DNA from: a virus
IMG/VR virus record: IMGVR_UViG_3300028553_001902
Span: 1-61,925 of that record
DNA: 61,925 nucleotides
Strand: one strand, 5' to 3'
Positions within the stretch are counted from its first letter, which is position 1. Each line of letters opens with the position of its first letter. The translations under genes and the position numbers were made by a program. Positions 1-61,925 of the stretch are shown in pieces. Under the pieces are notes generated by a model. It was not told the origin of the DNA. It saw only the letters and a program-made list of their open reading frames with translations, and ran no database searches.

Positions 1-71
1 CACATATATACAATTTAATTTACCCCAAAGTTATTTTTTAAAATCTTCATATCATTTTTCCCCAAATTAAG

Positions 72-101
72 AGTCCTTATTTTCATTTAGAAAAGAGGAC
101 T
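72..101 (+). terminator. Possible hairpin upstream of the first holin gene
   Basis: Bases 72-84 pair with 90-101 (about 12 base pairs with one bulged A and a five-base loop). The downstream tract is ttatataat rather than a clean T run. It could end transcription from the left or shape the leader of the holin mRNA. I see no gene in 1-118. Confidence 0.25.
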
Positions 102-118
102 TTATATAATGGGGGGTT

Positions 119-514
119 ATGATGAAACAGAATATACTAAACGGAGCTGCAGCCGTAATAGGTGCACTTGTGTCATACTTTTTTGGGGGGTGGACTCCGT
201 TGCTTGGCCTCTTCTTCTTTGTGATTGTGCTCGATTATATGTCGGGGCTGGGTGCGGCTGTCATCAGTGGACAGGGCCTATCTTCTTCAATAGGGTTTAA
301 GGGATTAATTAAAAAATTTGCTATTGTTGCAGTAGTTGCATTGTCACATCAGCTAGACTTAGTGCTTGGAACGAGTGTAATTTTATATGGCTCTATCTAT
401 TTCTTTATATGTAATGAATTAATAAGTATAGTAGAAAATTATGGAAGAATGGGTTTACCACTTCCACCGCAATTAAAAAGAATAATACATGTTTTGAAGC
501 AGAAAGGAGAATAA
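119..514 (+). CDS. Holin, Cp-1/TcdE type (phage_holin_4 family)
   Basis: Small membrane protein of 131 residues predicted to permeabilise the cytoplasmic membrane so that the downstream lysin reaches peptidoglycan. Three to four hydrophobic segments are visible (about residues 8-30, 32-52, 66-85 and 88-108), followed by a charged C-terminal tail. The LDYMSG segment and the ending with two prolines and basic residues are typical of the holin family that includes Clostridioides TcdE. Two adjacent ATG codons (119 and 122) follow a G-rich ribosome site. It is first in a lysis cassette with XkdX, lysin and a second holin. Family assignment is by pattern recognition. Confidence 0.8.
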   Translation: MMKQNILNGAAAVIGALVSYFFGGWTPLLGLFFFVIVLDYMSGLGAAVISGQGLSSSIGFKGLIKKFAIVAVVALSHQLDLVLGTSVILYGSIYFFICNELISIVENYGRMGLPLPPQLKRIIHVLKQKGE

Positions 515-515
515 G

Positions 516-851
516 GTGAAGTATAAAATTTGGAATGGAACAGATACTCTAATAACTCCCATTGGTGAAGTTCTTACAGCAGAACAGGTAAAAGCAAAGT
601 ATCCTGCAGCAGCTATGAATAATATGAAATATATCATATGTGACGCCCCAATCTCATTAGGTGTATTTATGGAATTTTATCAGACAAAAGATATGTATAA
701 AAGATTAGGTGCACCAATTACAGATGGTATGACAGATCAAGAAGTACTTGATGCTATTTCTTATTTTGAAGAAAATCCCCCAGCCCCTGAACCAAGTGCT
801 GAAGAAAGAATTGCGGCATCTCTAGAGTTTCAATCTATGATGATGTTATAG
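516..851 (+). CDS. Conserved phage protein next to XkdX, function unknown
   Basis: A 111-residue protein starting at GTG 516, one base after the holin stop codon, with an AAAGGAG ribosome site at about 502-508. It is soluble, without membrane segments, has a proline-rich stretch near residues 88-93, and ends in a methionine-rich tail preceded by a SAEERIAASLEF segment. Proteins with this ending commonly sit beside XkdX in Firmicutes phages between tail or receptor genes and lysis genes. I cannot assign a biochemical role. The coupling suggests expression with the lysis or tail-end genes. Confidence 0.7.
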   Translation: MKYKIWNGTDTLITPIGEVLTAEQVKAKYPAAAMNNMKYIICDAPISLGVFMEFYQTKDMYKRLGAPITDGMTDQEVLDAISYFEENPPAPEPSAEERIAASLEFQSMMML

Positions 852-861
852 GAGGATTTAT

Positions 862-996
862 ATGGATTTTGAAATGATTAAAAGAAACTATGATAGAAAA
901 CTATGGAACAAAATAATGGTTGGCAAGGCCGTTGAGAAAGGCGTAATTACTGCGTCCCAGTATCAAGAGATAACAGGCGAAGCTTATGTATCTTAG
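862..996 (+). CDS. XkdX family protein
   Basis: A 44-residue protein. It begins MDFEMIKRNYDRKLW and carries VGKAVEKGVITASQYQ followed by an EITGE-like end, the recognisable signature of the XkdX family first named in the Bacillus PBSX element. The ribosome site GGAGG lies at 851-855, seven bases before ATG 862. The function of XkdX is not firmly known. It usually lies between tail-fibre genes and holin/lysin genes, as here. Its 3' end overlaps the lysin start by 11 bases, which suggests translational coupling. Confidence 0.88.
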   Translation: MDFEMIKRNYDRKLWNKIMVGKAVEKGVITASQYQEITGEAYVS

Positions 997-2131
997 ACCA
1001 GAAGATTTAGACCTACTAATCGAGGTAGGTAAAGCACCTTCTCAAATAAAACCAGATGATGCTATATATTATCAGAATTGTCTTTTTGCTGGCTTAGACA
1101 AAGCTAATAAGTATTGGCCTATAGGTCATGTTATAAAGGATGGTAAATATTACCAGAAGTATTATAAAGAACTTCCATGGTCAGCCTTTATCATTCCTTT
1201 TGAAGGTAGACCCTATGTGGGTCAAATTCAGGGGACAGATTATAAGCTAGCATTTCTTTCGACACCTGGGATTAAGAAAGATGGAAAAGTATTTATAAAT
1301 TCAAAGGCAGAAAACACAGCGCCTGATATATTGAGAGCCACAAAACGTTCTGCTATAGGAGTGCTTCCTGATGGAACTATTCGCTTATATACAACACACG
1401 ATAATATAACACTCACAGAGCTAGCTAATAGAATGTCAGATTGTATAGATATTCTGAACCTAGATGGGGGCGGATCTGTCAGCCCAACAAGTGGATGGGA
1501 ACGCCCTACTTCATCAGCACTAATAGTGCGGAAAGGACTACCCATGACAATAAAACATTTTGAAACATATGATAGACTCACATCGCCTTTTGCTGAGCGC
1601 GTTCATCCTATTACAGGGAAAAAGCATTTTCATACAGGAATAGATCTTGTAAAACAACATAAAGGTGAAGTATATGCAACAGCTCCTGGTGACGTGCTTT
1701 TTGCAGCGTTTGCACAAACAGGCACTGGCTTAGGCGGATTTGGCAATACTGTGTGCGTCCTTGACAAGAACAAACATGTTCATATTTATGCTCACTTAGA
1801 TAGTATTGTTGCTCGCCTAGATCAAAAAGTAGATAAGGGTACATTGCTAGGCTATCAGGGCAATACAGGCCAATCTGCTGGGTCCCATCTTCATTATGAA
1901 ATACGGTCGAAGTCAAGTCCTAGTTTTGGCTGGAAATTTCATGTAGACCCTCTTAAATACTTGGACAAATATTGGGCCGAAGTTGAGGCAGAAGAAGCAG
2001 CCAAGAAAAAAGATTGGCGCCAAGATGGGTTAGAATTCTTGCAAAAAAACTACGGTATTTCTGCTGATTGGAAAGCAACAGACCCAGTTGATATGGGAAC
2101 TCTAGGAATCATTTTGAGTAGGAGGAAATAA
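986..2131 (+). CDS. Two-domain lysin: phosphodiester-glycosidase-like domain plus M23 peptidase
   Basis: A 381-residue cell-wall lysin. Residues about 50-185 look like the phosphodiester glycosidase (NAGPA) fold, with the LNLDGGGS motif and Asp160. Residues about 198-320 form a LytM-type M23 metallopeptidase: His216 and Asp220 in HTGID, and the His301-Leu-His303 pair, are the expected zinc and catalytic residues. M23 enzymes cut peptide cross-bridges. The last 40 residues, from KDWRQDGLEFL, resemble a small wall-associated repeat. No signal peptide is visible, consistent with holin-dependent release. The ATG at 986 overlaps XkdX and has only a weak ribosome site. M23 is certain; the role of the N-terminal domain in lysis is inferred. 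Confidence 0.85.
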   Translation: MYLRPEDLDLLIEVGKAPSQIKPDDAIYYQNCLFAGLDKANKYWPIGHVIKDGKYYQKYYKELPWSAFIIPFEGRPYVGQIQGTDYKLAFLSTPGIKKDGKVFINSKAENTAPDILRATKRSAIGVLPDGTIRLYTTHDNITLTELANRMSDCIDILNLDGGGSVSPTSGWERPTSSALIVRKGLPMTIKHFETYDRLTSPFAERVHPITGKKHFHTGIDLVKQHKGEVYATAPGDVLFAAFAQTGTGLGGFGNTVCVLDKNKHVHIYAHLDSIVARLDQKVDKGTLLGYQGNTGQSAGSHLHYEIRSKSSPSFGWKFHVDPLKYLDKYWAEVEAEEAAKKKDWRQDGLEFLQKNYGISADWKATDPVDMGTLGIILSRRK

Positions 2132-2136
2132 TTTAT

Positions 2137-2340
2137 ATGCAAAATCGCCTAAAAAATTATGGCCTTTGGACATCTCTAGCCGCACTCGTATTTATGATTC
2201 TTCAGAATTCTGGTGTAAATATTTTACCAGAAGATTGGAACTCTTATGTAAATTCAATTTTAGGTATTTTAATTTTACTAGGAATTGTTAATAATCCAGA
2301 TACAGAAAACCATGGATTTCAAGACGATAAAGCCCCTTAA
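2137..2340 (+). CDS. Second holin, phi LC3 type
   Basis: A 67-residue protein with two hydrophobic segments (about residues 9-28 and 38-52) and the ending LGIVNNPDTENHGFQDD, which matches the consensus of phi LC3-type holins. It follows the lysin by five bases, with an AGGAGG ribosome site at the lysin stop. Carrying two holin-like proteins of different families around one lysin suggests a holin plus antiholin pair or a pinholin-like timing partner. Which has which role cannot be told from sequence. The gene ends inside an intrinsic terminator. Confidence 0.8.
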   Translation: MQNRLKNYGLWTSLAALVFMILQNSGVNILPEDWNSYVNSILGILILLGIVNNPDTENHGFQDDKAP

Positions 2341-2358
2341 TAGGGGCTTTATTTTTTT
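2329..2358 (+). terminator. Intrinsic terminator of the lysis operon
   Basis: Nine-base-pair perfect stem (2329-2337 with 2342-2350), four-base loop and a run of seven T at 2352-2358. It overlaps the end of the second holin gene. Confidence 0.9.
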
Positions 2359-2359
2359 C

Positions 2360-2388
2360 TTGACAGATGCCCTAAATTATGGTATAAT
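2360..2388 (+). promoter_or_regulatory. Consensus sigma-A promoter
   Basis: TTGACA at 2360-2365, 17-base spacer, TATAAT at 2383-2388. It lies directly after the lysis terminator and drives the small genes from 2419 and probably the sugar island behind them. Confidence 0.9.
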
Positions 2389-2418
2389 TATATTATATAA
2401 AAGAAAAAGGTGATATGT

Positions 2419-2601
2419 ATGAGAAACTTTACCATTTCCAAATTTTTATGCACAGTATGTAGTAATGAAACATTTCTTCCACGTAAAGCTTCTCAGCAAC
2501 GCGAACGAAATCATTTAAAGAAGATTTATTGTATTAAATGTCGAGATGAAATAAATCATATCGAAAAGAGGGAATTTGATTGGGAGGCAAAAAGCGTATG
2601 A
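2419..2601 (+). CDS. Small zinc-ribbon-like protein
   Basis: A 60-residue basic protein with two Cys-x2-Cys knuckles (CTVC near residue 11 and CIKC near residue 41), the arrangement of a small zinc ribbon that could bind nucleic acid or protein. ATG 2419 is preferred over the upstream GTG at 2410 because AAAAAGG (2404-2410) is then eight bases upstream. It is the first gene after a consensus promoter, a common place for early host-takeover genes. No specific function is recognised. Confidence 0.6.
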   Translation: MRNFTISKFLCTVCSNETFLPRKASQQRERNHLKKIYCIKCRDEINHIEKREFDWEAKSV

Positions 2602-3023
2602 GGCGTAGATTCTATTATGATAAAGATATGGGTGTTGCACGAGTAGTTCTAAATAAAAAAGGCATTACAGCGTGGGGTGTTGCGCGACTACATCCAGATG
2701 ACCAAGATTATGGAAGCGAATACACAGGCTTAGGAATCGCTGAGATGCGTGCACAAAAAGATTTTTTACAAAAGCGTGCAAGGCTTAAGCGAAAAGAATA
2801 TAAGCGATTGCTAGCTAGGGCTGAATATTATAAAAGCCTATATGAATCAGATTTTGAGCGAGCTAAAGAATTAGATGAGGCTATTGGACAATTTATTCAG
2901 GACAAGGCTGATCTACATCAAAAACTTAGAAATCCACAAAAACGCACAGAATGGAAATCATTGCCAGATAATTTTTTTGATGGAGCTGAATTAGATGGAA
3001 ACACTGCTAGAGCGCTGGAGTAA
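2598..3023 (+). CDS. Hypothetical basic coiled-coil protein
   Basis: A 141-residue protein starting at ATG 2598, overlapping the previous stop as ATGA, with GGGAGG at 2582-2587. The N-terminal 45 residues could be a small beta domain. Residues about 45-110 are rich in Lys, Arg, Glu and Ala and probably form a long helix or coiled coil. There is no motif I recognise. It is co-transcribed with its neighbours from the promoter at 2360. Confidence 0.6.
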   Translation: MRRRFYYDKDMGVARVVLNKKGITAWGVARLHPDDQDYGSEYTGLGIAEMRAQKDFLQKRARLKRKEYKRLLARAEYYKSLYESDFERAKELDEAIGQFIQDKADLHQKLRNPQKRTEWKSLPDNFFDGAELDGNTARALE

Positions 3024-3204
3024 GGCTGAAGAAGAAATGAAAGTCTACGATACACAACTACAAAGAATTTCACAAACACCCCTATTTCAAGATATGCTAC
3101 TTAATAAAGCCCCAAAAATTTCAGACCCTAAATCACAACTATTCAACAATCTGCCCAAGGTGGTGCGTCGAACTCGTGTTTCAAATAGAAAAACTAAAAA
3201 ATAA
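2995..3204 (+). CDS. Hypothetical small charged protein
   Basis: A 69-residue protein overlapping the previous gene by 29 bases in another frame. The first 30 residues look helical; the C-terminus is strongly basic (RTRVSNRKTKK). The long overlaps on both sides make this one of the less certain genes, although continuous use of all frames is normal in this operon. No function recognised. Confidence 0.45.
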   Translation: METLLERWSKAEEEMKVYDTQLQRISQTPLFQDMLLNKAPKISDPKSQLFNNLPKVVRRTRVSNRKTKK

Positions 3205-3466
3205 AACTTATATTGTCTATAATAAAAATTATAGATTTAAAGAAGATTGGACATTACAAGCCCACTTATTAGGAATTAATAAAGCTCTCGATTGGATTGC
3301 GTTCGTTGATACAGCTTATCCTCAGCAAGTTAAAGTTAATAGAGAAACTTATATATGTGATATTGATAAAGTTTTTCGTGGGCAAGCAGGACTCCGCCTA
3401 GAGTTTTTAAATGAAGAGTCGGCCCAAAACTATTGTAATAAACTGAATGAGGTATACGCAAAATGA
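3176..3466 (+). CDS. Hypothetical protein, GTG start
   Basis: A 96-residue protein starting at GTG 3176, which overlaps the previous gene by 29 bases. Its acidic and aromatic composition suggests a folded soluble protein. The end overlaps the start of the nucleotidyltransferase gene (ATGA), so it is probably translated with the sugar island. No motif recognised. Confidence 0.5.
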   Translation: MFQIEKLKNKTYIVYNKNYRFKEDWTLQAHLLGINKALDWIAFVDTAYPQQVKVNRETYICDIDKVFRGQAGLRLEFLNEESAQNYCNKLNEVYAK

Positions 3467-3894
3467 AAACAATAGTTCTTGTAACAGGTGGTTTTGACCC
3501 TATTCATTCGGGACATATAGCTTATTTCAATGCGGCAAAAGCATTGGGAGACTTTTTAGTAGTTGGAATAAATAGTGATGAATGGCTTACACGAAAAAAG
3601 GGTAAGCCTTTTTTAACTTGGGATGAGCGAGAATCTGTTATTTCTAATTTAAGAATGGTTGATTTGGTTTTACATTTTGACGATACAGATAATTCAGCAA
3701 AAGATGCTATTATAAAGGTAAGAAAACTATTTACAACTAAGCACATTATATTCGCCAATGGTGGCGATCGAACAAAAGATAATATACCAGAAATGTCAAT
3801 AAAAGACGATAATTTAACTTTTAAGTTTGCAGTTGGTGGAGACTACAAGAAGAATAGTTCAAGTTGGATTCTGGAGAAATGGAGTGCTAAATGA
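3463..3894 (+). CDS. Cytidylyltransferase-like nucleotidyltransferase
   Basis: A 143-residue member of the HxGH nucleotidyltransferase superfamily. It shows GGFDPIHSGH at residues 9-18 with His15 and His18, the sugar- or alcohol-phosphate-contacting GINSDEW segment, and a NGGDRT motif near residue 99. Relatives activate glycerol-3-phosphate, heptose-1-phosphate or similar substrates with CTP or ATP. It heads the sugar island and overlaps both neighbours by four bases, so it probably supplies a nucleotide-activated building block. It is much shorter than glucose-1-phosphate cytidylyltransferase (about 257 residues) and is not that enzyme. Substrate unknown. Confidence 0.75.
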   Translation: MKTIVLVTGGFDPIHSGHIAYFNAAKALGDFLVVGINSDEWLTRKKGKPFLTWDERESVISNLRMVDLVLHFDDTDNSAKDAIIKVRKLFTTKHIIFANGGDRTKDNIPEMSIKDDNLTFKFAVGGDYKKNSSSWILEKWSAK

Positions 3895-4586
3895 TTAATC
3901 TAGATTGGGTTTATATAATTTGTTCTGAAAAATTTGAAAAAGAACGATACGATAATTGGGCTAATTGGCTATCAACTAATAGTATAAAAGGCAGCATTGA
4001 GTTTTATAAATGGGGCACTGAGCTATCAGAAGATGAAGTAAATCAATACGTAGTAAGAGATGGGACATTAGAATCATTATATCCATGGAGAACTGGCTAC
4101 CCAATTAGAAATTCAGAAGCTTCTATTGCAATAAATTTTTTAAAGGTATTTGAAGATGCATATAATAAGAGCTATGATAAAATTTTAATTTTAGAAAGTG
4201 ATGTAATTCTTCACCCTAATTTTATTTTAATTATGAATGAAATTATGAGGACAGTCCAAGACGTTGACTTTAATTGCATTTCTATTGGTTGTGGTATGGG
4301 GCTTAGATTGCAGTCAGATGGTCAGCAAGTTATATTATCCCCAGTTGATCAATTTAGATGCGCTGATAGTCTAATATTCAATCGAACAGCTATAAAACAT
4401 TTTCATGAGAACTTGAAGCAAATTAAATTACCTATTGATGAAGAATTTACAAATGCAGTAAGAAATAATAAAGTTGCAGTATTTTGGCTTGAGCCCCCAA
4501 TCGCAATTCAAGGCTCGCAAGTTATTGGAAATGAAAGCTCTGTTCAATATGGAAATCCCTATAACTTACAAGTGCCTTGGAGATAA
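3891..4586 (+). CDS. Glycosyltransferase family 25-like protein
   Basis: A 231-residue protein with features of the GT25 (LPS galactosyltransferase-like) fold: a central ILILESDVILHPNF segment in which Glu-x-Asp stands for the nucleotide-sugar-binding acidic motif, a later PIDEEF segment, and WLEPPIAIQGSQ near the end. Such enzymes transfer hexoses to glycans or to hydroxylysine. There is no membrane segment. It overlaps the preceding nucleotidyltransferase gene by four bases. Donor and acceptor cannot be inferred. Confidence 0.7.
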   Translation: MINLDWVYIICSEKFEKERYDNWANWLSTNSIKGSIEFYKWGTELSEDEVNQYVVRDGTLESLYPWRTGYPIRNSEASIAINFLKVFEDAYNKSYDKILILESDVILHPNFILIMNEIMRTVQDVDFNCISIGCGMGLRLQSDGQQVILSPVDQFRCADSLIFNRTAIKHFHENLKQIKLPIDEEFTNAVRNNKVAVFWLEPPIAIQGSQVIGNESSVQYGNPYNLQVPWR

Positions 4587-4588
4587 AC

Positions 4589-5299
4589 ATGAACATACAA
4601 CCTTTTATATTTAATTGGCGAGGCCAATATGAAAAAACTTGTAAAATTGAATCTGATTTAAAGAATATTTTTGATAAGGTAACTGTCATAAATAGCGATG
4701 ATAATAATAAAAAAGACGAATGGGTAAATATAGGTGAAGAATCTTACTTTGCTCATCAATTTTTAAAAGCAATTGAATTATTTGATGGAGATATATTTTT
4801 TCATATTCAAGGTGATATTACTTTTGATAAGTGGCAGGATTTAGTAAAAGATGGAATAAAATATTTTGATGAATTTGGATGGGGTATTTATGCGCCCAAC
4901 GTAGACTATACTTGGTACAGCGCAAATAATGCAGATGTAAATACAATACAATTCAAACAATACGAGAATTTAAAAGTTGTATCAAATCCAGACTGTACAG
5001 TATGGATGATACATAAAGATGTATTAAGTATTTTGAAAAATGCTGTGCCACAATTAACTCATTTAAAATATGGTTGGGGCCTCGATCTTTTATTATGTGC
5101 CAATTCTTTTTTACAAAAAAGATTGGTTATAAGAGATTATAATTATACAGTTCAGCACCCCCAAGGCACTGGTTATGCACAAGAAGAAGCATATAAAGAA
5201 ATGCAATATCTTATTGAAAAGTGCGATCAGAACTTACAAACCACTATTCATACTATAAGATTTTATAAAGATGAATTAGTCCATTATTTTGGAGGTTAA
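4589..5299 (+). CDS. Putative glycosyltransferase (GT-A-like)
   Basis: A 236-residue protein. ATG 4589 is chosen over TTG 4577 because GGAG lies six bases upstream. It contains the HIQGDITFDKW segment near residue 75, resembling the acidic metal-binding loop of GT-A glycosyltransferases, and NPDCTVWMIHKDVL and YGWGLDLL segments seen in poorly characterised phage and bacterial polysaccharide proteins. It lies between a GT25-like and a GT10-like gene. The function is inferred from fold-like motifs and neighbourhood only. Confidence 0.55.
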   Translation: MNIQPFIFNWRGQYEKTCKIESDLKNIFDKVTVINSDDNNKKDEWVNIGEESYFAHQFLKAIELFDGDIFFHIQGDITFDKWQDLVKDGIKYFDEFGWGIYAPNVDYTWYSANNADVNTIQFKQYENLKVVSNPDCTVWMIHKDVLSILKNAVPQLTHLKYGWGLDLLLCANSFLQKRLVIRDYNYTVQHPQGTGYAQEEAYKEMQYLIEKCDQNLQTTIHTIRFYKDELVHYFGG

Positions 5300-5300
5300 A

Positions 5301-6164
5301 ATGAACATCTCTTATATTGATATGTGGCCAGGCTTCGATGTACATTCTAACTGGTTTAATCTAGTTTTTAAAGACTTATTGAATGATAAAGAGATTAACT
5401 TTAATTCCTCTCCAGAAGAAGCAGATTTAATACTTGGTGCTACATTCGGAAAAAGAATTGAATCTGTAAAAAATGACAAGGCAATAAAAATATTTTATAC
5501 AGGTGAAAATAAATCTCCTAATCTAATTAACTATGACTACTCTTTATCTTTTGACTTTGATACACACGATGGAAGAAACTTTAGACTTCCTCATTGGTAT
5601 TTATATATTAATTGGTGGGATGAGCCTAATTTTATTCATGCAGAAATAAAGAAGTCTGACCTATTGTATCAATGGGATGTGGATGAGGTTTGGAATAGAC
5701 CATACTTTTGTAGCATTGTTATTGGTAATCCTGTTCCCAATAGATTAGAAGTTGCAAATAAATTGAATCAGTATAAACCTGTATATGGATTTGGCTCTGT
5801 ATTTAACAATCCATTTGCGGGTTCCAAAATTGAATTGTTGAAAAATTTTAGATTCAATATTTGCTTTGAAAATGCACTTTCAAATGGCTATATAACAGAA
5901 AAGGTTCTTGAGGCTAAAGTTGCTGGTACAGTTCCACTATATTTTGGACACGATTCTGTGAGAAAAGATTTCAATAGTTTGAGCTTTATAAATTATAAAA
6001 ATTTTTTAGATTTAGAAAATTTTTATAAATATATAGACTATCTTGAAAAAAATAAAGATTCATTCGCAAGAATTGTTCGTGAATTTGTATTTGACGATAT
6101 GCCAACACTAGGCCCTCTATATGACTTTTTAAGGAAAATTTTAATCTCAAGAGGTATTATATGA
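5301..6164 (+). CDS. Glycosyltransferase family 10 (fucosyltransferase-like)
   Basis: A 287-residue protein from ATG 5301 (GGAGG eight bases upstream; TTG 5289 is less likely). The C-terminal half has the conserved GT10 block FNICFENA, then GYITEKV and AGTVPLYFG, which binds GDP-fucose in alpha-1,3/1,4-fucosyltransferases. The N-terminal part, with FTGENKSP, matches the acceptor-binding half. The island also encodes both enzymes that make GDP-L-fucose (11995-13921), so donor synthesis and transfer are both present. The acceptor is unknown: virion protein or a host surface glycan. Confidence 0.85.
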   Translation: MNISYIDMWPGFDVHSNWFNLVFKDLLNDKEINFNSSPEEADLILGATFGKRIESVKNDKAIKIFYTGENKSPNLINYDYSLSFDFDTHDGRNFRLPHWYLYINWWDEPNFIHAEIKKSDLLYQWDVDEVWNRPYFCSIVIGNPVPNRLEVANKLNQYKPVYGFGSVFNNPFAGSKIELLKNFRFNICFENALSNGYITEKVLEAKVAGTVPLYFGHDSVRKDFNSLSFINYKNFLDLENFYKYIDYLEKNKDSFARIVREFVFDDMPTLGPLYDFLRKILISRGII

Positions 6165-7075
6165 GCAATAATTTTTTTGAAATAAACACACTTATTTCAA
6201 ATTGGATAAAAGAAAATAAATCTTTTTCTATAGTAAGAATTGATAATACGGTAGGCCATGTTTTATCCTTTCAAGATATGGGGGCTAGACCCTTTGAATC
6301 TATTTGGAATACTAGTGTTCTTGTTGAGGCTGGAATATATCCTCCAACAATGGAATATGCTTATCAAAAAGTATTGCCAAAAGTTTTAGATGCTGCATTA
6401 AAATCTGATATTCTAGGTTTTGTTGATGTGGGCGAAGAATTAAGGCACAATCATAGATTCTTAGAAAAATTTAAAGATAAGCCAGTTTTTTTTACTGGCG
6501 ATAGTTATCATGTGTTAGACCCAGGGTGTCTTCTTCTTGGGGCAAAATTTGGCAAACCAGAAGAACCTTGGACAAAAAATTTGAAGGACAAAAAGGTACT
6601 GGTCATAAGTCCACACTACGAAAGCATACTTAGACAATGGGAAAAGATTGATTTAGTATGGGGTGAGAATAAAAATAACATAGTTCCTTTTGAATTGGTG
6701 GATTGTATTAGAGCGCCACTTCATCCCTTATTAGATGATAGACAATATCCTAATTGTAACTCATGGGAAGATACTGTTGAATATATAAAAGCCAAAATTC
6801 AAACGTATGACTACGATATTCTTCTTTCAGCAGTATCTCAACAATCTGCATTATATGCTAATTTTGCAAAAGAAAATGGTAAGGTTGGGATTCAAACAGG
6901 TGGTATATTGCAATTATTTTTTGGTATAAAAGGTAATAGATGGATGAATCATGAAATTTATTTTGGTTGGCACGAAATGATGAACGAACATTGGATATAT
7001 CCTTTGCAAATAGATGAGCCACAAAGAAAAAATCAATATAGTTCTCTGGAGACAAATTATGCATATTGGAGATAG
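6161..7075 (+). CDS. GT-D fold glycosyltransferase-like protein
   Basis: A 304-residue protein. The early SFSIVRIDNT segment and the late block around residues 225-260, with SAVSQQSALYANFA then a GIQTGGILQLFFGIKGNRW-like stretch, recall the GT-D fold transferases formerly grouped as DUF1792, which act on bacterial glycoprotein glycans. ATG 6161 overlaps the previous stop by four bases. The gene overlaps the RfbH-like gene by 17 bases. Donor unknown; assignment is by recalled motifs. Confidence 0.6.
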   Translation: MSNNFFEINTLISNWIKENKSFSIVRIDNTVGHVLSFQDMGARPFESIWNTSVLVEAGIYPPTMEYAYQKVLPKVLDAALKSDILGFVDVGEELRHNHRFLEKFKDKPVFFTGDSYHVLDPGCLLLGAKFGKPEEPWTKNLKDKKVLVISPHYESILRQWEKIDLVWGENKNNIVPFELVDCIRAPLHPLLDDRQYPNCNSWEDTVEYIKAKIQTYDYDILLSAVSQQSALYANFAKENGKVGIQTGGILQLFFGIKGNRWMNHEIYFGWHEMMNEHWIYPLQIDEPQRKNQYSSLETNYAYWR

Positions 7076-8384
7076 TAAATTAAATAATATTTTAAATTTA
7101 ATACAAGAGTATATAGAAGAAAAACAAGCTACAAAAACTTGGACTGCTGGAAAAGATTATGTTAACTATGCAGGTTCGTACTTTGACCACTCTGAATATG
7201 TGGCCGCAGTCCAAAGTTTATTAAATGGTTGGCTGGTGATGGGTTCAGATTCTCTAAAATTTGAAAGTAAGTTTCCTAGATTTTTTGATAAGAGCTATGG
7301 AATACTGACAAATAGTGGATCGAGTGCCAATCTACTCATGATGACAAGTCTTACAAGTAAAAATGGACATAATTTTCCCAAAGGAACAAAAGTTCTTGTG
7401 CCTGTTGCTGGATTTCCCACAACATTGAATCCTATTCTACAAGTTGGATTTGAACCTATATTTGTAGATATAGAACTAGAAACTTTAAATATAGATTTAG
7501 ATCAAGCTGAAAAAGCTCTACAAGAAAATGATATTAAAGTAATTACATTTGCTCATGTTTTAGGTAATCCGCCGAATATGAATCGCGTCATGGATCTGGT
7601 AAAAAAATACAACTTAATTTTATTAGAAGATTGCTGTGATGCACTTGGCTCAACATTTCAAGGTAAGCCATTGGGAAGCTTTGGAGAGATGGCCTCCTGT
7701 AGTTTCTATCCCGCACATCATATTACAATGGGCGAAGGTGGCTTTGTTTCGTGTAATACAAAAGAGCAAGAAACCATTCTAAGAAGTTTTAGAGAATGGG
7801 GTCGTGGTTGTTATTGCGTAGGACCAAAAGCAAATACTTTAAAATGTGGAACATGTAATAAGAGATTTAGCAACTGGCTACCATCAATGCCCAATGAAAT
7901 ATTTGACCATAAATATGTATATGAAGAAATTGGATACAATCTAAAGCCAATCGAACTTCAGGCCTCTATGGGATTACAGCAGTTGGAAAAATTAGAAACA
8001 ATAACAAATTTAAGAATTAGAAATTACAACTTACTTTTTGCTATATATGAAAAATATGAGGATTTTTTCTTTCTACCAAAAGCTACAAATGGCAGTGTTC
8101 CCAGCTGGTTTGCTTTTCCACTTACTATAAAAGATGTAGCACCTTTTTCTAGGGCAAAGTATATTGACTTCTTAGAAGATAAAAAAATTCAAACTAGACC
8201 ATATTTTGCAGGTAACATTATGTTGCAACCAGCGTATGCTGATATAGCAAAGGATTTGCACAAGTACCCAAATGCAACAAAAGTTACACTTGATACATTT
8301 TTTCATGGAACTAGTCCCGTTATAACACCTGAACAAATTGATTATATTGGACAATGTGTTGATGAATTTTTTAGGAGTATATAA
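7059..8384 (+). CDS. RfbH-like PLP-dependent sugar 3-dehydrase
   Basis: A 441-residue DegT/DnrJ/EryC1 family protein. The usual PLP lysine is replaced by His220 in SFYPAHHITMGEGG, which marks 3-dehydrases (E1/RfbH and ColD) rather than aminotransferases. Cys251, Cys253, Cys263 and Cys266 lie where RfbH/E1 binds its [2Fe-2S] cluster. These enzymes remove the 3-hydroxyl of a 4-keto-6-deoxyhexose nucleotide. ATG 7059 has GGAG upstream; the upstream in-frame codons are less likely. Downstream are the TPP enzyme pair and an SDR. The reductase partner E3 is not in the window. Substrate nucleotide (CDP or other) unproven. Confidence 0.82.
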   Translation: MHIGDSKLNNILNLIQEYIEEKQATKTWTAGKDYVNYAGSYFDHSEYVAAVQSLLNGWLVMGSDSLKFESKFPRFFDKSYGILTNSGSSANLLMMTSLTSKNGHNFPKGTKVLVPVAGFPTTLNPILQVGFEPIFVDIELETLNIDLDQAEKALQENDIKVITFAHVLGNPPNMNRVMDLVKKYNLILLEDCCDALGSTFQGKPLGSFGEMASCSFYPAHHITMGEGGFVSCNTKEQETILRSFREWGRGCYCVGPKANTLKCGTCNKRFSNWLPSMPNEIFDHKYVYEEIGYNLKPIELQASMGLQQLEKLETITNLRIRNYNLLFAIYEKYEDFFFLPKATNGSVPSWFAFPLTIKDVAPFSRAKYIDFLEDKKIQTRPYFAGNIMLQPAYADIAKDLHKYPNATKVTLDTFFHGTSPVITPEQIDYIGQCVDEFFRSI

Positions 8385-8385
8385 A

Positions 8386-9006
8386 ATGGATAAAGAAAAT
8401 TTGATACAGTTTGAAAGTTTAGTTGCTGAAAAATTTAATAATGCGGAAATTAAAGCACCCATACATTTATACTATAATAACGAGCAACAAATTCAAAAAG
8501 TCTTTGAAAGAGTAGATGTAAAAAATGATTGGGTTTGTTGCACTTGGAGAAATCATTATCAATGCCTGTTAAAGGGCGTACCCCCAGACGAATTATTATC
8601 AAAAATAGTTGAGGGAAAGAGTATGGTAATGAATTTAAACGAGTACAAAATTGTCTGCTCTTCTATTGTTGGAGGAATTCCATCTATTGCTGTTGGAATA
8701 GCTGAATCTATAAAAAGAAAAGAAGAAGATTCAAAGGTATGGTGTTGGCTGGGTGATATGAGCGCTGAAACAGGTGCCTTCCATGAAGCATATAAATACT
8801 CAGTTAATCATAACCTGCCCATAACATTTGTCGTAGAAGATAACGGCCTATCAGTTACTACTCCAACAGATTTAATTTGGGGCAGAGATAAGCCATGGTA
8901 TATATCGAATGTAGCAAATTGGGTCGAACAGCCTAATTTAATATATTATAAATATACCAATACAAAATATCCTCATGCGGGCGCTGGAAGGAGGATACAG
9001 TTTTGA
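8386..9006 (+). CDS. TPP-binding subunit, pyruvate dehydrogenase E1 alpha-like
   Basis: A 206-residue protein from ATG 8386 (AGGAG upstream). It contains the E1-alpha RNH motif (residues 55-57), GGIPSIAVGIA, and the thiamine diphosphate motif beginning Gly123-Asp124 and ending Asp152-Asn153. It is far shorter than standard E1 alpha (about 330-360 residues), lacking the C-terminal part, so it is a minimal TPP half-enzyme. Its pyrimidine-binding partner is the next gene, which overlaps it by four bases. In sugar pathways such enzymes can attach a two-carbon unit to a keto sugar (as proposed for AviB1/AviB2). Use here is inferred. Confidence 0.78.
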   Translation: MDKENLIQFESLVAEKFNNAEIKAPIHLYYNNEQQIQKVFERVDVKNDWVCCTWRNHYQCLLKGVPPDELLSKIVEGKSMVMNLNEYKIVCSSIVGGIPSIAVGIAESIKRKEEDSKVWCWLGDMSAETGAFHEAYKYSVNHNLPITFVVEDNGLSVTTPTDLIWGRDKPWYISNVANWVEQPNLIYYKYTNTKYPHAGAGRRIQF

Positions 9007-9536
9007 CACAACAATATTATAAAGAAAAATTAGAAGAGGCCATGATATGGCTCTCCGAGCAAAGCGATACTTTATTTATTGGTCAATCTGTTTCATGGGG
9101 AGGTACTGGAATGTTTGATACATTGCAAAAAATATCAGATGATAAAAGACTAGAATTTCCTGTGGCTGAGAATTTTCAACTAGGCTTTAGTGTAGGAATG
9201 GCGCTAAATGGATTTGTCCCAATCTCTGTATTTCCAAGATGGAACTTCCTTATCTGTGCAACAGATCAACTTGTAAATCATTTAGATAAACTATATTTCA
9301 TGAGCGACGGAGAATATAATCCAAAGGTTATAGTGCGTGTTGCGGTAGGGTCAGAAATTCCAGTTGACCCACAAGATCAACATAAAGGAAATTTCTCTGA
9401 TGCATTTAGATTGATGTGTAAGAATATAGATATAGTTGAATTGAAAAATCCAGAAAAAATACTAGATGAATATAAAGATGCATACTATAAAAATAAAAGT
9501 ACTATCTTAGTGGAATTTCCAGATTATGGAAAATAA
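9003..9536 (+). CDS. TPP enzyme pyrimidine-binding subunit, E1 beta-like
   Basis: A 177-residue protein starting at TTG 9003 with a strong AAGGAGG about six bases upstream. It matches the transketolase pyrimidine-binding domain of E1 beta: Glu56 in FPVAENFQLG is the cofactor-activating glutamate, followed by GMALNGFVPISVFPRW and an ATDQLVNHLDK helix. The C-terminal transketolase_C domain of normal E1 beta is absent. With the preceding gene it should form one complete TPP active site. It is located between the 3-dehydrase and an SDR, which suggests carboligation on a sugar rather than central metabolism. Confidence 0.78.
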   Translation: MTQQYYKEKLEEAMIWLSEQSDTLFIGQSVSWGGTGMFDTLQKISDDKRLEFPVAENFQLGFSVGMALNGFVPISVFPRWNFLICATDQLVNHLDKLYFMSDGEYNPKVIVRVAVGSEIPVDPQDQHKGNFSDAFRLMCKNIDIVELKNPEKILDEYKDAYYKNKSTILVEFPDYGK

Positions 9537-10314
9537 AATTCTACTGCTTGGCTCAAAAGGATTTTTGGGAAGTTTTTTATTAAATAATTTACCATATAAT
9601 ATAGTTCCAATTTCAAGAACAGAGTGTGATTTAACTAATTTTAACTCAGTAACAAATTTATTAAAGACGCATAGCCCAGAAATTATTATAAATTGCGCTG
9701 GAAGTCTTGAAAGAGATTTAAAGGTTTTTAATGTTGAATCTTTTAATCAAAATTTAAATATTTTCTTTAATTTATATTATCAAAGAGATTTATTTGGCAA
9801 ACTTATAAATTTAGGTTCTGGTGCAGAATATGATAGAAGATATTCAATTAATTTAAAAAAAGAAATAGAAATAAAATATATTAGACCAGTAGATCATTAT
9901 GGTCTAAGTAAAAATATTATATCTAATATATCTTTATCAGCTAATAACTTCTATACATTGCGATTATTTGGTTGCTTTTCAAATTCAAAAAATATATTAT
10001 TTGATAAAATTATAAATGATAATCAGATTATAATTAAAAATAGACATTTTGATTTTTTTTATGCCCGCGATTTAATTCCAATCTTTGAATATTTTATCGA
10101 AAACTCCCCTGAAATAAAAGATGTTAATATAGTTTATAAAGAAAAGAAAACCCTCAAAGAAATCGTAACTTTTTTTAAAAATTTCCACAATTTAAAATGT
10201 AAAATTTCATTTGAAGAAGATTATAAAAACTACACAGGTTGCTCTGAAACTCTTAATAATTTTAATTTTAAGTTTCAAGGCTTAGAGGAAGGAATGAAAC
10301 AGTATATAATATGA
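9526..10314 (+). CDS. NAD(P)-dependent SDR, sugar epimerase/reductase-like
   Basis: A 262-residue extended SDR with a GSKGFLGS nucleotide-binding motif at residues 9-16, the INCAG segment, and the catalytic Tyr-x3-Lys in HYGLSK. It is shorter than most nucleotide-sugar epimerases (about 310). It could reduce a 4-keto sugar, as YerF-type or Fcl-type enzymes do. The gene starts inside the end of the TPP-enzyme gene and overlaps the next gene by four bases, tying it to both steps. Exact reaction unknown. Confidence 0.7.
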   Translation: MENKILLLGSKGFLGSFLLNNLPYNIVPISRTECDLTNFNSVTNLLKTHSPEIIINCAGSLERDLKVFNVESFNQNLNIFFNLYYQRDLFGKLINLGSGAEYDRRYSINLKKEIEIKYIRPVDHYGLSKNIISNISLSANNFYTLRLFGCFSNSKNILFDKIINDNQIIIKNRHFDFFYARDLIPIFEYFIENSPEIKDVNIVYKEKKTLKEIVTFFKNFHNLKCKISFEEDYKNYTGCSETLNNFNFKFQGLEEGMKQYII

Positions 10315-11252
10315 AAGTAGTTTATATTACTGGCTGCCTCGGCTTCATTGGCTCTCATATAACAGAAATGTGCTTAGAAAAAGGATGGAAAGTTATAGGT
10401 GTTGATAAAGTAACGTATGCGGCCCATGAAGATTTAATAGAAAAATTTTCACAAAATGATTCATTTAAATTTATAAAATCAGATATAAATGACCTTCAAT
10501 TTTTATATGACTGTGATTATATAATAAATACAGCTGCAGAAACCCATGTTGATAATTCGATCGAAGACTCAGTTGAATTCATAAAAACAAATGTCAATGG
10601 AGTTCATAATTTATTGCAACTTATAAAAAATAAACATAGATATAAGATGCCCACATTGCTACATTTTAGTACAGACGAAGTTTATGGAGACAATATAGGA
10701 AGTGCCCATGTGGAAACTGATTTGTTGAAACCTTCCAACCCATACTCAGCAACAAAGGCATCCGCAGATATGTTAGTACTAGCCTGGGCCAGAACATATA
10801 AAGTTCCTTATGTTATCGTGCGCCCATCAAATAATTATGGCATCCGACAAAATCCAGAGAAATTGATTCCAAAATCTTGCAAATATATTTCATTAGGAAG
10901 AAAAATTCCTGTTCATGAGCAAGGTCAACCAATGCGCACTTGGCTTCATGTTAAAGATACTGCCCAAGCCATTATTCGTATTATTGAATCTGAAGTTGTA
11001 AATGAAATTTTTAATATTGGTGGCAATTATGAAGATAAGAATATAAATGTTTTAGAAAAATTAATATACTTTTATTTAAATGATAATAATTTTGAAAAAT
11101 ATTTAGATTTTAATTATACAAGGCCTGGCCAAGATGTCAGATACTCAATCAATGATGATAAGCTAAGAAATCTGGGGTGGCAGCCCAATGCAAATTTTGA
11201 TGATGAATTAAAAAGAATAGTGGAATTTAATAAAGAAAAATTTATTTGGTAA
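10311..11252 (+). CDS. Nucleotide-sugar 4,6-dehydratase (RmlB/RfbB-like)
   Basis: A 313-residue SDR closely resembling dTDP-glucose 4,6-dehydratase: GCLGFIGSH binds NAD near the N-terminus, TAAETHVDNSI and FSTDEVYGD carry the active-site Thr-Asp-Glu, YSATKAS is the Tyr-x3-Lys motif, and RPSNNYGIRQNPEKLIP contacts the nucleotide sugar. It would make the 4-keto-6-deoxy intermediate needed by the RfbH-like 3-dehydrase. Nucleotide specificity (dTDP, CDP or UDP) cannot be read with confidence. No matching thymidylyltransferase (RmlA) is in the window. Confidence 0.83.
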   Translation: MKVVYITGCLGFIGSHITEMCLEKGWKVIGVDKVTYAAHEDLIEKFSQNDSFKFIKSDINDLQFLYDCDYIINTAAETHVDNSIEDSVEFIKTNVNGVHNLLQLIKNKHRYKMPTLLHFSTDEVYGDNIGSAHVETDLLKPSNPYSATKASADMLVLAWARTYKVPYVIVRPSNNYGIRQNPEKLIPKSCKYISLGRKIPVHEQGQPMRTWLHVKDTAQAIIRIIESEVVNEIFNIGGNYEDKNINVLEKLIYFYLNDNNFEKYLDFNYTRPGQDVRYSINDDKLRNLGWQPNANFDDELKRIVEFNKEKFIW

Positions 11253-11264
11253 AGAAGTGATATT

Positions 11265-11951
11265 ATGAATAAAATTATTTCAATGTCTGCATTTGGAACT
11301 GATATTAAGTATTTTGTAGGGGCACAGAGGCAAGCTGAGTTAGCTCAAAAAAACTATCCAGATTGGCAAATTAGAATTTATACAAATAATTTAAGTTTAT
11401 TAGATAATATAAATGATAATGTAAGAGTAATAGAAGTTAATGAAAGCAGTTGGGGGCCATTTTGGAGGTTTGACCCCCTCTTTGAAGACGATAATAATAT
11501 AACAATAATTAGAGATTCTGATGATAGAATAACTTTAAGAGAGGTAATGGCTGTTGAAGAATGGCTAAATAGTGATGCTCTTTTACACACAATTAAAGAT
11601 CATGAGGCTCATTTTCAATTTCCCATAATGGCTGGACTTTTTGGATTTAAAGGAAGATTGCATGAATCCTTGTATAAAATAATGCAGGACTTTAAATTCA
11701 AACATCAATACTATCTGAGCGATCAAATCTTTCTTAGAGATTATGTATATCCAAGATACAGCTCTAGTTGTTTATCACATACATTTATAAGTGGTTGGTT
11801 CTCACAAAGTAGAAATAATTTAATTAATAAGTATTGTTTCTGTGGAAATGGCTATGATGAAAATGATAATCCAATATACTCAGAATCTTTAAATTCAAAA
11901 ATTGATTATTCTAAAAATATTGTTTTCGATGGGGGTAAGTTGACAGAATGA
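11265..11951 (+). CDS. Putative glycosyltransferase with DSDD motif
   Basis: A 228-residue protein. A short N-terminal Rossmann-like start is followed by IIRDSDDRIT near residue 84, an acidic motif expected to bind a divalent metal and nucleotide sugar. The later HTIKDHEAHFQFPIMAGLFG segment recurs in bacterial polysaccharide transferases of unknown specificity. It ends the first part of the sugar operon; a consensus promoter for gmd starts inside its last codons. Confidence 0.6.
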   Translation: MNKIISMSAFGTDIKYFVGAQRQAELAQKNYPDWQIRIYTNNLSLLDNINDNVRVIEVNESSWGPFWRFDPLFEDDNNITIIRDSDDRITLREVMAVEEWLNSDALLHTIKDHEAHFQFPIMAGLFGFKGRLHESLYKIMQDFKFKHQYYLSDQIFLRDYVYPRYSSSCLSHTFISGWFSQSRNNLINKYCFCGNGYDENDNPIYSESLNSKIDYSKNIVFDGGKLTE

Positions 11952-11968
11952 CTTGAATATGATATAAT
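11940..11968 (+). promoter_or_regulatory. Consensus sigma-A promoter for the GDP-fucose genes
   Basis: TTGACA at 11940-11945, 17-base spacer, TATAAT at 11963-11968. It overlaps the end of the upstream glycosyltransferase gene and lies just before an AGGAGG ribosome site and gmd at 11995, giving the Gmd-Fcl-ribonucleotide reductase segment its own promoter. Confidence 0.9.
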
Positions 11969-11994
11969 TATATATTATATCTAGGAGGATTTAA

Positions 11995-13008
11995 ATGAAA
12001 AAAGCATTAATAACTGGAATCACAGGGCAGGATGGCTCGTACTTAGCTGAACTATTATTAAGTAAAAACTATGAGGTCCATGGTATCATTAGAAGGTCTT
12101 CTTCTATAAACACAAAAAGAATTGACCATTTATATAATAATCCAAATCTTAAGTTACATTATGGCGACTTAACTGATCAATCAAGTCTTATTAGAGTTAT
12201 ACAGCAAATTCAACCAGATGAGATTTATAATTTGGGCGCCCAAAGCCATGTGAAAGTTTCTTTTGAGATTCCAGAGTATACTGGAGAAGTTGATGCATTG
12301 GGAACCCTAAGAATTTTAGAAGCAGTAAGAATTTTGAATCTTGAAAATAAAACTAAAATATATCAAGCTTCAACATCTGAACTCTTTGGACTTGTGCAAG
12401 AAACACCACAGCGTGAAACTACTCCTTTTTATCCACGCTCTCCCTATGGAGTTGCTAAAATGTATGCATATTGGATAACAAAAAATTATAGAGAGTCATA
12501 TGGTCTATATGCTTGCACAGGAATTCTTTTTAATCATGAATCTCCACGTAGAGGGGAAACATTTGTTACTCGTAAAATTACTATGGGATTGAAGGCAATT
12601 TCAGAAGGCACTCAAAAAGAATTGCAACTGGGTAATTTAAATGCACTCAGGGATTGGGGGCATGCACAAGATTTTGTAGAAGCGATGTGGCTTATGTTAC
12701 AACAAAAGCACCCTCAAGATTTTGTAATTGCTACAGGAAAACAATATTCAGTTCGTGATTTTGTAGTTGAAGCAGCGCCCTACTTTGGCATAAATATTGA
12801 ATGGCAAGGTCAAGGCTTAGATGAAGTAGGTATTGATACTAATACTGGAAAAACTATTATACGAGTTAATCCAAAATATTTCAGACCAGCTGAAGTTGAG
12901 ACCCTATTAGGCGATTCAGATAAGGCGCGTAGAATTTTAGGATGGTATCCAAAAACTTCATTTAAGAATTTAGTAAAGGATATGTGTGAAAATGAACAGG
13001 GATTCTAG
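11995..13008 (+). CDS. gmd: GDP-mannose 4,6-dehydratase
   Basis: A 337-residue enzyme that converts GDP-D-mannose to GDP-4-keto-6-deoxymannose, the first step to GDP-L-fucose. The NADP motif [10 protein letters not shown] is at residues 8-17, followed by [19 protein letters not shown], the STSE segment, [10 protein letters not shown] with the Tyr-x3-Lys pair, and [16 protein letters not shown], all diagnostic of Gmd. Length is normal. It is preceded by its own promoter and an AGGAGG site and overlaps the start of fcl. GDP-mannose must come from the host. Confidence 0.95.
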
Positions 13009-13921
13009 AATTTTTGTAGCTGGTCACAAAGGACTTGTAGGCTCAGCAATTGTTAGAAAGCTAAAAGAAGAAGGTTATAGAAATTTGGTTCTCAGAACTA
13101 GAGATGAATTGGATTTGAGAAATCAAAAAGATGTTAGAGCCTTTTTTAGAGAAGAACAGCCAGAATATGTATTTTTAAGCGCAGCAAAAGTTGGAGGAAT
13201 ATTGGCAAATAAAAACTATAAGGCTGATTTTATTTTAGATAATTTAAATATTCAAAATAATGTTATTCAAACTTCTCATAAAAGTCAAGTTAAAAAATTA
13301 TTATTTTTAGGTTCTTCTTGTATATATCCAAAATTCGCTCGACAACCAATAAAAGAATCTGAGTTATTAACTGGTTCTCTTGAAGAAACAAATGATTCTT
13401 ATGCTATTGCTAAAATAGCAGGTATAGTTGCGTGTCAATCATTAAAACAGCAATATAATTTTAATGCTATATCATTAATGCCCACAAATCTTTATGGATT
13501 TAATGATAATTTTGACCTAAATAGCTCTCATGTTATACCAGCTTTAATTAAAAAGTTTCATGATGCAAAAAAATCTGGAGCCGCCAGCGTTAATCTTTGG
13601 GGAGATGGATCCCCAATAAGAGAGTTTATGTTTGCTGATGATTTGGCAGATGCCGCTATTTTTTGTATGTTAAATTATAATGATTCAGAAATTATAAATG
13701 TTGGAACTGGAATTGGAATAACAATTAAAAATCTAGCAGATATTATTTCTAAAATTGTTGGGTTTAATGGATTCGCAGTTTGGGACTTAAACCAGCCAAA
13801 TGGAACCCCTAAAAAAGTTTTAAATGTAGAAAAATTGGCGTCATTAGGTTGGACTTCTAAAACCAAACTAGAAGAAGGATTAAAAATAACATATGATTGG
13901 TATCTAAAAAATAAAACATAA
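12992..13921 (+). CDS. fcl: GDP-L-fucose synthase (epimerase-reductase)
   Basis: A 309-residue SDR that epimerises and reduces GDP-4-keto-6-deoxymannose to GDP-L-fucose. Diagnostic blocks are [13 protein letters not shown], the AAKVGGI segment, [16 protein letters not shown], the Tyr-x3-Lys in [10 protein letters not shown], and [14 protein letters not shown]. It overlaps gmd. Either GTG 12986 or ATG 12992 could start it; AAAGGA at 12975-12980 is five bases from the GTG and eleven from the ATG, so an extra two residues are possible. The product supplies the GT10-like enzyme encoded upstream. Confidence 0.93.
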
Positions 13922-13933
13922 AGGAAGAAAAAA

Positions 13934-16282
13934 ATGATAAATTTATTCTCACAAGATTTCCTTTCTAATTACGCAGATTTTAGTCCCAAAATGAATGATT
14001 TGGGAGCGTTCGTATATCTCCGCACATATTCTAGATATTTACCAGAAAAAAAACGTAGAGAAGTCTGGAAAGAAACTGTAAGGCGCGCTGTTGAGTTTAA
14101 TGTAATGCAAGAATGGGAGCATTGTAATCGAATTGGTATGCCTGTCACAAAACAACGCAGAGAGCGCATGCAAGAAGAGGCAATTGAGTTCTTTGAATCA
14201 ATGTATAATCTGAATCAATTTTTGAGTGGGCGCACAATGTGGGCTGGTGATTACAATAATAAAGGTATTCAAAAATTTGCTATGGCTAATTTTAACTGTG
14301 CCTACACAAAAATTAGTAAGTGGAATGACTTAGGCGATTTATTTTATGCACTTCTCGTTGGAACAGGGGCTGGCTTTGGTTGTCGCTTAGATGATGCAAA
14401 GCTATTGCCATCAATTAGAAATAAAGGCTATCATTTGATTTTTGAACCCTATGAGTATTTGGGGCACCCAGGTCTTAAAAATGAATCATTTATTACTGAA
14501 GCTGAGCGCGCAGTTACAATTATAATTGGAGATAGTAAAGAAGGATGGGTTCAAGCTCTTAATTTATTCTTTGAAGTTCTTACTAATCCTAGATATAGAA
14601 CAAAAGAGTTGATACGTTTAAATTTTAATTATGTAAGGCCTAATGGAACCCCTTTAAAAACTTTTGGTGGTACAGCATCAGGTCCAGAACCACTAAAAGA
14701 AATGTTTGAAGGGATTCACAAGGTAATTACAAATCAATTAGACCCTGAAAATCTGAAACCATTAGAAGTGGATTCAATAAATACACAATATGGATATGTT
14801 CGCCCTATTCATATTATGGATATTGCAAATCTAATTGGCTATAATGTAGTAGTTGGTGGAGTGCGCAGAACAGCAGAAATTTTTTTACTTGACCCTAACG
14901 ACTATGAATCTGTATTTGCAAAATTTGGTTTGAATGGATTGTGGACATCAGAGCATTATGAAAAGTTTTTAGAGATTGAAAAATCTATTCGCACATCTGG
15001 TATTCCTTACCCACGTACTCGCTTTGAAAAAATGAAAATAGATTTTAAAGACAAAGGATTCTATGAGGGCACTGGCCTGCATCATCGTAGAATGTCCAAT
15101 AATTCCGTTGCCTTTATTGATAAGCCTAGTCGTGAATATGTTATGATGCTATGCGATATGATGCAACTTGAGGGCGAGCCAGGCATGATTAATTTATATG
15201 AAGCTGCGCGGAGAATTTTAAAGGCCCAAGGTGTGAAACGCCCAGACCATGAATCCATTGTGACTATTGCTCAAGAAATTGGCGTTAATCCATGTGCTGA
15301 AATTATTCTATTCTCTAAAGGATTGTGCAATCTCACCACAATTAATGTTAAAAACTTTGTTCATGAAGTAAAGAGCTATAAAGGTAGTCGATATGTGCTT
15401 GATAGAGAAGGCTTAATTAAGGCTCAAAGACTTTCTGCACGAGCAGGTCTTAGAATGACCCTAATTCAGCTAGAACTACCAGACTGGCATAAGATACAAT
15501 CTATGGCTAGACTTACAGGTTGTAGCATGACAGGGTATCAAGATGCTATGGAGATGCTGGGGTGGGATCAGGCTCAGCAAGATGAGCTATTGGATGTTCT
15601 TAAAAAAGTATCTCACGATGCTGTGACACAATATGCTGATGAATTGCGCATCCCAATTCCTCTATTTGTGACAACTATCAAGCCAGAAGGAACTCTATCT
15701 CAGGTTGCTGGTGGTGTAAGTCCAGGCCTACACTTCTCACACGCACCATATCATATTAGACGCATTCGCATCAATAGCAAGGACCCTCTTGCACTTGCTG
15801 TTCGCGATTCTGGTTGGACTATTAATCCAGAAGTTGGAACGCTTGGCGCAGACTATTATGAGCAAATGGCAAATGCACGCACTTGGGTAGTTGACTTCCC
15901 TGTTGCAACTGGCTCCAAGCGCACGAAAGAAGATGTAAGTGCACTTGAACAATTTGAAATCTACAGACACTTCCAAAGAAATTACACAGATATGAATACT
16001 TCAAATACAATTACTGTGAAACCAAACGAGTGGCGCGAGTTGTTTGAGAAAATATTCCATAACTGGGATGAATACGTAGGAGTTTCTTTCTTAGCTCTTG
16101 ATGGCGGAACATATCAGTTGGCTCCATATGAAACTATTGATGTAGCAACATTCAATGAAATGTCAAGCATTCACAAACCATTGCGGCTAGATATGTTGGC
16201 GAGGTATGATATTGAATTATATTCTGACCAGCTTGATGAAGTAATGGAAGGATGCGAAAATGGAGTTTGTCCTATTAGGTAA
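13934..16282 (+). CDS. nrdJ: Adenosylcobalamin-dependent (class II) ribonucleotide reductase
   Basis: A 782-residue monomeric class II reductase of the Lactobacillus leichmannii RTPR type, which makes deoxynucleotides for phage DNA using coenzyme B12 from the host. Cys122 (in NCAYT) and Cys465 (in GLCNLTTINV) fit the redox pair and Cys454 in NPCAEIIL the thiyl-radical cysteine. The C-terminal CENGVCPIR holds the relay cysteines Cys774 and Cys779. It is slightly longer than the 739-residue prototype. It follows fcl by 12 bases with an AAAGGAAG ribosome site. No thioredoxin or B12 gene is in the window. Confidence 0.93.
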   Translation: MINLFSQDFLSNYADFSPKMNDLGAFVYLRTYSRYLPEKKRREVWKETVRRAVEFNVMQEWEHCNRIGMPVTKQRRERMQEEAIEFFESMYNLNQFLSGRTMWAGDYNNKGIQKFAMANFNCAYTKISKWNDLGDLFYALLVGTGAGFGCRLDDAKLLPSIRNKGYHLIFEPYEYLGHPGLKNESFITEAERAVTIIIGDSKEGWVQALNLFFEVLTNPRYRTKELIRLNFNYVRPNGTPLKTFGGTASGPEPLKEMFEGIHKVITNQLDPENLKPLEVDSINTQYGYVRPIHIMDIANLIGYNVVVGGVRRTAEIFLLDPNDYESVFAKFGLNGLWTSEHYEKFLEIEKSIRTSGIPYPRTRFEKMKIDFKDKGFYEGTGLHHRRMSNNSVAFIDKPSREYVMMLCDMMQLEGEPGMINLYEAARRILKAQGVKRPDHESIVTIAQEIGVNPCAEIILFSKGLCNLTTINVKNFVHEVKSYKGSRYVLDREGLIKAQRLSARAGLRMTLIQLELPDWHKIQSMARLTGCSMTGYQDAMEMLGWDQAQQDELLDVLKKVSHDAVTQYADELRIPIPLFVTTIKPEGTLSQVAGGVSPGLHFSHAPYHIRRIRINSKDPLALAVRDSGWTINPEVGTLGADYYEQMANARTWVVDFPVATGSKRTKEDVSALEQFEIYRHFQRNYTDMNTSNTITVKPNEWRELFEKIFHNWDEYVGVSFLALDGGTYQLAPYETIDVATFNEMSSIHKPLRLDMLARYDIELYSDQLDEVMEGCENGVCPIR

Positions 16283-16292
16283 TAGGGCAAAC
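16265..16292 (+). terminator. Long hairpin overlapping the nrdJ stop codon
   Basis: Twelve pairs (265-276 with 281-292, one G-T) and a four-base loop. The downstream tract ctttataaaa is a poor T run, so it may be a weak terminator or an mRNA 3' stabiliser. The stop codon lies at the loop. Confidence 0.45.
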
Positions 16293-16354
16293 TTTATAAA
16301 AAGTAGCTAAGAAAATCCATCTATAATAGGAAAAAATTATAGGAGTGATGTTCA

Positions 16355-17611
16355 GTGCCACTAAAAAAAGGATATTCTGATAAAACTCTACGAAGCAATA
16401 TAGCACAACTTGTGGATGAAGGCTATCCTGATAAACAGGCTGTTGCTATAGCTTTAGAGATACAGAGTAGAGCAAAGAAAGAAAAGCCTAATATGGAATT
16501 GCAATATGCGATTACAGCATTAGACAAGATTAATGAAGTTGATTTTATGGCTATTGAAACTCAGTTACATACAGCCGAGGCTCATCCAGATGAAGATGGA
16601 GTGAAATCAAGATATTTACCTATTGGATCGATAAGTAATTTGGCCCCAAGTGGAAAAAACTTAATTTATTATACACTTGATACAGAAAATCAAGAGTTAA
16701 TTGAGGATGTTAAGTTTTGGACCATGTTCAAAGACAACCTTCAAGATTTTGGATTTCCTGCTTGGATTGAAAATGAAGAAGATCAAATTATTATTGGCGC
16801 TCATATTCCAGAAGATCAAGATTATTATGCGGCTAAAAAAATTGAAATTGATAATTCAGTTGACTCTGCTAGCTTAACAAAATCTTGGGGAGATGTTGAT
16901 AAGACTAAGCTAAGAAATGATATAATGGAAGCTAGTAATTCTGGAGAACTTGTTAAAGAAGCCTATTTAATAGTTGAAGAAAATTGGGAAGATGCTCCTT
17001 CTGAAGCTTTAAAATATCCACATCATGAAATTAAAGATGGAAAATTAGTTGTTTCTAGAGATGGCGTTCAGACAGCACTATCCTTTCTTATGAGAACAGA
17101 TCCAGAAAATACAGAAGCTAAAAACCATTTAAAGAAGCATTATAGAGAGTTAGATTTAGACATGGGGAGTTTTGAATCAGCAGAAAATTTTGGATTAATT
17201 AACGCTCAAAAAAAAACTGGAGCTAGCACTCCAGCACCCAAGAGAGATAGAATAAAAGGTAGCGATGTAAACAAGCCAGATAGTGCTCAGGGACCTGGTG
17301 GAGAGATAAAGATTGATGAAAAGACTGAAACTGCTTTAAGAAATAAAGTTACAGAGCACAATGAAAGCATGAGAAAGCTAGATAAAGAGTCTTGGTCTCG
17401 CACTACAATAGGTCAATTAAGAGCTGTATATCGTAGAGGTGCAGGAGCTTATTCAACTTCACATAGACCTGGTGTATCAAGAGGTGCTTGGGCAATGGCA
17501 AGAGTAAATGCATATTTGTATTTATTAAAAAATGGTAGGCCAAAAGATAGTAAGTATGTAACTGATAATGATTTGTTACCAAAACAACATCCGAAGTCTA
17601 CAAGGTCTTAG
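16355..17611 (+). CDS. Conserved phage protein with two recognisable modules, function unknown
   Basis: A 418-residue protein from GTG 16355 with AGGAG upstream. The first 45 residues (LKKGYSDKTLRSNI then GYPDKQAVAIAL) form a helix module common in phage structural and maturation proteins. The centre has EAYLIVEENW and YPHHEIKDGKLVVSRDG followed by an AKNHLKKHYREL segment, faintly like parts of phage prohead protease or scaffold proteins. The last 75 residues (SWSRTTIGQLRAVYRRG, then NGRPKDSKYVTDNDLLP) form a third conserved block. It stands alone between hairpins, away from the structural genes. Confidence 0.6.
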   Translation: MPLKKGYSDKTLRSNIAQLVDEGYPDKQAVAIALEIQSRAKKEKPNMELQYAITALDKINEVDFMAIETQLHTAEAHPDEDGVKSRYLPIGSISNLAPSGKNLIYYTLDTENQELIEDVKFWTMFKDNLQDFGFPAWIENEEDQIIIGAHIPEDQDYYAAKKIEIDNSVDSASLTKSWGDVDKTKLRNDIMEASNSGELVKEAYLIVEENWEDAPSEALKYPHHEIKDGKLVVSRDGVQTALSFLMRTDPENTEAKNHLKKHYRELDLDMGSFESAENFGLINAQKKTGASTPAPKRDRIKGSDVNKPDSAQGPGGEIKIDEKTETALRNKVTEHNESMRKLDKESWSRTTIGQLRAVYRRGAGAYSTSHRPGVSRGAWAMARVNAYLYLLKNGRPKDSKYVTDNDLLPKQHPKSTRS

Positions 17612-17612
17612 T

Positions 17613-17637
17613 AGGGGAGCTTGCTCCCCTTTTTTTA
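17613..17637 (+). terminator. Intrinsic terminator
   Basis: Seven-pair G+C-rich stem (613-619 with 624-630), four-base loop and eight T. It separates the 418-residue protein gene from the next glycosyltransferase. Confidence 0.9.
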
Positions 17638-17663
17638 TTTATAAGAGTTAAGGAGAATATATA

Positions 17664-18365
17664 ATGATATCATTATTATGTTATGCGGCCAACAAACCAT
17701 ACTTTTATCAAAGGCTAGAAGTGTTAAAAGATATGGCTGTAAATGAAAGATTTGAAGGTTTATTTAGATTAACAGATAAAGAATTAAAACAAACTGTATT
17801 TTATGAAGAAAACAAAATGGTTCTAGACCAACCTCGGGGCGCTGGTTACTGGCTTTGGAAGCCATATATTATTTTAGAAGTTTTAAATTATTTGAACGAG
17901 GATGATATTTTATTTTATTTGGATTCTGGCGATACTTTTTTAACAGGAACTAAAAATAAAATTGAAGAATTGATGAAAGATAAAGATATCGTCGTATCAA
18001 CATCATTTTTTACTCAAAAAGACTATACAAAAAGAGACTGTTTTCACTTTATGGACTGTGATGAAGAAAAGTATTGGAATGCTCATCAAGCAGAAGCTGG
18101 TATTCTAGTTTTAAAAAATAATTCAAATACTAAAAATTTTATCTATGAGTGGCTAAATTATTGCAAAGATCCAAGAATACTAACAGATATGTCTAATACT
18201 TGTGGTAAGCCTAATCTTGAAGGATTTATTGATCATAGGCACGATCAAAGCATCTTAACAAATCTTTGTATAAAGCATAATATAAAATATACAAACTCAA
18301 TTAGAAAATTTGTTGGTGTTAATTTGGATGATATTAAAAATTATCCAGATACAATTGACAGTTGA
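17664..18365 (+). CDS. Putative glycosyltransferase, isolated from the sugar island
   Basis: A 233-residue protein resembling a family found in polysaccharide clusters: GAGYWLWKPYIILEVL near residue 59, the acidic FYLDSGDTFL near residue 90 (DSGD as metal and nucleotide-sugar motif), and DHRHDQSILTNL near residue 190. AAGGAG precedes ATG 17664. It is about 4 kb from the sugar island and has its own upstream terminator, so it may act independently. Donor and acceptor unknown. Confidence 0.62.
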   Translation: MISLLCYAANKPYFYQRLEVLKDMAVNERFEGLFRLTDKELKQTVFYEENKMVLDQPRGAGYWLWKPYIILEVLNYLNEDDILFYLDSGDTFLTGTKNKIEELMKDKDIVVSTSFFTQKDYTKRDCFHFMDCDEEKYWNAHQAEAGILVLKNNSNTKNFIYEWLNYCKDPRILTDMSNTCGKPNLEGFIDHRHDQSILTNLCIKHNIKYTNSIRKFVGVNLDDIKNYPDTIDS

Positions 18366-18390
18366 CAAATACATAAAAATTTGATATAAT
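18362..18390 (+). promoter_or_regulatory. Consensus sigma-A promoter for the replication block
   Basis: TTGACA at 18362-18367, 17-base spacer, TATAAT at 18385-18390. It starts within the last codons of the glycosyltransferase gene and precedes the small gene at 18433 and the SSB, methyltransferase and ATPase genes. Confidence 0.9.
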
Positions 18391-18432
18391 ATATATGTAA
18401 GAAATTATAAAAACTAGAGGGGATATACTTCA

Positions 18433-18648
18433 ATGGCAACTAACAAAAAGACTTTCTTTCAATGTTTTTCAATTAACTTTCATCGCTTTTTAAAAGCAAA
18501 TGGATTATATTCTATGAGCAAAGGAACCCATCAAAACGGCAAAACTTTTTGGGTTTATGAGCGTACTGAAACATTTGAAAAACTATTGAAAATTTGGCAT
18601 GATACAAAGCCAGTCACGGTAAATTCTACAAAGGAGAAAGCTGTATGA
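18433..18648 (+). CDS. Small DUF5659-like protein
   Basis: A 71-residue protein with CFSINFHRFLKANGL and FWVYERTETFEKLLKIW segments, a pattern like the short DUF5659-type proteins scattered through Firmicutes phages, possibly compact DNA- or protein-binding domains. It is the first gene after a consensus promoter, with AGAGGGG upstream, and overlaps the next gene as ATGA. Function not known. Confidence 0.6.
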   Translation: MATNKKTFFQCFSINFHRFLKANGLYSMSKGTHQNGKTFWVYERTETFEKLLKIWHDTKPVTVNSTKEKAV

Positions 18649-19499
18649 AAAAAATGATTAATCGAACTCTTATTGAGGGGTTTCTTGTTGAAAAGAATAT
18701 GCGTGGCGGCGTAACAAAAGCTGGTGTGCCTTACATTGGTGGCAAGCTACATATTGATACTGGAAATAATAATGTCATTGTTGTAGATGTTTTTGAGCAA
18801 CAAAAAACATCCAAAGGCTTAGCAAATCAAAAGTACGATGTTCTTTCTGGAATTTTTACGAATGGTAAAACTATCCATGATGGAAGTGAAGATCCAACAG
18901 CATTGCGTGTAAATTCAGCGTTTGAATTAAATGATTGGATGAGTGATGGAGAGCAAAGAACTTCACTTATTAATAGTGGTGGATATATTACTGTTGTTAA
19001 TAATCCAAATAAGCGAGCAGAATTTGAAGTAGATGTTGTAGTAAAATCTGTTCAGCCAGAAATTAGAAATGAGCAAGAAACAGGTCGCGCTATTGTAAAT
19101 GGTTTGATCTTCAATTATAGAAATCATGCGCTACCAATTCGTTTTGTAGTAGAAAATAAACAGGGAATTGAATTCTTTAGCAATATGAATCCCAATACAT
19201 TTACAAAAATTTGGGGAGTTCAAGTTATTAATACAGTGGGTTCTCAGAAAACAGAAGAATCTGCATTTGGCAATGCTAAAGTAGTACAATCTGCCTATAC
19301 AAGAAAAGAAAATGTTATTACTGGGGCTCAAACAATGCCTTATGAAGATGAAGAGTTAACTCCTGAAGAATTAAATGCTGCGGTTCAAGCTCGCAATATT
19401 GCAGTTGCCGAAAGATTTAAAGCTCCAGGCCCTGTTACTGGTGGAATTACTCCTGCACAAACACCTTCGAAGCCCAAGATTGGTGCATTTAATTTCTAA
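18645..19499 (+). CDS. Putative single-stranded DNA-binding protein
   Basis: A 284-residue protein. The first 110 residues, from NRTLIEGFLVEKNM with alternating beta-strand-like segments, look like an OB-fold, and residues 120-190 could be a second beta domain. The C-terminal 60 residues are flexible, with an acidic stretch and proline-rich linker ending in GAFNF, like an SSB partner-binding tail. It lies directly upstream of the methyltransferase-like and recombination ATPase genes, as phage SSB genes often do. Evidence is architecture and context, not a clear motif. Confidence 0.5.
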   Translation: MKKMINRTLIEGFLVEKNMRGGVTKAGVPYIGGKLHIDTGNNNVIVVDVFEQQKTSKGLANQKYDVLSGIFTNGKTIHDGSEDPTALRVNSAFELNDWMSDGEQRTSLINSGGYITVVNNPNKRAEFEVDVVVKSVQPEIRNEQETGRAIVNGLIFNYRNHALPIRFVVENKQGIEFFSNMNPNTFTKIWGVQVINTVGSQKTEESAFGNAKVVQSAYTRKENVITGAQTMPYEDEELTPEELNAAVQARNIAVAERFKAPGPVTGGITPAQTPSKPKIGAFNF

Positions 19500-20077
19500 T
19501 GAGTAGTACAAATAGAAGTGATTCTAGAAATTATCATATTTCCGATTATTATATAACACCAGTTGAGGTTATTAAAGAATTTTTAAATAAATTTATTGAA
19601 TTAGAAGGCAAACATGTTTTTAAGTTAGTTCTTGATCCATGTGCTGGTGGAGATGCTCAACATCCGATGAGCTATCCACAGGCACTAGAGGCTTTTGGAA
19701 TAAAAGGAAATATTATGACAGTTGATATTAGAGAAGATTCGCTTGCTGAATTGAAAAGTGATTATCTTAATTTAGATGTTAAACAACAAAACTTCAATGT
19801 TATAATAACAAATCCACCTTTTAGTCACGCTCTTGAGATAATTGAAAAAGCATTGAGCGATGTTGCCGAGAATGGCTATGTTATAATGCTATTACGTTTA
19901 AATTTCTTAGGCTCTAAGAAAAGAAAGCCATTTTGGGAAAGCAATCCACCCAAGTATATCTTTGTTCATTCAAAGAGAATTTCTTTTTTTGGCAATTCTA
20001 ACACTGACAGCATTGAGTATGCTCACTTTGTTTGGCAAAAAAATAATCAGGATACTACAAAGTTATTTGTAATATAA
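19499..20077 (+). CDS. N6-adenine DNA methyltransferase-like protein
   Basis: A 192-residue class I SAM-dependent methyltransferase-like protein. LDPCAGG (residues 45-51) corresponds to the SAM-binding motif I, and NPPF (residues 105-108) is the catalytic motif of amino-methyltransferases acting on adenine or glutamine. A short MLLRLNFLGS segment follows. No target-recognition domain is evident, so the sequence specificity is unknown. The start overlaps the previous stop by one base. Likely role: protecting phage DNA from restriction or marking it for replication. Confidence 0.72.
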   Translation: MSSTNRSDSRNYHISDYYITPVEVIKEFLNKFIELEGKHVFKLVLDPCAGGDAQHPMSYPQALEAFGIKGNIMTVDIREDSLAELKSDYLNLDVKQQNFNVIITNPPFSHALEIIEKALSDVAENGYVIMLLRLNFLGSKKRKPFWESNPPKYIFVHSKRISFFGNSNTDSIEYAHFVWQKNNQDTTKLFVI

Positions 20078-20096
20078 AATAAAAGGAGATATTAGA

Positions 20097-21361
20097 ATGT
20101 TAGATCTATTAAGCATCAAACCACATCAGGTAAGTGACGACCTTAGAGGTTATTCTGTATTTTTCTATGGAGAGTAAGCCTTCACAATAAGGCTCTCCTA
20201 ACTCAGTGAATCGCTAACTTAGCGAGTGTGTAATTGGCTCTAATATTAGAGTAATAGAAGTATAATATCTATGCACAATTATGCCAACGGGGAATTAGTG
20301 AAGGAGAACCCCGTCCCAAGCTCTTAAAAGAGAAGGGCTAGAGACTATCGAAAACACGACTAAAAGTCGGAAGTGAGTAGAGTAGGATGGAGATAAGTAC
20401 CATTCCAAGCGCTGAGGTCCAATATATCGTATTGGATAAGAGATAGTCCGCGGCTCGCCTGAGCCCGCCCAAATCAGGCAAGACTACAACGGCCTCAAAA
20501 TTCCCCAAGTCACTAATCGTTGCTTTTGAAAAAGGCTATGCGGCTCTACCTGGAGTTATGGCTCTTCCAATTAATAGTTGGATTGACTTCTTAAAAGTTC
20601 TTAGACAGCTTAAAGACCCTGCTGTTAAAGAAAAGTATGAAACTATTGTTATTGATACTGTTGATATTGCGTATGATTATTGCGAACAATATATCTGCGC
20701 CCAGAATAATGTAGATACTATTGGAGATATTCCTTTTGGTGGTGGATACACAAAGGTTGGCAAAGAATTTGATAGCAAATTACGCTCGATTGTTCAGCAA
20801 GATTATGGTTTAGTTCTTATCAGTCACTCAACAGACAAAGTTTTCAAGGATGAAACAGGCGAAGAGTACAATAAAATTGTACCAACTCTACCTGCAAAAC
20901 CTAGATTAATTGCTGGTCGTATGTGCGATATTATTGGTTACAGTCGTTCTGTTAATACTGATGATGGTAGTAAGACTTTGTTATTTATGAGAGGTACTGA
21001 GCGCTTTGAGGCTGGTTCTCGATTTAAATACACACCAGATTATATTGAATTTAATTATAAGAATCTTGTAAAGGCTATTCAAGATGCTGTAATTAAACAA
21101 TCAGAAGAAGATGGCATGGAAACTGCTAGCGGTAAAGACAATATCAATACACAAAATTTATTTGATACAGACTTTGAAGATTTGCTAGATGAATTCAATC
21201 AGATTGCAAATACTCTTGTAACAAAAGATCCAAAGAATGTGACAAAAATCACTGATATTGTTGAGCGCCACATTGGCTACGGTAAGAAAGTAAATGAAAT
21301 GACTAGAAATCAAAAAGATATTTTAGACATTATCGTTTATGACTTAAAGCAATTAAAATAA
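20097..21361 (+). CDS. RecA-core ATPase (Sak4/AAA_24-like), gene split by a group I intron
   Basis: Spliced protein of about 323 residues: exon 1 is 20097-20174 (26 codons) and exon 2 is 20468-21361. Joined, they rebuild a P-loop GEPKSGKT (residues 25-32) followed by TTASKFPKSLIV and EKGY, the hallmark of phage ATP-binding proteins with a RecA core (Sak4-like recombination or annealing mediators). The Walker B-like YETIVIDTVD lies about 60 residues later. Exon 2 alone lacks the P-loop, so splicing is essential. It is followed by a terminator and then the helicase and primase genes. Recombination function is inferred from family and neighbours. Confidence 0.82.
20175..20467 (+). ncRNA. Group I intron without an ORF
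   Basis: About 293 bases interrupting the P-loop of the ATPase gene. GGAGAGT at the 5' exon end pairs with GCTCTCC at about 20192-20198 (P1 with a U-G pair), GACTATC pairs with GATAGTC (P7), a GGGG/CCCC stem (P5-like) and a CGACT/AGTCG hairpin (P8) lie between or before, and a GGCTC/GAGCC hairpin precedes the terminal G 20467. In-frame protein joining fits splicing after 20174; the U-G rule would predict 20175. The 5' boundary is thus uncertain by one base. Confidence 0.85.
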
Positions 21362-21366
21362 CTCTG

Positions 21367-21392
21367 AGGGGGCCATCGTGCCCCCTTTATTT
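21367..21392 (+). terminator. Intrinsic terminator after the ATPase gene
   Basis: Seven-pair stem (367-373 with 380-386), six-base loop, then tttattt. It separates the ATPase from the helicase-primase operon. Confidence 0.75.
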
Positions 21393-21407
21393 AGATAGGT
21401 GTTGCTT

Positions 21408-21884
21408 ATGAGGCCAGTTAAATGTTTCTTCTGTGGAAAGTCAATAGACAGAAATACAGAGCAATTTACGCAAGTTCAAAAGAGATACGCCCACATACAA
21501 TGCGCTGAGAGTGATGCTCAGGATAAGTTATTAAGAAAAGAACTAAATGCTTATATATTTGAACTCTGGGATGGAGATGTAAACTTTGCCCTTATAGGTA
21601 GACAAATAAATCAGTTCCAGACTGAATATAACTATACTCTGAGCGGCATATTAGGTACTTTAAACTATTGTTATGGGGTAAAAAAGATGCGCCCAGAGAA
21701 GGCTCAGGGCATTGGTATTGTTCCGTATCACTATAAAGAAGCGCGTAACTATTATAGGACTATCCAGCAAGGTAGAGCTAATTCAAGTGAGATTTTAGAT
21801 TTGAAAAAGGTTGTGGTCACTATAGCCCCCCCTCGTTCAGAAATCTTTAAAAAAATATATGAAATTCAATTGGAGGAAGTATGA
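21408..21884 (+). CDS. Small protein with an N-terminal zinc-finger-like motif
   Basis: A 158-residue protein from ATG 21408 (the GTG at 21399 is a less likely start). CFFCGKSI near residue 5 and HIQC near residue 29 make a Cys2-His-Cys zinc knuckle. The rest looks alpha-helical with conserved-looking GIVPYHYKEARNYYRTIQQG. It overlaps the helicase gene by four bases, so it may be a loader or accessory factor for the replisome. That role is inferred only from position. Confidence 0.6.
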   Translation: MRPVKCFFCGKSIDRNTEQFTQVQKRYAHIQCAESDAQDKLLRKELNAYIFELWDGDVNFALIGRQINQFQTEYNYTLSGILGTLNYCYGVKKMRPEKAQGIGIVPYHYKEARNYYRTIQQGRANSSEILDLKKVVVTIAPPRSEIFKKIYEIQLEEV

Positions 21885-23356
21885 GTAAATTCTACGATCA
21901 AAAAACAGAAGAAGCGGTGCTGCTCAACCTGTTTAAATTTCCTCTACTATTAGAGCAGGTTGATAAGTATTATTTTAGCACAGGTGATTTTGATAATAAG
22001 TTTCACAAAATGATATTCACTATAATAAACAATTTAGTCGTTCAGGGCTTAGAGCAAATATCTGTTTTTGATATTGATAACTTTTTACATTCGCGACCAG
22101 ATCATAAAGAATTATTTAGCTCTTATAAAGGCAAGGAATTATTGGAATCTGCCGAGCAAAAAGCAGATATAAATTCTTTTGAATATTATTATGGAAAACT
22201 AAAGAAATTAACTTTATTGCGAGCCTATGATTCTAACGGAATTGATGTTAATAAAGAGTTAGAAATACTAGATGAGCATGACATAGAGCAGCTAGCAGAT
22301 AGCATTGATCAAAGAATAGAGAAGATTAAACTAGATTATTTATCTAAAACTTGGTCAATTTCTAAACAGGCTGGTGAAGGCTTAGTAGATTTAATTGAAT
22401 CTTTAAAAGAGCAGCCAGAGTTTGGAATTCCACTATATGGCTCACTTATAAATTCAGTTACACGAGGTGCGCGATTAAGAAAATTTTACTTACGTAGTGC
22501 GCCCACTGGCTTAGGCAAAAGCCGCATGATGATTGCTGATATATGTAATTTTGCATGCGATGAAATATACGACACTAGAAAGCGACAATGGGTTCAGAAC
22601 GGTACCTCAGAACCCTCAGTCTTTATTAGTACAGAGTTGGGCATTGACGAATGTCAGACTATGGCACTAGCTTTTATAAGTGGCGTTAGAGAAGATGCTA
22701 TATTAAATGGCACTTATTACAATGATGAGGAGGATAGGGTTTTGCGGGCAGCGCAAATCCTTGGCCGTTCTCCTATTTGGATTGAGCATTTACCTGATTT
22801 CTCTATAAGAGATATAGAAAATGTAATACGTAGAAATAGAAGAGAAAATGGAGTATTATATTACGGGTTTGATTATATTCATAGTTCTTTAAAAATACTA
22901 GAAGAGATATCACAAAGAACAAAAGGAATGAAATTAAGAGAAGATAATATATTATTTATGTTAGCTATTAGATTAAAAGATTTATGTAATGAACTGGGCG
23001 TATTTATTATGTCATCAACTCAATTAAATGCAGATTGGGAGAGTAGAGATACTTCAAACCAAAACGTATTGAGGGGAGCAAAAGCAATTGGAGATAAGGT
23101 GGATGTTGGATATATTAGCTTACCTGTTACTGAGCAGGATAAAGAGGCTTTAACACCCTTTATTCAGGCATCATGTATTCCAATGCCAAATATAGTGCAT
23201 CACATTTATAAGAATCGTAGAGGAAAGTTTAAATCTGTGAAGCTGTGGTGTTATGGGGATCTTGCTACATGTAGAGTTGAGCCATTATTCTTAACTGATA
23301 ATGACTATACAACAATAAACATGGAGGATTTTGAAATTGTTGTAAAGAAAGAGTAG
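21881..23356 (+). CDS. DnaB-like replicative DNA helicase
   Basis: A 491-residue hexameric-helicase-type protein. Residues 1-150 form a DnaB_N-like helical domain beginning DQKTEEAVLLNL. The RecA-like motor has a Walker A SAPTGLGKS (Lys213), a Walker B-like LYYGFDYIHS, and a SSTQLNADWESRD motif with RGAKAIGDKVD in the DnaB H4-like region. It would unwind DNA ahead of the phage polymerase and recruit the primase encoded next. TTGGAGGAAG precedes ATG 21881. Confidence 0.9.
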   Translation: MSKFYDQKTEEAVLLNLFKFPLLLEQVDKYYFSTGDFDNKFHKMIFTIINNLVVQGLEQISVFDIDNFLHSRPDHKELFSSYKGKELLESAEQKADINSFEYYYGKLKKLTLLRAYDSNGIDVNKELEILDEHDIEQLADSIDQRIEKIKLDYLSKTWSISKQAGEGLVDLIESLKEQPEFGIPLYGSLINSVTRGARLRKFYLRSAPTGLGKSRMMIADICNFACDEIYDTRKRQWVQNGTSEPSVFISTELGIDECQTMALAFISGVREDAILNGTYYNDEEDRVLRAAQILGRSPIWIEHLPDFSIRDIENVIRRNRRENGVLYYGFDYIHSSLKILEEISQRTKGMKLREDNILFMLAIRLKDLCNELGVFIMSSTQLNADWESRDTSNQNVLRGAKAIGDKVDVGYISLPVTEQDKEALTPFIQASCIPMPNIVHHIYKNRRGKFKSVKLWCYGDLATCRVEPLFLTDNDYTTINMEDFEIVVKKE

Positions 23357-23361
23357 ACGCT

Positions 23362-24405
23362 ATGGTAAATCTAAGAGTTATAAAGGATACTCTGAATGAA
23401 TCGCAGATCATAGAAGCGCTAGCTGCTTTAGGTTCTGATTCTCCCATATACGTGCAGGGTGCCTTGATATTTGATACAGTATGTCACAACGAGCCTGGCT
23501 GTGGCAGTAAAAAACTTTACTATTACTTAGATACAAAGATGTTTAAATGCTATACTGGTTGTGGAGATTTTTTTAATATATTTGAATTAATATCTAGAAA
23601 TTCAAAAAATAAAAGAGAAGAATCAACAAGTAGCAATGGTGTATATTGGCTGTATAAACATACTAAAACATTTTTTACAAATGATGCATATACCACAAAT
23701 AAAATAGATAAAGAAGAGATAGAAAAAGAAATCACTTTTTATGATGAGTCAGACTTGAATGTACTGCGCTCATATCTTATTAAGGATTGGATGCAGGAAG
23801 GAATAGAAATGCAGACTATACAAGACTATAAGATTAAATATAATCCAGTTAGTTGTTGTATAATAATACCGCATTTTGATGTAGACAATAGATTAATTGG
23901 CGTTCGACAAAGAACACTTGTTAAAGAAGAAGAAATATATGGTAAGTATAGGGTAGCTTTTATAAATGGTAAAAGCTATCCCCATCCCTTATCTTATAAT
24001 CTTTTCGGCCTCAGTAATAATAAAGAAAATATAAAAAAATATAAGAAGGCAATAGTATTTGAAGGTGAAAAGTCTGTTCTTATTTTAGATAAATATGAAG
24101 ATAGTTGTGCGGTAGCTTGTTGCGGCTCAAGTATATCTGCATATCAAATAAAGTTATTGGTTGACTTAGGTGTAGAAGAAGTCATTGTAGCATTTGATAA
24201 AGAGTTTGGTAGCATAGGTGACGAGCTATATGAGAAACAAGTGAAGAATTTAACTAATATTTTTAAAAGGTTTTCAAATAAAGTACTAATAAGTTTTATG
24301 TTTGACAAGTGGAATCTGCTAGACATAAAAGATTCTCCTATAGACAAGGGAATTGACACTTTTAAATTTTTATTATCAGAACGATTTACATTGCAGGAGG
24401 GCTAA
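23362..24405 (+). CDS. DnaG-like DNA primase
   Basis: A 347-residue primase. An N-terminal zinc-binding region uses Cys41, His42 or Cys47, Cys63 and Cys67 in a CHC2-like order. The TOPRIM domain begins near residue 230 with VFEGEKSVL (catalytic Glu) and continues with VIVAFDKEFG (metal-binding acidic pair). It is shorter than bacterial DnaG and lacks a long helicase-binding C-terminus. It follows the helicase by five bases with only a weak ribosome site, so coupling is likely. Confidence 0.87.
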   Translation: MVNLRVIKDTLNESQIIEALAALGSDSPIYVQGALIFDTVCHNEPGCGSKKLYYYLDTKMFKCYTGCGDFFNIFELISRNSKNKREESTSSNGVYWLYKHTKTFFTNDAYTTNKIDKEEIEKEITFYDESDLNVLRSYLIKDWMQEGIEMQTIQDYKIKYNPVSCCIIIPHFDVDNRLIGVRQRTLVKEEEIYGKYRVAFINGKSYPHPLSYNLFGLSNNKENIKKYKKAIVFEGEKSVLILDKYEDSCAVACCGSSISAYQIKLLVDLGVEEVIVAFDKEFGSIGDELYEKQVKNLTNIFKRFSNKVLISFMFDKWNLLDIKDSPIDKGIDTFKFLLSERFTLQEG

Positions 24406-24406
24406 A

Positions 24407-26155
24407 ATGAAGTATGAATTAATAAAACCAATGAACCCCAATCTAACCTTAGTCGAGCAGATTTTTTATAATAGAAATATAGACATATCAAATATTGAAA
24501 ACTTCATTTTTCCTTCTTCTGCTTGTATTAATGATCCGCAATCTATCAAAAATATAGAAATGGCAGCAATACTATTCCTAATGCACCTACATGAAGGTAG
24601 TAAGATATTTATACAGGTAGACTCTGATTGTGATGGATATACATCAAGTGCTGTGCTATTAAATTGGATTTATCGTTACTATGGAAAAAAAGTAGATAAT
24701 ATTGATTATAGAATTCACACAGGCAAGCAACATGGCTTACTAGAAGAAACTGTTCAATATTTAAAAGATAATGAATATAAACTAGTAATCATACCAGATG
24801 CTGGCTCAAATCAGGCAGAAATTCATGAGCTATTAAATAATCTTGATATTGATTGTATAATTCTAGACCATCATGAATCTGATATACAAGATGAAACAAC
24901 AGCGATAGTTGTAAATCCTACAATTGACGGAGTTTATCCGAATAAAAACTTGAGCGGTGCGGCCGTAGTATATAAATTTTGTAAAGTATTAGATGAAAAA
25001 TGTCAGACGGACATTGCAGATGGTCTCCTAGATTTAGTTGCACTAGGTTTAATTGCAGATATGATGGATACCACTGAGCTTGAAAATAGACGTTTAATTT
25101 TACAAGGGTTAAATAATATAAAGAATATATTTTTAAAAGCTCTGATCGAAAAACAATCATACTCAATGCGAAATGAAATCAGTATAACAACCATAGGATT
25201 TTATATTTCTCCTCTTATAAACGCTGTTGTTAGAGCTGGGTCAGCAGAAGAAAAGATGATTATATTTAAAGCGTTTCTAGATAGCGATGCTCATGAAAGA
25301 ATTCAGTCAACTAAGCGTGGCTCAAAAGAAGGCGATACAGAAAGTATGTTTGAGGCAGCTTGTAGGATGGTAAGTAATATAAAAAGTCGTCAAAATAGAA
25401 TGCGTGACGATTCTATAAAGAGTATAGAAGAAATTATACAGGAGAGTAACTTGGTACAAAATAAAATTATTGCAATTGTTGATAATGGGAATATTGATAA
25501 AAACTTATCAGGACTAATTGCAAATAAAATAATGGCAAAGTATAAGCGCCCAGTTATGATCTTAAAAGAAACAGAGAATGAGTTGCTGCAAGGTTCTGCT
25601 AGGGGTTATGAAAAATCTGAGTTGAAAGATTTTAAAAATTTTATTATAGAAAGTTCCATAGCAGAGTATGCAGAAGGCCATGCTAATGCTTTTGGTGTTG
25701 GATTCAAAAAAGAAAAACTGGAAGATTTTATTCAATATGCAAATACTAAACTTCTAAATATAAATTTTGATAATCAATATTTAGTAGATGGTATTCTAGA
25801 TGTCTCACAATTGAACTTCTCATTCTTTCAAGAGATACATTCTTTAAAGAGTTTGTGGGGAAAGGGGTTTGAAGAGCCACTCTTTTGCGTAAAAAACATA
25901 AAGATAAAGATTGATGATATTGTCTTACTTTCTGCGGATAAAAATCCAACGTTAAAAATAACATCAAACGATATTTCTTTTATGAAATTTAATATGTCAT
26001 TAGAAGAATACGCTACACTAAAGCCACCACAGCATGGATTTATCACATTAGATGTAGTTGGTAGATTTCAGATGAATGAGTGGAGTGGGGGCCTGTATCC
26101 ACAAGTCCTTATTGAAGATTATGCAAAAGCAAAAGAAATTCAACATTATTTTTAG
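24407..26155 (+). CDS. RecJ-like DHH-family single-strand exonuclease
   Basis: A 582-residue protein from ATG 24407, with GGAGG upstream (upstream in-frame codons lie inside the primase gene). The DHH phosphoesterase motifs are clear: VDSDCDGYTSS (Asp72, Asp74, Asp76), the Asp131 of IPDAGS, LDHHE at 153-157, and a DHHA1-like GSARGYEKS and EGHANAFGVGF region near residues 400-430. RecJ degrades ssDNA 5' to 3' in recombination and repair. Placement between primase and polymerase genes suggests a role in phage replication or recombination. Confidence 0.88.
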   Translation: MKYELIKPMNPNLTLVEQIFYNRNIDISNIENFIFPSSACINDPQSIKNIEMAAILFLMHLHEGSKIFIQVDSDCDGYTSSAVLLNWIYRYYGKKVDNIDYRIHTGKQHGLLEETVQYLKDNEYKLVIIPDAGSNQAEIHELLNNLDIDCIILDHHESDIQDETTAIVVNPTIDGVYPNKNLSGAAVVYKFCKVLDEKCQTDIADGLLDLVALGLIADMMDTTELENRRLILQGLNNIKNIFLKALIEKQSYSMRNEISITTIGFYISPLINAVVRAGSAEEKMIIFKAFLDSDAHERIQSTKRGSKEGDTESMFEAACRMVSNIKSRQNRMRDDSIKSIEEIIQESNLVQNKIIAIVDNGNIDKNLSGLIANKIMAKYKRPVMILKETENELLQGSARGYEKSELKDFKNFIIESSIAEYAEGHANAFGVGFKKEKLEDFIQYANTKLLNINFDNQYLVDGILDVSQLNFSFFQEIHSLKSLWGKGFEEPLFCVKNIKIKIDDIVLLSADKNPTLKITSNDISFMKFNMSLEEYATLKPPQHGFITLDVVGRFQMNEWSGGLYPQVLIEDYAKAKEIQHYF

Positions 26156-26166
26156 GGGGAGAAAAG

Positions 26167-27588
26167 ATGGTAGAGATTTCAGGACCTGAGCTGGCGATAA
26201 GTTATCCACCACAGAGCGCCTACTTTATTGGCGAAGAAAACGAACGTTCGGATGTTCTTGAACTTTCTCAAGATGCTATTAGAGTTGTTAGTGTTGGTAG
26301 TACAGGAGATAATGGAAGTGTAGATGCATTTGGTAGAGCGAGAGTGAGCGAACCACTTACTCTTGGAGACTATAAGCATTTATATGCAATTGACCCAAAC
26401 TTTTTAGATTCTGTAAGTGCTAGTGGCACAGTCTCTTTTGCCTTAAATCAAGCAGCTGCAACATTGGCAACGGGCACTAGTAGTGGTTCATATGTAATAC
26501 ATCAAACAAAATTATACCATCACTATCAACCTGGCAAGTCACAATTAATTTTAAGTTCATTTAATTTTGGATATGCAGAAGCGAATGTTACAAAAAGAAC
26601 TGGATACTTTGATGATAGAGATGGAATCTATTTTGAACAGGTAGGACTTCCAACATCAAACGGTACAGATGCTGGTACATTAAATTGGGTTATACGATCG
26701 TATGTTACTGGAACAGCATCAGAGGTTGGTACGCGAATACCACAAAGTCAATGGAATATTGATCGTTGCGATGGGACTGGCAAGAGTGAATTTAATCTCA
26801 ATATATCTAAAGCGCAGCTAATATTTATAGATTTTCAATGGCTCGGAGTTGGTAGAGTTAGATGTGGATTCGTGCATAATGGTGAATATATAGTTGCGCA
26901 TGAATACTATCACTCAAACTTCGATAATACTGTGTATATCGCTAATCCAAACCTGCCAGTTCGATGCGAAATTGTAAATACTGCAGCTATATCAGCAAGT
27001 GCAAGCTTCTCTCAAATATGTTCTTCTGTTATGGCAGAAGGTGGATATATACAAAGCGGAATTGATTGGTCTATTGATAGTGGGTCACTAAGACAAACAT
27101 CGACAACTGGTGCCTCTAGATTTCCAGTGCTTGCATTTAGACTAAAAGATACCTATCAAGGCTATCCAAATAGAGCAACTGTAAAATTAAATAATATTAC
27201 TGCACACATACAAGACAATTCAAGTTATGTTGAAATTATAAAAATTCCAGATGCAAGTTATTTAGTCAATGCTGGCGGAACTTCCTCATTAACTTGGGTT
27301 TCAGTAAATACAAATAGTGTTGTTGAATATTCCATTGATGCTGCTGCGTTTACTGGCTCTACTACTGTAATAAATGTATTATCTTCTGTAGTCATTCCAG
27401 CTGGTGGTTCTGCAAATAGTCAAGGAGTTGCTGGAATACCCTCTGCAACTGATTCAAAAAAGAACTTTATTGTTCAAAATTATGACTCTACAAATTCTGA
27501 AGTATATATTATATCTGTAAAAACAACAGAAACAGGAAACGTGCGCGCAAAAGCTGCGGTTACAGCTCAGTGGAGGGAAATATATTAA
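26167..27588 (+). CDS. Virion-like structural protein inside the replication block
   Basis: A 473-residue protein rich in Ser, Thr and beta-strand patterns. The SVDAFGRARVSEPLTLGDYKH segment near residue 57, then HHYQPGKSQLILSSFNFG and GYFDDRDGIYFEQVG, belongs to a widespread family of phage structural or tail-associated proteins of unresolved function. The C-terminal 120 residues look like an Ig-like domain. GGGGAG precedes the ATG. It is the only recognisably virion-type gene on the plus strand, between the RecJ-like and SAM decarboxylase genes, and overlaps the latter by one base. Confidence 0.65.
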   Translation: MVEISGPELAISYPPQSAYFIGEENERSDVLELSQDAIRVVSVGSTGDNGSVDAFGRARVSEPLTLGDYKHLYAIDPNFLDSVSASGTVSFALNQAAATLATGTSSGSYVIHQTKLYHHYQPGKSQLILSSFNFGYAEANVTKRTGYFDDRDGIYFEQVGLPTSNGTDAGTLNWVIRSYVTGTASEVGTRIPQSQWNIDRCDGTGKSEFNLNISKAQLIFIDFQWLGVGRVRCGFVHNGEYIVAHEYYHSNFDNTVYIANPNLPVRCEIVNTAAISASASFSQICSSVMAEGGYIQSGIDWSIDSGSLRQTSTTGASRFPVLAFRLKDTYQGYPNRATVKLNNITAHIQDNSSYVEIIKIPDASYLVNAGGTSSLTWVSVNTNSVVEYSIDAAAFTGSTTVINVLSSVVIPAGGSANSQGVAGIPSATDSKKNFIVQNYDSTNSEVYIISVKTTETGNVRAKAAVTAQWREIY

Positions 27589-27953
27589 TGCAACAAAATT
27601 CATTTGGCACTTATGGCAAGCATTGCGTAGTTGATTTCTGGGGTTGCGACTCTGATCGCATAGATAATCTACCTTTCATGAAATCACTATGCTTGCTTGC
27701 CGCAAATGCAACTGGGGCCACAGTTGTTGACGTAATACATAAAGATTTTGAGCCTCAGGGGCTAACTGTACTAGTGCTACTTGAAGAATCTCATCTTTCT
27801 ATACACACTTATCCAGAATTTGGGTTTGTTGCATTTGATTGCTATACATGCTCTAATCTATGCTTTCCTGAAGAAGCTGTAGAAATATTCAAAAATATTT
27901 TAAAGCCTACTAAATCAGTAGAGAAGTTTATAGAGCGGGGCCTCTTACAGTAG
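27588..27953 (+). CDS. speH: S-adenosylmethionine decarboxylase proenzyme
   Basis: A 121-residue pyruvoyl enzyme of the short bacterial SpeH type, which makes decarboxylated SAM for spermidine synthesis. The cleavage site is Glu67-Ser68 in LLEESHLSIHTYPE, where Ser68 becomes the pyruvoyl group. The His of HLSIH and Cys88 of DCYTCSN match the processing and catalytic residues. ATG 27588 has GGAGGG upstream and overlaps the previous stop as TAATG. No spermidine synthase is in the window, so the host would complete the pathway. Polyamines could help DNA condensation. Confidence 0.92.
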   Translation: MQQNSFGTYGKHCVVDFWGCDSDRIDNLPFMKSLCLLAANATGATVVDVIHKDFEPQGLTVLVLLEESHLSIHTYPEFGFVAFDCYTCSNLCFPEEAVEIFKNILKPTKSVEKFIERGLLQ

Positions 27954-27958
27954 TTATA

Positions 27959-27987
27959 TTGACAGAACTACTATTATATAGTATAAT
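27959..27987 (+). promoter_or_regulatory. Consensus sigma-A promoter for the polymerase gene
   Basis: TTGACA at 27959-27964, 17-base spacer, TATAAT at 27982-27987, 34 bases upstream of the DNA polymerase start. Confidence 0.92.
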
Positions 27988-28021
27988 TATTATATATAAT
28001 AAACTAGGAGGATATGAGTGA

Positions 28022-31000
28022 ATGTCTTACGTCTCTGTGCATAATCATACCCACTTCTCAAATCTTCGCTTACTAGATTGCATCATAAAGCCGAGCGATT
28101 TAATAGATAGAGCACATGAATTGGGACTTTCTGGTCTAGCAATAACAGACCATGAGTCCCTAAGCGCTCATGTAGAAGCTATTCAATACTATAAAAAGAA
28201 ATATAAAGATTCTGAAATGAAACTAATACTTGGAAATGAGATCTATCTTACTGATGATAGAAGTATGGGTGGAAAATATCCTCACTTTCTACTCATGGCT
28301 AAAAATGCTGAGGGCCATCGCGCACTGAGGGAGTTTAGTAGCATAGCTTGGTCTCATTCTTATTATGATAGAGGGCTTGAGCGCGTCCCTGTAACAAAGC
28401 AAGAGTTGTTAGATATAACAAATAAGTACAAAGGAACACTGATTGCCACAACTGCTTGTATTGGTGGCGAACTCTCACAGTATATCTTAAAATTACATGC
28501 AGCAGAAGGAGCGGGAGATGAGCAGCAAACCACTTTCTATAAGCAGCAGATATATTTATTTATTGATTTTTTACAGCAGTGTTTTGGGCAAGACTTATTA
28601 TTAGAAATAGCCCCAAATGATTCGGAAGAACAGAGAATAGTTAATTGTAGAATGAAATCTATTGCCAGTTTTTTCCAAATTCCTCTAATTTTTGCAACGG
28701 ATTCACACTACCTCAATAAAGAAGATAGATACATCCATAAGGCTTTCTTAAATTCGAAGCACGGTGAGCGAGAAGTTGATGACTTTTATTCTACAGCGTA
28801 CATGATGTCAGAAGAAGAAGTGTGGGAATATTTAAAACATGACTTTTCTAAAGAAGAATTTAATGCCATGATTGAAAATTCTAAAACTATATTGCACAAA
28901 GTCGAATTTTACGACTTATTCAATCCTCAAATTATTCCAACGATCAAATTACCACAAATAAACTTAGATATTACATTCCAAAAAGATAAATATATATATC
29001 TAGATAAGATGCTAGATGATGATAATATACAAAATAATGTATGGATTAAAACTTGTTTAAATAAATTAGCAGAAAAACAACTATTTAACGATACTTATTT
29101 AAATAGATTGAATGATGAAGCTAGAGAGTTGTATGAAATATCTGAGAACCTTAGCATCACAATGACTTCATATTACAATACGATGGCCAAAATTATTGAT
29201 ATCGTATGGAACGAAGGCGACAGTCTAGTAGGTGTTGCGCGAGGAAGTGCCACTGGCTTCTTAAGTTGCTATCTGCTAGGCATCACTCAGCTTGATCCTA
29301 TTAAATGGAACTTGCCGCACTGGCGCCATCTCACAAGTACGCGCCCAGAATTCCCAGATATTGACTTTGATACTCAGGCGCTACGTCGAGATAGAATATT
29401 ACAAGCTATCAAGGCTTATTTTGGCGATAAGAACGTGCTAAATATCTGTACATTTGGTACAGAAGGCCCCAAATCAGCCATCCTAACTGCGTGTAGAGGG
29501 CTAGGCATAGACAACGATATTGGTTTATATCTAACAGGCATGATACCTCAAGAGCGTGGCTTTACATGGCCACTGAGCGATTGTTTATATGGTAATGCTG
29601 AAAAGGATAGACGCCCAATAGAACCGCTTAAAATTGAAATTGCGAAGCATGAAGGCCTAGAAGAAATGATATTGAAGATCGAGGGACTTGTGAATAAGCG
29701 TTCTATTCATGCGGCTGGTGTGTATATCTTTAATAATGGTTTTGTAGAGCGTAATGCTCTAATGAAGGCACCCAATGGACAACCTACTACTCAATGGGAT
29801 ATGGATGATAGCGATTACATGGGCTGTTTAAAGTATGATTTGCTTACTATAGAAGCCTTGGATAAACTGAGGGTTGCATTAGACTTGCTAATAGATGACG
29901 GCTTAATCGAGGCTCAGAGCTCTCTAAAAGAGACATACGATAAGTATCTGCACCCAGATGTTTTAGACTATTCGAATCAGATGTGGCAGGCTGCCTCAGA
30001 TGGAGAAGTCATAAGTCTATTTCAGTTTGATACTTTAGTGGGCGGCCAAGCGATCAAAAAAGTTCAGCCACAATCACTTGAGGACGCAGCATCAGCAAAT
30101 AGCTTAATGAGATTGATGCCACTCGAAGATGGCACAGTATTGGTTGATAAATATGTGCAGTTTAAAAATAATATTGAACTTTGGTATCGAGAATTAGATA
30201 GAAATAATATTCGCCCAGACGAAGTTAAACTGCTTGAACCTCACTATCTACCTGTATATGGTGTGCCCAATACTCAAGAAGATATGATGGAATTACTCAT
30301 GAATCCAGAGCTAATTGGATTCTCACTTGAAGAAGCGAACTATGCAAGAAAAATTGTTGGCAAGAAGAAGATGGAAGAAATTCCTAAGTTAAAGAAAATG
30401 ATTTTTGACAAAAGCCCTGTATCACATAGTCTAATAAACTATATTTATATAACTGCAATTCAACCTCAACTTGGGTAGAATGATGCTCAAGTAAAATTTG
30501 TTGAACCTTATCCAAGGGTGTATGAGAAATCATGCTAACGGTGAAACCTAAGTGTGTGAACATATGGCAATACCGTGCCAAGCTCATTTTGAGAAGGTGT
30601 AGAGACTAAACTGGAGAAATCCTAAGAGAAATAGAGATGGATACTATTTCGTAGCGGCAAATATGAATACCTGTGGTCTAAATTTAACCTTTCATATAGT
30701 CCACTTTTTATTAAAAATAAGGAGGAGTTTATATGATTTGGAGAAAATTTAGAAACACAAGATATGAAATTAGTGAGTACGGGGATGTAAAAAATATTCT
30801 TACAGGAAGAATCTTAAAATCTTCTTTTGTACCAAAGGGCTATTTACATATAAGCCTTAGAATTGATTCTAGTAGAAAAACTTTTTTAATACATAGACTT
30901 GTTGCAGAAGTTTTTTTATCAGAATTTTCCGATCAGTATACAGTGGATCATATTGATGAGAATAAAATTAATAATCATTTTTCAAATTTAAGAATGATGA

Positions 31001-32596
31001 AAAATGAAGAAAATATTTCTATTTCTTGGAGAAGTGGTTCTAGGATTGGAACGTGTACAAAAAAAGTTTTAATGATTAATAAAGCCACTGGATTAGTAGA
31101 AAAAGAATTTGATTCTATTTCCGAGGCTAGTAGACAACTTTCTGTAGATAGAAAAGGCTTAATAAAAAAATTAAATAATAAAACATTAAATAGCAAGAAC
31201 CCTGTATACAAATTTTATATTTTCAAACATTCATAAAGATATAGTCCGATCCTTATAGAAATATAAGATAATTGATTCATTCTCAAGAAATCATACCACT
31301 CCATATACAGCTATCGCTCTTCAAGAGCTTAATATATATAATAAATATCCAACATTATATTGGAATACAGCATGTTTGTATGTTGATGCTGGCGCAGGCG
31401 AGGATAAAACAACAGATTATGCTAAAATTGCAACTGCAATAGGTCAGATAAAGTCAAGTGGAATTAATGTGGCTCTACCTGATATCAATCGCTCAAGATT
31501 TAACTTTAGTCCTGATGTTGAAAACGATAGAATATTGTGCGGCCTGAAGGGTTTAGTTAATGTCGGAGATGATATTGTACATGAAATTATTAAGAATAGA
31601 CCCTATACTTCTTTATATGATTTTATGGAGAGAACTTCTGCATCAAAGTCTGTAATGATATCGCTAATAAAATCTGGGGCTTTTGACTTCGTAGAAAAAA
31701 TTCCAAGAGAAAAGATAATGGAAAATTATATATACTCTACTTTACCGCAAAGAAGTCGTATATCTCTGCAAATAATACCTGCAATTATAAATTCAGATAT
31801 TGATAAGACCGAAATAAATGACCTCCTAGCCTTGTTTGAGTTTAATAGATATATGAGAACTCTAAGGAAAAATAATCATTATATACTAGATCAGAGGGCC
31901 TTAGAATACTATTTAGATAGGTTTGATCCTAAATTAATTGAAGATAATGAAGGAATCAAGTGTGCGGTGTGGGATAGAGTGTACGATAAACATATAGAAC
32001 CCCTACGTAAATGGACCTCTGAAAATCAGGAAGAGATTAAAAAAGCTTTGAGTAAAGAAGCATTTGAAGAAGAATGGGCTAAATACGCGTCTGGCACTAT
32101 AGCATCATGGGAAATGGACTCTGTGAGCTTTTACCATTCGTACCATGAGCTTGAAAAAGTTAATACTTCTGAATATGGAATAGTCGATTTTTATAATCTT
32201 CCTGAATATCCAAAAGTAGAAAAGTTTATAGAATTTGGACCTAAGAAAAAAGTCCCCATATTTCAAACTTCAATAATTGCAGGAACTATCTTAGGAAAAG
32301 ATAAGATAAAATCTACAATTTCTATACAAACGATTGATGGGGTTGTGTATGTTAAGTTTAGACCAGAGCAGTTTGCAGAGTATGATAGGCAAATATCCGA
32401 GCGTCAAGAGGATGGAAGCAAGCGAGTTCTCGATCGCTCGTGGTTTAATCGAGGTAAAAAGATATTACTTACTGGATTTCGTCGCGGCTCCGAATTTGTT
32501 CCTAAAAAATACTCGCATACTTCAACTGAGATGTTATATTTAATTGATGAAATTGACACTCAAGGAAACTTAGTTTTAAAGAGGGATAGACTATGA
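28022..32596 (+). CDS. dnaE: DNA polymerase III alpha subunit (DnaE-like), split by a group I intron
   Basis: Spliced product of about 1258 residues: exon 1 is 28022-30476 and exon 2 is 31275-32596. The N-terminal PHP domain starts VHNHTHFSNLRLLD with TDHESLS. The catalytic palm has PDIDFD with Asp446 and Asp448. The late LGYSFSRNHTTPYTA motif is restored only by joining the exons across the intron. It is the replicative C-family polymerase. AGGAGG lies at 28006-28011; ATG 28022 is the in-frame start. No clamp or clamp loader is in the window, so the host's may be used. The gene overlaps the guanylate kinase-like gene by four bases. Confidence 0.93.
30477..31274 (+). ncRNA. Group I intron carrying an HNH endonuclease gene
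   Basis: A 798-base intron. P1 is exact: ACTTGGGT at the exon end pairs with GCTCAAGT at about 30485-30492, with U-G at the splice site after T 30476. The terminal G is 31274. GAGACTA near 30601 can form P7 with TAGTC in either of two similar strings, catatagtccac before the ORF (near 30695) or gatatagtccg after it (near 31240), so the ORF may have inserted beside or duplicated the P7 strand. Joining gives codon TAT and the frame LGYSFSRNH. Confidence 0.9.
30733..31236 (+). CDS. Intron-encoded HNH homing endonuclease
   Basis: A 167-residue free-standing reading frame inside the polymerase intron. Residues 1-45 are a NUMOD4 motif (IWRKFRNTRYEISEYGDV). The HNH core contains IHRLVAEVFL then TVDHIDENKINNHFSNL. 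The C-terminus has a NUMOD1-like DNA-binding repeat (FDSISEASRQLSVDRKGLI). Such enzymes cut intronless polymerase alleles and spread the intron. AGGAGG lies upstream of ATG 30733. Related organisation is known from SPO1-type phage polymerase introns. Confidence 0.92.
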   Translation: MIWRKFRNTRYEISEYGDVKNILTGRILKSSFVPKGYLHISLRIDSSRKTFLIHRLVAEVFLSEFSDQYTVDHIDENKINNHFSNLRMMKNEENISISWRSGSRIGTCTKKVLMINKATGLVEKEFDSISEASRQLSVDRKGLIKKLNNKTLNSKNPVYKFYIFKHS

Positions 32597-33147
32597 AAAC
32601 ATTAATTGCACTTTTTGGAAAATCTGGCAGTGGGAAAGACTCCATTGCCAGAAAATTATGTGAAAAATATGACTATCATAAAGTAAAGAGAATCACAACT
32701 CGCCCCATGCGCGAAGGTGAGGCCCAAGGTGAGCCATACTATTTTGTAGATGAATTAGAATTACATTATGATTTAACTGAAAATCTTGAAAAATATCTAG
32801 AAGTTGGATATTTTAATAATTGGGTGTATGCAACACATGCAGATGCTTTAGAAAAAGAAATAAATATAGGTACATATGATGTGGATGCTGTAGACATTCT
32901 GCTACAAGAAAAGCAAATAAATGTTATTCCTTTTTTTATATATGTAGATGATAAAGAAAGAATGATAAGGTTATTAAATAGACAAGAAAATCCAGATATA
33001 GATGAGATTTGTAGAAGACATGTAGCAGATAAAGAGGCGTATTCTAAAATAGACTTTTCTTTTTACCTCATTCAAAACAAAGATTTAGAGGTAGCAGTAG
33101 AAGGAATTAAGAATATTGTAAATTATGAACTTGACAGCATTATTTAA
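32593..33147 (+). CDS. Guanylate kinase-like P-loop kinase
   Basis: A 184-residue protein. The P-loop FGKSGSGKDS is at residues 8-17, then ITTRPMREGEAQGEPYYFV matches the GMP-binding region of guanylate kinases. The C-terminal part has an RLLNRQENPDIDEICRR-like lid. It would phosphorylate dGMP or GMP, supporting the ribonucleotide reductase and DNA synthesis. ATG 32593 overlaps the polymerase stop as ATGA. Confidence 0.83.
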   Translation: MKTLIALFGKSGSGKDSIARKLCEKYDYHKVKRITTRPMREGEAQGEPYYFVDELELHYDLTENLEKYLEVGYFNNWVYATHADALEKEINIGTYDVDAVDILLQEKQINVIPFFIYVDDKERMIRLLNRQENPDIDEICRRHVADKEAYSKIDFSFYLIQNKDLEVAVEGIKNIVNYELDSII

Positions 33148-33159
33148 ACATGATATAAT
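33131..33159 (+). promoter_or_regulatory. Consensus sigma-A promoter
   Basis: TTGACA at 33131-33136, 17-base spacer, TATAAT at 33154-33159. It begins within the end of the kinase gene and serves the small-gene/dUTPase/resolvase operon from 33187. Confidence 0.9.
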
Positions 33160-33186
33160 ATAAATATAAATTAAGGGAGAGAAAAA

Positions 33187-33537
33187 ATGAGATTAGAAGA
33201 TCTAGGAAAAAAATTGCTTACAAATATTCCACCATTATCAGAAGATATAATTAAAGAAAATCTAGAAGAATACTTTAAACGTAATTTAAACACGAAATAT
33301 CATCTTCTCCTTGGGAAAGAAATTTCATATTACACAGTTTTTAATACTCAAACTATTAACTTTGCTGATAATGTATATGATTATCTAAATTCAAGTTTCT
33401 ACGAGGTTGACGGCACTATAGTTCCAATGAGTCAAATTAATTATATGGAACAAAGAGATGATGGATGTATGGAAATTTTTATAAATAAAATCTATTTTCA
33501 TTTGGCCCCCTTCGACTGGGGAGTTGAAATTGTATGA
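33187..33537 (+). CDS. Hypothetical protein, first gene after a promoter
   Basis: A 116-residue soluble acidic protein with GGGAGAG upstream of ATG 33187. Helical in the first 35 residues, then beta-rich with many Tyr and Phe and a C-terminal FHLAPFDWGVEIV. No motif recognised. It overlaps the next gene by four bases and is expressed with dUTPase and the resolvase. Confidence 0.6.
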   Translation: MRLEDLGKKLLTNIPPLSEDIIKENLEEYFKRNLNTKYHLLLGKEISYYTVFNTQTINFADNVYDYLNSSFYEVDGTIVPMSQINYMEQRDDGCMEIFINKIYFHLAPFDWGVEIV

Positions 33538-33770
33538 ATTTTGTGCTTAATTGCTTTAATTTTACTCTAAAAGGAACTTGTTATTTTAGTGATGGTAAAA
33601 AAATTGAGATTCAACCAATAAATGCAGAGGAAGTTATAAAAGTAATACGAGCAACTGAGGTAGATTCTATTACATTGATGGGCCCACGTGCTTTTACAGA
33701 AAGAATTGCAAAAGAAATAAAAGAAGAAATAGATATTGATATATATATCATGGGGGCGACTTATGAGTAA
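33534..33770 (+). CDS. Hypothetical small protein
   Basis: A 78-residue protein overlapping the preceding stop (ATGA). Alternating strands and a helix with TERIAKEIKEEIDIDIYI near the end suggest a small alpha-beta fold. No known motif. It overlaps the next gene by eight bases. Confidence 0.5.
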   Translation: MNFVLNCFNFTLKGTCYFSDGKKIEIQPINAEEVIKVIRATEVDSITLMGPRAFTERIAKEIKEEIDIDIYIMGATYE

Positions 33771-33984
33771 TTGTTTAAAGATTACAGAGGAATATTTAAC
33801 ATTTGATGAGGCTGAAGCTGAGGATTTAATTGAGCAAGCTAAGTCTCAAGCGGGCGTAGCTTATGAGCTGGTTGGGCATTCCACAAGTAAGAAAAGCAAA
33901 AAAAATGTAGAGTATTTTCTAGTTAGAATTATTAAAGAATATGCCAAAGAGAAGGACTTGATTCTTAATAATGAGGGAGTTTAA
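33763..33984 (+). CDS. Hypothetical small helical protein
   Basis: A 73-residue protein; ATG 33763 is preferred over 33736 because GGGGGCG lies just upstream. It is charged and helix-rich with a central KKSKKNVEYFLVRIIKEY stretch. It overlaps the dUTPase start by 14 bases. No function recognised. Confidence 0.5.
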   Translation: MSNCLKITEEYLTFDEAEAEDLIEQAKSQAGVAYELVGHSTSKKSKKNVEYFLVRIIKEYAKEKDLILNNEGV

Positions 33985-34429
33985 TTATGTTGACGACATT
34001 TTTGCTAAAAGTGGCAGTAAAGAGCAGCGAATACCTTTGCCTTATCGAGGAACCTCTCAAGCAGCTGGCTACGATTTCTTTAGTCCTATTAATGCAACTA
34101 TCTTCCCAGGCCATACGCTTTTAGTTTGGACTGATGTAAAAGTTTCAATGTCGTCTGATGAGTGTTTAAAAATATATCCAAGATCAAGTATGGCTATAAA
34201 AAGAAATTTAATACTAAAGAATTCTGTTGGTATTATAGATGCTGATTATTTTGAAAATCCAGATAATGACGGAAATATTGGTATTCCATTATGGAATGTT
34301 GGCGATGAGCCACAAAATATTAAAAAAGGTGAAAAGATAGCTCAGGGTATTTTTGAGAAGTATTATAGAATTAACGAGGCGAATGAAACAGCGCTAAGAC
34401 AAAGTGGATTTGGAAGTACAGGACTGTGA
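33971..34429 (+). CDS. dut: dUTP diphosphatase (trimeric dUTPase)
   Basis: A 152-residue enzyme that hydrolyses dUTP to dUMP, keeping uracil out of phage DNA. All five family motifs are visible: SQAAGYDFFS, PRSSMAIK, GIIDADYFENPDNDGNIGI, KGEKIAQGIF and the glycine-rich RQSGFGSTGL tail that closes over the substrate. It overlaps the resolvase gene by four bases. Confidence 0.95.
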   Translation: MREFNYVDDIFAKSGSKEQRIPLPYRGTSQAAGYDFFSPINATIFPGHTLLVWTDVKVSMSSDECLKIYPRSSMAIKRNLILKNSVGIIDADYFENPDNDGNIGIPLWNVGDEPQNIKKGEKIAQGIFEKYYRINEANETALRQSGFGSTGL

Positions 34430-34896
34430 TCTACTTTGCGATTGACCAATCTTCAAATGTGTCTGGATATTCTGTATGGAAAGATAAAGAGTTGATAGAA
34501 TGGGGAAAGGTTCAATTTGAAGGCGAATTTATATTTAGAGTTATAGAACTTAAAAAATGGATTCTAAATAAAATAGAGGAATACGAAGAAGAAGAAGTAG
34601 AAGTTATAATAGAGGAAATTCAAGAACAAGCTAATGCGCAAACGTTTAAAAAACTAGCGATGTTACAAGGTGCAATATTAGTTACATTGACAGAGGTAGA
34701 AATAAAATATCATTTAGTATATGCTTCTCAATGGAAATCTTTTGCAAATATAAAAAGTCAAAATAGAGCTGAGCAAAAAAGGGATGCGCAAAAATATGTA
34801 CTAGAAAAATATGGAAAAAAAGTAACACAAGATGAAGCTGACGCCATTTGTATGGGTGAGTACATAGTTTTTGGTATAAAAAATTGGGGGCGATGA
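34426..34896 (+). CDS. RuvC-like Holliday junction resolvase
   Basis: A 156-residue RNase H-fold protein starting at GTG 34426. The acidic active site is visible: Asp7 in FAIDQSS, Glu63/64 in VIIEEIQ, and Asp136/Asp139 in DEADAICMGEY. Phage RuvC-like enzymes resolve branched DNA before packaging. It is the last plus-strand gene; its stop codon lies in the loop of the convergent terminator. Confidence 0.85.
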   Translation: MIYFAIDQSSNVSGYSVWKDKELIEWGKVQFEGEFIFRVIELKKWILNKIEEYEEEEVEVIIEEIQEQANAQTFKKLAMLQGAILVTLTEVEIKYHLVYASQWKSFANIKSQNRAEQKRDAQKYVLEKYGKKVTQDEADAICMGEYIVFGIKNWGR

Positions 34897-34906
34897 GCCC
34901 CCTTTA
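34880..34906. terminator. Bidirectional terminator between the convergent gene blocks
   Basis: GGGGGC (34886-34891) pairs with GCCCCC (34897-34902). Plus-strand transcripts meet tttaat; minus-strand transcripts end in aattttttat, the stronger signal. It sits exactly where the replication block and the structural block meet. Confidence 0.75.
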
Positions 34907-37900
34907 ATCATGTGCGTATATTTTTACTGCACTCATCTCCATAGTGCCCTCGTGGCTCAATGGAACAGTGAATGATTGTAAATAATGATTTCCAGATATG
35001 CCTGTATTTAAATCTGTTATGTGTATTTTTTTATTAGGTTCTAATGAATATATAGGAATAGAGCTTACAGATATACTTTCATTAAAGTTGGTGTGAATAT
35101 AGAGTAAATTTTTCATTGTAGAGAATGCATCACTCTTATACTGAAACTCTTCATTGTCTAAATAATTCTCAATTTGAGATTTTAAAATACTAACATATGG
35201 AACTTCAAGAGATTCAAATTCAGATTCAATTCTTAAAGCATCTGCATTGGTCTCAATATAAGCTGTGTATTCAGCAATACTAGTATCCCCTACGCTAAAA
35301 AATAATGTAGTATTATTTGGTATACTAGTTAAAGTTGCTTTAGATATTGTCACACTTAAGGCTTGAGTTCCTCCATAATATCTATCAACAACTGCACTTG
35401 GTCCAGTACCTCCTCCAAATAAGACACTATCAGCAACAACAGCTGTAGCAAGAAGTTGTCTAGCTGCTGAGAGAGCAGTTGCTACAGTTCTTGATAAACT
35501 TGTATCATAATAATCAACGACTGAAGAATCTGCGGCTCCAGTATATCCACCACCAAATAATGCTATTGATGAGATTTGTGAGGCAGCTAAATTATAGCGA
35601 GCAGTAGATAATGTTGTTGGAGTTGTTCTAGTAAGAGAAGAATCATAGGCATCAACTGTTGCTCTTGCGGTTCCATCAGTTCCCCCACCAAATAGTACAT
35701 AATTATTAACTGAGGCTGCGGCTAATTGCTGTCTAGCTAAAGAAAGTGCAGTTGGTGTTGACCTAGTTAAAGAAGTATTGTATGCATCAACTGTGCTTAA
35801 TGCTGAGCCTCCTCCAAATAATGCGTAATTAGCATTACTCGAAGCAGCAAGATAGAGTCTAGCTGCCGAAAGAACTGTTGGTGTTGATTGTGTTAAGCTA
35901 GTATTATAAGCATAAACATAATCACGAGCAACTGCTACTGCACCAGGTGGATATCCTCGACCACCACCAAACAATGCATAACTTCCAACTGAAGTTGCAG
36001 CTAAATCCCAAACTCCATTTGCAAATTGAGTTGGAGAGGTTCTTGTTAGCGATGTATCATATGCATCAACAGCTGTGCCAAGTGAGCTCCCAAATCCACC
36101 TCCAAATAAACCATAATTACCAACTGATGCACCAGCTAATAAATGTCTAGCAGAAGATAAGGCTGTTGGAGTTGTTCTTGTAAATGAAGTATCATAAGCG
36201 TTAACAGTGGAAACAAATGTGGTCGTAAATCCACCACCAAATAATGCATAATTTCCAACAGAAGTTCCAGCAAGTTCATATCTGACGGTACTTAATGAAG
36301 TTAAAGTTGCAGCATTAACATCCGCAGAGGTTTCTACAACATTTGTAACAGTAGTACTGGCTTGTATACCAGTTCCTGTTACAGCCATACCCTTTCTAAT
36401 ATCAATACTAGAGGTTAACATTGTTAATGTTGTGACACCATTGGCAATTAATTTTGAAGTTGCTCTATCTAAATTTACATAATAAGTGCTTGCTGTTACT
36501 ATATCACTAGTAGTAAATCCAATTGTTGTAGAACTTGCTGTATAAATTGACCAAGAACCATTAAGCTTGGTATTAAAAAATGGTGGAATTCCTGATATAG
36601 TTAAAACATCTCCAACATTTACTGTAGTTGGCGAAGTAAAAGTTGCACTAACAGTTCTTCCATTTGTTGGAACTGTAAAGCTACTAAAACTTACTGGCAC
36701 ACTTTCTAAATCTTCATACAAAATAACCTTTACACTTCTACCAGCTGAATCTGTATAAGTTGGTTCCAATGTTCTTGGATATATAATGGTTATATTATCA
36801 TCTCGTATTGATTTAATCCTTCTACCAATTGCATTCACAGAAAATTGAGAAACACTACTATTAGAATCACTAATTATATCAAAGAAATAATTCCAAGTAA
36901 ATGCATCTCCGAGAGGTTTATTAGTATTAAAATCAGTATCTTCTTCTCCTGTATTTTGAGACCGCCAAACTCCAGCAGTTGCACTTGTTTTTTTATAAAT
37001 TCCTGTATTATCTTCTGAATTATACTCGAAATATTTCTTAAGTTCAGCATAATATCTATTTTCTTCAATAGAAGGGTCTGTTTGAGCATTATATTCAGTT
37101 AAATCAATTATATACTGCTGCCAAGGTTGATTATAATCACCCAAGATTGATGTCCATGTACCTCCACTATCTTGTATATAAAATTGACTAGGTACTTCTG
37201 GTATTGTATCTATTACAAGATGATATAAAAGATTGTTTGCACCATAAACATAGAAATCATTTTTTACACCCTTCCAATTTGGTGCGTTGCTATAAGAAGA
37301 AACAATTTCTTTATCAGAAAAATTATAAATATATGGAATAAAATCAAAGTTGGCTAAATACTTATTGCCTCCATCATTCTGAAATAAAGAAATATTACTA
37401 AGATTACTTTCAAGATTTTTTTTAAATTGAAATATAAAGTTACCATCTATGTCAAAAAAATACTCATACTCACCCAATAAATCAGATTTTACTCGTTCAA
37501 GTATAGTATTTACTGTATCAGTACTAGATACTTCAATTTTTGTGTCTTTATTTTTTGGACTCAATACAACTTGTAGTGGTAAGATTGTCCCAGGATCTAT
37601 TGGTGGAGAAAGTGCTGTTCCACTAGTTATTGGCGCAGCTGTACTAATATTAAAGGTTCTTTGTCCATAACTATTAATAGGTGTTGAATATAATGTAACT
37701 GCTGGAGAAATATAAAAAGTAAAATTACCACTACCTAAAATTGGTTTGCTTAATTGAATTCCGTTATCAAGAACTACTGAAACAGTTGAATCTGCAGATA
37801 ACAAACCCTCTCCAAATTGATTTGTAAAAATCTGTACAACTGTCTTACCTATTTCAATACTAGCTGAAGATGCTGCTTGAGTTCCCACATAATAAATCCC

Positions 37901-38575
37901 ATTTTGAGGGTCTGAAGATTGACCATCTCCATAAAAAGTAAAATCTTCTAATGGAACCCTCGTTAGAGATTCTGCATAATAAGGTACATCTAATACTACA
38001 ACTTTCGATTCATCAATTCCCCCAAAATAAGAAACTGAGTCTTTGATAATAGTTTGATATGGTAAATTTTCATTTGTTATTGTATTAACAAAGTCAATAT
38101 CATATCCAAGCTCCCCAGCTATGTCCCCATTCAATAACACCATTTTATCCTGAGCAGAAACTGATACTGAACTATCTTCAATTGAGTGGCTTAATGAAAC
38201 ATCAGTTGGTACAAAAACACCCAAATTAAACCAAATAATTGGCTCAGATAAAATTCGAGTCTCTTCAGTAGTAAGATCTGGAAACATTCCATAATAAGTG
38301 TTATTTTTCAAGCCAATTAAAATTGATATTTTTTTACTAATGGTTATTTCATTTGCTACTTCTGGTAAAAGATAAGTATCTGGATCTAGTACCAGAGTAA
38401 CATTTATAGTTCTACGTATTGGACTATTACCATCAACACTCAAACTCCCAGTACTGACTAATCCCTGAATTTCTTTTATCTTTAATTCATTCCAAGTGAG
38501 TAAATTAATTTTTACATAAAGCTCTCTATCTCTATTTAAAAATAATTCATCTAAGAACTCCCTATTATAAAACAT
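34904..38575 (-). CDS. Large tail-tip/baseplate protein with a kelch-like propeller
   Basis: A 1223-residue virion protein. Residues 1-190 (ELYVKINLLTWNELKIKEI, later SVSAQDKMVLLNGDIAGELG) resemble the N-terminal hub region of phage baseplate/tail-tip proteins. A middle beta-rich region follows. Residues about 760-1075 contain seven kelch-like repeats, each with ALFGGG or a close variant followed by YDTSLTRTTPT-type spacers, predicted to form a beta-propeller. The C-terminal 150 residues return to a tail-tip-like domain. It is the last gene of the structural operon. The propeller may bind a host receptor. Confidence 0.72.
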   Translation of the reverse strand: MFYNREFLDELFLNRDRELYVKINLLTWNELKIKEIQGLVSTGSLSVDGNSPIRRTINVTLVLDPDTYLLPEVANEITISKKISILIGLKNNTYYGMFPDLTTEETRILSEPIIWFNLGVFVPTDVSLSHSIEDSSVSVSAQDKMVLLNGDIAGELGYDIDFVNTITNENLPYQTIIKDSVSYFGGIDESKVVVLDVPYYAESLTRVPLEDFTFYGDGQSSDPQNGIYYVGTQAASSASIEIGKTVVQIFTNQFGEGLLSADSTVSVVLDNGIQLSKPILGSGNFTFYISPAVTLYSTPINSYGQRTFNISTAAPITSGTALSPPIDPGTILPLQVVLSPKNKDTKIEVSSTDTVNTILERVKSDLLGEYEYFFDIDGNFIFQFKKNLESNLSNISLFQNDGGNKYLANFDFIPYIYNFSDKEIVSSYSNAPNWKGVKNDFYVYGANNLLYHLVIDTIPEVPSQFYIQDSGGTWTSILGDYNQPWQQYIIDLTEYNAQTDPSIEENRYYAELKKYFEYNSEDNTGIYKKTSATAGVWRSQNTGEEDTDFNTNKPLGDAFTWNYFFDIISDSNSSVSQFSVNAIGRRIKSIRDDNITIIYPRTLEPTYTDSAGRSVKVILYEDLESVPVSFSSFTVPTNGRTVSATFTSPTTVNVGDVLTISGIPPFFNTKLNGSWSIYTASSTTIGFTTSDIVTASTYYVNLDRATSKLIANGVTTLTMLTSSIDIRKGMAVTGTGIQASTTVTNVVETSADVNAATLTSLSTVRYELAGTSVGNYALFGGGFTTTFVSTVNAYDTSFTRTTPTALSSARHLLAGASVGNYGLFGGGFGSSLGTAVDAYDTSLTRTSPTQFANGVWDLAATSVGSYALFGGGRGYPPGAVAVARDYVYAYNTSLTQSTPTVLSAARLYLAASSNANYALFGGGSALSTVDAYNTSLTRSTPTALSLARQQLAAASVNNYVLFGGGTDGTARATVDAYDSSLTRTTPTTLSTARYNLAASQISSIALFGGGYTGAADSSVVDYYDTSLSRTVATALSAARQLLATAVVADSVLFGGGTGPSAVVDRYYGGTQALSVTISKATLTSIPNNTTLFFSVGDTSIAEYTAYIETNADALRIESEFESLEVPYVSILKSQIENYLDNEEFQYKSDAFSTMKNLLYIHTNFNESISVSSIPIYSLEPNKKIHITDLNTGISGNHYLQSFTVPLSHEGTMEMSAVKIYAHD
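35345..36300 (-). repeat. Kelch-like coding repeats in the tail-tip gene
   Basis: Seven imperfect repeats of roughly 130-150 bases each. On the plus strand they show recurring ccaccaaataatgc-like strings, which encode the ALFGGG turn. They lie in frame within the 1223-residue protein. Confidence 0.85.
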
Positions 38576-38592
38576 CTCCTTTTCCCCCTGTA

Positions 38593-41046
38593 CTAGAATT
38601 TGCCTGGTATTTTATAACCAATAAAATTGTATTCATAAGTTGCTCCCGAAGATGTATATGTTGTAGATACGCTAACTTGAGCAGCAGAAGGTGTAATTGT
38701 TCCAGAAGTTCCAGTTTTTTGCACAATATAGTGTCTAGTTGTCCCCGAATCAGAAACATAAAAATATTGACTTTCAGGTAGATATGTATCAGCAGACCAT
38801 GGAATAGAAAATCCATCAATATTGCTTAATACATATAAATCAGTAGAATCATATTTCTTTTTTCGCAGCCCATATTTAACTAAACTTTCATACGTCATCT
38901 CACCTATTTCAGTTACAGTGCAAGAGAAATTATAAATTAATCTGCCTAATTCTGCAATAGGCTCAAAAGAAACATCTGTAAGCCTCACCAACATTAATCC
39001 TTCAGGCTCAGACTTAAAGACTTTAGGATTTCCATCAGTCAGCCAATCAATTAACTTCTTTCTAAACTGTCTCTCAACAATATAATTATCTCCACGACTA
39101 ATATATGATTGTTGATTTATATTATTTTGTCCAAAATTTGAAAGTGTCGCATACGATGATGTGCTACCTGTAAAAATAGTAGGTCCATTTAAAAGAAAAT
39201 CTTCGTATCGCTCATTAACGATTCTATTTTTAGCGTCTGATGATATTATATAGTTATCGTTGGAATCTCTAGTTAAATTACTAATCAACTCAGCGTACGT
39301 CAATCCTCTAAAAACTCTAGTAGGGTCTGAAACATGAGTAATAAGAGCAGAAAATTGAAATTGTTTATATCCAATATTAGAATTTCTTATAATAAATGGA
39401 AACTTGCCCCCAATGGTTTCAATAAAAGCATCTTTTCTAACTTTTGAAAGACCAGTCACTTGGCCATTATAGATAAAATTAATTTGAATATCATCTTTTC
39501 CGTAAAAGAAAGAACCAGTAAAATCAGGAATTATTTGAGGTTGTATGCTGGTAGTTGTTGATGCACCCCTAGAAATAATCTCTCCTGAGTTATTTATTGT
39601 AGCACTTTGAAATTTATATTTATATAACATACCAGGCTCAATTAAATAATCATAAAAATATTTTTTTGCAGAAGTTGTTGTGCTCATATTGGCAGTTTCA
39701 AATACAGCAATAGTTTTAAAATTATCGTAGCCTTCATCAAAAGAAGAGCGAAGTAAAACTAAAGCGTTGCTAGTAGTGCCAACATTGCTAAGCTCAAATT
39801 CCATGCGGCCATTCTCTCTGTCATTTGTTGCGATAAAATCAACTGTTAATGTAGCTAGAGTATAGTCAGCAGTTAATTCATATCTTTTTGTATATTCAAA
39901 ACCACTTTCAGTCTTAAAATAAATAGATAGATAATATGTTGTATCATCAGCAAGCGAAATGTTATTAGTCCAAGTTACTGATGTTTGATGCAAATATCTT
40001 TGATACTCAATTAAACCACTACCATCAATCTTAGTTTTAGAATTATCATATAGTATAAATTCATATTGTAGCACAGTCTCTTCTTCGTCAAAAGGATATT
40101 TAAATTCAAATGTAAAAAATTCTGCACTTGCTGTATTTGAGGCAGTATATAAAGCATAGCTATTTGTTGTTCTAGATTGAAAACCAACTATACCTAAGTG
40201 CTCTTCATTTGCTGAATTAAATCCTATTAAATTAGAAATAAATACAGGCTTCATAATTGTTTGGTAGGACCAATCTGATACATATTCTCTAGAAGTTTCA
40301 TTTAAAAAAGTTTGCCCTATATAGAAAGAGACAGTTGAAGTTGTTGTTTGTGTGCTTGCTGCACTTAGAGTTATTGACGTACCACTTATAGAAGCAACAG
40401 TAACACCAGGCAAGATTCCAGGACCTGATACATTGAGACCAGGCAATACACCATTAGCACTAGAAACTGTGATAACAGCACTTCCAGTAGTAACACTTGT
40501 AGCCCCTCTTATTACAACTTGCCACGTGCTAGATGTATATGAGAAACTATTATTAGCAGTTAGATTTATTAGTTTAATCTGTGAGCGATAATATTTATTA
40601 ATTCCAGAATCTTCTACTAAACTAAAATCATTATAAGTTATATTTCTGTATGTTGTTGGACCAGTTCCTGTTACAATTTTAGGAAGATTATCAGAGGGAT
40701 CTATTCTAATATTATTTACAGCTACTGTATTTGCTTGCTGAATAAATAAATGAGCAGGGACTTCGATATAATTTCCCAAGCTGTTACTTTGTTTTGCTGC
40801 AATGAATGTTCCTGTTGAATATTTGCCAACGATAGGGTTCGTTTCAGAATCTAAACTTAAAAATCTAATTCCAATATGGCTATACTCATTTTCTTGATTT
40901 AATAGAGATATATCATAGTAAAATTTAAATTTATTCTCACTTGCAGTCTGATCTGCAAAGGGATCATTGGTATCATCATATAATTTAATTGGTATACATT
41001 CAAATCCATCTATTTTTGATGGAACTGTAGGCAAATAGAGAGTCAT
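38593..41046 (-). CDS. Large tail/baseplate protein with Ig/fibronectin-like regions
   Basis: An 817-residue protein. ATG 41046 is chosen because AAGGAGG lies six bases upstream. It is almost entirely predicted beta structure: an N-terminal domain, an insertion near residues 180-260 rich in Thr/Ser/Gly (VTVASISGTSITLSAAST), fibronectin-like stretches in the centre (YEFILYDNSKTKIDG), and a late IAELGRLIYNFSCTVTEIGEMT segment typical of distal tail proteins. It has a terminator upstream, and its stop lies 17 bases from the start of the tail-tip gene. Role inferred from position. Confidence 0.6.
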   Translation of the reverse strand: MTLYLPTVPSKIDGFECIPIKLYDDTNDPFADQTASENKFKFYYDISLLNQENEYSHIGIRFLSLDSETNPIVGKYSTGTFIAAKQSNSLGNYIEVPAHLFIQQANTVAVNNIRIDPSDNLPKIVTGTGPTTYRNITYNDFSLVEDSGINKYYRSQIKLINLTANNSFSYTSSTWQVVIRGATSVTTGSAVITVSSANGVLPGLNVSGPGILPGVTVASISGTSITLSAASTQTTTSTVSFYIGQTFLNETSREYVSDWSYQTIMKPVFISNLIGFNSANEEHLGIVGFQSRTTNSYALYTASNTASAEFFTFEFKYPFDEEETVLQYEFILYDNSKTKIDGSGLIEYQRYLHQTSVTWTNNISLADDTTYYLSIYFKTESGFEYTKRYELTADYTLATLTVDFIATNDRENGRMEFELSNVGTTSNALVLLRSSFDEGYDNFKTIAVFETANMSTTTSAKKYFYDYLIEPGMLYKYKFQSATINNSGEIISRGASTTTSIQPQIIPDFTGSFFYGKDDIQINFIYNGQVTGLSKVRKDAFIETIGGKFPFIIRNSNIGYKQFQFSALITHVSDPTRVFRGLTYAELISNLTRDSNDNYIISSDAKNRIVNERYEDFLLNGPTIFTGSTSSYATLSNFGQNNINQQSYISRGDNYIVERQFRKKLIDWLTDGNPKVFKSEPEGLMLVRLTDVSFEPIAELGRLIYNFSCTVTEIGEMTYESLVKYGLRKKKYDSTDLYVLSNIDGFSIPWSADTYLPESQYFYVSDSGTTRHYIVQKTGTSGTITPSAAQVSVSTTYTSSGATYEYNFIGYKIPGKF

Positions 41047-41073
41047 TTGCAACCTCCTTGTTCATCTTATTAA

Positions 41074-41106
41074 ATAAAAAAAGGTAGAGCATTATCGCCC
41101 TACCTT
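41074..41106 (-). terminator. Intrinsic terminator, minus strand
   Basis: Ten-pair stem (41081-41090 with 41097-41106, one G-T), six-base loop and a run of T on the minus strand. It ends transcripts of the small fibre genes and separates them from the large tail genes. Confidence 0.85.
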
Positions 41107-41138
41107 AAATAAAATATGCCTCAATAGATTTGTATCAT

Positions 41139-41450
41139 TCAACCCACTAAATTTGGCGGCTCCCATATACACGTATCTTCATTTAAGATCCAATCTGGTT
41201 CAGGGCAGGGTGGAATAAAAGCATCTCTAATTTCATCATAAGTATAACCTACTCCAGCATAATTTTTTCTAAATGGAACTCCACCTAAAGAATGGGCACC
41301 AGCAATAGTATTATAACTAGTGCGCTTACAAGTTTTACGTCTAAGGTTGCCATAATATTGCTCCCAGTCAACGCCACCTTCATTCTCATCTCTTCCAGTT
41401 ATAACTTCTACGACAATATTATTTTGATCTAAAAAAGCATAGTGACCCAT
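41139..41450 (-). CDS. Conserved small virion-associated protein
   Basis: A 103-residue protein of a family widespread in environmental phages: starts GHYAFLDQNNIVVEVITG, has RKNYAGVGYTYDEIRDAFIPP, and ends with PDWILNEDTCIWEPP. These proteins usually lie beside tail fibres and are often encoded with glycine-rich adhesins, as here. The exact role is unknown. Its upstream gene ends only ten bases away, with GGAGG before the ATG. Confidence 0.7.
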   Translation of the reverse strand: MGHYAFLDQNNIVVEVITGRDENEGGVDWEQYYGNLRRKTCKRTSYNTIAGAHSLGGVPFRKNYAGVGYTYDEIRDAFIPPCPEPDWILNEDTCIWEPPNLVG

Positions 41451-41460
41451 CCTTTACCTC

Positions 41461-42309
41461 CTAAAAAGATATATTACCACTTCCACCAGTGAAAGTGTAT
41501 ATTTTAAATTGATTTACAACTAATTTATTGTAAGTAAGCCCTGGATCAATTTCTTTAATGTCGCTTCTGTTAGCTGGATATCTTATAATAACTACACCAC
41601 TTCCACCATTTCCACCAGCAGTATTATATCCGCCTGCACCGCCACCCCCAGTATTAGCTGTAGCATTTCCTCCGCGAGCATTGCCCCCTCCACCTTGGCC
41701 ACCATTGCCATTTGTGATATTACCCCCAGCTCCACCACCACCTGCATAAAATACTGGAAAACCAGTTATATAAGATAGAGCGCCTATCCCACCATTGCCT
41801 CCAGTATTAGTAGAGCCAGTAACTCCTGCAGCTTCTGCACCACCGCCACCACCAAATCCACTACCTCCAGTAGCAACAGCAGAGCCTCCATTATTTCCTA
41901 GACCAGCAACTCCAGAGCCAGGTGTTCCTGTCGTAAATGGGCTTGTAGTTGCAGAGCCTGCTCCACCACCAGATCCACCATTTCTACCACCCTGCGTAGT
42001 ATTACTAAATCCACCTCCACCTCCGCCTTTACCACCAATACCAAAGCTACCAAAATTTGAATCACCACCATCATTTCCTCGGCTATTGCCTAATGCGCCC
42101 CCCGAACCACCAGCTCCAATTGTAATATTATAAGCAGCACCAAGAACTATTGAAGTAGAGCCAACGGAATATCCGCCAGCACCTCCTCCTCCAGCACCTC
42201 CACCACCACCGCCGCCAGAAACTACTAAATATTCAACTTCAGTAACGTTAGTTTCCCTTAGTAAATTTTGAACGCGAGGTCTAAAGAAACTATCAAAACT
42301 ATAAGACAT
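41461..42309 (-). CDS. Glycine-rich tail adhesin-like protein
   Basis: A 282-residue protein, ATG 42309 with GGAGGAG upstream. After 27 residues, VEYLVVSGGGGGG opens about 200 residues of glycine-rich repeats (GGGGAGGY, GNGGSGVVIIRYP), like the polyglycine-helix bundles of T-even gp38-type adhesins and many environmental phage fibres. The last 45 residues form a short C-terminal cap. A role in receptor recognition at a fibre tip is likely. Its composition differs strongly from its neighbours, and it overlaps the upstream gene by one base. Confidence 0.75.
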   Translation of the reverse strand: MSYSFDSFFRPRVQNLLRETNVTEVEYLVVSGGGGGGGAGGGGAGGYSVGSTSIVLGAAYNITIGAGGSGGALGNSRGNDGGDSNFGSFGIGGKGGGGGGFSNTTQGGRNGGSGGGAGSATTSPFTTGTPGSGVAGLGNNGGSAVATGGSGFGGGGGAEAAGVTGSTNTGGNGGIGALSYITGFPVFYAGGGGAGGNITNGNGGQGGGGNARGGNATANTGGGGAGGYNTAGGNGGSGVVIIRYPANRSDIKEIDPGLTYNKLVVNQFKIYTFTGGSGNISF

Positions 42310-42749
42310 CAATAGTCTCCTCCATGAATAGTAATCTGTAGCCCTGCGGAAGCAGTTGTTCCTATTGTTGCATTTATTTTATAATTTGCTGGTAAATATG
42401 GTATAGGTGGTATTGTTTCTGATGTATTGACCGTTATTGTTACATTATAGTCTGTTAAAGCTGCTATTTCAGAAACCGTACTCGCAGCAACTGTAACTTC
42501 ATGTATTAGAGAATTATTTGTTGCAGTTGCATTTGTACTTCCATTATTTATAAAAAAGCGCACAACAGTAGCTGAATTTGTTCCAAGTGGTCTAATCTTT
42601 ATTTGATCAATCCTAGATCCATCAACTCCAGCAGTAAATATTGTACTAACTGTTGTTCCCGTTCCATCTTTCAATATATTAGAATTTGTTAAAGTCCCCC
42701 AACTCACTTTAGGAGTTAGGGGGAAGATTGGTTGTGTATTTGCTGCCAT
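42309..42749 (-). CDS. Conserved small structural protein
   Basis: A 146-residue beta-rich protein beginning AANTQPIFPLTPKVSWGTL, with DGTGTTVSTIFTAGVDGSRI and VVRFFINNGS. This family recurs in phage fibre regions. GGAGGGG precedes ATG 42749. Its stop overlaps the adhesin start and its start overlaps the fibre stop, so the three are translated together. It may be a fibre-associated or virion-decorating protein. Confidence 0.65.
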   Translation of the reverse strand: MAANTQPIFPLTPKVSWGTLTNSNILKDGTGTTVSTIFTAGVDGSRIDQIKIRPLGTNSATVVRFFINNGSTNATATNNSLIHEVTVAASTVSEIAALTDYNVTITVNTSETIPPIPYLPANYKINATIGTTASAGLQITIHGGDY

Positions 42750-45700
42750 TATAAAGCCCCTCCAAAATTTTTATATGAATATACTATCGAACCAACGTCA
42801 CGATTTGTATAATAACTTCCATGTTGCCCATCTAATAAATCTGCATTTAGATTGATAACACTAGTTGTAGAAGATACTGTAAACGGCGCTATTCCTGACG
42901 CAACTGTTGAAATAAAAGCTGTGGCGCTAACCTGTCCTAAAACTTCTAGTTTTGTACTTGGATTGGTAATGCCACCTATACCAATATTTCCACTAGTAGC
43001 TTTTATAACCATATTCACAGGACTTGCATACATTCCAGTAAAATATAAATCTGCTGTTGAGCCCCCAGAAAAAGCAGCAGCACTTTGAAAATAATTTATA
43101 CCTCCAGCAGTAACAAGTCGTATTATTGAGTTTGCATCTTCTGCTACAATTCCTGCATTTGCAGGAACATAAAGATGTAAAAGTTCAAATGGCGCTTGGG
43201 TTCCAATACCAACATAACCACTAGAATTTATGCGCATGGCCTCAACGCCACCCTCAACAAATCCTATTGTATCAGCTGTTGGAAAATATATTCCAGTATT
43301 AGTATCATTTATTGCAGCGAGAGCAGGAATTGTTGTAGAGCCAGTTCCTACATAAATATTAGCAGAAGCTGTTAAATTATTGACAAAAATATTACTAGAT
43401 GTAATATTTATTGTATTCACAAAACTTGATGTTAAAGAACTTGCACTTATATTTCCAGTTACATTAATTGAAGAAGCTGTAATTCTTGTAGTATTTATTG
43501 AAGTTAAATTAGCTATAGAAGAAGTTAATAAATTTGTACTTATGTTTGAAGCAGTTAAGATTGTAGCATTTATTGTAGAAGAAGTTAAAATATTACTACT
43601 AATATTTGAACTTGTTAAAGTAGTAACTTCAATATTACTTGTTGAAAATCCACCATTTAAATCTCTGGATACTAAGGCGCTATTAACATTGCTACTTGTT
43701 GCATTTGTTCCTATTGTAATAAAATCAATTGTAGCACTACTTGTTAATATTATACCATATCCTGCGTTCAATGTCAAGGTGTCACCAGGGTCATCAGCAA
43801 TTACAGCACTTTGCCCTGAAATAGAAATAATCCCAAAGGCACTGGCGGCCGAACCTCCAGCAGATGCATTAATTGTTAGAGTGTTAGTTGCATTATCAGT
43901 ACTTAATGTTATATTAGTCCCACCTGCAACAGTTAATATAGAATTAGGAGATGCAGCTACAAGATTATTTTGTCCTGATACTGATATAGTGCCAAATGCG
44001 CTTCCGCCTCCACTGCCAGTATTTACACCAATAACGTGACCATAAGTATCAAAAGTAAGTCCATTAACAAATACTCCGCTAGTTGTTGTTACATCTGCAA
44101 CTGTTGAAGTGTCAGCATGTGAAATGGTTATTGAGGCTGTAGCAGTTTGATTCAATGTAAATGAACCTGTACCAGTAAGGCCGCCACCTGAATTTATGTT
44201 AATTGTTACATCTGAAATTGTTGGTTTGTTTGTGATATTAGTATAATCAAGGTAATATGAGCCATGCTGCCCATCAAGTAGGTCTGTATTTAAGTTCGTT
44301 ACTAGAGTTGTTGAAGATACTGTTAATGGTGGTGTGCCAGTTGCAACAGTTGATATAAGTGAAGTTGCACTTATTATTCCAGCAACTTCTAGTGTTGTGC
44401 TAGGTGTTCTAGTGCCAATACCCACTCTATATCCTTCAGGAAAAATTGTATTGCTAAATATACTTACAGTACCTAATGAACCAGCAGTTGTACTACCCAT
44501 TACTATATTTGTTATTGAGCCACTTAGACCCCTAGTACCAATCTGAATAGTCTGCCTCAAACCACTACTGACAGTACCCACTGCTATGCTAACCGTATAT
44601 GAGGCTGTTGAGCGACCTATAACAATTTCTGATGATTGTGTAGGCCCACCAATTAGAATTGAGCCAGTTTCTATACCTGTTCCAATATTTATATTAGAAG
44701 TCTTTACAGCAGTTCCTATATTTGCAGTACTACCAGCTGCCCCATTTAATGATAAGGCCGCATTTGCAGTTAGTGTACTATTAAATGTTGAGGCTCCTTC
44801 AGTAGTTATTCCATTGTAAACAGAAAGCGTAGAATTCATTCTTACAGCATCATAAGCAAAAAAGTTTCCTCGAACATTTAAATTTCCGTCTACTGCAAAA
44901 TTACCTACATTAATTATAGAGCGAGCATTATTGGCATATTGATAAACTCTGGTATTACCAGTACCAACTACATATGTATAACTAGCTGTTGAATTTAAAT
45001 TTGTATACATGCCAAGAGGATTACTTTCTTCAAAAAGTACTGGAAAAGCACTTTTAACAACAGAGCTAGTTATTGTAAAGGGAACAGAAAGTTCAAATTG
45101 AAATATAGAATCAAGACTATTATCTAAAATAAACATTCTAGTTCCATCAGAATTAAAATTTATTGCCTGTGGATTATTAGAAGGAGATAGTGATCTTGAG
45201 ACTGAAGCATAAACAGCTGTTGAAGAGCTCCATGCAGTTCCTAGTGAATACTCATGAACCCTATCATTTGTTGTTCCAACCATAAACATTTTAGTTCCAT
45301 CATTATTAAACGCCAAGCCAGCTGCTCCTGTATCTTGACTGACAACTGAAAATGAAGTAGAAAAAGTCATGCTGCCAGGTGACACATTCCAAGGTGTCGT
45401 CAATCTAAATTCTCTAACAACATCTGAAGTTCCACCTAATACATAAACTCTTGTTCCATCATCTTTGAAAAATAAATCATTTGGACTACTATCGCCAATA
45501 TTAAATGAGGTTGTATAGAGAGCAGCAGTACTAACTATCCAGGGTGTAGATAAACTATATTGAGCTATACCATCTCCAGAACTTCTTCCAGTTATAAACA
45601 TATATTGACCTTCAGGACTAAAAAAGACTCCTTGTGGACTAGGCTCTTGACCTGATACTGAAAAAGATATTCCAGAATAAGAAAGTCCTGTAACGGATAC

Positions 45701-48307
45701 ATTTTTAGTTATTATATCATTTGCATTTTGAGTCCTTATAATTATAGAATCAAAGCTTGCAGTACTACTTGTTAATGTTATAATACTTGCACTACTTGCT
45801 GTCAATGTATTTACACTTATATTTGTTGCAGTTAAGGTTGTTATATTTAGTTGACTTGCTGTTAGAATATCTACACTAATATTACTAGATGTTAAATTTA
45901 TTGTATTAATAATACTAGCTGTTAAAATATTTGTACTAATATTGGAACTAGTTAAAGTCGTTATATTAGCAAAGCTAGCAGTTAAAGTATCTGTACTTAT
46001 ATTTGATGCTGAAAGAGTTGGAATATTTAATTGACTCGCAGTTAATATATTAACACTTATATTTGAAGCTGTTAAAGTATCAACATTAATAAAACTAGAT
46101 GTAATTGAACTAGCACTAATATTTCCAGTTACATTTAAAGAAGAAGCAGTAATTCTAGTTGTATTAATTGAAGTTAAATTTGCCACACTCGAAGTTAAAA
46201 CGTTTGTGCTAATATTTGAAGCTGTTAAATTAGCAATATTTGCAAAACTAGCAGTCAATATATTAGTACTTATATTAGAAGAAGTTAAAGTCGTAATATT
46301 TCCAAAACTAGCTGTTAAAATGTTTGTACTAAAATTAGAAGTTGAGAAATTAGATACATTTAAATTTGTTGCAGTTAAATTTGAAACAGTTATATTTGTT
46401 GCATTTATAAAACTAGCAGTTAAAATATTTGAGCTTACATTTGAAGCTGTTATAATTGAACTATTTATAAAACTGGATGTTATGGAACTTACACTAATAT
46501 TTCCTGTAATATTCATCGAAGAAGCAGTAATTCTAGTTGTATTAATTGAAGTTAAATTTGCAACGCTTGCCGTTAGAATATTTCCACTAATATTTGAAGC
46601 AGTCAAAGTGGTCAGATTTAATGAGCTTGCAGTTAATACATTTGTACTAATATTTGAAGCAGTTAAATTAGTAATATTTGCAGAGCTAGCTGTTAAAATA
46701 TTCCCACTTATATTTGATGCAGTTAAAGTAGTTAAATTTAAAGAACTAGCAGTTAATACATTTGTACTAATATTTGTTGAAGTTAAATTACTTGTAAAAA
46801 TTGAGCTTGCACTTATATTTCCAGTTACAGTAAGATTTGAGCTAAATGTAACATTACCTATCGCAGTCAGATTTCTTGCACTGATAAGTGTTGTAGATTG
46901 TAATTGAGAAGTAGTTATACTTGTTGCATTTATTACAGTTGATGTTAAGCTTGCGGCTGAAACATTATTAAAATTAGATAAACTAGCTGTCAAAACATTT
47001 GCACTAATATTAGTAGCTGTCAAATTTGCTATACTAAAAGAACTAGCTGTTAAAACATTTGCACTTATATTTGAGGCAGTTATTATTGAACTATTTATAA
47101 AGCTAGATGTAATAGAACTTGCACTAATATTTCCAGTTACGTTCAAAGATGATGCTGTTATTCTTGTAGTATTTATTGAAGTTAAATTAGCTACACTAGC
47201 TGTTAATGAATCCACACTTATATTAGAACTTGTTATTAAACTAGCACTTAAAGAGCTGACACTTATGTTTCCTGTAACATTTATAGAAGATGCCGTAATT
47301 CTAGTAGTATTAATGTTTGTTAAATTAGCTATAGAAGAAGTTAAAATATTTGAACTTATATTAGAACTAGTTAAAGTTGTAGCATTTATAAAACTAGATG
47401 TAATAGAGCTAGCACTTATGTTTCCTGTCACATTTAGAGAAGAAGCAGTAATACGAGTAGTATTTATTGAAGTTATATTTGCCACACTTGAAGTTAAAAT
47501 ATTTGCACTTATATTTGAAGCTGTTAAATTGGTAACATTTGCTGTACTAGCTGTTAAAATATTTCCACTTATATTGCTTGCTGTAAAAGTTGTTACATTT
47601 AATGAGGCAGCTGTAAAAGAATTGGCGCTAATATTAGTGGCTGTAATTGTGCTTGCCGTCACGTGACTTACAGAAAATCCACCACTTGCATCGCGCGATA
47701 CAATAGTATTGGCAACATTAGAGCTTGTTGCATTACTAGTTACAGTAAAACTGGAGTTTCCACTTTGATTAGCAGTAAATGTGGCCGAACCCCCAAGCCC
47801 CACTCCAGATGTAGCTAAAGTTAATGTGCCATCGCCAGGTGTTGCACCAGAAGCTGCAATTGTAAGAGTATCTGTAGTTGCATTTGTCGTAAGTGTGATT
47901 CCGCTACCTGCAGTAATAGTCAGTATATCAGAAGCTACTTCAGCAACAATTGCGCTTTGTCCTGAGACAGAAATTGTACCAAAAGCAAAAGAACCTCCGC
48001 CGCTCCCAGTGTTTATAGCCTCTGCTATTTTTGCAGAGCGCGATATTAAAATCTTTTTATTAGAAAAATTATTGTCAGGTACAAGCATATAAACTTCTTC
48101 GCCCACATTAAAAGAATCATTTTTTAATGAATAGGCATCATATTCCACACCTTGATAAGATACTCTATATAAATTTTTAGTCTCATCATCGCGCGAAACA
48201 ATTTGTACAATTACAGATCTATCCAACATTAGTTGAGCTATTTTTCTATCTGTAATTAAATGTATAGAAGTAAAAATCTCTTCTAATATTGCATCATAAC
48301 TGTTCAT
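42749..48307 (-). CDS. Giant repeat-rich tail fibre protein
   Basis: A 1852-residue protein; ATG 48307 is preferred over GTG 48319. Residues 1-90 form an attachment domain (SYDAILEEIFTSIHLI, VGEEVYMLVPDNN). Residues about 215-840 are imperfect repeats of roughly 18-20 residues built on LTASNISANILTAS, with the longer unit SINTTRITASSLNVTGNIS occurring five times there and again near residue 1600. About 870-1100 is a propeller-like set of DGTKMFMVG blades. Later parts contain duplicated LLDGQHGSYY segments. The repeat rod is almost free of charged residues. It is probably a trimeric beta-helical fibre. Confidence 0.8.
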   Translation of the reverse strand: MNSYDAILEEIFTSIHLITDRKIAQLMLDRSVIVQIVSRDDETKNLYRVSYQGVEYDAYSLKNDSFNVGEEVYMLVPDNNFSNKKILISRSAKIAEAINTGSGGGSFAFGTISVSGQSAIVAEVASDILTITAGSGITLTTNATTDTLTIAASGATPGDGTLTLATSGVGLGGSATFTANQSGNSSFTVTSNATSSNVANTIVSRDASGGFSVSHVTASTITATNISANSFTAASLNVTTFTASNISGNILTASTANVTNLTASNISANILTSSVANITSINTTRITASSLNVTGNISASSITSSFINATTLTSSNISSNILTSSIANLTNINTTRITASSINVTGNISVSSLSASLITSSNISVDSLTASVANLTSINTTRITASSLNVTGNISASSITSSFINSSIITASNISANVLTASSFSIANLTATNISANVLTASLSNFNNVSAASLTSTVINATSITTSQLQSTTLISARNLTAIGNVTFSSNLTVTGNISASSIFTSNLTSTNISTNVLTASSLNLTTLTASNISGNILTASSANITNLTASNISTNVLTASSLNLTTLTASNISGNILTASVANLTSINTTRITASSMNITGNISVSSITSSFINSSIITASNVSSNILTASFINATNITVSNLTATNLNVSNFSTSNFSTNILTASFGNITTLTSSNISTNILTASFANIANLTASNISTNVLTSSVANLTSINTTRITASSLNVTGNISASSITSSFINVDTLTASNISVNILTASQLNIPTLSASNISTDTLTASFANITTLTSSNISTNILTASIINTINLTSSNISVDILTASQLNITTLTATNISVNTLTASSASIITLTSSTASFDSIIIRTQNANDIITKNVSVTGLSYSGISFSVSGQEPSPQGVFFSPEGQYMFITGRSSGDGIAQYSLSTPWIVSTAALYTTSFNIGDSSPNDLFFKDDGTRVYVLGGTSDVVREFRLTTPWNVSPGSMTFSTSFSVVSQDTGAAGLAFNNDGTKMFMVGTTNDRVHEYSLGTAWSSSTAVYASVSRSLSPSNNPQAINFNSDGTRMFILDNSLDSIFQFELSVPFTITSSVVKSAFPVLFEESNPLGMYTNLNSTASYTYVVGTGNTRVYQYANNARSIINVGNFAVDGNLNVRGNFFAYDAVRMNSTLSVYNGITTEGASTFNSTLTANAALSLNGAAGSTANIGTAVKTSNINIGTGIETGSILIGGPTQSSEIVIGRSTASYTVSIAVGTVSSGLRQTIQIGTRGLSGSITNIVMGSTTAGSLGTVSIFSNTIFPEGYRVGIGTRTPSTTLEVAGIISATSLISTVATGTPPLTVSSTTLVTNLNTDLLDGQHGSYYLDYTNITNKPTISDVTININSGGGLTGTGSFTLNQTATASITISHADTSTVADVTTTSGVFVNGLTFDTYGHVIGVNTGSGGGSAFGTISVSGQNNLVAASPNSILTVAGGTNITLSTDNATNTLTINASAGGSAASAFGIISISGQSAVIADDPGDTLTLNAGYGIILTSSATIDFITIGTNATSSNVNSALVSRDLNGGFSTSNIEVTTLTSSNISSNILTSSTINATILTASNISTNLLTSSIANLTSINTTRITASSINVTGNISASSLTSSFVNTINITSSNIFVNNLTASANIYVGTGSTTIPALAAINDTNTGIYFPTADTIGFVEGGVEAMRINSSGYVGIGTQAPFELLHLYVPANAGIVAEDANSIIRLVTAGGINYFQSAAAFSGGSTADLYFTGMYASPVNMVIKATSGNIGIGGITNPSTKLEVLGQVSATAFISTVASGIAPFTVSSTTSVINLNADLLDGQHGSYYTNRDVGSIVYSYKNFGGAL
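45770..47650 (-). repeat. Tandem fibre-coding repeats
   Basis: About 1.9 kb of imperfect in-frame repeats of some 54-60 bases, plus a copy block near 43380-43640. Each unit encodes variants of TASNISxNILTAS. The repeats also create long open frames on the opposite strand. Confidence 0.85.
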
Positions 48308-48343
48308 AATCGACCTCACTTCCTTATTATCCCTATTTATTAT

Positions 48344-48378
48344 AAAAAAGATAGGGGATAGATTTAAAACCTATCCCC
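48344..48378 (-). terminator. Intrinsic terminator after the tape measure gene
   Basis: Minus-strand stem GGGGATAG/CTATCCCC (48371-48378 with 48354-48361), loop of nine bases, then tatcttttttat. It lies just after the tape measure stop and before the fibre gene. Confidence 0.75.
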
Positions 48379-48384
48379 ACAATA

Positions 48385-51300
48385 TTAATATGATTTTGTT
48401 CGATACGCGTATTGAAGTGCCTTTGTAGACATAGAAGAAAATGCTTTCTTAATTTCATCTGCAGAACTAACATTTGGAAACTCAGCATTAATAGTAATAT
48501 TTTGACCTGTATTAGAAGACGCATTTGTAATATTAGGAACAAATCCTCCAATAATTCTGGGCATAGAGCGAGCTATGGAAACAGCATCAAGTATATTGCG
48601 TGTATCCATTTTATTTAACACAAGCTCTTTTTCATGCAAGACGCCAAGTTTTCCACCATCAAAACTACCTGTATATCCACCTGTCTCCATCTTAACAATG
48701 CGATCTCTATATGCCTTTGCATCAGAAAGTATTTTCTTTTCTGCAGCAGTCAGTTTATCTCCCTTAGCCTCATAATCTGCAATTATAGTGTTTGCACGAG
48801 CTATTTCTGTAGCTTTAAATGCTGGATCAGAAGCAATCCTAGCAAATAAGTCTGCACCATGCGGAGATTTTCCACCTGTCCCATAGACTTTTGCAGTTGT
48901 TACTGTTTGTTGTATAGCTTTAATGCCACGTTCTTCATAAAAATCTGGAATTGCAGCAGCTATTGCCTTCATCTCTGGAGTTTGGTATCCACTTGCTATT
49001 TTTGCTCCAAATGCTTTTAGAGCATCAATTAATCTATCATTAGACTTTACTATGCTAAAATTAGATTGAATTAATAGCTGTTCAGAAGAAATAACAGCAT
49101 CGAACTCACCTTGAGCTGATGCACCTATAGCCTCTCTCTGTCTCGCAGTTAATACTTGCGCTGCTTGAGCAGTTGTCATTCTACCTGCTATAAGCCTGCT
49201 TGCGATATTACTCTTACCCTCAGCAACAAGAGCACTGATTGTTTTAGCCTTGACAACATCTTCACCTTGAGCAGTTCTCTGAGTTCTTAATTCACCCAAC
49301 AACGCCTGAGCTCTACTTACATCCTCTCCACGCAAAAGCATTTGTGGAATTTGCTGCTCTAAATTAAAGATATTATCAGAAATTTCTCTATAGCGAGAAA
49401 TGGATTCTTTCTCAAATTCAGCTGCGGCTTGCATAGAGGCCTGTCTGCCATCTTCGCCACCTGCAGTGGGTGCAAATCTATATTGACCCGAAGGCGCACG
49501 CGTCAATCTTAGTGGGCCACTTGTTTGCTCGCCACTTAAAACTTTTAATAGATTTATTTGAGCGCGTGTAGAATCAATTACTTGTTTTGTAAGTTTTACA
49601 TCTTTTATTTTACCTTGAAGATATTTAAGATTTGTTTTATATGTTTGGTCAGTAGATTCTTCAATTTCTTTTTGAATTTCAAGTTCTAGTTGAGTACGTT
49701 CTATTAACTGCTCATGAGTATCAATAAGCTCATCAATTAAGCGCTGACGCATTTCATATTGACTTTGTAGAACTTCCATATTTGCAGTTCCATAGAGAGC
49801 AATATTGTATTCATCTACGGCACGTTTTTTAATAGATTCATTGACTTGATCCATTAAGTTGCGCTGCTCGATATAAAGTTGATTCTGTTCTTTTATAAGC
49901 AAACTTTTTTCAAACTCACTTAATTTTTGAGTTTTTAAAATAGTGTCAATTTCAATTAATCTTTTTTGATTTCTATCATACAATTGTTTTTGTTGTGCAA
50001 TAATCATGTCTTGAACTTTTAAATATTCAGCACTTTGTTCAAGTCTATTTCCTAATTGAGATTCTAATTTTGCTATATTTGTTTCAATATTTTCTTTATC
50101 AGTATCATAGCTTAATTTTTTTAAATTATATATAGCTTCTTCGTCAGCTAAAATATTATTAGTATATTGAGCATCTAGAGCAAGAGCTTTATTCAATTCA
50201 TCCTGTAAGGATTTGCGTTTTTCAGCAGTCATCTTACCTTTTAACTGTTCTCGCAAACCTTTTATGATTTCAATATTACTACGTTTTAATTCTTTAGTTG
50301 TATTAATTTGTTCTCTTAAATTTGCAGCAGTTGCATGAACAACCTGCCGCTGTTCTTTACTTCCATCTTTAAATAGTTTTAATCGTGACTCTAAACTCGC
50401 TTGCTCAGCTTCTAAATTTTGTAATTTTTCTGTTAAATCAATAAGCTTAGTAATTTCATCATTAAGTTTTTTCTGAGCACCTAATATTTTTTCATATGTT
50501 ATTAATTGCTCTTTCATTGCCTCAGTAAAGATGCCTTCTTTTCCATATGGATCTTTTTTCTGCGCAGCCTGAAGCTCATCAATTTTTTTCTGTGTTAATT
50601 CTATACTACCCTGATATTTTGTTAATTCACTCTGCATACGTCGATTTTCATCAACAAATATATCTGCATCTTGAGCACGAAGCTGAATTAAGCGTTCCAT
50701 TTGCTCTGTATATGCTTTTGTTCCACTTGTTAAACCAGCCAAAGTTTCTTCGGCTTCTGAGATTGCTCTTTGACGCTCAGCACGCTCAGTATCATACATA
50801 CCAAGAATCTCAGCAATAGGATCTCTAGGTTTGCCACCTTCAGTAATTGCTGTAGCATCTATACCTTCTTTTTTACCTATATTTAAAGCGCCCCAAAATT
50901 CTTCATAAACACTAGAACCTTGGCGAATCTTTACACTTGAAGTTTTGCCAAAACCAACTGTTAAAGCTTTTAAGTTTAGATCTTCTAATGCACGCATCTC
51001 AGCATCATCTAGTCTAACTCCAAAAACACCAACATCAGAAGGATCTAATTTACTTAAAAACCCTTGAATTTTATAATAGTCCATCTGTATATCTAATAGT
51101 TCTTGAAATTGCTGCTCCAAAGGTTTTTTAGAATTCCTAACTGCGTCAACAATGGAGCCCATCTGTGTTCTAACTTGATTACCAGCCTCACCAAAATTAG
51201 CTGATATTAATGCATCATTTAAATCTTGCAAAGGATTTCTAACCCCATCAGCAAGGTCTTTTCCACTAATAACTAATTTTCGCTGCTCTTCGTTCAAAGC

Positions 51301-54300
51301 TTCATAAGCTTTTCTAAAACCTTCTGTACTTTCTAGAGCAGCATCGAGAACTCTTTGATAGTCTTCTTCAAAATCAAAACCATGCTTTTCTAAAAGATCT
51401 CTTCTATCTTCTTCAGTTGCCCCCATAAATTGTTTAAAAATTGAAGAGTATCCACTTGTTAAATCTCTAATAAATTGTTCTTGGGTAGAAAGCTTTTCTC
51501 CAGTGCTCGCTAAGCCCTCACCAAAATCTTTGTAAAATTGTAAATATGCCTCATCCTGCTCACCTATGTCTAATTCTAAAATTGAGGCAAGTCTTTCTTT
51601 AGCACTTTCACCAGTATCTAAAATTATATCTTCATTTCCAGAGATTATTGCCTGAAGACCACGCTGTGTATCAGCTAATTTATCTGGATCTAAAGCTCTA
51701 TCTGCATCAATATAAAAATTTAAAAGTCTTTCTCCATATTTCTGAATTTGTAAACCATGCATCTCAGCCTTTAAAGCATTATCTTTCATGCTATTGGCCT
51801 GCTCATCCAAAGATGCTCTAGCTGCTTCAGACATGAGTGCATAAGCTTGAGAAGTTCTATATATGCCAGAAAGTAGCTCTTCATTATTGAAGGTTACCTC
51901 AGTGCCACCACCGCGCCCTGTAATACGATTCACTGTACCAATATTATCAGTTAATTGTGAAGGAGATACACCAGTACCAAGGTTTATTTTATACTCTCCC
52001 TCAGCCTCTTTTGCTGCTTTTGCTTGTAACTGTTGAGCTGTTTCAATCAACTCAGGAAGCTTCAGTGCCTCTCGCTCTTTTTCTATTTCTAATTCCTTAT
52101 TCTTTAATTCAACTAATTTTGTTATATATTCAGTATCCCTTATTATTGCATTACCATAAGCATCTTGACCTATTGCAATTTCGGGTAATATTTCAGCTAA
52201 TTTATTTGATGCCTCTACATAAGCATAACTATCTTTTTCAATACCTGGTCTAGTTATTATATTTACAAGCTCTTCAATTTGACTTCCGCTAGTTTCAAAA
52301 GCTTCATTGATTGAAGTTCTCATTTTATCCATATCAGATCTAACTTGAGCAGCTTCTTTATTTACACTAAAAAAAGATAAGGTCAAGGAACCTAAAAGAC
52401 CAACCAACATTCCTATAGGACCAAATAATGCGCCAATAGCTGGCAATAATGAACCAATGATACTGACTGTTTTTTCACCTGTTGTTAAATTTTCATTTGT
52501 AACAGCAGCTGCAATATTAGGTACTGCTAATGCAGTACCTAAAATACCTCCTCCTGCACCTCGTGCAAGTTGGCGACCTCTAATGGCCTTTTTTTCTTCA
52601 TCAGTGAGTTTATCATACCCACCAGCTCTTTCCATTGCTTCTCTTTGTCCTGCAGTTGCGCTGGCATAAACTCCGCCACCCAAAATTCCATATCCTTCTT
52701 TAAAACTGCTTGAAAGTCCAGCAGTTTTTAAAGAACTTTTCAATGCCCCTGTAATTCCTCCAGTTGCAGCTGTTGATGCAAGAATTGCAGCACCAACGCC
52801 ACCTAATCCACCTAATATTTTCATAGAGGCTAGGGGAACAAGAATTGCAGCGATTTGTCCCAAAATATTAGAAAAAGCATTACCTTTTTCAATTAAAGTT
52901 GTAAAATTTCTAATCAATGCAGAAGTTCCATCAATTAGATCTTTAAATAAATCAGAACTTATTAATTCATTTACAAGACCTTCAAAATCAGCCTTTAATT
53001 GCTCTAATTTTGCTCCAATAGAGTCTAAATATCTTTCATTAGCACGCTGAGCTGCACCTGTTGAATTTGTTGCTATATCTGTTACCTCTGCAACTCTATC
53101 CCAATTCTCCACTAAAGCAATAAATCTGTCTCGCTGCTCTTTTCCAGCTATAGCCTCAATTAAAGCATTTTTTGCTGCATTACTATTTACAGTATTATAT
53201 ATTTCAGCAACTTCACCAAGGAGTGTTTGAACATCTTTAACGTCCCCAGTATATTCATCAATCAAACTAAAAGAAATGCCAAATTGCTTTGTTAAATCTT
53301 GGAGTTTATTAGTTATACCTTCAAATTCTTTACTACCAACTCGAACTTCTGCTAGATTACCAATAAGCGTTTTCATACCTGTACCAATAAGCTCTGGTGC
53401 TTGTCGAGTTGTTTCAGATATTACAGCAAGCATTGCGGCTGATTGTTCAGGGCTAAATCCAGAAACCGCAAAAGATGAAGCGGACTTTTTAAAAGCATTC
53501 GCAATTTCATCAGCGCTTGTACCAGTTGCTGCATCTAACTCAGCAAGCATATCTACAATTCGCTCACCAGCACGAGCACCATCAGTTTCTAGCATATTAA
53601 ACGAATTCGCAATAGCTGTAATATAGTCAGATGTATCTTCTGCGCGAGCACCAGTAATATTGGCCAATTTAATTGATGCCTCAGCAAGTGCAGCAGCATT
53701 ATCAGCAGCCAATCCACCTTGTTGAATAAAGATCAAAGAAGCTTCTGCGAAAGCCTTCCCAGTTGTTCCAAGCGATCTACCTGTCTCTATAGCCATTTCT
53801 TTAAAAATTTTCATGCTCTCAGCGCTTCGCTCAGATACAATTCCAATACGAGTCAATACTTTATCAAATTCAATGAATTGTTGAATGGCTGCCCCAATAC
53901 CAGCCATTAAAGCAAAGGATGCACTATAAAGCGGAGCCTCTAAAAATGACTGCCCTAATGCCCTACGAGTTCTACTTATAAGAGTATAGCGCTGATCTTC
54001 TTTTTTATTTAAAACATCTTGGGCGCGAGCTTGCGCCTTCAATTCTTCTGTTAGCTTTCTGTGTTCGGCAGTAAGCTTTTTCATTTGCCTATTTGCTACG
54101 TCAGTATCAGCATTATAATCGCGAAAGGCTTCTTGTGCTCCATTCTTAAATCTACCCATTGCAACTCGCAAATCCATAAGCTGCTTTTTCAAAAGATTTA
54201 ATTGTTCTGGAGTATTGCCCGCAAGATTTATAGGATCTGCCTCAATCTGATCAATCATTTTTTCTAAGCGCTTTAATTCTGTCTCAGCTGATTGTAAACC

Positions 54301-54345
54301 ACGAATATCAGAATTATATGTAATTGTAACATTATGTCTAGCCAT
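48385..54345 (-). CDS. Tail tape measure protein
   Basis: A 1986-residue protein that sets tail length and is ejected with DNA. Residues about 1-140 are helical. Residues about 150-400 contain the TP901/PhageMin_Tail core (EFDKVLTRIGIVSERSAESM, GRSLGTTGKAFAEASLIF). Hydrophobic segments lie near residues 515-545 and 605-680 (LPAIGALFGPIGMLVGLLGSL). Long coiled coils fill about 1200-1650. The end has METGGYTGSFDGGKLGVLHEKELVLN, a common tape-measure tail. At roughly 1.5 angstroms per residue the tail would be near 300 nm. GGGGG precedes ATG 54345. Confidence 0.93.
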   Translation of the reverse strand: MARHNVTITYNSDIRGLQSAETELKRLEKMIDQIEADPINLAGNTPEQLNLLKKQLMDLRVAMGRFKNGAQEAFRDYNADTDVANRQMKKLTAEHRKLTEELKAQARAQDVLNKKEDQRYTLISRTRRALGQSFLEAPLYSASFALMAGIGAAIQQFIEFDKVLTRIGIVSERSAESMKIFKEMAIETGRSLGTTGKAFAEASLIFIQQGGLAADNAAALAEASIKLANITGARAEDTSDYITAIANSFNMLETDGARAGERIVDMLAELDAATGTSADEIANAFKKSASSFAVSGFSPEQSAAMLAVISETTRQAPELIGTGMKTLIGNLAEVRVGSKEFEGITNKLQDLTKQFGISFSLIDEYTGDVKDVQTLLGEVAEIYNTVNSNAAKNALIEAIAGKEQRDRFIALVENWDRVAEVTDIATNSTGAAQRANERYLDSIGAKLEQLKADFEGLVNELISSDLFKDLIDGTSALIRNFTTLIEKGNAFSNILGQIAAILVPLASMKILGGLGGVGAAILASTAATGGITGALKSSLKTAGLSSSFKEGYGILGGGVYASATAGQREAMERAGGYDKLTDEEKKAIRGRQLARGAGGGILGTALAVPNIAAAVTNENLTTGEKTVSIIGSLLPAIGALFGPIGMLVGLLGSLTLSFFSVNKEAAQVRSDMDKMRTSINEAFETSGSQIEELVNIITRPGIEKDSYAYVEASNKLAEILPEIAIGQDAYGNAIIRDTEYITKLVELKNKELEIEKEREALKLPELIETAQQLQAKAAKEAEGEYKINLGTGVSPSQLTDNIGTVNRITGRGGGTEVTFNNEELLSGIYRTSQAYALMSEAARASLDEQANSMKDNALKAEMHGLQIQKYGERLLNFYIDADRALDPDKLADTQRGLQAIISGNEDIILDTGESAKERLASILELDIGEQDEAYLQFYKDFGEGLASTGEKLSTQEQFIRDLTSGYSSIFKQFMGATEEDRRDLLEKHGFDFEEDYQRVLDAALESTEGFRKAYEALNEEQRKLVISGKDLADGVRNPLQDLNDALISANFGEAGNQVRTQMGSIVDAVRNSKKPLEQQFQELLDIQMDYYKIQGFLSKLDPSDVGVFGVRLDDAEMRALEDLNLKALTVGFGKTSSVKIRQGSSVYEEFWGALNIGKKEGIDATAITEGGKPRDPIAEILGMYDTERAERQRAISEAEETLAGLTSGTKAYTEQMERLIQLRAQDADIFVDENRRMQSELTKYQGSIELTQKKIDELQAAQKKDPYGKEGIFTEAMKEQLITYEKILGAQKKLNDEITKLIDLTEKLQNLEAEQASLESRLKLFKDGSKEQRQVVHATAANLREQINTTKELKRSNIEIIKGLREQLKGKMTAEKRKSLQDELNKALALDAQYTNNILADEEAIYNLKKLSYDTDKENIETNIAKLESQLGNRLEQSAEYLKVQDMIIAQQKQLYDRNQKRLIEIDTILKTQKLSEFEKSLLIKEQNQLYIEQRNLMDQVNESIKKRAVDEYNIALYGTANMEVLQSQYEMRQRLIDELIDTHEQLIERTQLELEIQKEIEESTDQTYKTNLKYLQGKIKDVKLTKQVIDSTRAQINLLKVLSGEQTSGPLRLTRAPSGQYRFAPTAGGEDGRQASMQAAAEFEKESISRYREISDNIFNLEQQIPQMLLRGEDVSRAQALLGELRTQRTAQGEDVVKAKTISALVAEGKSNIASRLIAGRMTTAQAAQVLTARQREAIGASAQGEFDAVISSEQLLIQSNFSIVKSNDRLIDALKAFGAKIASGYQTPEMKAIAAAIPDFYEERGIKAIQQTVTTAKVYGTGGKSPHGADLFARIASDPAFKATEIARANTIIADYEAKGDKLTAAEKKILSDAKAYRDRIVKMETGGYTGSFDGGKLGVLHEKELVLNKMDTRNILDAVSIARSMPRIIGGFVPNITNASSNTGQNITINAEFPNVSSADEIKKAFSSMSTKALQYAYRTKSY

Positions 54346-54362
54346 CTATATCCCCCTTTTAT

Positions 54363-55601
54363 CTATAAGAATTTTCCTGTAATATTTATACTAATGGTAT
54401 TTAATTTTTTTGCCTCAACAATAAGATTGGTTAAGCTATTAGATTTTTGCAAAAATTTATTAAAACTTAAATTTGGATAAGAACCCTTACCTTGCGCAAC
54501 AATTTCTTCAAAATATTGAAAAAAGAATCTAAAAACAACTTTTCCAGTAGGTGGTCCTGTGCCACCTCCCCCAGTTTTCATAAAATAAATTATGTTTAAA
54601 GCTCTATTAAAATATCCACCAAAAGCATAACTTGCTAATAAGGATGCAATAAATTTTCTAAATAATAATCCATCAGAGCCTTTTCCTGTATATAAACTTG
54701 CCGCGGCCAATTGTTTTATATCGACTTTAAAATCATCTCCAACTTGTATTTGCTGCAGAGATAGTTCTTTTGCAGCTTTAAATGTACTGGGTTTATCTTG
54801 CATTGTTGTTTTCATAGAGAAATCTAATAAAACATCACTACCTTTAACTTTTATTAATAATCTTACGTCGCCCTTACCCTGCTTTGTCCATTTTCCACTA
54901 TAACTATCATAAATAGTATCTAATCCAAGCGCCCGTTGTCCTTTATATTCTCTAGTCTTTCCTTGTATTATATCCTCAGTTTGTTTATCAATATCTGAAA
55001 TAATCGAAAAAACTAAGCCTTCACCAATTGCTCCTGAAAGGTTTCCAACTTCTTTTTCCCATTTTAAATTCCCTTCCTTACTAATAACCCTATATGTTGA
55101 ATCAATTAAAGTTTTCATATCTTCAAACTTTCCTTTTGACATTGCTTCATTAATACTCGTTATAAAGGAATCATAACCTCCTATTAAACTTGAAATATTG
55201 GGATCATTAGTAATACTATCTTTCAATTTTCCTGTTAGGCCCTTTTTCATCTCACCTTGGGCTTGCTCAAAATTTTTAACACTTTTAGCTATATCAATTA
55301 ATTCTGGTAATCGTTGTATTTGTGGAATTTTATTTACCATATCTGCATAAGTTTCGTTTATGTCTTTAGCTATATTATTTATATCATCACCTTCTGTTAG
55401 TCCTAATTTTTCAAAGGTTTCTTTCTTTAAATCTTCTGCAACTGCCTTATATATTTTTTCTATTTCTTCATAGCTTACTGTATAATTTTTATTACTTACA
55501 CTAAAAGATGTAATTTTATTTTCATCTGTATTACCAGCTTTTAAATAGCCATACTTATTATTTTTAAATTTATCAATTATAATAGTATTTTCCTCTGCCA
55601 T
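54363..55601 (-). CDS. Unknown protein between chaperone and tape measure, possible nuclease-like core
   Basis: A 412-residue protein. ATG 55601 is used because GGGGAG is eight bases upstream and the upstream in-frame codons lie inside a terminator. Residues 45-180 look helical. Residues 190-265 hold AIGEGLVF (Glu194), KGDVRLLI (Asp245) and VLLDFSMKTT (Asp260, Lys264), an order like a divergent PD-(D/E)xK or restriction-like fold. A hydrophobic stretch with GGGGTGPP is near 350. It occupies the usual site of a second tail chaperone but is too large and not frameshifted. Function unknown; the nuclease idea is tentative. Confidence 0.6.
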   Translation of the reverse strand: MAEENTIIIDKFKNNKYGYLKAGNTDENKITSFSVSNKNYTVSYEEIEKIYKAVAEDLKKETFEKLGLTEGDDINNIAKDINETYADMVNKIPQIQRLPELIDIAKSVKNFEQAQGEMKKGLTGKLKDSITNDPNISSLIGGYDSFITSINEAMSKGKFEDMKTLIDSTYRVISKEGNLKWEKEVGNLSGAIGEGLVFSIISDIDKQTEDIIQGKTREYKGQRALGLDTIYDSYSGKWTKQGKGDVRLLIKVKGSDVLLDFSMKTTMQDKPSTFKAAKELSLQQIQVGDDFKVDIKQLAAASLYTGKGSDGLLFRKFIASLLASYAFGGYFNRALNIIYFMKTGGGGTGPPTGKVVFRFFFQYFEEIVAQGKGSYPNLSFNKFLQKSNSLTNLIVEAKKLNTISINITGKFL

Positions 55602-55618
55602 ATAAATCACTCCCCTAA

Positions 55619-55653
55619 TAAAAAAAGCCCTCTTGTTATTTAAACAAGAGGGC
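55619..55653 (-). terminator. Strong terminator after the tail chaperone gene
   Basis: Perfect eleven-pair stem (55627-55637 with 55643-55653), five-base loop, and a run of T on the minus strand at 55620-55626. It isolates the chaperone-like gene from the tape measure region. Confidence 0.93.
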
Positions 55654-55669
55654 AAGAATATTATTATAT

Positions 55670-56152
55670 TTAGTTAGTCTTTTTTCTACTGCGAGTACTA
55701 GGCTTAGGGGCAGAAGTTGTGGCCATTAATTGTGCAATTTCAGAAGTATTGCTCATTGCTGAGGCAAAAGATGCTGAGTATGCAATAACTTGATCTTTGA
55801 ACACATTTACAGTATCTAAAAGATAGTTATATTCTTCTCTAGGAATTGCATCAATGATAGCATCAAGTAATCCACTAGTAAATATCTTATCAAAATTTTC
55901 TAAAATATCAGAAACTTCACCTTCGTCAAAGCTAATATTCGTATAATTTTCAATTAAAAACATATGAAAATATGCACTACTTAAAACCTCATCAATAGTC
56001 CCATTTACTAGGGCGCCACGCACAGACAAATTAACGACTCCAGCTTTTGTCTCAACTGGCAAATATTGCTTTACTTCAATTTTAATACCATTAAATTCAA
56101 TTTCTTTAACTTCAGAGCTAGGACTTAAATTAAACTCTTCAAATTTTGGCAT
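55670..56152 (-). CDS. Probable tail assembly chaperone
   Basis: A 160-residue protein directly after the tail tube gene in transcription order, the usual place for the chaperone that coats the tape measure. The first 40 residues are beta-rich (VKEIEFNGIKIEVKQYLP), the rest helical with many acidic residues, ending in a basic STRSRKKTN tail. AAAGGAGAG precedes the ATG. It is bracketed by its own consensus promoter and a strong terminator, allowing separate dosage. I found no slippery frameshift to the next gene. Confidence 0.65.
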   Translation of the reverse strand: MPKFEEFNLSPSSEVKEIEFNGIKIEVKQYLPVETKAGVVNLSVRGALVNGTIDEVLSSAYFHMFLIENYTNISFDEGEVSDILENFDKIFTSGLLDAIIDAIPREEYNYLLDTVNVFKDQVIAYSASFASAMSNTSEIAQLMATTSAPKPSTRSRKKTN

Positions 56153-56172
56153 AGTATCTCTCCTTTTTCTCT

Positions 56173-56201
56173 ATTATATCATATATAATTAAATTTGTCA
56201 A
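56173..56201 (-). promoter_or_regulatory. Consensus sigma-A promoter of the tail chaperone gene
   Basis: On the minus strand TTGACA (56201-56196), 17-base spacer, TATAAT (56178-56173). The start codon at 56152 follows closely, with the ribosome site between. Confidence 0.9.
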
Positions 56202-56226
56202 TAAAAAAAGGAGCCCGTAGGCTCCT
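56202..56226 (-). terminator. Intrinsic terminator after the tail tube gene
   Basis: Seven-pair stem (56209-56215 with 56220-56226), four-base loop and seven T on the minus strand at 56208-56202. The T run abuts the -35 box of the chaperone promoter. Confidence 0.92.
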
Positions 56227-56232
56227 AATTTA

Positions 56233-57081
56233 TTAAATAATATCTGAACTTGAATCAGAAATTTCAAGTGTAAATAATACATCTTTAGTAGAATCAAATC
56301 TAGTTGGTGCTGGAAGAGCATCAATATTAAATGTAAATGTCGATGGGTCTCCAGTAGGCGCCATAGTAAATGTAAAGTTAGATTGAACTTTACCTTTTGG
56401 AATTGTGAATTGAGCAGGATAATCTTTACCATCAGTACCGCGGAAAAGAGTATTTGCTTCAATGTAATAATATCCAGCAAAACTACCAGCCTCGATAGTG
56501 TTACGAGTACCTGTTTGACCCACATAAAAGTCAACAATTACAGAAGAAGAAATTGAATTAGTTGATGCTGTAATTAAAACAGTAGAAACAGTGCTATTAG
56601 CTTTTGAAACAGCTAATGGTACACTTGTAGGAACAATACTTGAAATATCGCCTTGAGAGTCAAGGTTTAAAATTTTAATAAATGCTGAAGTTGTATTTGT
56701 CAATGAGCCATTGATACTAGGAATTGTAATAATAGAAAGTGTACCACTTACTGAGTTAACAGCCTTTTCACTTAAATGAATTTGAATAGTTTGATTAGTT
56801 ACTAATCCAGAACCAGCCAAACCTGCAAAGCTTGCACGTGACATAAGCGCATCTTCAAACATAAAAGTTACAGTTTTATCGCCATCCCAAGCAAGTAGAC
56901 GAGGATTACCGCGACCACCTTGTGCATATACAGTAGCTACTGTTTGTTCCATTGTAGCTGTCTTAGCTGAATCAAAGAAAAGAATTGGGTCATATTGACC
57001 ATAAGTTACAGAACCTAATTTTTGGTCTGCTTGAGTTGCTTTAAAAGTAACATCAGTAATTTCGCGAACACCAAACTTCAT
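56233..57081 (-). CDS. Major tail tube protein
   Basis: A 282-residue protein. It starts KFGVREITDVTFKA, followed by FFDSAKTATMEQTVATVYAQGGRGNPRLLAWDGDK-type sequence and FMFEDALMSRASFAGL, matching tail tube proteins of large Firmicutes phages. The central part (about 130-175) may be an Ig-like insertion. AGGAGG precedes ATG 57081. A strong terminator follows. Its position between neck-like genes and the chaperone supports the assignment. Confidence 0.78.
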   Translation of the reverse strand: MKFGVREITDVTFKATQADQKLGSVTYGQYDPILFFDSAKTATMEQTVATVYAQGGRGNPRLLAWDGDKTVTFMFEDALMSRASFAGLAGSGLVTNQTIQIHLSEKAVNSVSGTLSIITIPSINGSLTNTTSAFIKILNLDSQGDISSIVPTSVPLAVSKANSTVSTVLITASTNSISSSVIVDFYVGQTGTRNTIEAGSFAGYYYIEANTLFRGTDGKDYPAQFTIPKGKVQSNFTFTMAPTGDPSTFTFNIDALPAPTRFDSTKDVLFTLEISDSSSDII

Positions 57082-57097
57082 TTGTTATTCCTCCTAA

Positions 57098-57799
57098 TTA
57101 AAATTGTTTTGTCCACTCAACTAGCTCTATATCCTTTGCCCCTTGTAATAGGGCCTGTATTTGCATATTATATTGCTCATATAGAGTATATCTTTTTATC
57201 AAATTATGTATTTGATAAATAGTTAACCCAAGACAATCTTCAATACTTAAATTATTAGTACCTATTGTAAGTGTTGAGATAAGGTGAGAAAAAATATCCG
57301 AATTTTTTTGTGACTCTGCGCCCGCGAGACGCTCTTTTCTTTTTCTTAATTTTTCGGCAATTTCTCTTGCTTTTTTATTTGCAGGATTTAAATCTCCAGT
57401 AACTTGAGATTGTAGACAGAATATCTGTATTAAGCTCTCTTTTATAATCAAAAATTTTGGTTCGTCAATTATACATTCATGACCGAATGCATTGACAATA
57501 ATAAATGTATCATAAAATTTTATTGAGTCTATTCCATCAATAATTAGAGTAAAAATATCAGCTATTGATTTTTGAATTGATTGTTCTTGATTAATAAAAT
57601 ACATAAATAAATCAAAATCGCTAATTTCAACATCAATATTTAATTTATCTTTTGAAATTAAAAAATAAGATAAAGATTGATAAAATTGTGTTTCTCCAAG
57701 TAGTGCAATATCTTTTATTTTTGGTTGATTTATACTAAAGCCTAATTCTTCAATATATATTGGAACCCCAGACATCAATTTTAAATTATCAATTTTCAT
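57098..57799 (-). CDS. Conserved neck/tail-assembly region protein
   Basis: A 233-residue, mostly helical protein. The middle has a basic stretch (NKKAREIAEKLRKRKERLAG) and the end a LTIYQIHNLIKRYTLYEQ helix followed by GAKDIELVEWTKQF, reminiscent of chaperone-like proteins near tail tube genes. No ribosome site is evident before ATG 57799, three bases after the previous stop, so it is probably translated by coupling. A chaperone role is possible. Confidence 0.6.
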   Translation of the reverse strand: MKIDNLKLMSGVPIYIEELGFSINQPKIKDIALLGETQFYQSLSYFLISKDKLNIDVEISDFDLFMYFINQEQSIQKSIADIFTLIIDGIDSIKFYDTFIIVNAFGHECIIDEPKFLIIKESLIQIFCLQSQVTGDLNPANKKAREIAEKLRKRKERLAGAESQKNSDIFSHLISTLTIGTNNLSIEDCLGLTIYQIHNLIKRYTLYEQYNMQIQALLQGAKDIELVEWTKQF

Positions 57800-57802
57800 A
57801 AA

Positions 57803-58330
57803 TTATTGAAAATTAACTACTCTAAAAAACATACTGTAGCCCATCAAGTCTTCATTTATTATAAGCTGTGAAGAACTTAAAAATGTTATTGGCCCCAATG
57901 AGTCTAGTTTTGAATTATTAAAAATAGAATCTAGTTCGTGCATTATTTTAAATGGTCTTAGCATATAATCATCCATAATCCATACATCTGGTGAACAAAT
58001 AATATCAAAACTTAATATAAAACTTTTAAAATTATAATCATCATTTATTGGAGTAAATTGATCCATATTAATTACTAAATAACTTTTAAGTAAATCATCT
58101 TTAGTTATTTTAGGCACCAATTTTATGTAATCATTTATCATTGCAACTTTCTGTTGATTTGTTAAATTAGATTCAGTATCAACATTAGAACTATTATAAT
58201 ATAATAATTTCACTAAAGTATCATTTTTTAAAATTCTATTAACAACCCTCTTTAAGTCTACACCAATATCTAGAAAACTATTTCTAGTTACAGTACTTTG
58301 TCTTGTTCCATCTGCATTATAAATACCCAT
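57803..58330 (-). CDS. Tail completion/terminator-like protein
   Basis: A 175-residue protein with a helical first half (DIGVDLKRVVNRILKND) and a second half containing RPFKIMHELDSIF and SSSQLIINEDLMGYSMFFRV, a pattern I associate with neck or tail-terminator proteins of Firmicutes phages, where the end forms a beta-sheet. AGGAGAG precedes ATG 58330. Order in the operon fits the head-tail joining region. Confidence 0.55.
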   Translation of the reverse strand: MGIYNADGTRQSTVTRNSFLDIGVDLKRVVNRILKNDTLVKLLYYNSSNVDTESNLTNQQKVAMINDYIKLVPKITKDDLLKSYLVINMDQFTPINDDYNFKSFILSFDIICSPDVWIMDDYMLRPFKIMHELDSIFNNSKLDSLGPITFLSSSQLIINEDLMGYSMFFRVVNFQ

Positions 58331-58342
58331 AGGAACTCTCCT

Positions 58343-59623
58343 TTAGCTCAAGTCATTCAAAATTAAAGATTGTAATTCTGCAACGTTTTCATTAGAATTA
58401 TCTGCTAGGCTCTCAGAAACATTGTCGACATTATTATTTATATAATTTTCCACTAGAGCAATTCTTAATATGCTTTCATTTTCCATATTATTTATAACAA
58501 CGATCTCCCAAGATACACCATTTAAGATAACCCTATTATATCTTAGAAGATGTTGGGTTGCTGATGTTTTGCCAATAAATATCTCTATACTCCAACTTGG
58601 TCTATCTATCATAATGCTATCTCGTCTAAAATAATCGCTATCTTTTTCACCTGGTCCATTAACAACCACATACTGAGAATAGACAACATTATTACTATCT
58701 TTCCATTTTAGAAGAAAATTACATTGATGTATAGTTCCGCTAAAGTAAGCCTTCTGGGTTAAATTTTGGGTCATAACTAAATATTTATATCCAGTCCGTA
58801 TCCAATCTACTGTCTTTCCAACATCCATTTGATTAGAAAAAGGTATTGATATATTTTTTATATCTTCGTTCCACTTTGGATTTGTATTTTCAGTAATTAA
58901 TGCTAGTCTACGTTGTTTTGTCGGATCCTCAATAATTTCAACTTCTTCAGAACTCGGCGATTGCGCCAAAGCTTCCTCAAAAGATTTTTGAATTTGGACT
59001 ATCGTATCAGTTGTTGGGTCACCTGTTAGACCTGAAGAAACTACTTTCCTTTTATATACATTTAAACAGTCCAATGGTGTATTCGTATTTATTAAAGTAT
59101 TTCTACCAAAATATAAATATTGACCCGCAATTATTCCTTCTAAATTATTTTGAGATAAAGTTATCATATTTATAGAAGAAGAAATGCTAGAAATAGTTAC
59201 AGAAGCTGTTAAACCCGAGGCAACAACAGACATACCAGCAGTTAATGTGGCAACAGAAGATAAAATAATTTTATTTTCAGGTTGAAATTTAATTAATGTA
59301 GAAGTTGTTATCGAAGCAGCTCCTGTAATACTAGAACTCCAACCAATTGTTGCAACTCCACCAGTTATTGATGCGGTTGTTACACTATAAGTTCCACTAT
59401 AGCTAGTTAGACCAGATAAAGAAACAGTGGTTCCAGCTGGAAATGGAATTACATTTTGCCCATTAAATGTAGCAAAAACAGAATGACCATTTCCACTCAA
59501 AGAAGCTGGAACTAATTGTGTAGAAGCAGAGGCTGTTAATTCAATTCCTGATGGAGAGTTTTGACGATATAACCTGCCTTGAATAGTATCAAAGCAATTA
59601 TAAAAATTATATATTTTTTGCAT
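58343..59623 (-). CDS. Conserved structural protein of the head-tail region
   Basis: A 426-residue protein; ATG 59623 has GGAGTG upstream, while upstream codons overlap the previous gene. Residues about 25-180 form a Ser/Thr/Gly-rich beta insertion (VSLSGLTSYSGTYSV, TLTAGMSVVASGL) resembling Ig-like virion decorations. The remainder (DVGKTVDWIRTGYKYLVM, GVSWEIVVINNMENESI) is a conserved-looking core. Its role may be in neck assembly, from position only. Confidence 0.58.
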   Translation of the reverse strand: MQKIYNFYNCFDTIQGRLYRQNSPSGIELTASASTQLVPASLSGNGHSVFATFNGQNVIPFPAGTTVSLSGLTSYSGTYSVTTASITGGVATIGWSSSITGAASITTSTLIKFQPENKIILSSVATLTAGMSVVASGLTASVTISSISSSINMITLSQNNLEGIIAGQYLYFGRNTLINTNTPLDCLNVYKRKVVSSGLTGDPTTDTIVQIQKSFEEALAQSPSSEEVEIIEDPTKQRRLALITENTNPKWNEDIKNISIPFSNQMDVGKTVDWIRTGYKYLVMTQNLTQKAYFSGTIHQCNFLLKWKDSNNVVYSQYVVVNGPGEKDSDYFRRDSIMIDRPSWSIEIFIGKTSATQHLLRYNRVILNGVSWEIVVINNMENESILRIALVENYINNNVDNVSESLADNSNENVAELQSLILNDLS

Positions 59624-59627
59624 AAAA

Positions 59628-59918
59628 TCACTCCAATCCATCGAGCGCAGATAGTACTTCAAAAATAGTTTTCCTATATAAATAAAACTCCTCTAATTGA
59701 TAGAGGGCTTCTAATTTAGAAATAATTCCTATAAGTTTATATTCATTTATCAATGAGTTTAAGCCATTTAATTCAATTAAAATAGTGTGAAGATGCTTCT
59801 TCCAATCTAAATTTTCTTCTCTTAAAGGTAATAATTTAAAAACATCATTTTTTATTTTTTTTAGATACAAGGCCCAATCTTGTGGTGAAAATTCTTTTCC
59901 ATATTTTGTAGTTATCAT
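59628..59918 (-). CDS. Small helical protein of the head-tail operon
   Basis: A 96-residue helix-rich protein beginning TTKYGKEFSPQDWALYL. It overlaps the upstream gene by four bases (ATGA) and lies four bases before the next. No motif recognised. Likely a minor connector or assembly factor. Confidence 0.58.
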   Translation of the reverse strand: MITTKYGKEFSPQDWALYLKKIKNDVFKLLPLREENLDWKKHLHTILIELNGLNSLINEYKLIGIISKLEALYQLEEFYLYRKTIFEVLSALDGLE

Positions 59919-60934
59919 ACAATTACATCCCTAGGATTAATAAGTGGGCTTGAGCCTCCAAGTGCTGATAAGTAGGCTTCGGTGTACGGATCTCCAATAG
60001 AGTAACCACCATATATAGAACTAATATCCTCAGTCCACCATGCCCCACCAATTACTGCAGAACCATAAATATATCCAGTACCAGAATATGCAAGACGCCA
60101 TCTTTCTGTTATCGCTGAAGCTGCCAAGCCTGCATAATTTGTTTGAACTTTTCCAGTATTGGCGTTTATAGTTCTACGCTGATACATTCTTTGCATTTTT
60201 TTATTATCTTGTTCAAAATATTTTTTAACAGCAATAAGCTTATCAATGTGATTTGCTTGAGAAGTAAACTGAAAATCTTTCGACGAATACTTCATTCTTG
60301 TTAAATTAACAGTTAAAATTTGTCTGCTTAGCCATTCAGTTGCCATAAGACCAGCAAAAATATCTAATTCTTCTAAAGTTAAATCTATTAAATATTTTCC
60401 ATACGAAACAACAGAGCCATCTGCCGCAACCATTCCAATCGCTTGAGTAGAATAGTTATATAAAGCAAATTTAGGCCATTCAAACCGAGGAAGAATATCT
60501 AAAAAAATAGACTCTAGATTTTTAAAAGTGTCTTCTAGAGTCCATTCAAGATATAAATCATCTGTAATTTTGGATAAAAATCTACAATATATTGCGTAAA
60601 ATGGAGTACCTGATTGTCTCGTATAGGTGTCTTGTGCTATAACTAATGTCCCAGTATCGCTTGCTGTAACCTTAAATGTTGTGCCATTTGGGGAATAAAA
60701 CCACAGTGGCACATATTCAGGGCTTACAATAAACTCTTTATCAACAAGTTCAACATTTCCAGTATCTGTTAATCTCAAAGTATATTTTTCGCTCAGAGCA
60801 ATACACATAACTCCAATAGCATTTGGATCTATATTTTGAGCAATAACCATGGTTCCAGAATTGTTTACTGATATGTTATATACTGTATTGTTGATATCTG
60901 GGGCGATAAGATTCAAGCTCCTAACGATCATCAT
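59915..60934 (-). CDS. Conserved head-tail connector-region protein
   Basis: A 339-residue protein. Residues 1-115 are beta-rich with two similar segments (NNSGTMVIAQN and SDTGTLVIAQD), suggesting an internal duplication. Residues about 130-275 hold DILPRFEWPKFALYNY, YGKYLIDLTLEELDIFAGL and SRQILTVNLTRMKYSSKDF, a block I recognise from large Firmicutes phages just after the capsid genes. GGGGG precedes the two ATG codons at 60934 and 60931. The likely role is as an adaptor or neck component. Confidence 0.62.
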   Translation of the reverse strand: MMIVRSLNLIAPDINNTVYNISVNNSGTMVIAQNIDPNAIGVMCIALSEKYTLRLTDTGNVELVDKEFIVSPEYVPLWFYSPNGTTFKVTASDTGTLVIAQDTYTRQSGTPFYAIYCRFLSKITDDLYLEWTLEDTFKNLESIFLDILPRFEWPKFALYNYSTQAIGMVAADGSVVSYGKYLIDLTLEELDIFAGLMATEWLSRQILTVNLTRMKYSSKDFQFTSQANHIDKLIAVKKYFEQDNKKMQRMYQRRTINANTGKVQTNYAGLAASAITERWRLAYSGTGYIYGSAVIGGAWWTEDISSIYGGYSIGDPYTEAYLSALGGSSPLINPRDVIV

Positions 60935-60941
60935 AATCCCC

Positions 60942-61550
60942 CTATTCTGATGGTACTTGTACTAGTGGTTCCGAAGGTTGTAAAGGCTTGCTTTTTCTTG
61001 TTGATTTAGGAGCAGAAACTTTAGCTTCGGTTCGTCTACGCGAAACCTCTGGCTTTTCTTCAGTAGTTTCTTCTATTGAATTCTTTAACTCCTGTATATT
61101 CATTGAAAATAAAGTATTGAAAAAATTTACTCTATCTAAAGAATTGGTGTGCAATATAGCATGGTGTTTAATCATACTAGCCAATCCTAATGGTCCAAAT
61201 TCAAGGGCATCTAAAATTTCTTCCTGAGTCCCATTTAGTACTAAATTTTTTGCATCTTCTTCCGTATATAAATATTCTGGGTCTAATGGAAGTTGCAAAG
61301 CTTCTCGAACTTTATTATCCCTAATCTGCAGCCTTTCTTTTAAAAGAACAGCGCCGCCTGGATGATTTGATAATTGATAAAGCTCATGAAATGTTAATAT
61401 TTTTAATTCATTGGGTCTCCATGTTCTATTGACTTGAGGGTCTGTTAAGCTATATGCAACAATTCCAGAACCAACAGCCCACACTTTGACCTCCATAGTG
61501 CCTGTAATGCCGTCGCCTAAAAAATCATATGGATCTTTTCTAATACTCAT
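60942..61550 (-). CDS. Conserved protein downstream of the capsid gene
   Basis: A 202-residue protein. The first 140 residues look folded (GSGIVAYSLTDPQVNRTW; LEFGPLGLASMIKHHAILH). The last 60 are disordered and basic-proline-rich (PEVSRRRTEAKVSAPKSTRK), which could bind nucleic acid or capsid. AAAGGAGG precedes ATG 61550. It is the first gene after the minus-strand promoter behind the capsid gene. Confidence 0.58.
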   Translation of the reverse strand: MSIRKDPYDFLGDGITGTMEVKVWAVGSGIVAYSLTDPQVNRTWRPNELKILTFHELYQLSNHPGGAVLLKERLQIRDNKVREALQLPLDPEYLYTEEDAKNLVLNGTQEEILDALEFGPLGLASMIKHHAILHTNSLDRVNFFNTLFSMNIQELKNSIEETTEEKPEVSRRRTEAKVSAPKSTRKSKPLQPSEPLVQVPSE

Positions 61551-61570
61551 ATAATGCCTCCTTTTATTCT

Positions 61571-61599
61571 ATTATATCATATTTTTTGTTTTTTGTCAA
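61571..61599 (-). promoter_or_regulatory. Consensus sigma-A promoter of the head-tail operon
   Basis: On the minus strand TTGACA (61599-61594), 17-base spacer, TATAAT (61576-61571), 21 bases before the gene at 61550. Confidence 0.9.
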
Positions 61600-61638
61600 T
61601 AAAAAAATGGGAGGGGAGCGAAAGCTCCTCACTCCCAG
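61600..61638 (-). terminator. Intrinsic terminator of the capsid gene
   Basis: Long G+C-rich stem with a four-base loop (TGGGAG...CTCCCA outside, GGAGC...GCTCC inside), then seven T on the minus strand at 61607-61601, directly adjoining the next promoter. Confidence 0.85.
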
Positions 61639-61649
61639 AATTAAAATTA

Positions 61650-61925
61650 TTAAGTAATCATTCTTGTAAATGTAGGTGTTTGTGAACCTGTGCCATATAC
61701 AAAGATAGGACCAGTATTTGTAGGGTAAGTACCCAATGCAGTATCATTATATACAGCGATACCAGGTTGTGCAATCATAGTTACGCCGAACTTTTTGAAT
61801 ACTTGAATTTCTTTTGACCAGTCACGATTTGCAAACTCTTCAACAACAGTGTCGCCTTCAAAAGCAACTTTAACAGGCTTGTCGTCGCCAGCTGGAATAA
61901 TCCATGCATAGCCCGCAGGTACAAC
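61650..61925 (-). CDS. Probable major capsid protein, C-terminal 91 residues (runs off the window)
   Basis: Only the C-terminus is in the window; the stop codon is at 61650-61652. The visible part contains GYAWIIPAGDDKP, a VVEEFANRDWSKEIQVFKKFG-type block and the closing GSQTPTFTRMIT. The RDWSKEIQ-FKKFG pattern plus a strong terminator and position just before the head-tail operon fit a major capsid protein. A different head protein is possible because the N-terminus is missing. Confidence 0.55.
   Translation of the reverse strand, partial: VVPAGYAWIIPAGDDKPVKVAFEGDTVVEEFANRDWSKEIQVFKKFGVTMIAQPGIAVYNDTALGTYPTNTGPIFVYGTGSQTPTFTRMIT

Follow-up and report, generated by a model that had tools for sequence, protein, structure and literature searches.

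In siphophages of Gram-positive bacteria, the "evolved" Dit and Tal proteins carry modules inserted in conserved baseplate cores (PMC7291167), and an evolved Dit has been shown to aid adsorption (PMC10688798). The protein described here, the putative baseplate hub P0001, is comparable: a conserved baseplate core (that of Tal is gp27-like) would likewise hold a host-binding module absent in relatives. The modules described for evolved Dits and Tals are, however, small carbohydrate-binding modules in siphophages, whereas P0001 holds a predicted seven-bladed kelch propeller on long linkers and comes from the hub family found in Enterococcus-type phages, which are larger (∼140 kb). As in an evolved Tal, the insert lies in a structural domain and is absent from close relatives; because the predicted module has a kelch fold and not a described CBM fold, and its binding to the host is putative, P0001 is termed here a counterpart of the evolved Tals, not a member of the group.

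Propellers, too, have precedents in phage tails. The receptor-binding protein (RBP) of phage phi11 contains a five-bladed propeller and gp131C of phiKZ a seven-bladed one (PMC4901313), each in a (putative) receptor-binding tail protein. These are separate peripheral proteins, whereas the propeller of P0001 is spliced into the central hub; among the Foldseek matches listed for the latter, all are kelch domains and neither phi11 RBP nor phiKZ gp131C appears. Kelch propellers proper occur in the jumbo phage proteins CBB_550, CBB_552 and CBB_554 (PMC5259590), of which CBB_552 was found in the virion, but these are separate genes and hub insertion was not described. The repeat family of P0001 (NYALFGGG...VDAYDTSLTRTTPTALS.AR) is shared with phrog_19111 and with standalone proteins of ∼390 aa (L088, L092, L093, L105, L137 and others); unlike P0001, these are separate genes. 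Human KLHL proteins, Keap1 and the designed SAKe proteins agree with it in blade topology and in the GG, Y-D and R positions that are conserved, but have six blades, no phage context and only 16–23% identity to P0001 over the structural alignment. Lastly, the T5 hub BHPpb3 is of the same hub fold class and has insertions as P0001 does, although in T5 the insertion carries a luminal plug and there is no propeller. In summary, phage tails are known to contain propellers and, separately, spliced-in binding domains, and a kelch propeller in the central hub seems undescribed in the open-access papers.

The Hub Gene and Its Surroundings

The window, i.e., the whole 61,925-nucleotide stretch of viral DNA that was analyzed, contains a real open reading frame for P0001 on the minus strand, downstream of the tape measure gene and in the same tail operon. 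The main features are the following:

34904..38575, minus strand: whole hub protein gene (P0001), 1223 aa counted from the ATG, stop codon included
36710..38575, minus strand: hub part 1, predicted gp27/gp44-like baseplate hub, residues 1–622; homology to 80 loci, 76 aligned
34907..35248, minus strand: hub part 2, residues 1110–1223
38593..41052, minus strand: upstream tail-tip protein, 819 aa; gene order common to L005, L007 and Enterococcus phage H1
48385..54345, minus strand: tape measure protein, same tail operon; TIGR01760 E 2e-31, phrog_4211

The gene order shared with L005, L007 and phage H1 runs from the 819-aa protein through the hub, a RuvC-like protein and a dUTPase to DNA polymerase III alpha. 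The flanks of P0001 match phrog_32343 and phrog_1887, "tail protein". The 80 loci came from a scan for which P0001 was aligned with Enterococcus phage H1 gp43, phage phAss-1 and MT835469; the later alignment comprised 76 proteins.

What fold do these proteins adopt? The relative L005 (58% identity to P0001), folded from a 42-row alignment, gave a model with a mean pLDDT of 68.8 and a pTM of 0.65. In Foldseek, baseplate hubs lead its PDB matches, namely the MuSo2 tail protein, Mu gp44, T4 gp27, T5 pb3 and VgrG-like spikes; those to 1wru, 3cdd, 3d37 and 1k28_D have E values of 3e-7 to 7e-6 with large rmsd. By prediction for this close relative, the core of P0001 has a gp27/gp44-like hub fold. 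Hub part 2 consists of a helix and a strand that complete an interrupted alpha/beta subdomain, followed by the C-terminal hub domain, which was modeled with a pLDDT of ∼88 (AlphaFold2, residues 600–1223). P0001 is probably a baseplate hub of the gp27/gp44-like kind, which makes up the structural part of a Tal, and its tailed phage is a relative of the Enterococcus phages H1 and EF1. By analogy with its family, the hub would form a trimer at the tail tip. A host scan of genomes returned a single weak match, to an uncultured Brachyspira bin.

Two further observations concern these genes. The 819-aa protein looks like a fusion of two L005 proteins: its residues 3–421 match the N half of a 758-aa protein (38%) and residues 429–819 the C half of a 730-aa protein (57%), and in L005 a separate 340-aa gene sits between the two. 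In addition, TAG must be read as Q to keep the hub gene open in L007, L003 and many other loci, which is not the case in the window.

A Predicted Kelch Propeller within the Hub

The features of the repeat region are listed below:

35372..36325, minus strand: predicted seven-bladed kelch propeller, residues 751–1068; AlphaFold2 pLDDT mostly 94–98, Foldseek E 1e-20
36230..36244, minus strand: LFGGG motif, blade 1
36095..36109, minus strand: LFGGG motif, blade 2
35960..35974, minus strand: LFGGG motif, blade 3
35807..35821, minus strand: LFGGG motif, blade 4
35681..35695, minus strand: LFGGG motif, blade 5
35546..35560, minus strand: LFGGG motif, blade 6
35408..35422, minus strand: LFGGG motif, blade 7

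An earlier note on this DNA had reported seven ALFGGG-type repeats, and they are indeed there: LFGGG occurs exactly seven times within residues 778–1056 (at 778, 823, 868, 919, 961, 1006 and 1052), with spacings of 45, 45, 51, 42, 45 and 46 residues, and was seen in 0 of 2000 shuffles of the repeat segment. FGGG is present in all seven repeats, Y(D/N) in six and R in six. Sequence searches link the repeats to kelch domains of known structure (KLHL17, E 4e-9; SAKe6BE-3HH, E 6e-12) and to the phage family phrog_19111 (E 5e-57). Pfam gave zero matches at E ≤ 1 for the whole of P0001, and Kelch_3 was reached only at E 0.04 in the relative L093; the kelch assignment relies on structure and on the PDB sequence matches rather than on Pfam.

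AlphaFold2 was given residues 600–1223 and an alignment in which 21 rows were hub proteins and 20 were kelch sequences taken from other viral contigs. The pLDDT is mostly 94–98 over residues ∼751–1066, with the lowest blocks at 85–88, and falls below 50 over most of 600–749 and 1072–1136; these linkers leave the orientation of the propeller unfixed in the model. The top PDB matches of the propeller in Foldseek are SAKe6BE-L2 (E 1.3e-20), NS1-BP, KLHL3, KLHL17 and Keap1. According to these models, residues ∼751–1068 are a kelch propeller. How is the ring closed? Predicted strands 1–3 recur seven times, each repeat region also has short fourth strands, and ahead of blade 1 lies a single additional strand; these counts fit seven blades that would be closed by the N-terminal strand. 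The propeller contains zero Lys, zero Cys, one His and one Glu.

The Insertion Site and Other Inserts of the Hub Family

Three features define the insert:

35249..36709, minus strand: inserted segment, residues 623–1109; column occupancy mostly 0.01–0.05 among 76 proteins
36326..36709, minus strand: N-terminal linker with small beta-rich segments, residues 623–750; pLDDT mostly below 50
35249..35371, minus strand: C-terminal linker of the insert, residues 1069–1109; low pLDDT

In the alignment of 76 hub proteins, most columns of residues 1–600 are well occupied (with variable stretches around 210–315 and 520–540), as are those from ∼1120 to the end, and occupancy is low, as listed, between residues 621 and 1100. 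A few insert columns reach 0.27, which reflects scattered alignment of the inserts of other relatives; residues ∼623–1109 are private to P0001 in this set. The borders are the strand VKVILYED (615–622) and the helix NADALRIE (1110–1117), and L005 and L006 (58% identity) have 13 residues at this position. Together with the predicted structure, this alignment upholds the proposal of the earlier note that a kelch-like propeller is inserted between two tail-tip parts, which are hub parts. A hub with such an insert was found in one contig only, and no kelch propeller of this kind was found in the records (some of them fragments) of L005–L007, phages H1 and phAss-1, and MT835469.

Other relatives have filled the same subdomain differently. 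L007 has ∼80 residues (∼67 extra, a small second insert) in the very same loop as the P0001 cassette and, upstream of the strand, a segment of ∼250 residues with an M23 peptidase (Pfam E 1.5e-15), while in phage H1 an unrelated stretch of ∼200 residues follows the second strand of this alpha/beta subdomain. The view that these inserts all occupy exactly the same loop was rejected, given the upstream place of the M23 segment and that of the H1 insert past the second strand; what the M23 peptidase and small domain of L007 and the unrelated domain of H1 do indicate is that the loops of this subdomain accept accessory modules. Large inserts also occur elsewhere in the hub, around residues 200–325 in L049 (822 aa) and around residues 460–545 in L016 (977 aa) and L077 (880 aa). 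The very large hub inserts of L016, L049, L076 and L077 (427–977 aa between anchors) have no Pfam match inside. As a side observation, the product of 986–2131 (plus strand) in the window combines a NAGPA-like domain with an M23 peptidase part that is 41% identical to the one inserted in the L007 hub.

Two ideas on the origin of the cassette were tried and dropped. Residues 697–748 of the N-terminal linker are weakly similar to residues 176–222 of the 819-aa neighbor (11 of 1000 shuffles were as good), as if the propeller were nested inside a small beta domain that this neighbor has as well, but the right piece gave 411 of 1000 and the nesting is not claimed. Base composition does not point to a foreign origin: the GC content of the kelch part is higher (0.40 vs 0.30), but GC3 is alike (0.12 vs 0.15), so that the difference comes from Gly/Ala content and there is no sign of recent transfer.

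Kelch Relatives and Loop Variation

A scan with NYALFGGG found 58 viral stretches. Many contain complete kelch open reading frames of ∼390 aa, mostly as separate genes, and a simple motif count gave seven blades in 20 of the 39 counted that are at least 340 aa long. Several of these genes adjoin tape measure, Dit, tail-fiber or possible hub genes in the viral contigs checked, and a tail gene neighborhood is the usual place of receptor-binding genes. Searches of viral contigs with unaligned P0001 and with the kelch segment gave zero matches, as did kelch tblastn in phage records, in the latter case possibly owing to the low-complexity filter.

Two places stand out as most variable when ∼300 blades are compared, the BC loop that follows GGG (3.1–3.6 bits, lengths from 0 to over 20) and the x positions of the DA loop, LS-xx-R-xx (2.5–3.7 bits), whereas strand 2 varies little (0.1–0.9 bits); the CD loop is nearly constant in P0001. 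The BC and DA loops share one face of the propeller, and in KLHL20 it is these loops that make up the substrate site (PMC6720452). It had been suggested that variable TP/TS spacers mark a binding face under diversifying selection. The TP/TS stretches (R-T/S-T-P-T-x-L-S) prove instead to be among the conserved parts of the repeats, and it is the BC loops and some DA-loop positions that vary. Diversifying selection is not supported either: blade variation within one protein is a different matter from selection acting among phages, the relatives yielded no orthologous propeller for comparison, and synonymous codons are near saturation (identical-codon fraction among the P0001 repeats 0.54 vs 0.44 expected).

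Two other repeat proteins deserve mention. In the standalone kelch gene L137:2813-3976 the seven repeats are nearly identical (94% in protein, 88% identical codons), a sign of recent repeat homogenization or expansion. In the window, 42749–48319 (minus strand) encodes an 1856-aa tail protein with S/T-rich repeats, which have 60-base periods in the DNA, and, from about residue 880, with another kind of propeller-like repeat (SPNDLFFKDDGTRVYVLGGTSDVVREFRLTTPW), present about five times; the phage may carry two unlike propellers, this one and the kelch of P0001.

What Does the Propeller Do?

The most probable answer is that P0001 is a hub counterpart of the evolved Tals and that the kelch propeller is its tethered host-binding module. 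One loop of the small alpha/beta subdomain would have received a cassette of ∼487 residues: a flexible linker, a kelch propeller of seven blades whose ring is completed by the N-terminal strand of the propeller itself, and a second flexible linker. Known relatives of the hub fold form trimers, and the tail tip would accordingly carry three such propellers. By topology, the two tethers would exit at the AB/CD-loop face, one at the start of strand 4 and the other at the end of strand 3, which would turn the variable BC/DA face away from the virion. This exposed face could then bind a ligand of the host surface (glycan, teichoic acid or protein) and help adsorption. Attachment to the bacterial host surface is the most likely role of the propeller, as the earlier note had surmised in calling it a receptor-binding device, and relatives carry other inserts in the same subdomain.

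Could the propeller serve the tail rather than meet the host? It might be a structural or assembly part that docks another tail protein, the 1856-aa fiber or the 819-aa protein, with the partner contacting the host. The kelch domains of BTB-Kelch proteins do bind protein peptides (PMC6720452), and the 1856-aa fiber-like protein, with its second propeller-like region, could be the real receptor-binding protein. Yet L005 and L006 keep the neighboring tail-tip genes without such a propeller anywhere in their (partial) records, and in other contigs members of the propeller family are genes of their own, which makes docking rather unlikely. A place inside the hub cone, as a plug or gate, would resemble the role of part of the T5 pb3 insertion: T5 pb3, to which this hub has a structural match, closes the tube with a plug that belongs to an enlarged hub domain (PMC10038345). 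Here, however, three propellers of 318 residues each are large for the open channel of ∼40 Å reported for T5, relatives without any insert must close the tube by other means, long linkers of low model confidence are what an outer tether would call for, and L007 has an M23 peptidase in the same subdomain. A plug is very improbable on these grounds. The structure prediction that the earlier note had proposed as a check supports the kelch propeller itself, and folding within the tube lumen, which had been named as its counterpossibility, is unlikely.

An enzyme, e.g., a depolymerase acting on capsule or wall polysaccharide, is the remaining candidate: phage endosialidases contain propeller folds (PMC4901313), and wall-degrading domains are frequent in hub and Tal proteins, L007 being an example. 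The propeller of P0001, with no Lys or Cys and a single His and Glu, nevertheless offers no obvious catalytic site; its other acidic residues are Asp, many within the structural YD motif, and its closest structures are binding kelch domains. Catalysis is hardly to be expected.

With host binding as the preferred role, P0001 broadens the concept of the evolved Tal: where small carbohydrate-binding modules had been described, the central hub here holds an entire propeller of seven blades. It also illustrates how one small hub subdomain takes up different accessory domains in different relatives, and a propeller, with its adjacent ends and loops of variable length, would be a good natural scaffold for host recognition. 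More tentatively, the alpha/beta subdomain might be a docking point for swapping whole modules (kelch adhesin, M23 wall peptidase, others), by which the central hub, and not the side fibers only, would be re-armed for new hosts.

A Split Polymerase Gene in the Window

A last observation concerns the DNA polymerase III alpha gene at 28022–32596 (plus strand). It is split into parts of 818 and 406 aa around an open reading frame for an HNH/NUMOD4 endonuclease (30733–31236), while L005 has one intact gene of 1258 aa. Rfam at the gathering threshold gave no match; the arrangement of the reading frames nonetheless suggests an intron-like insertion.
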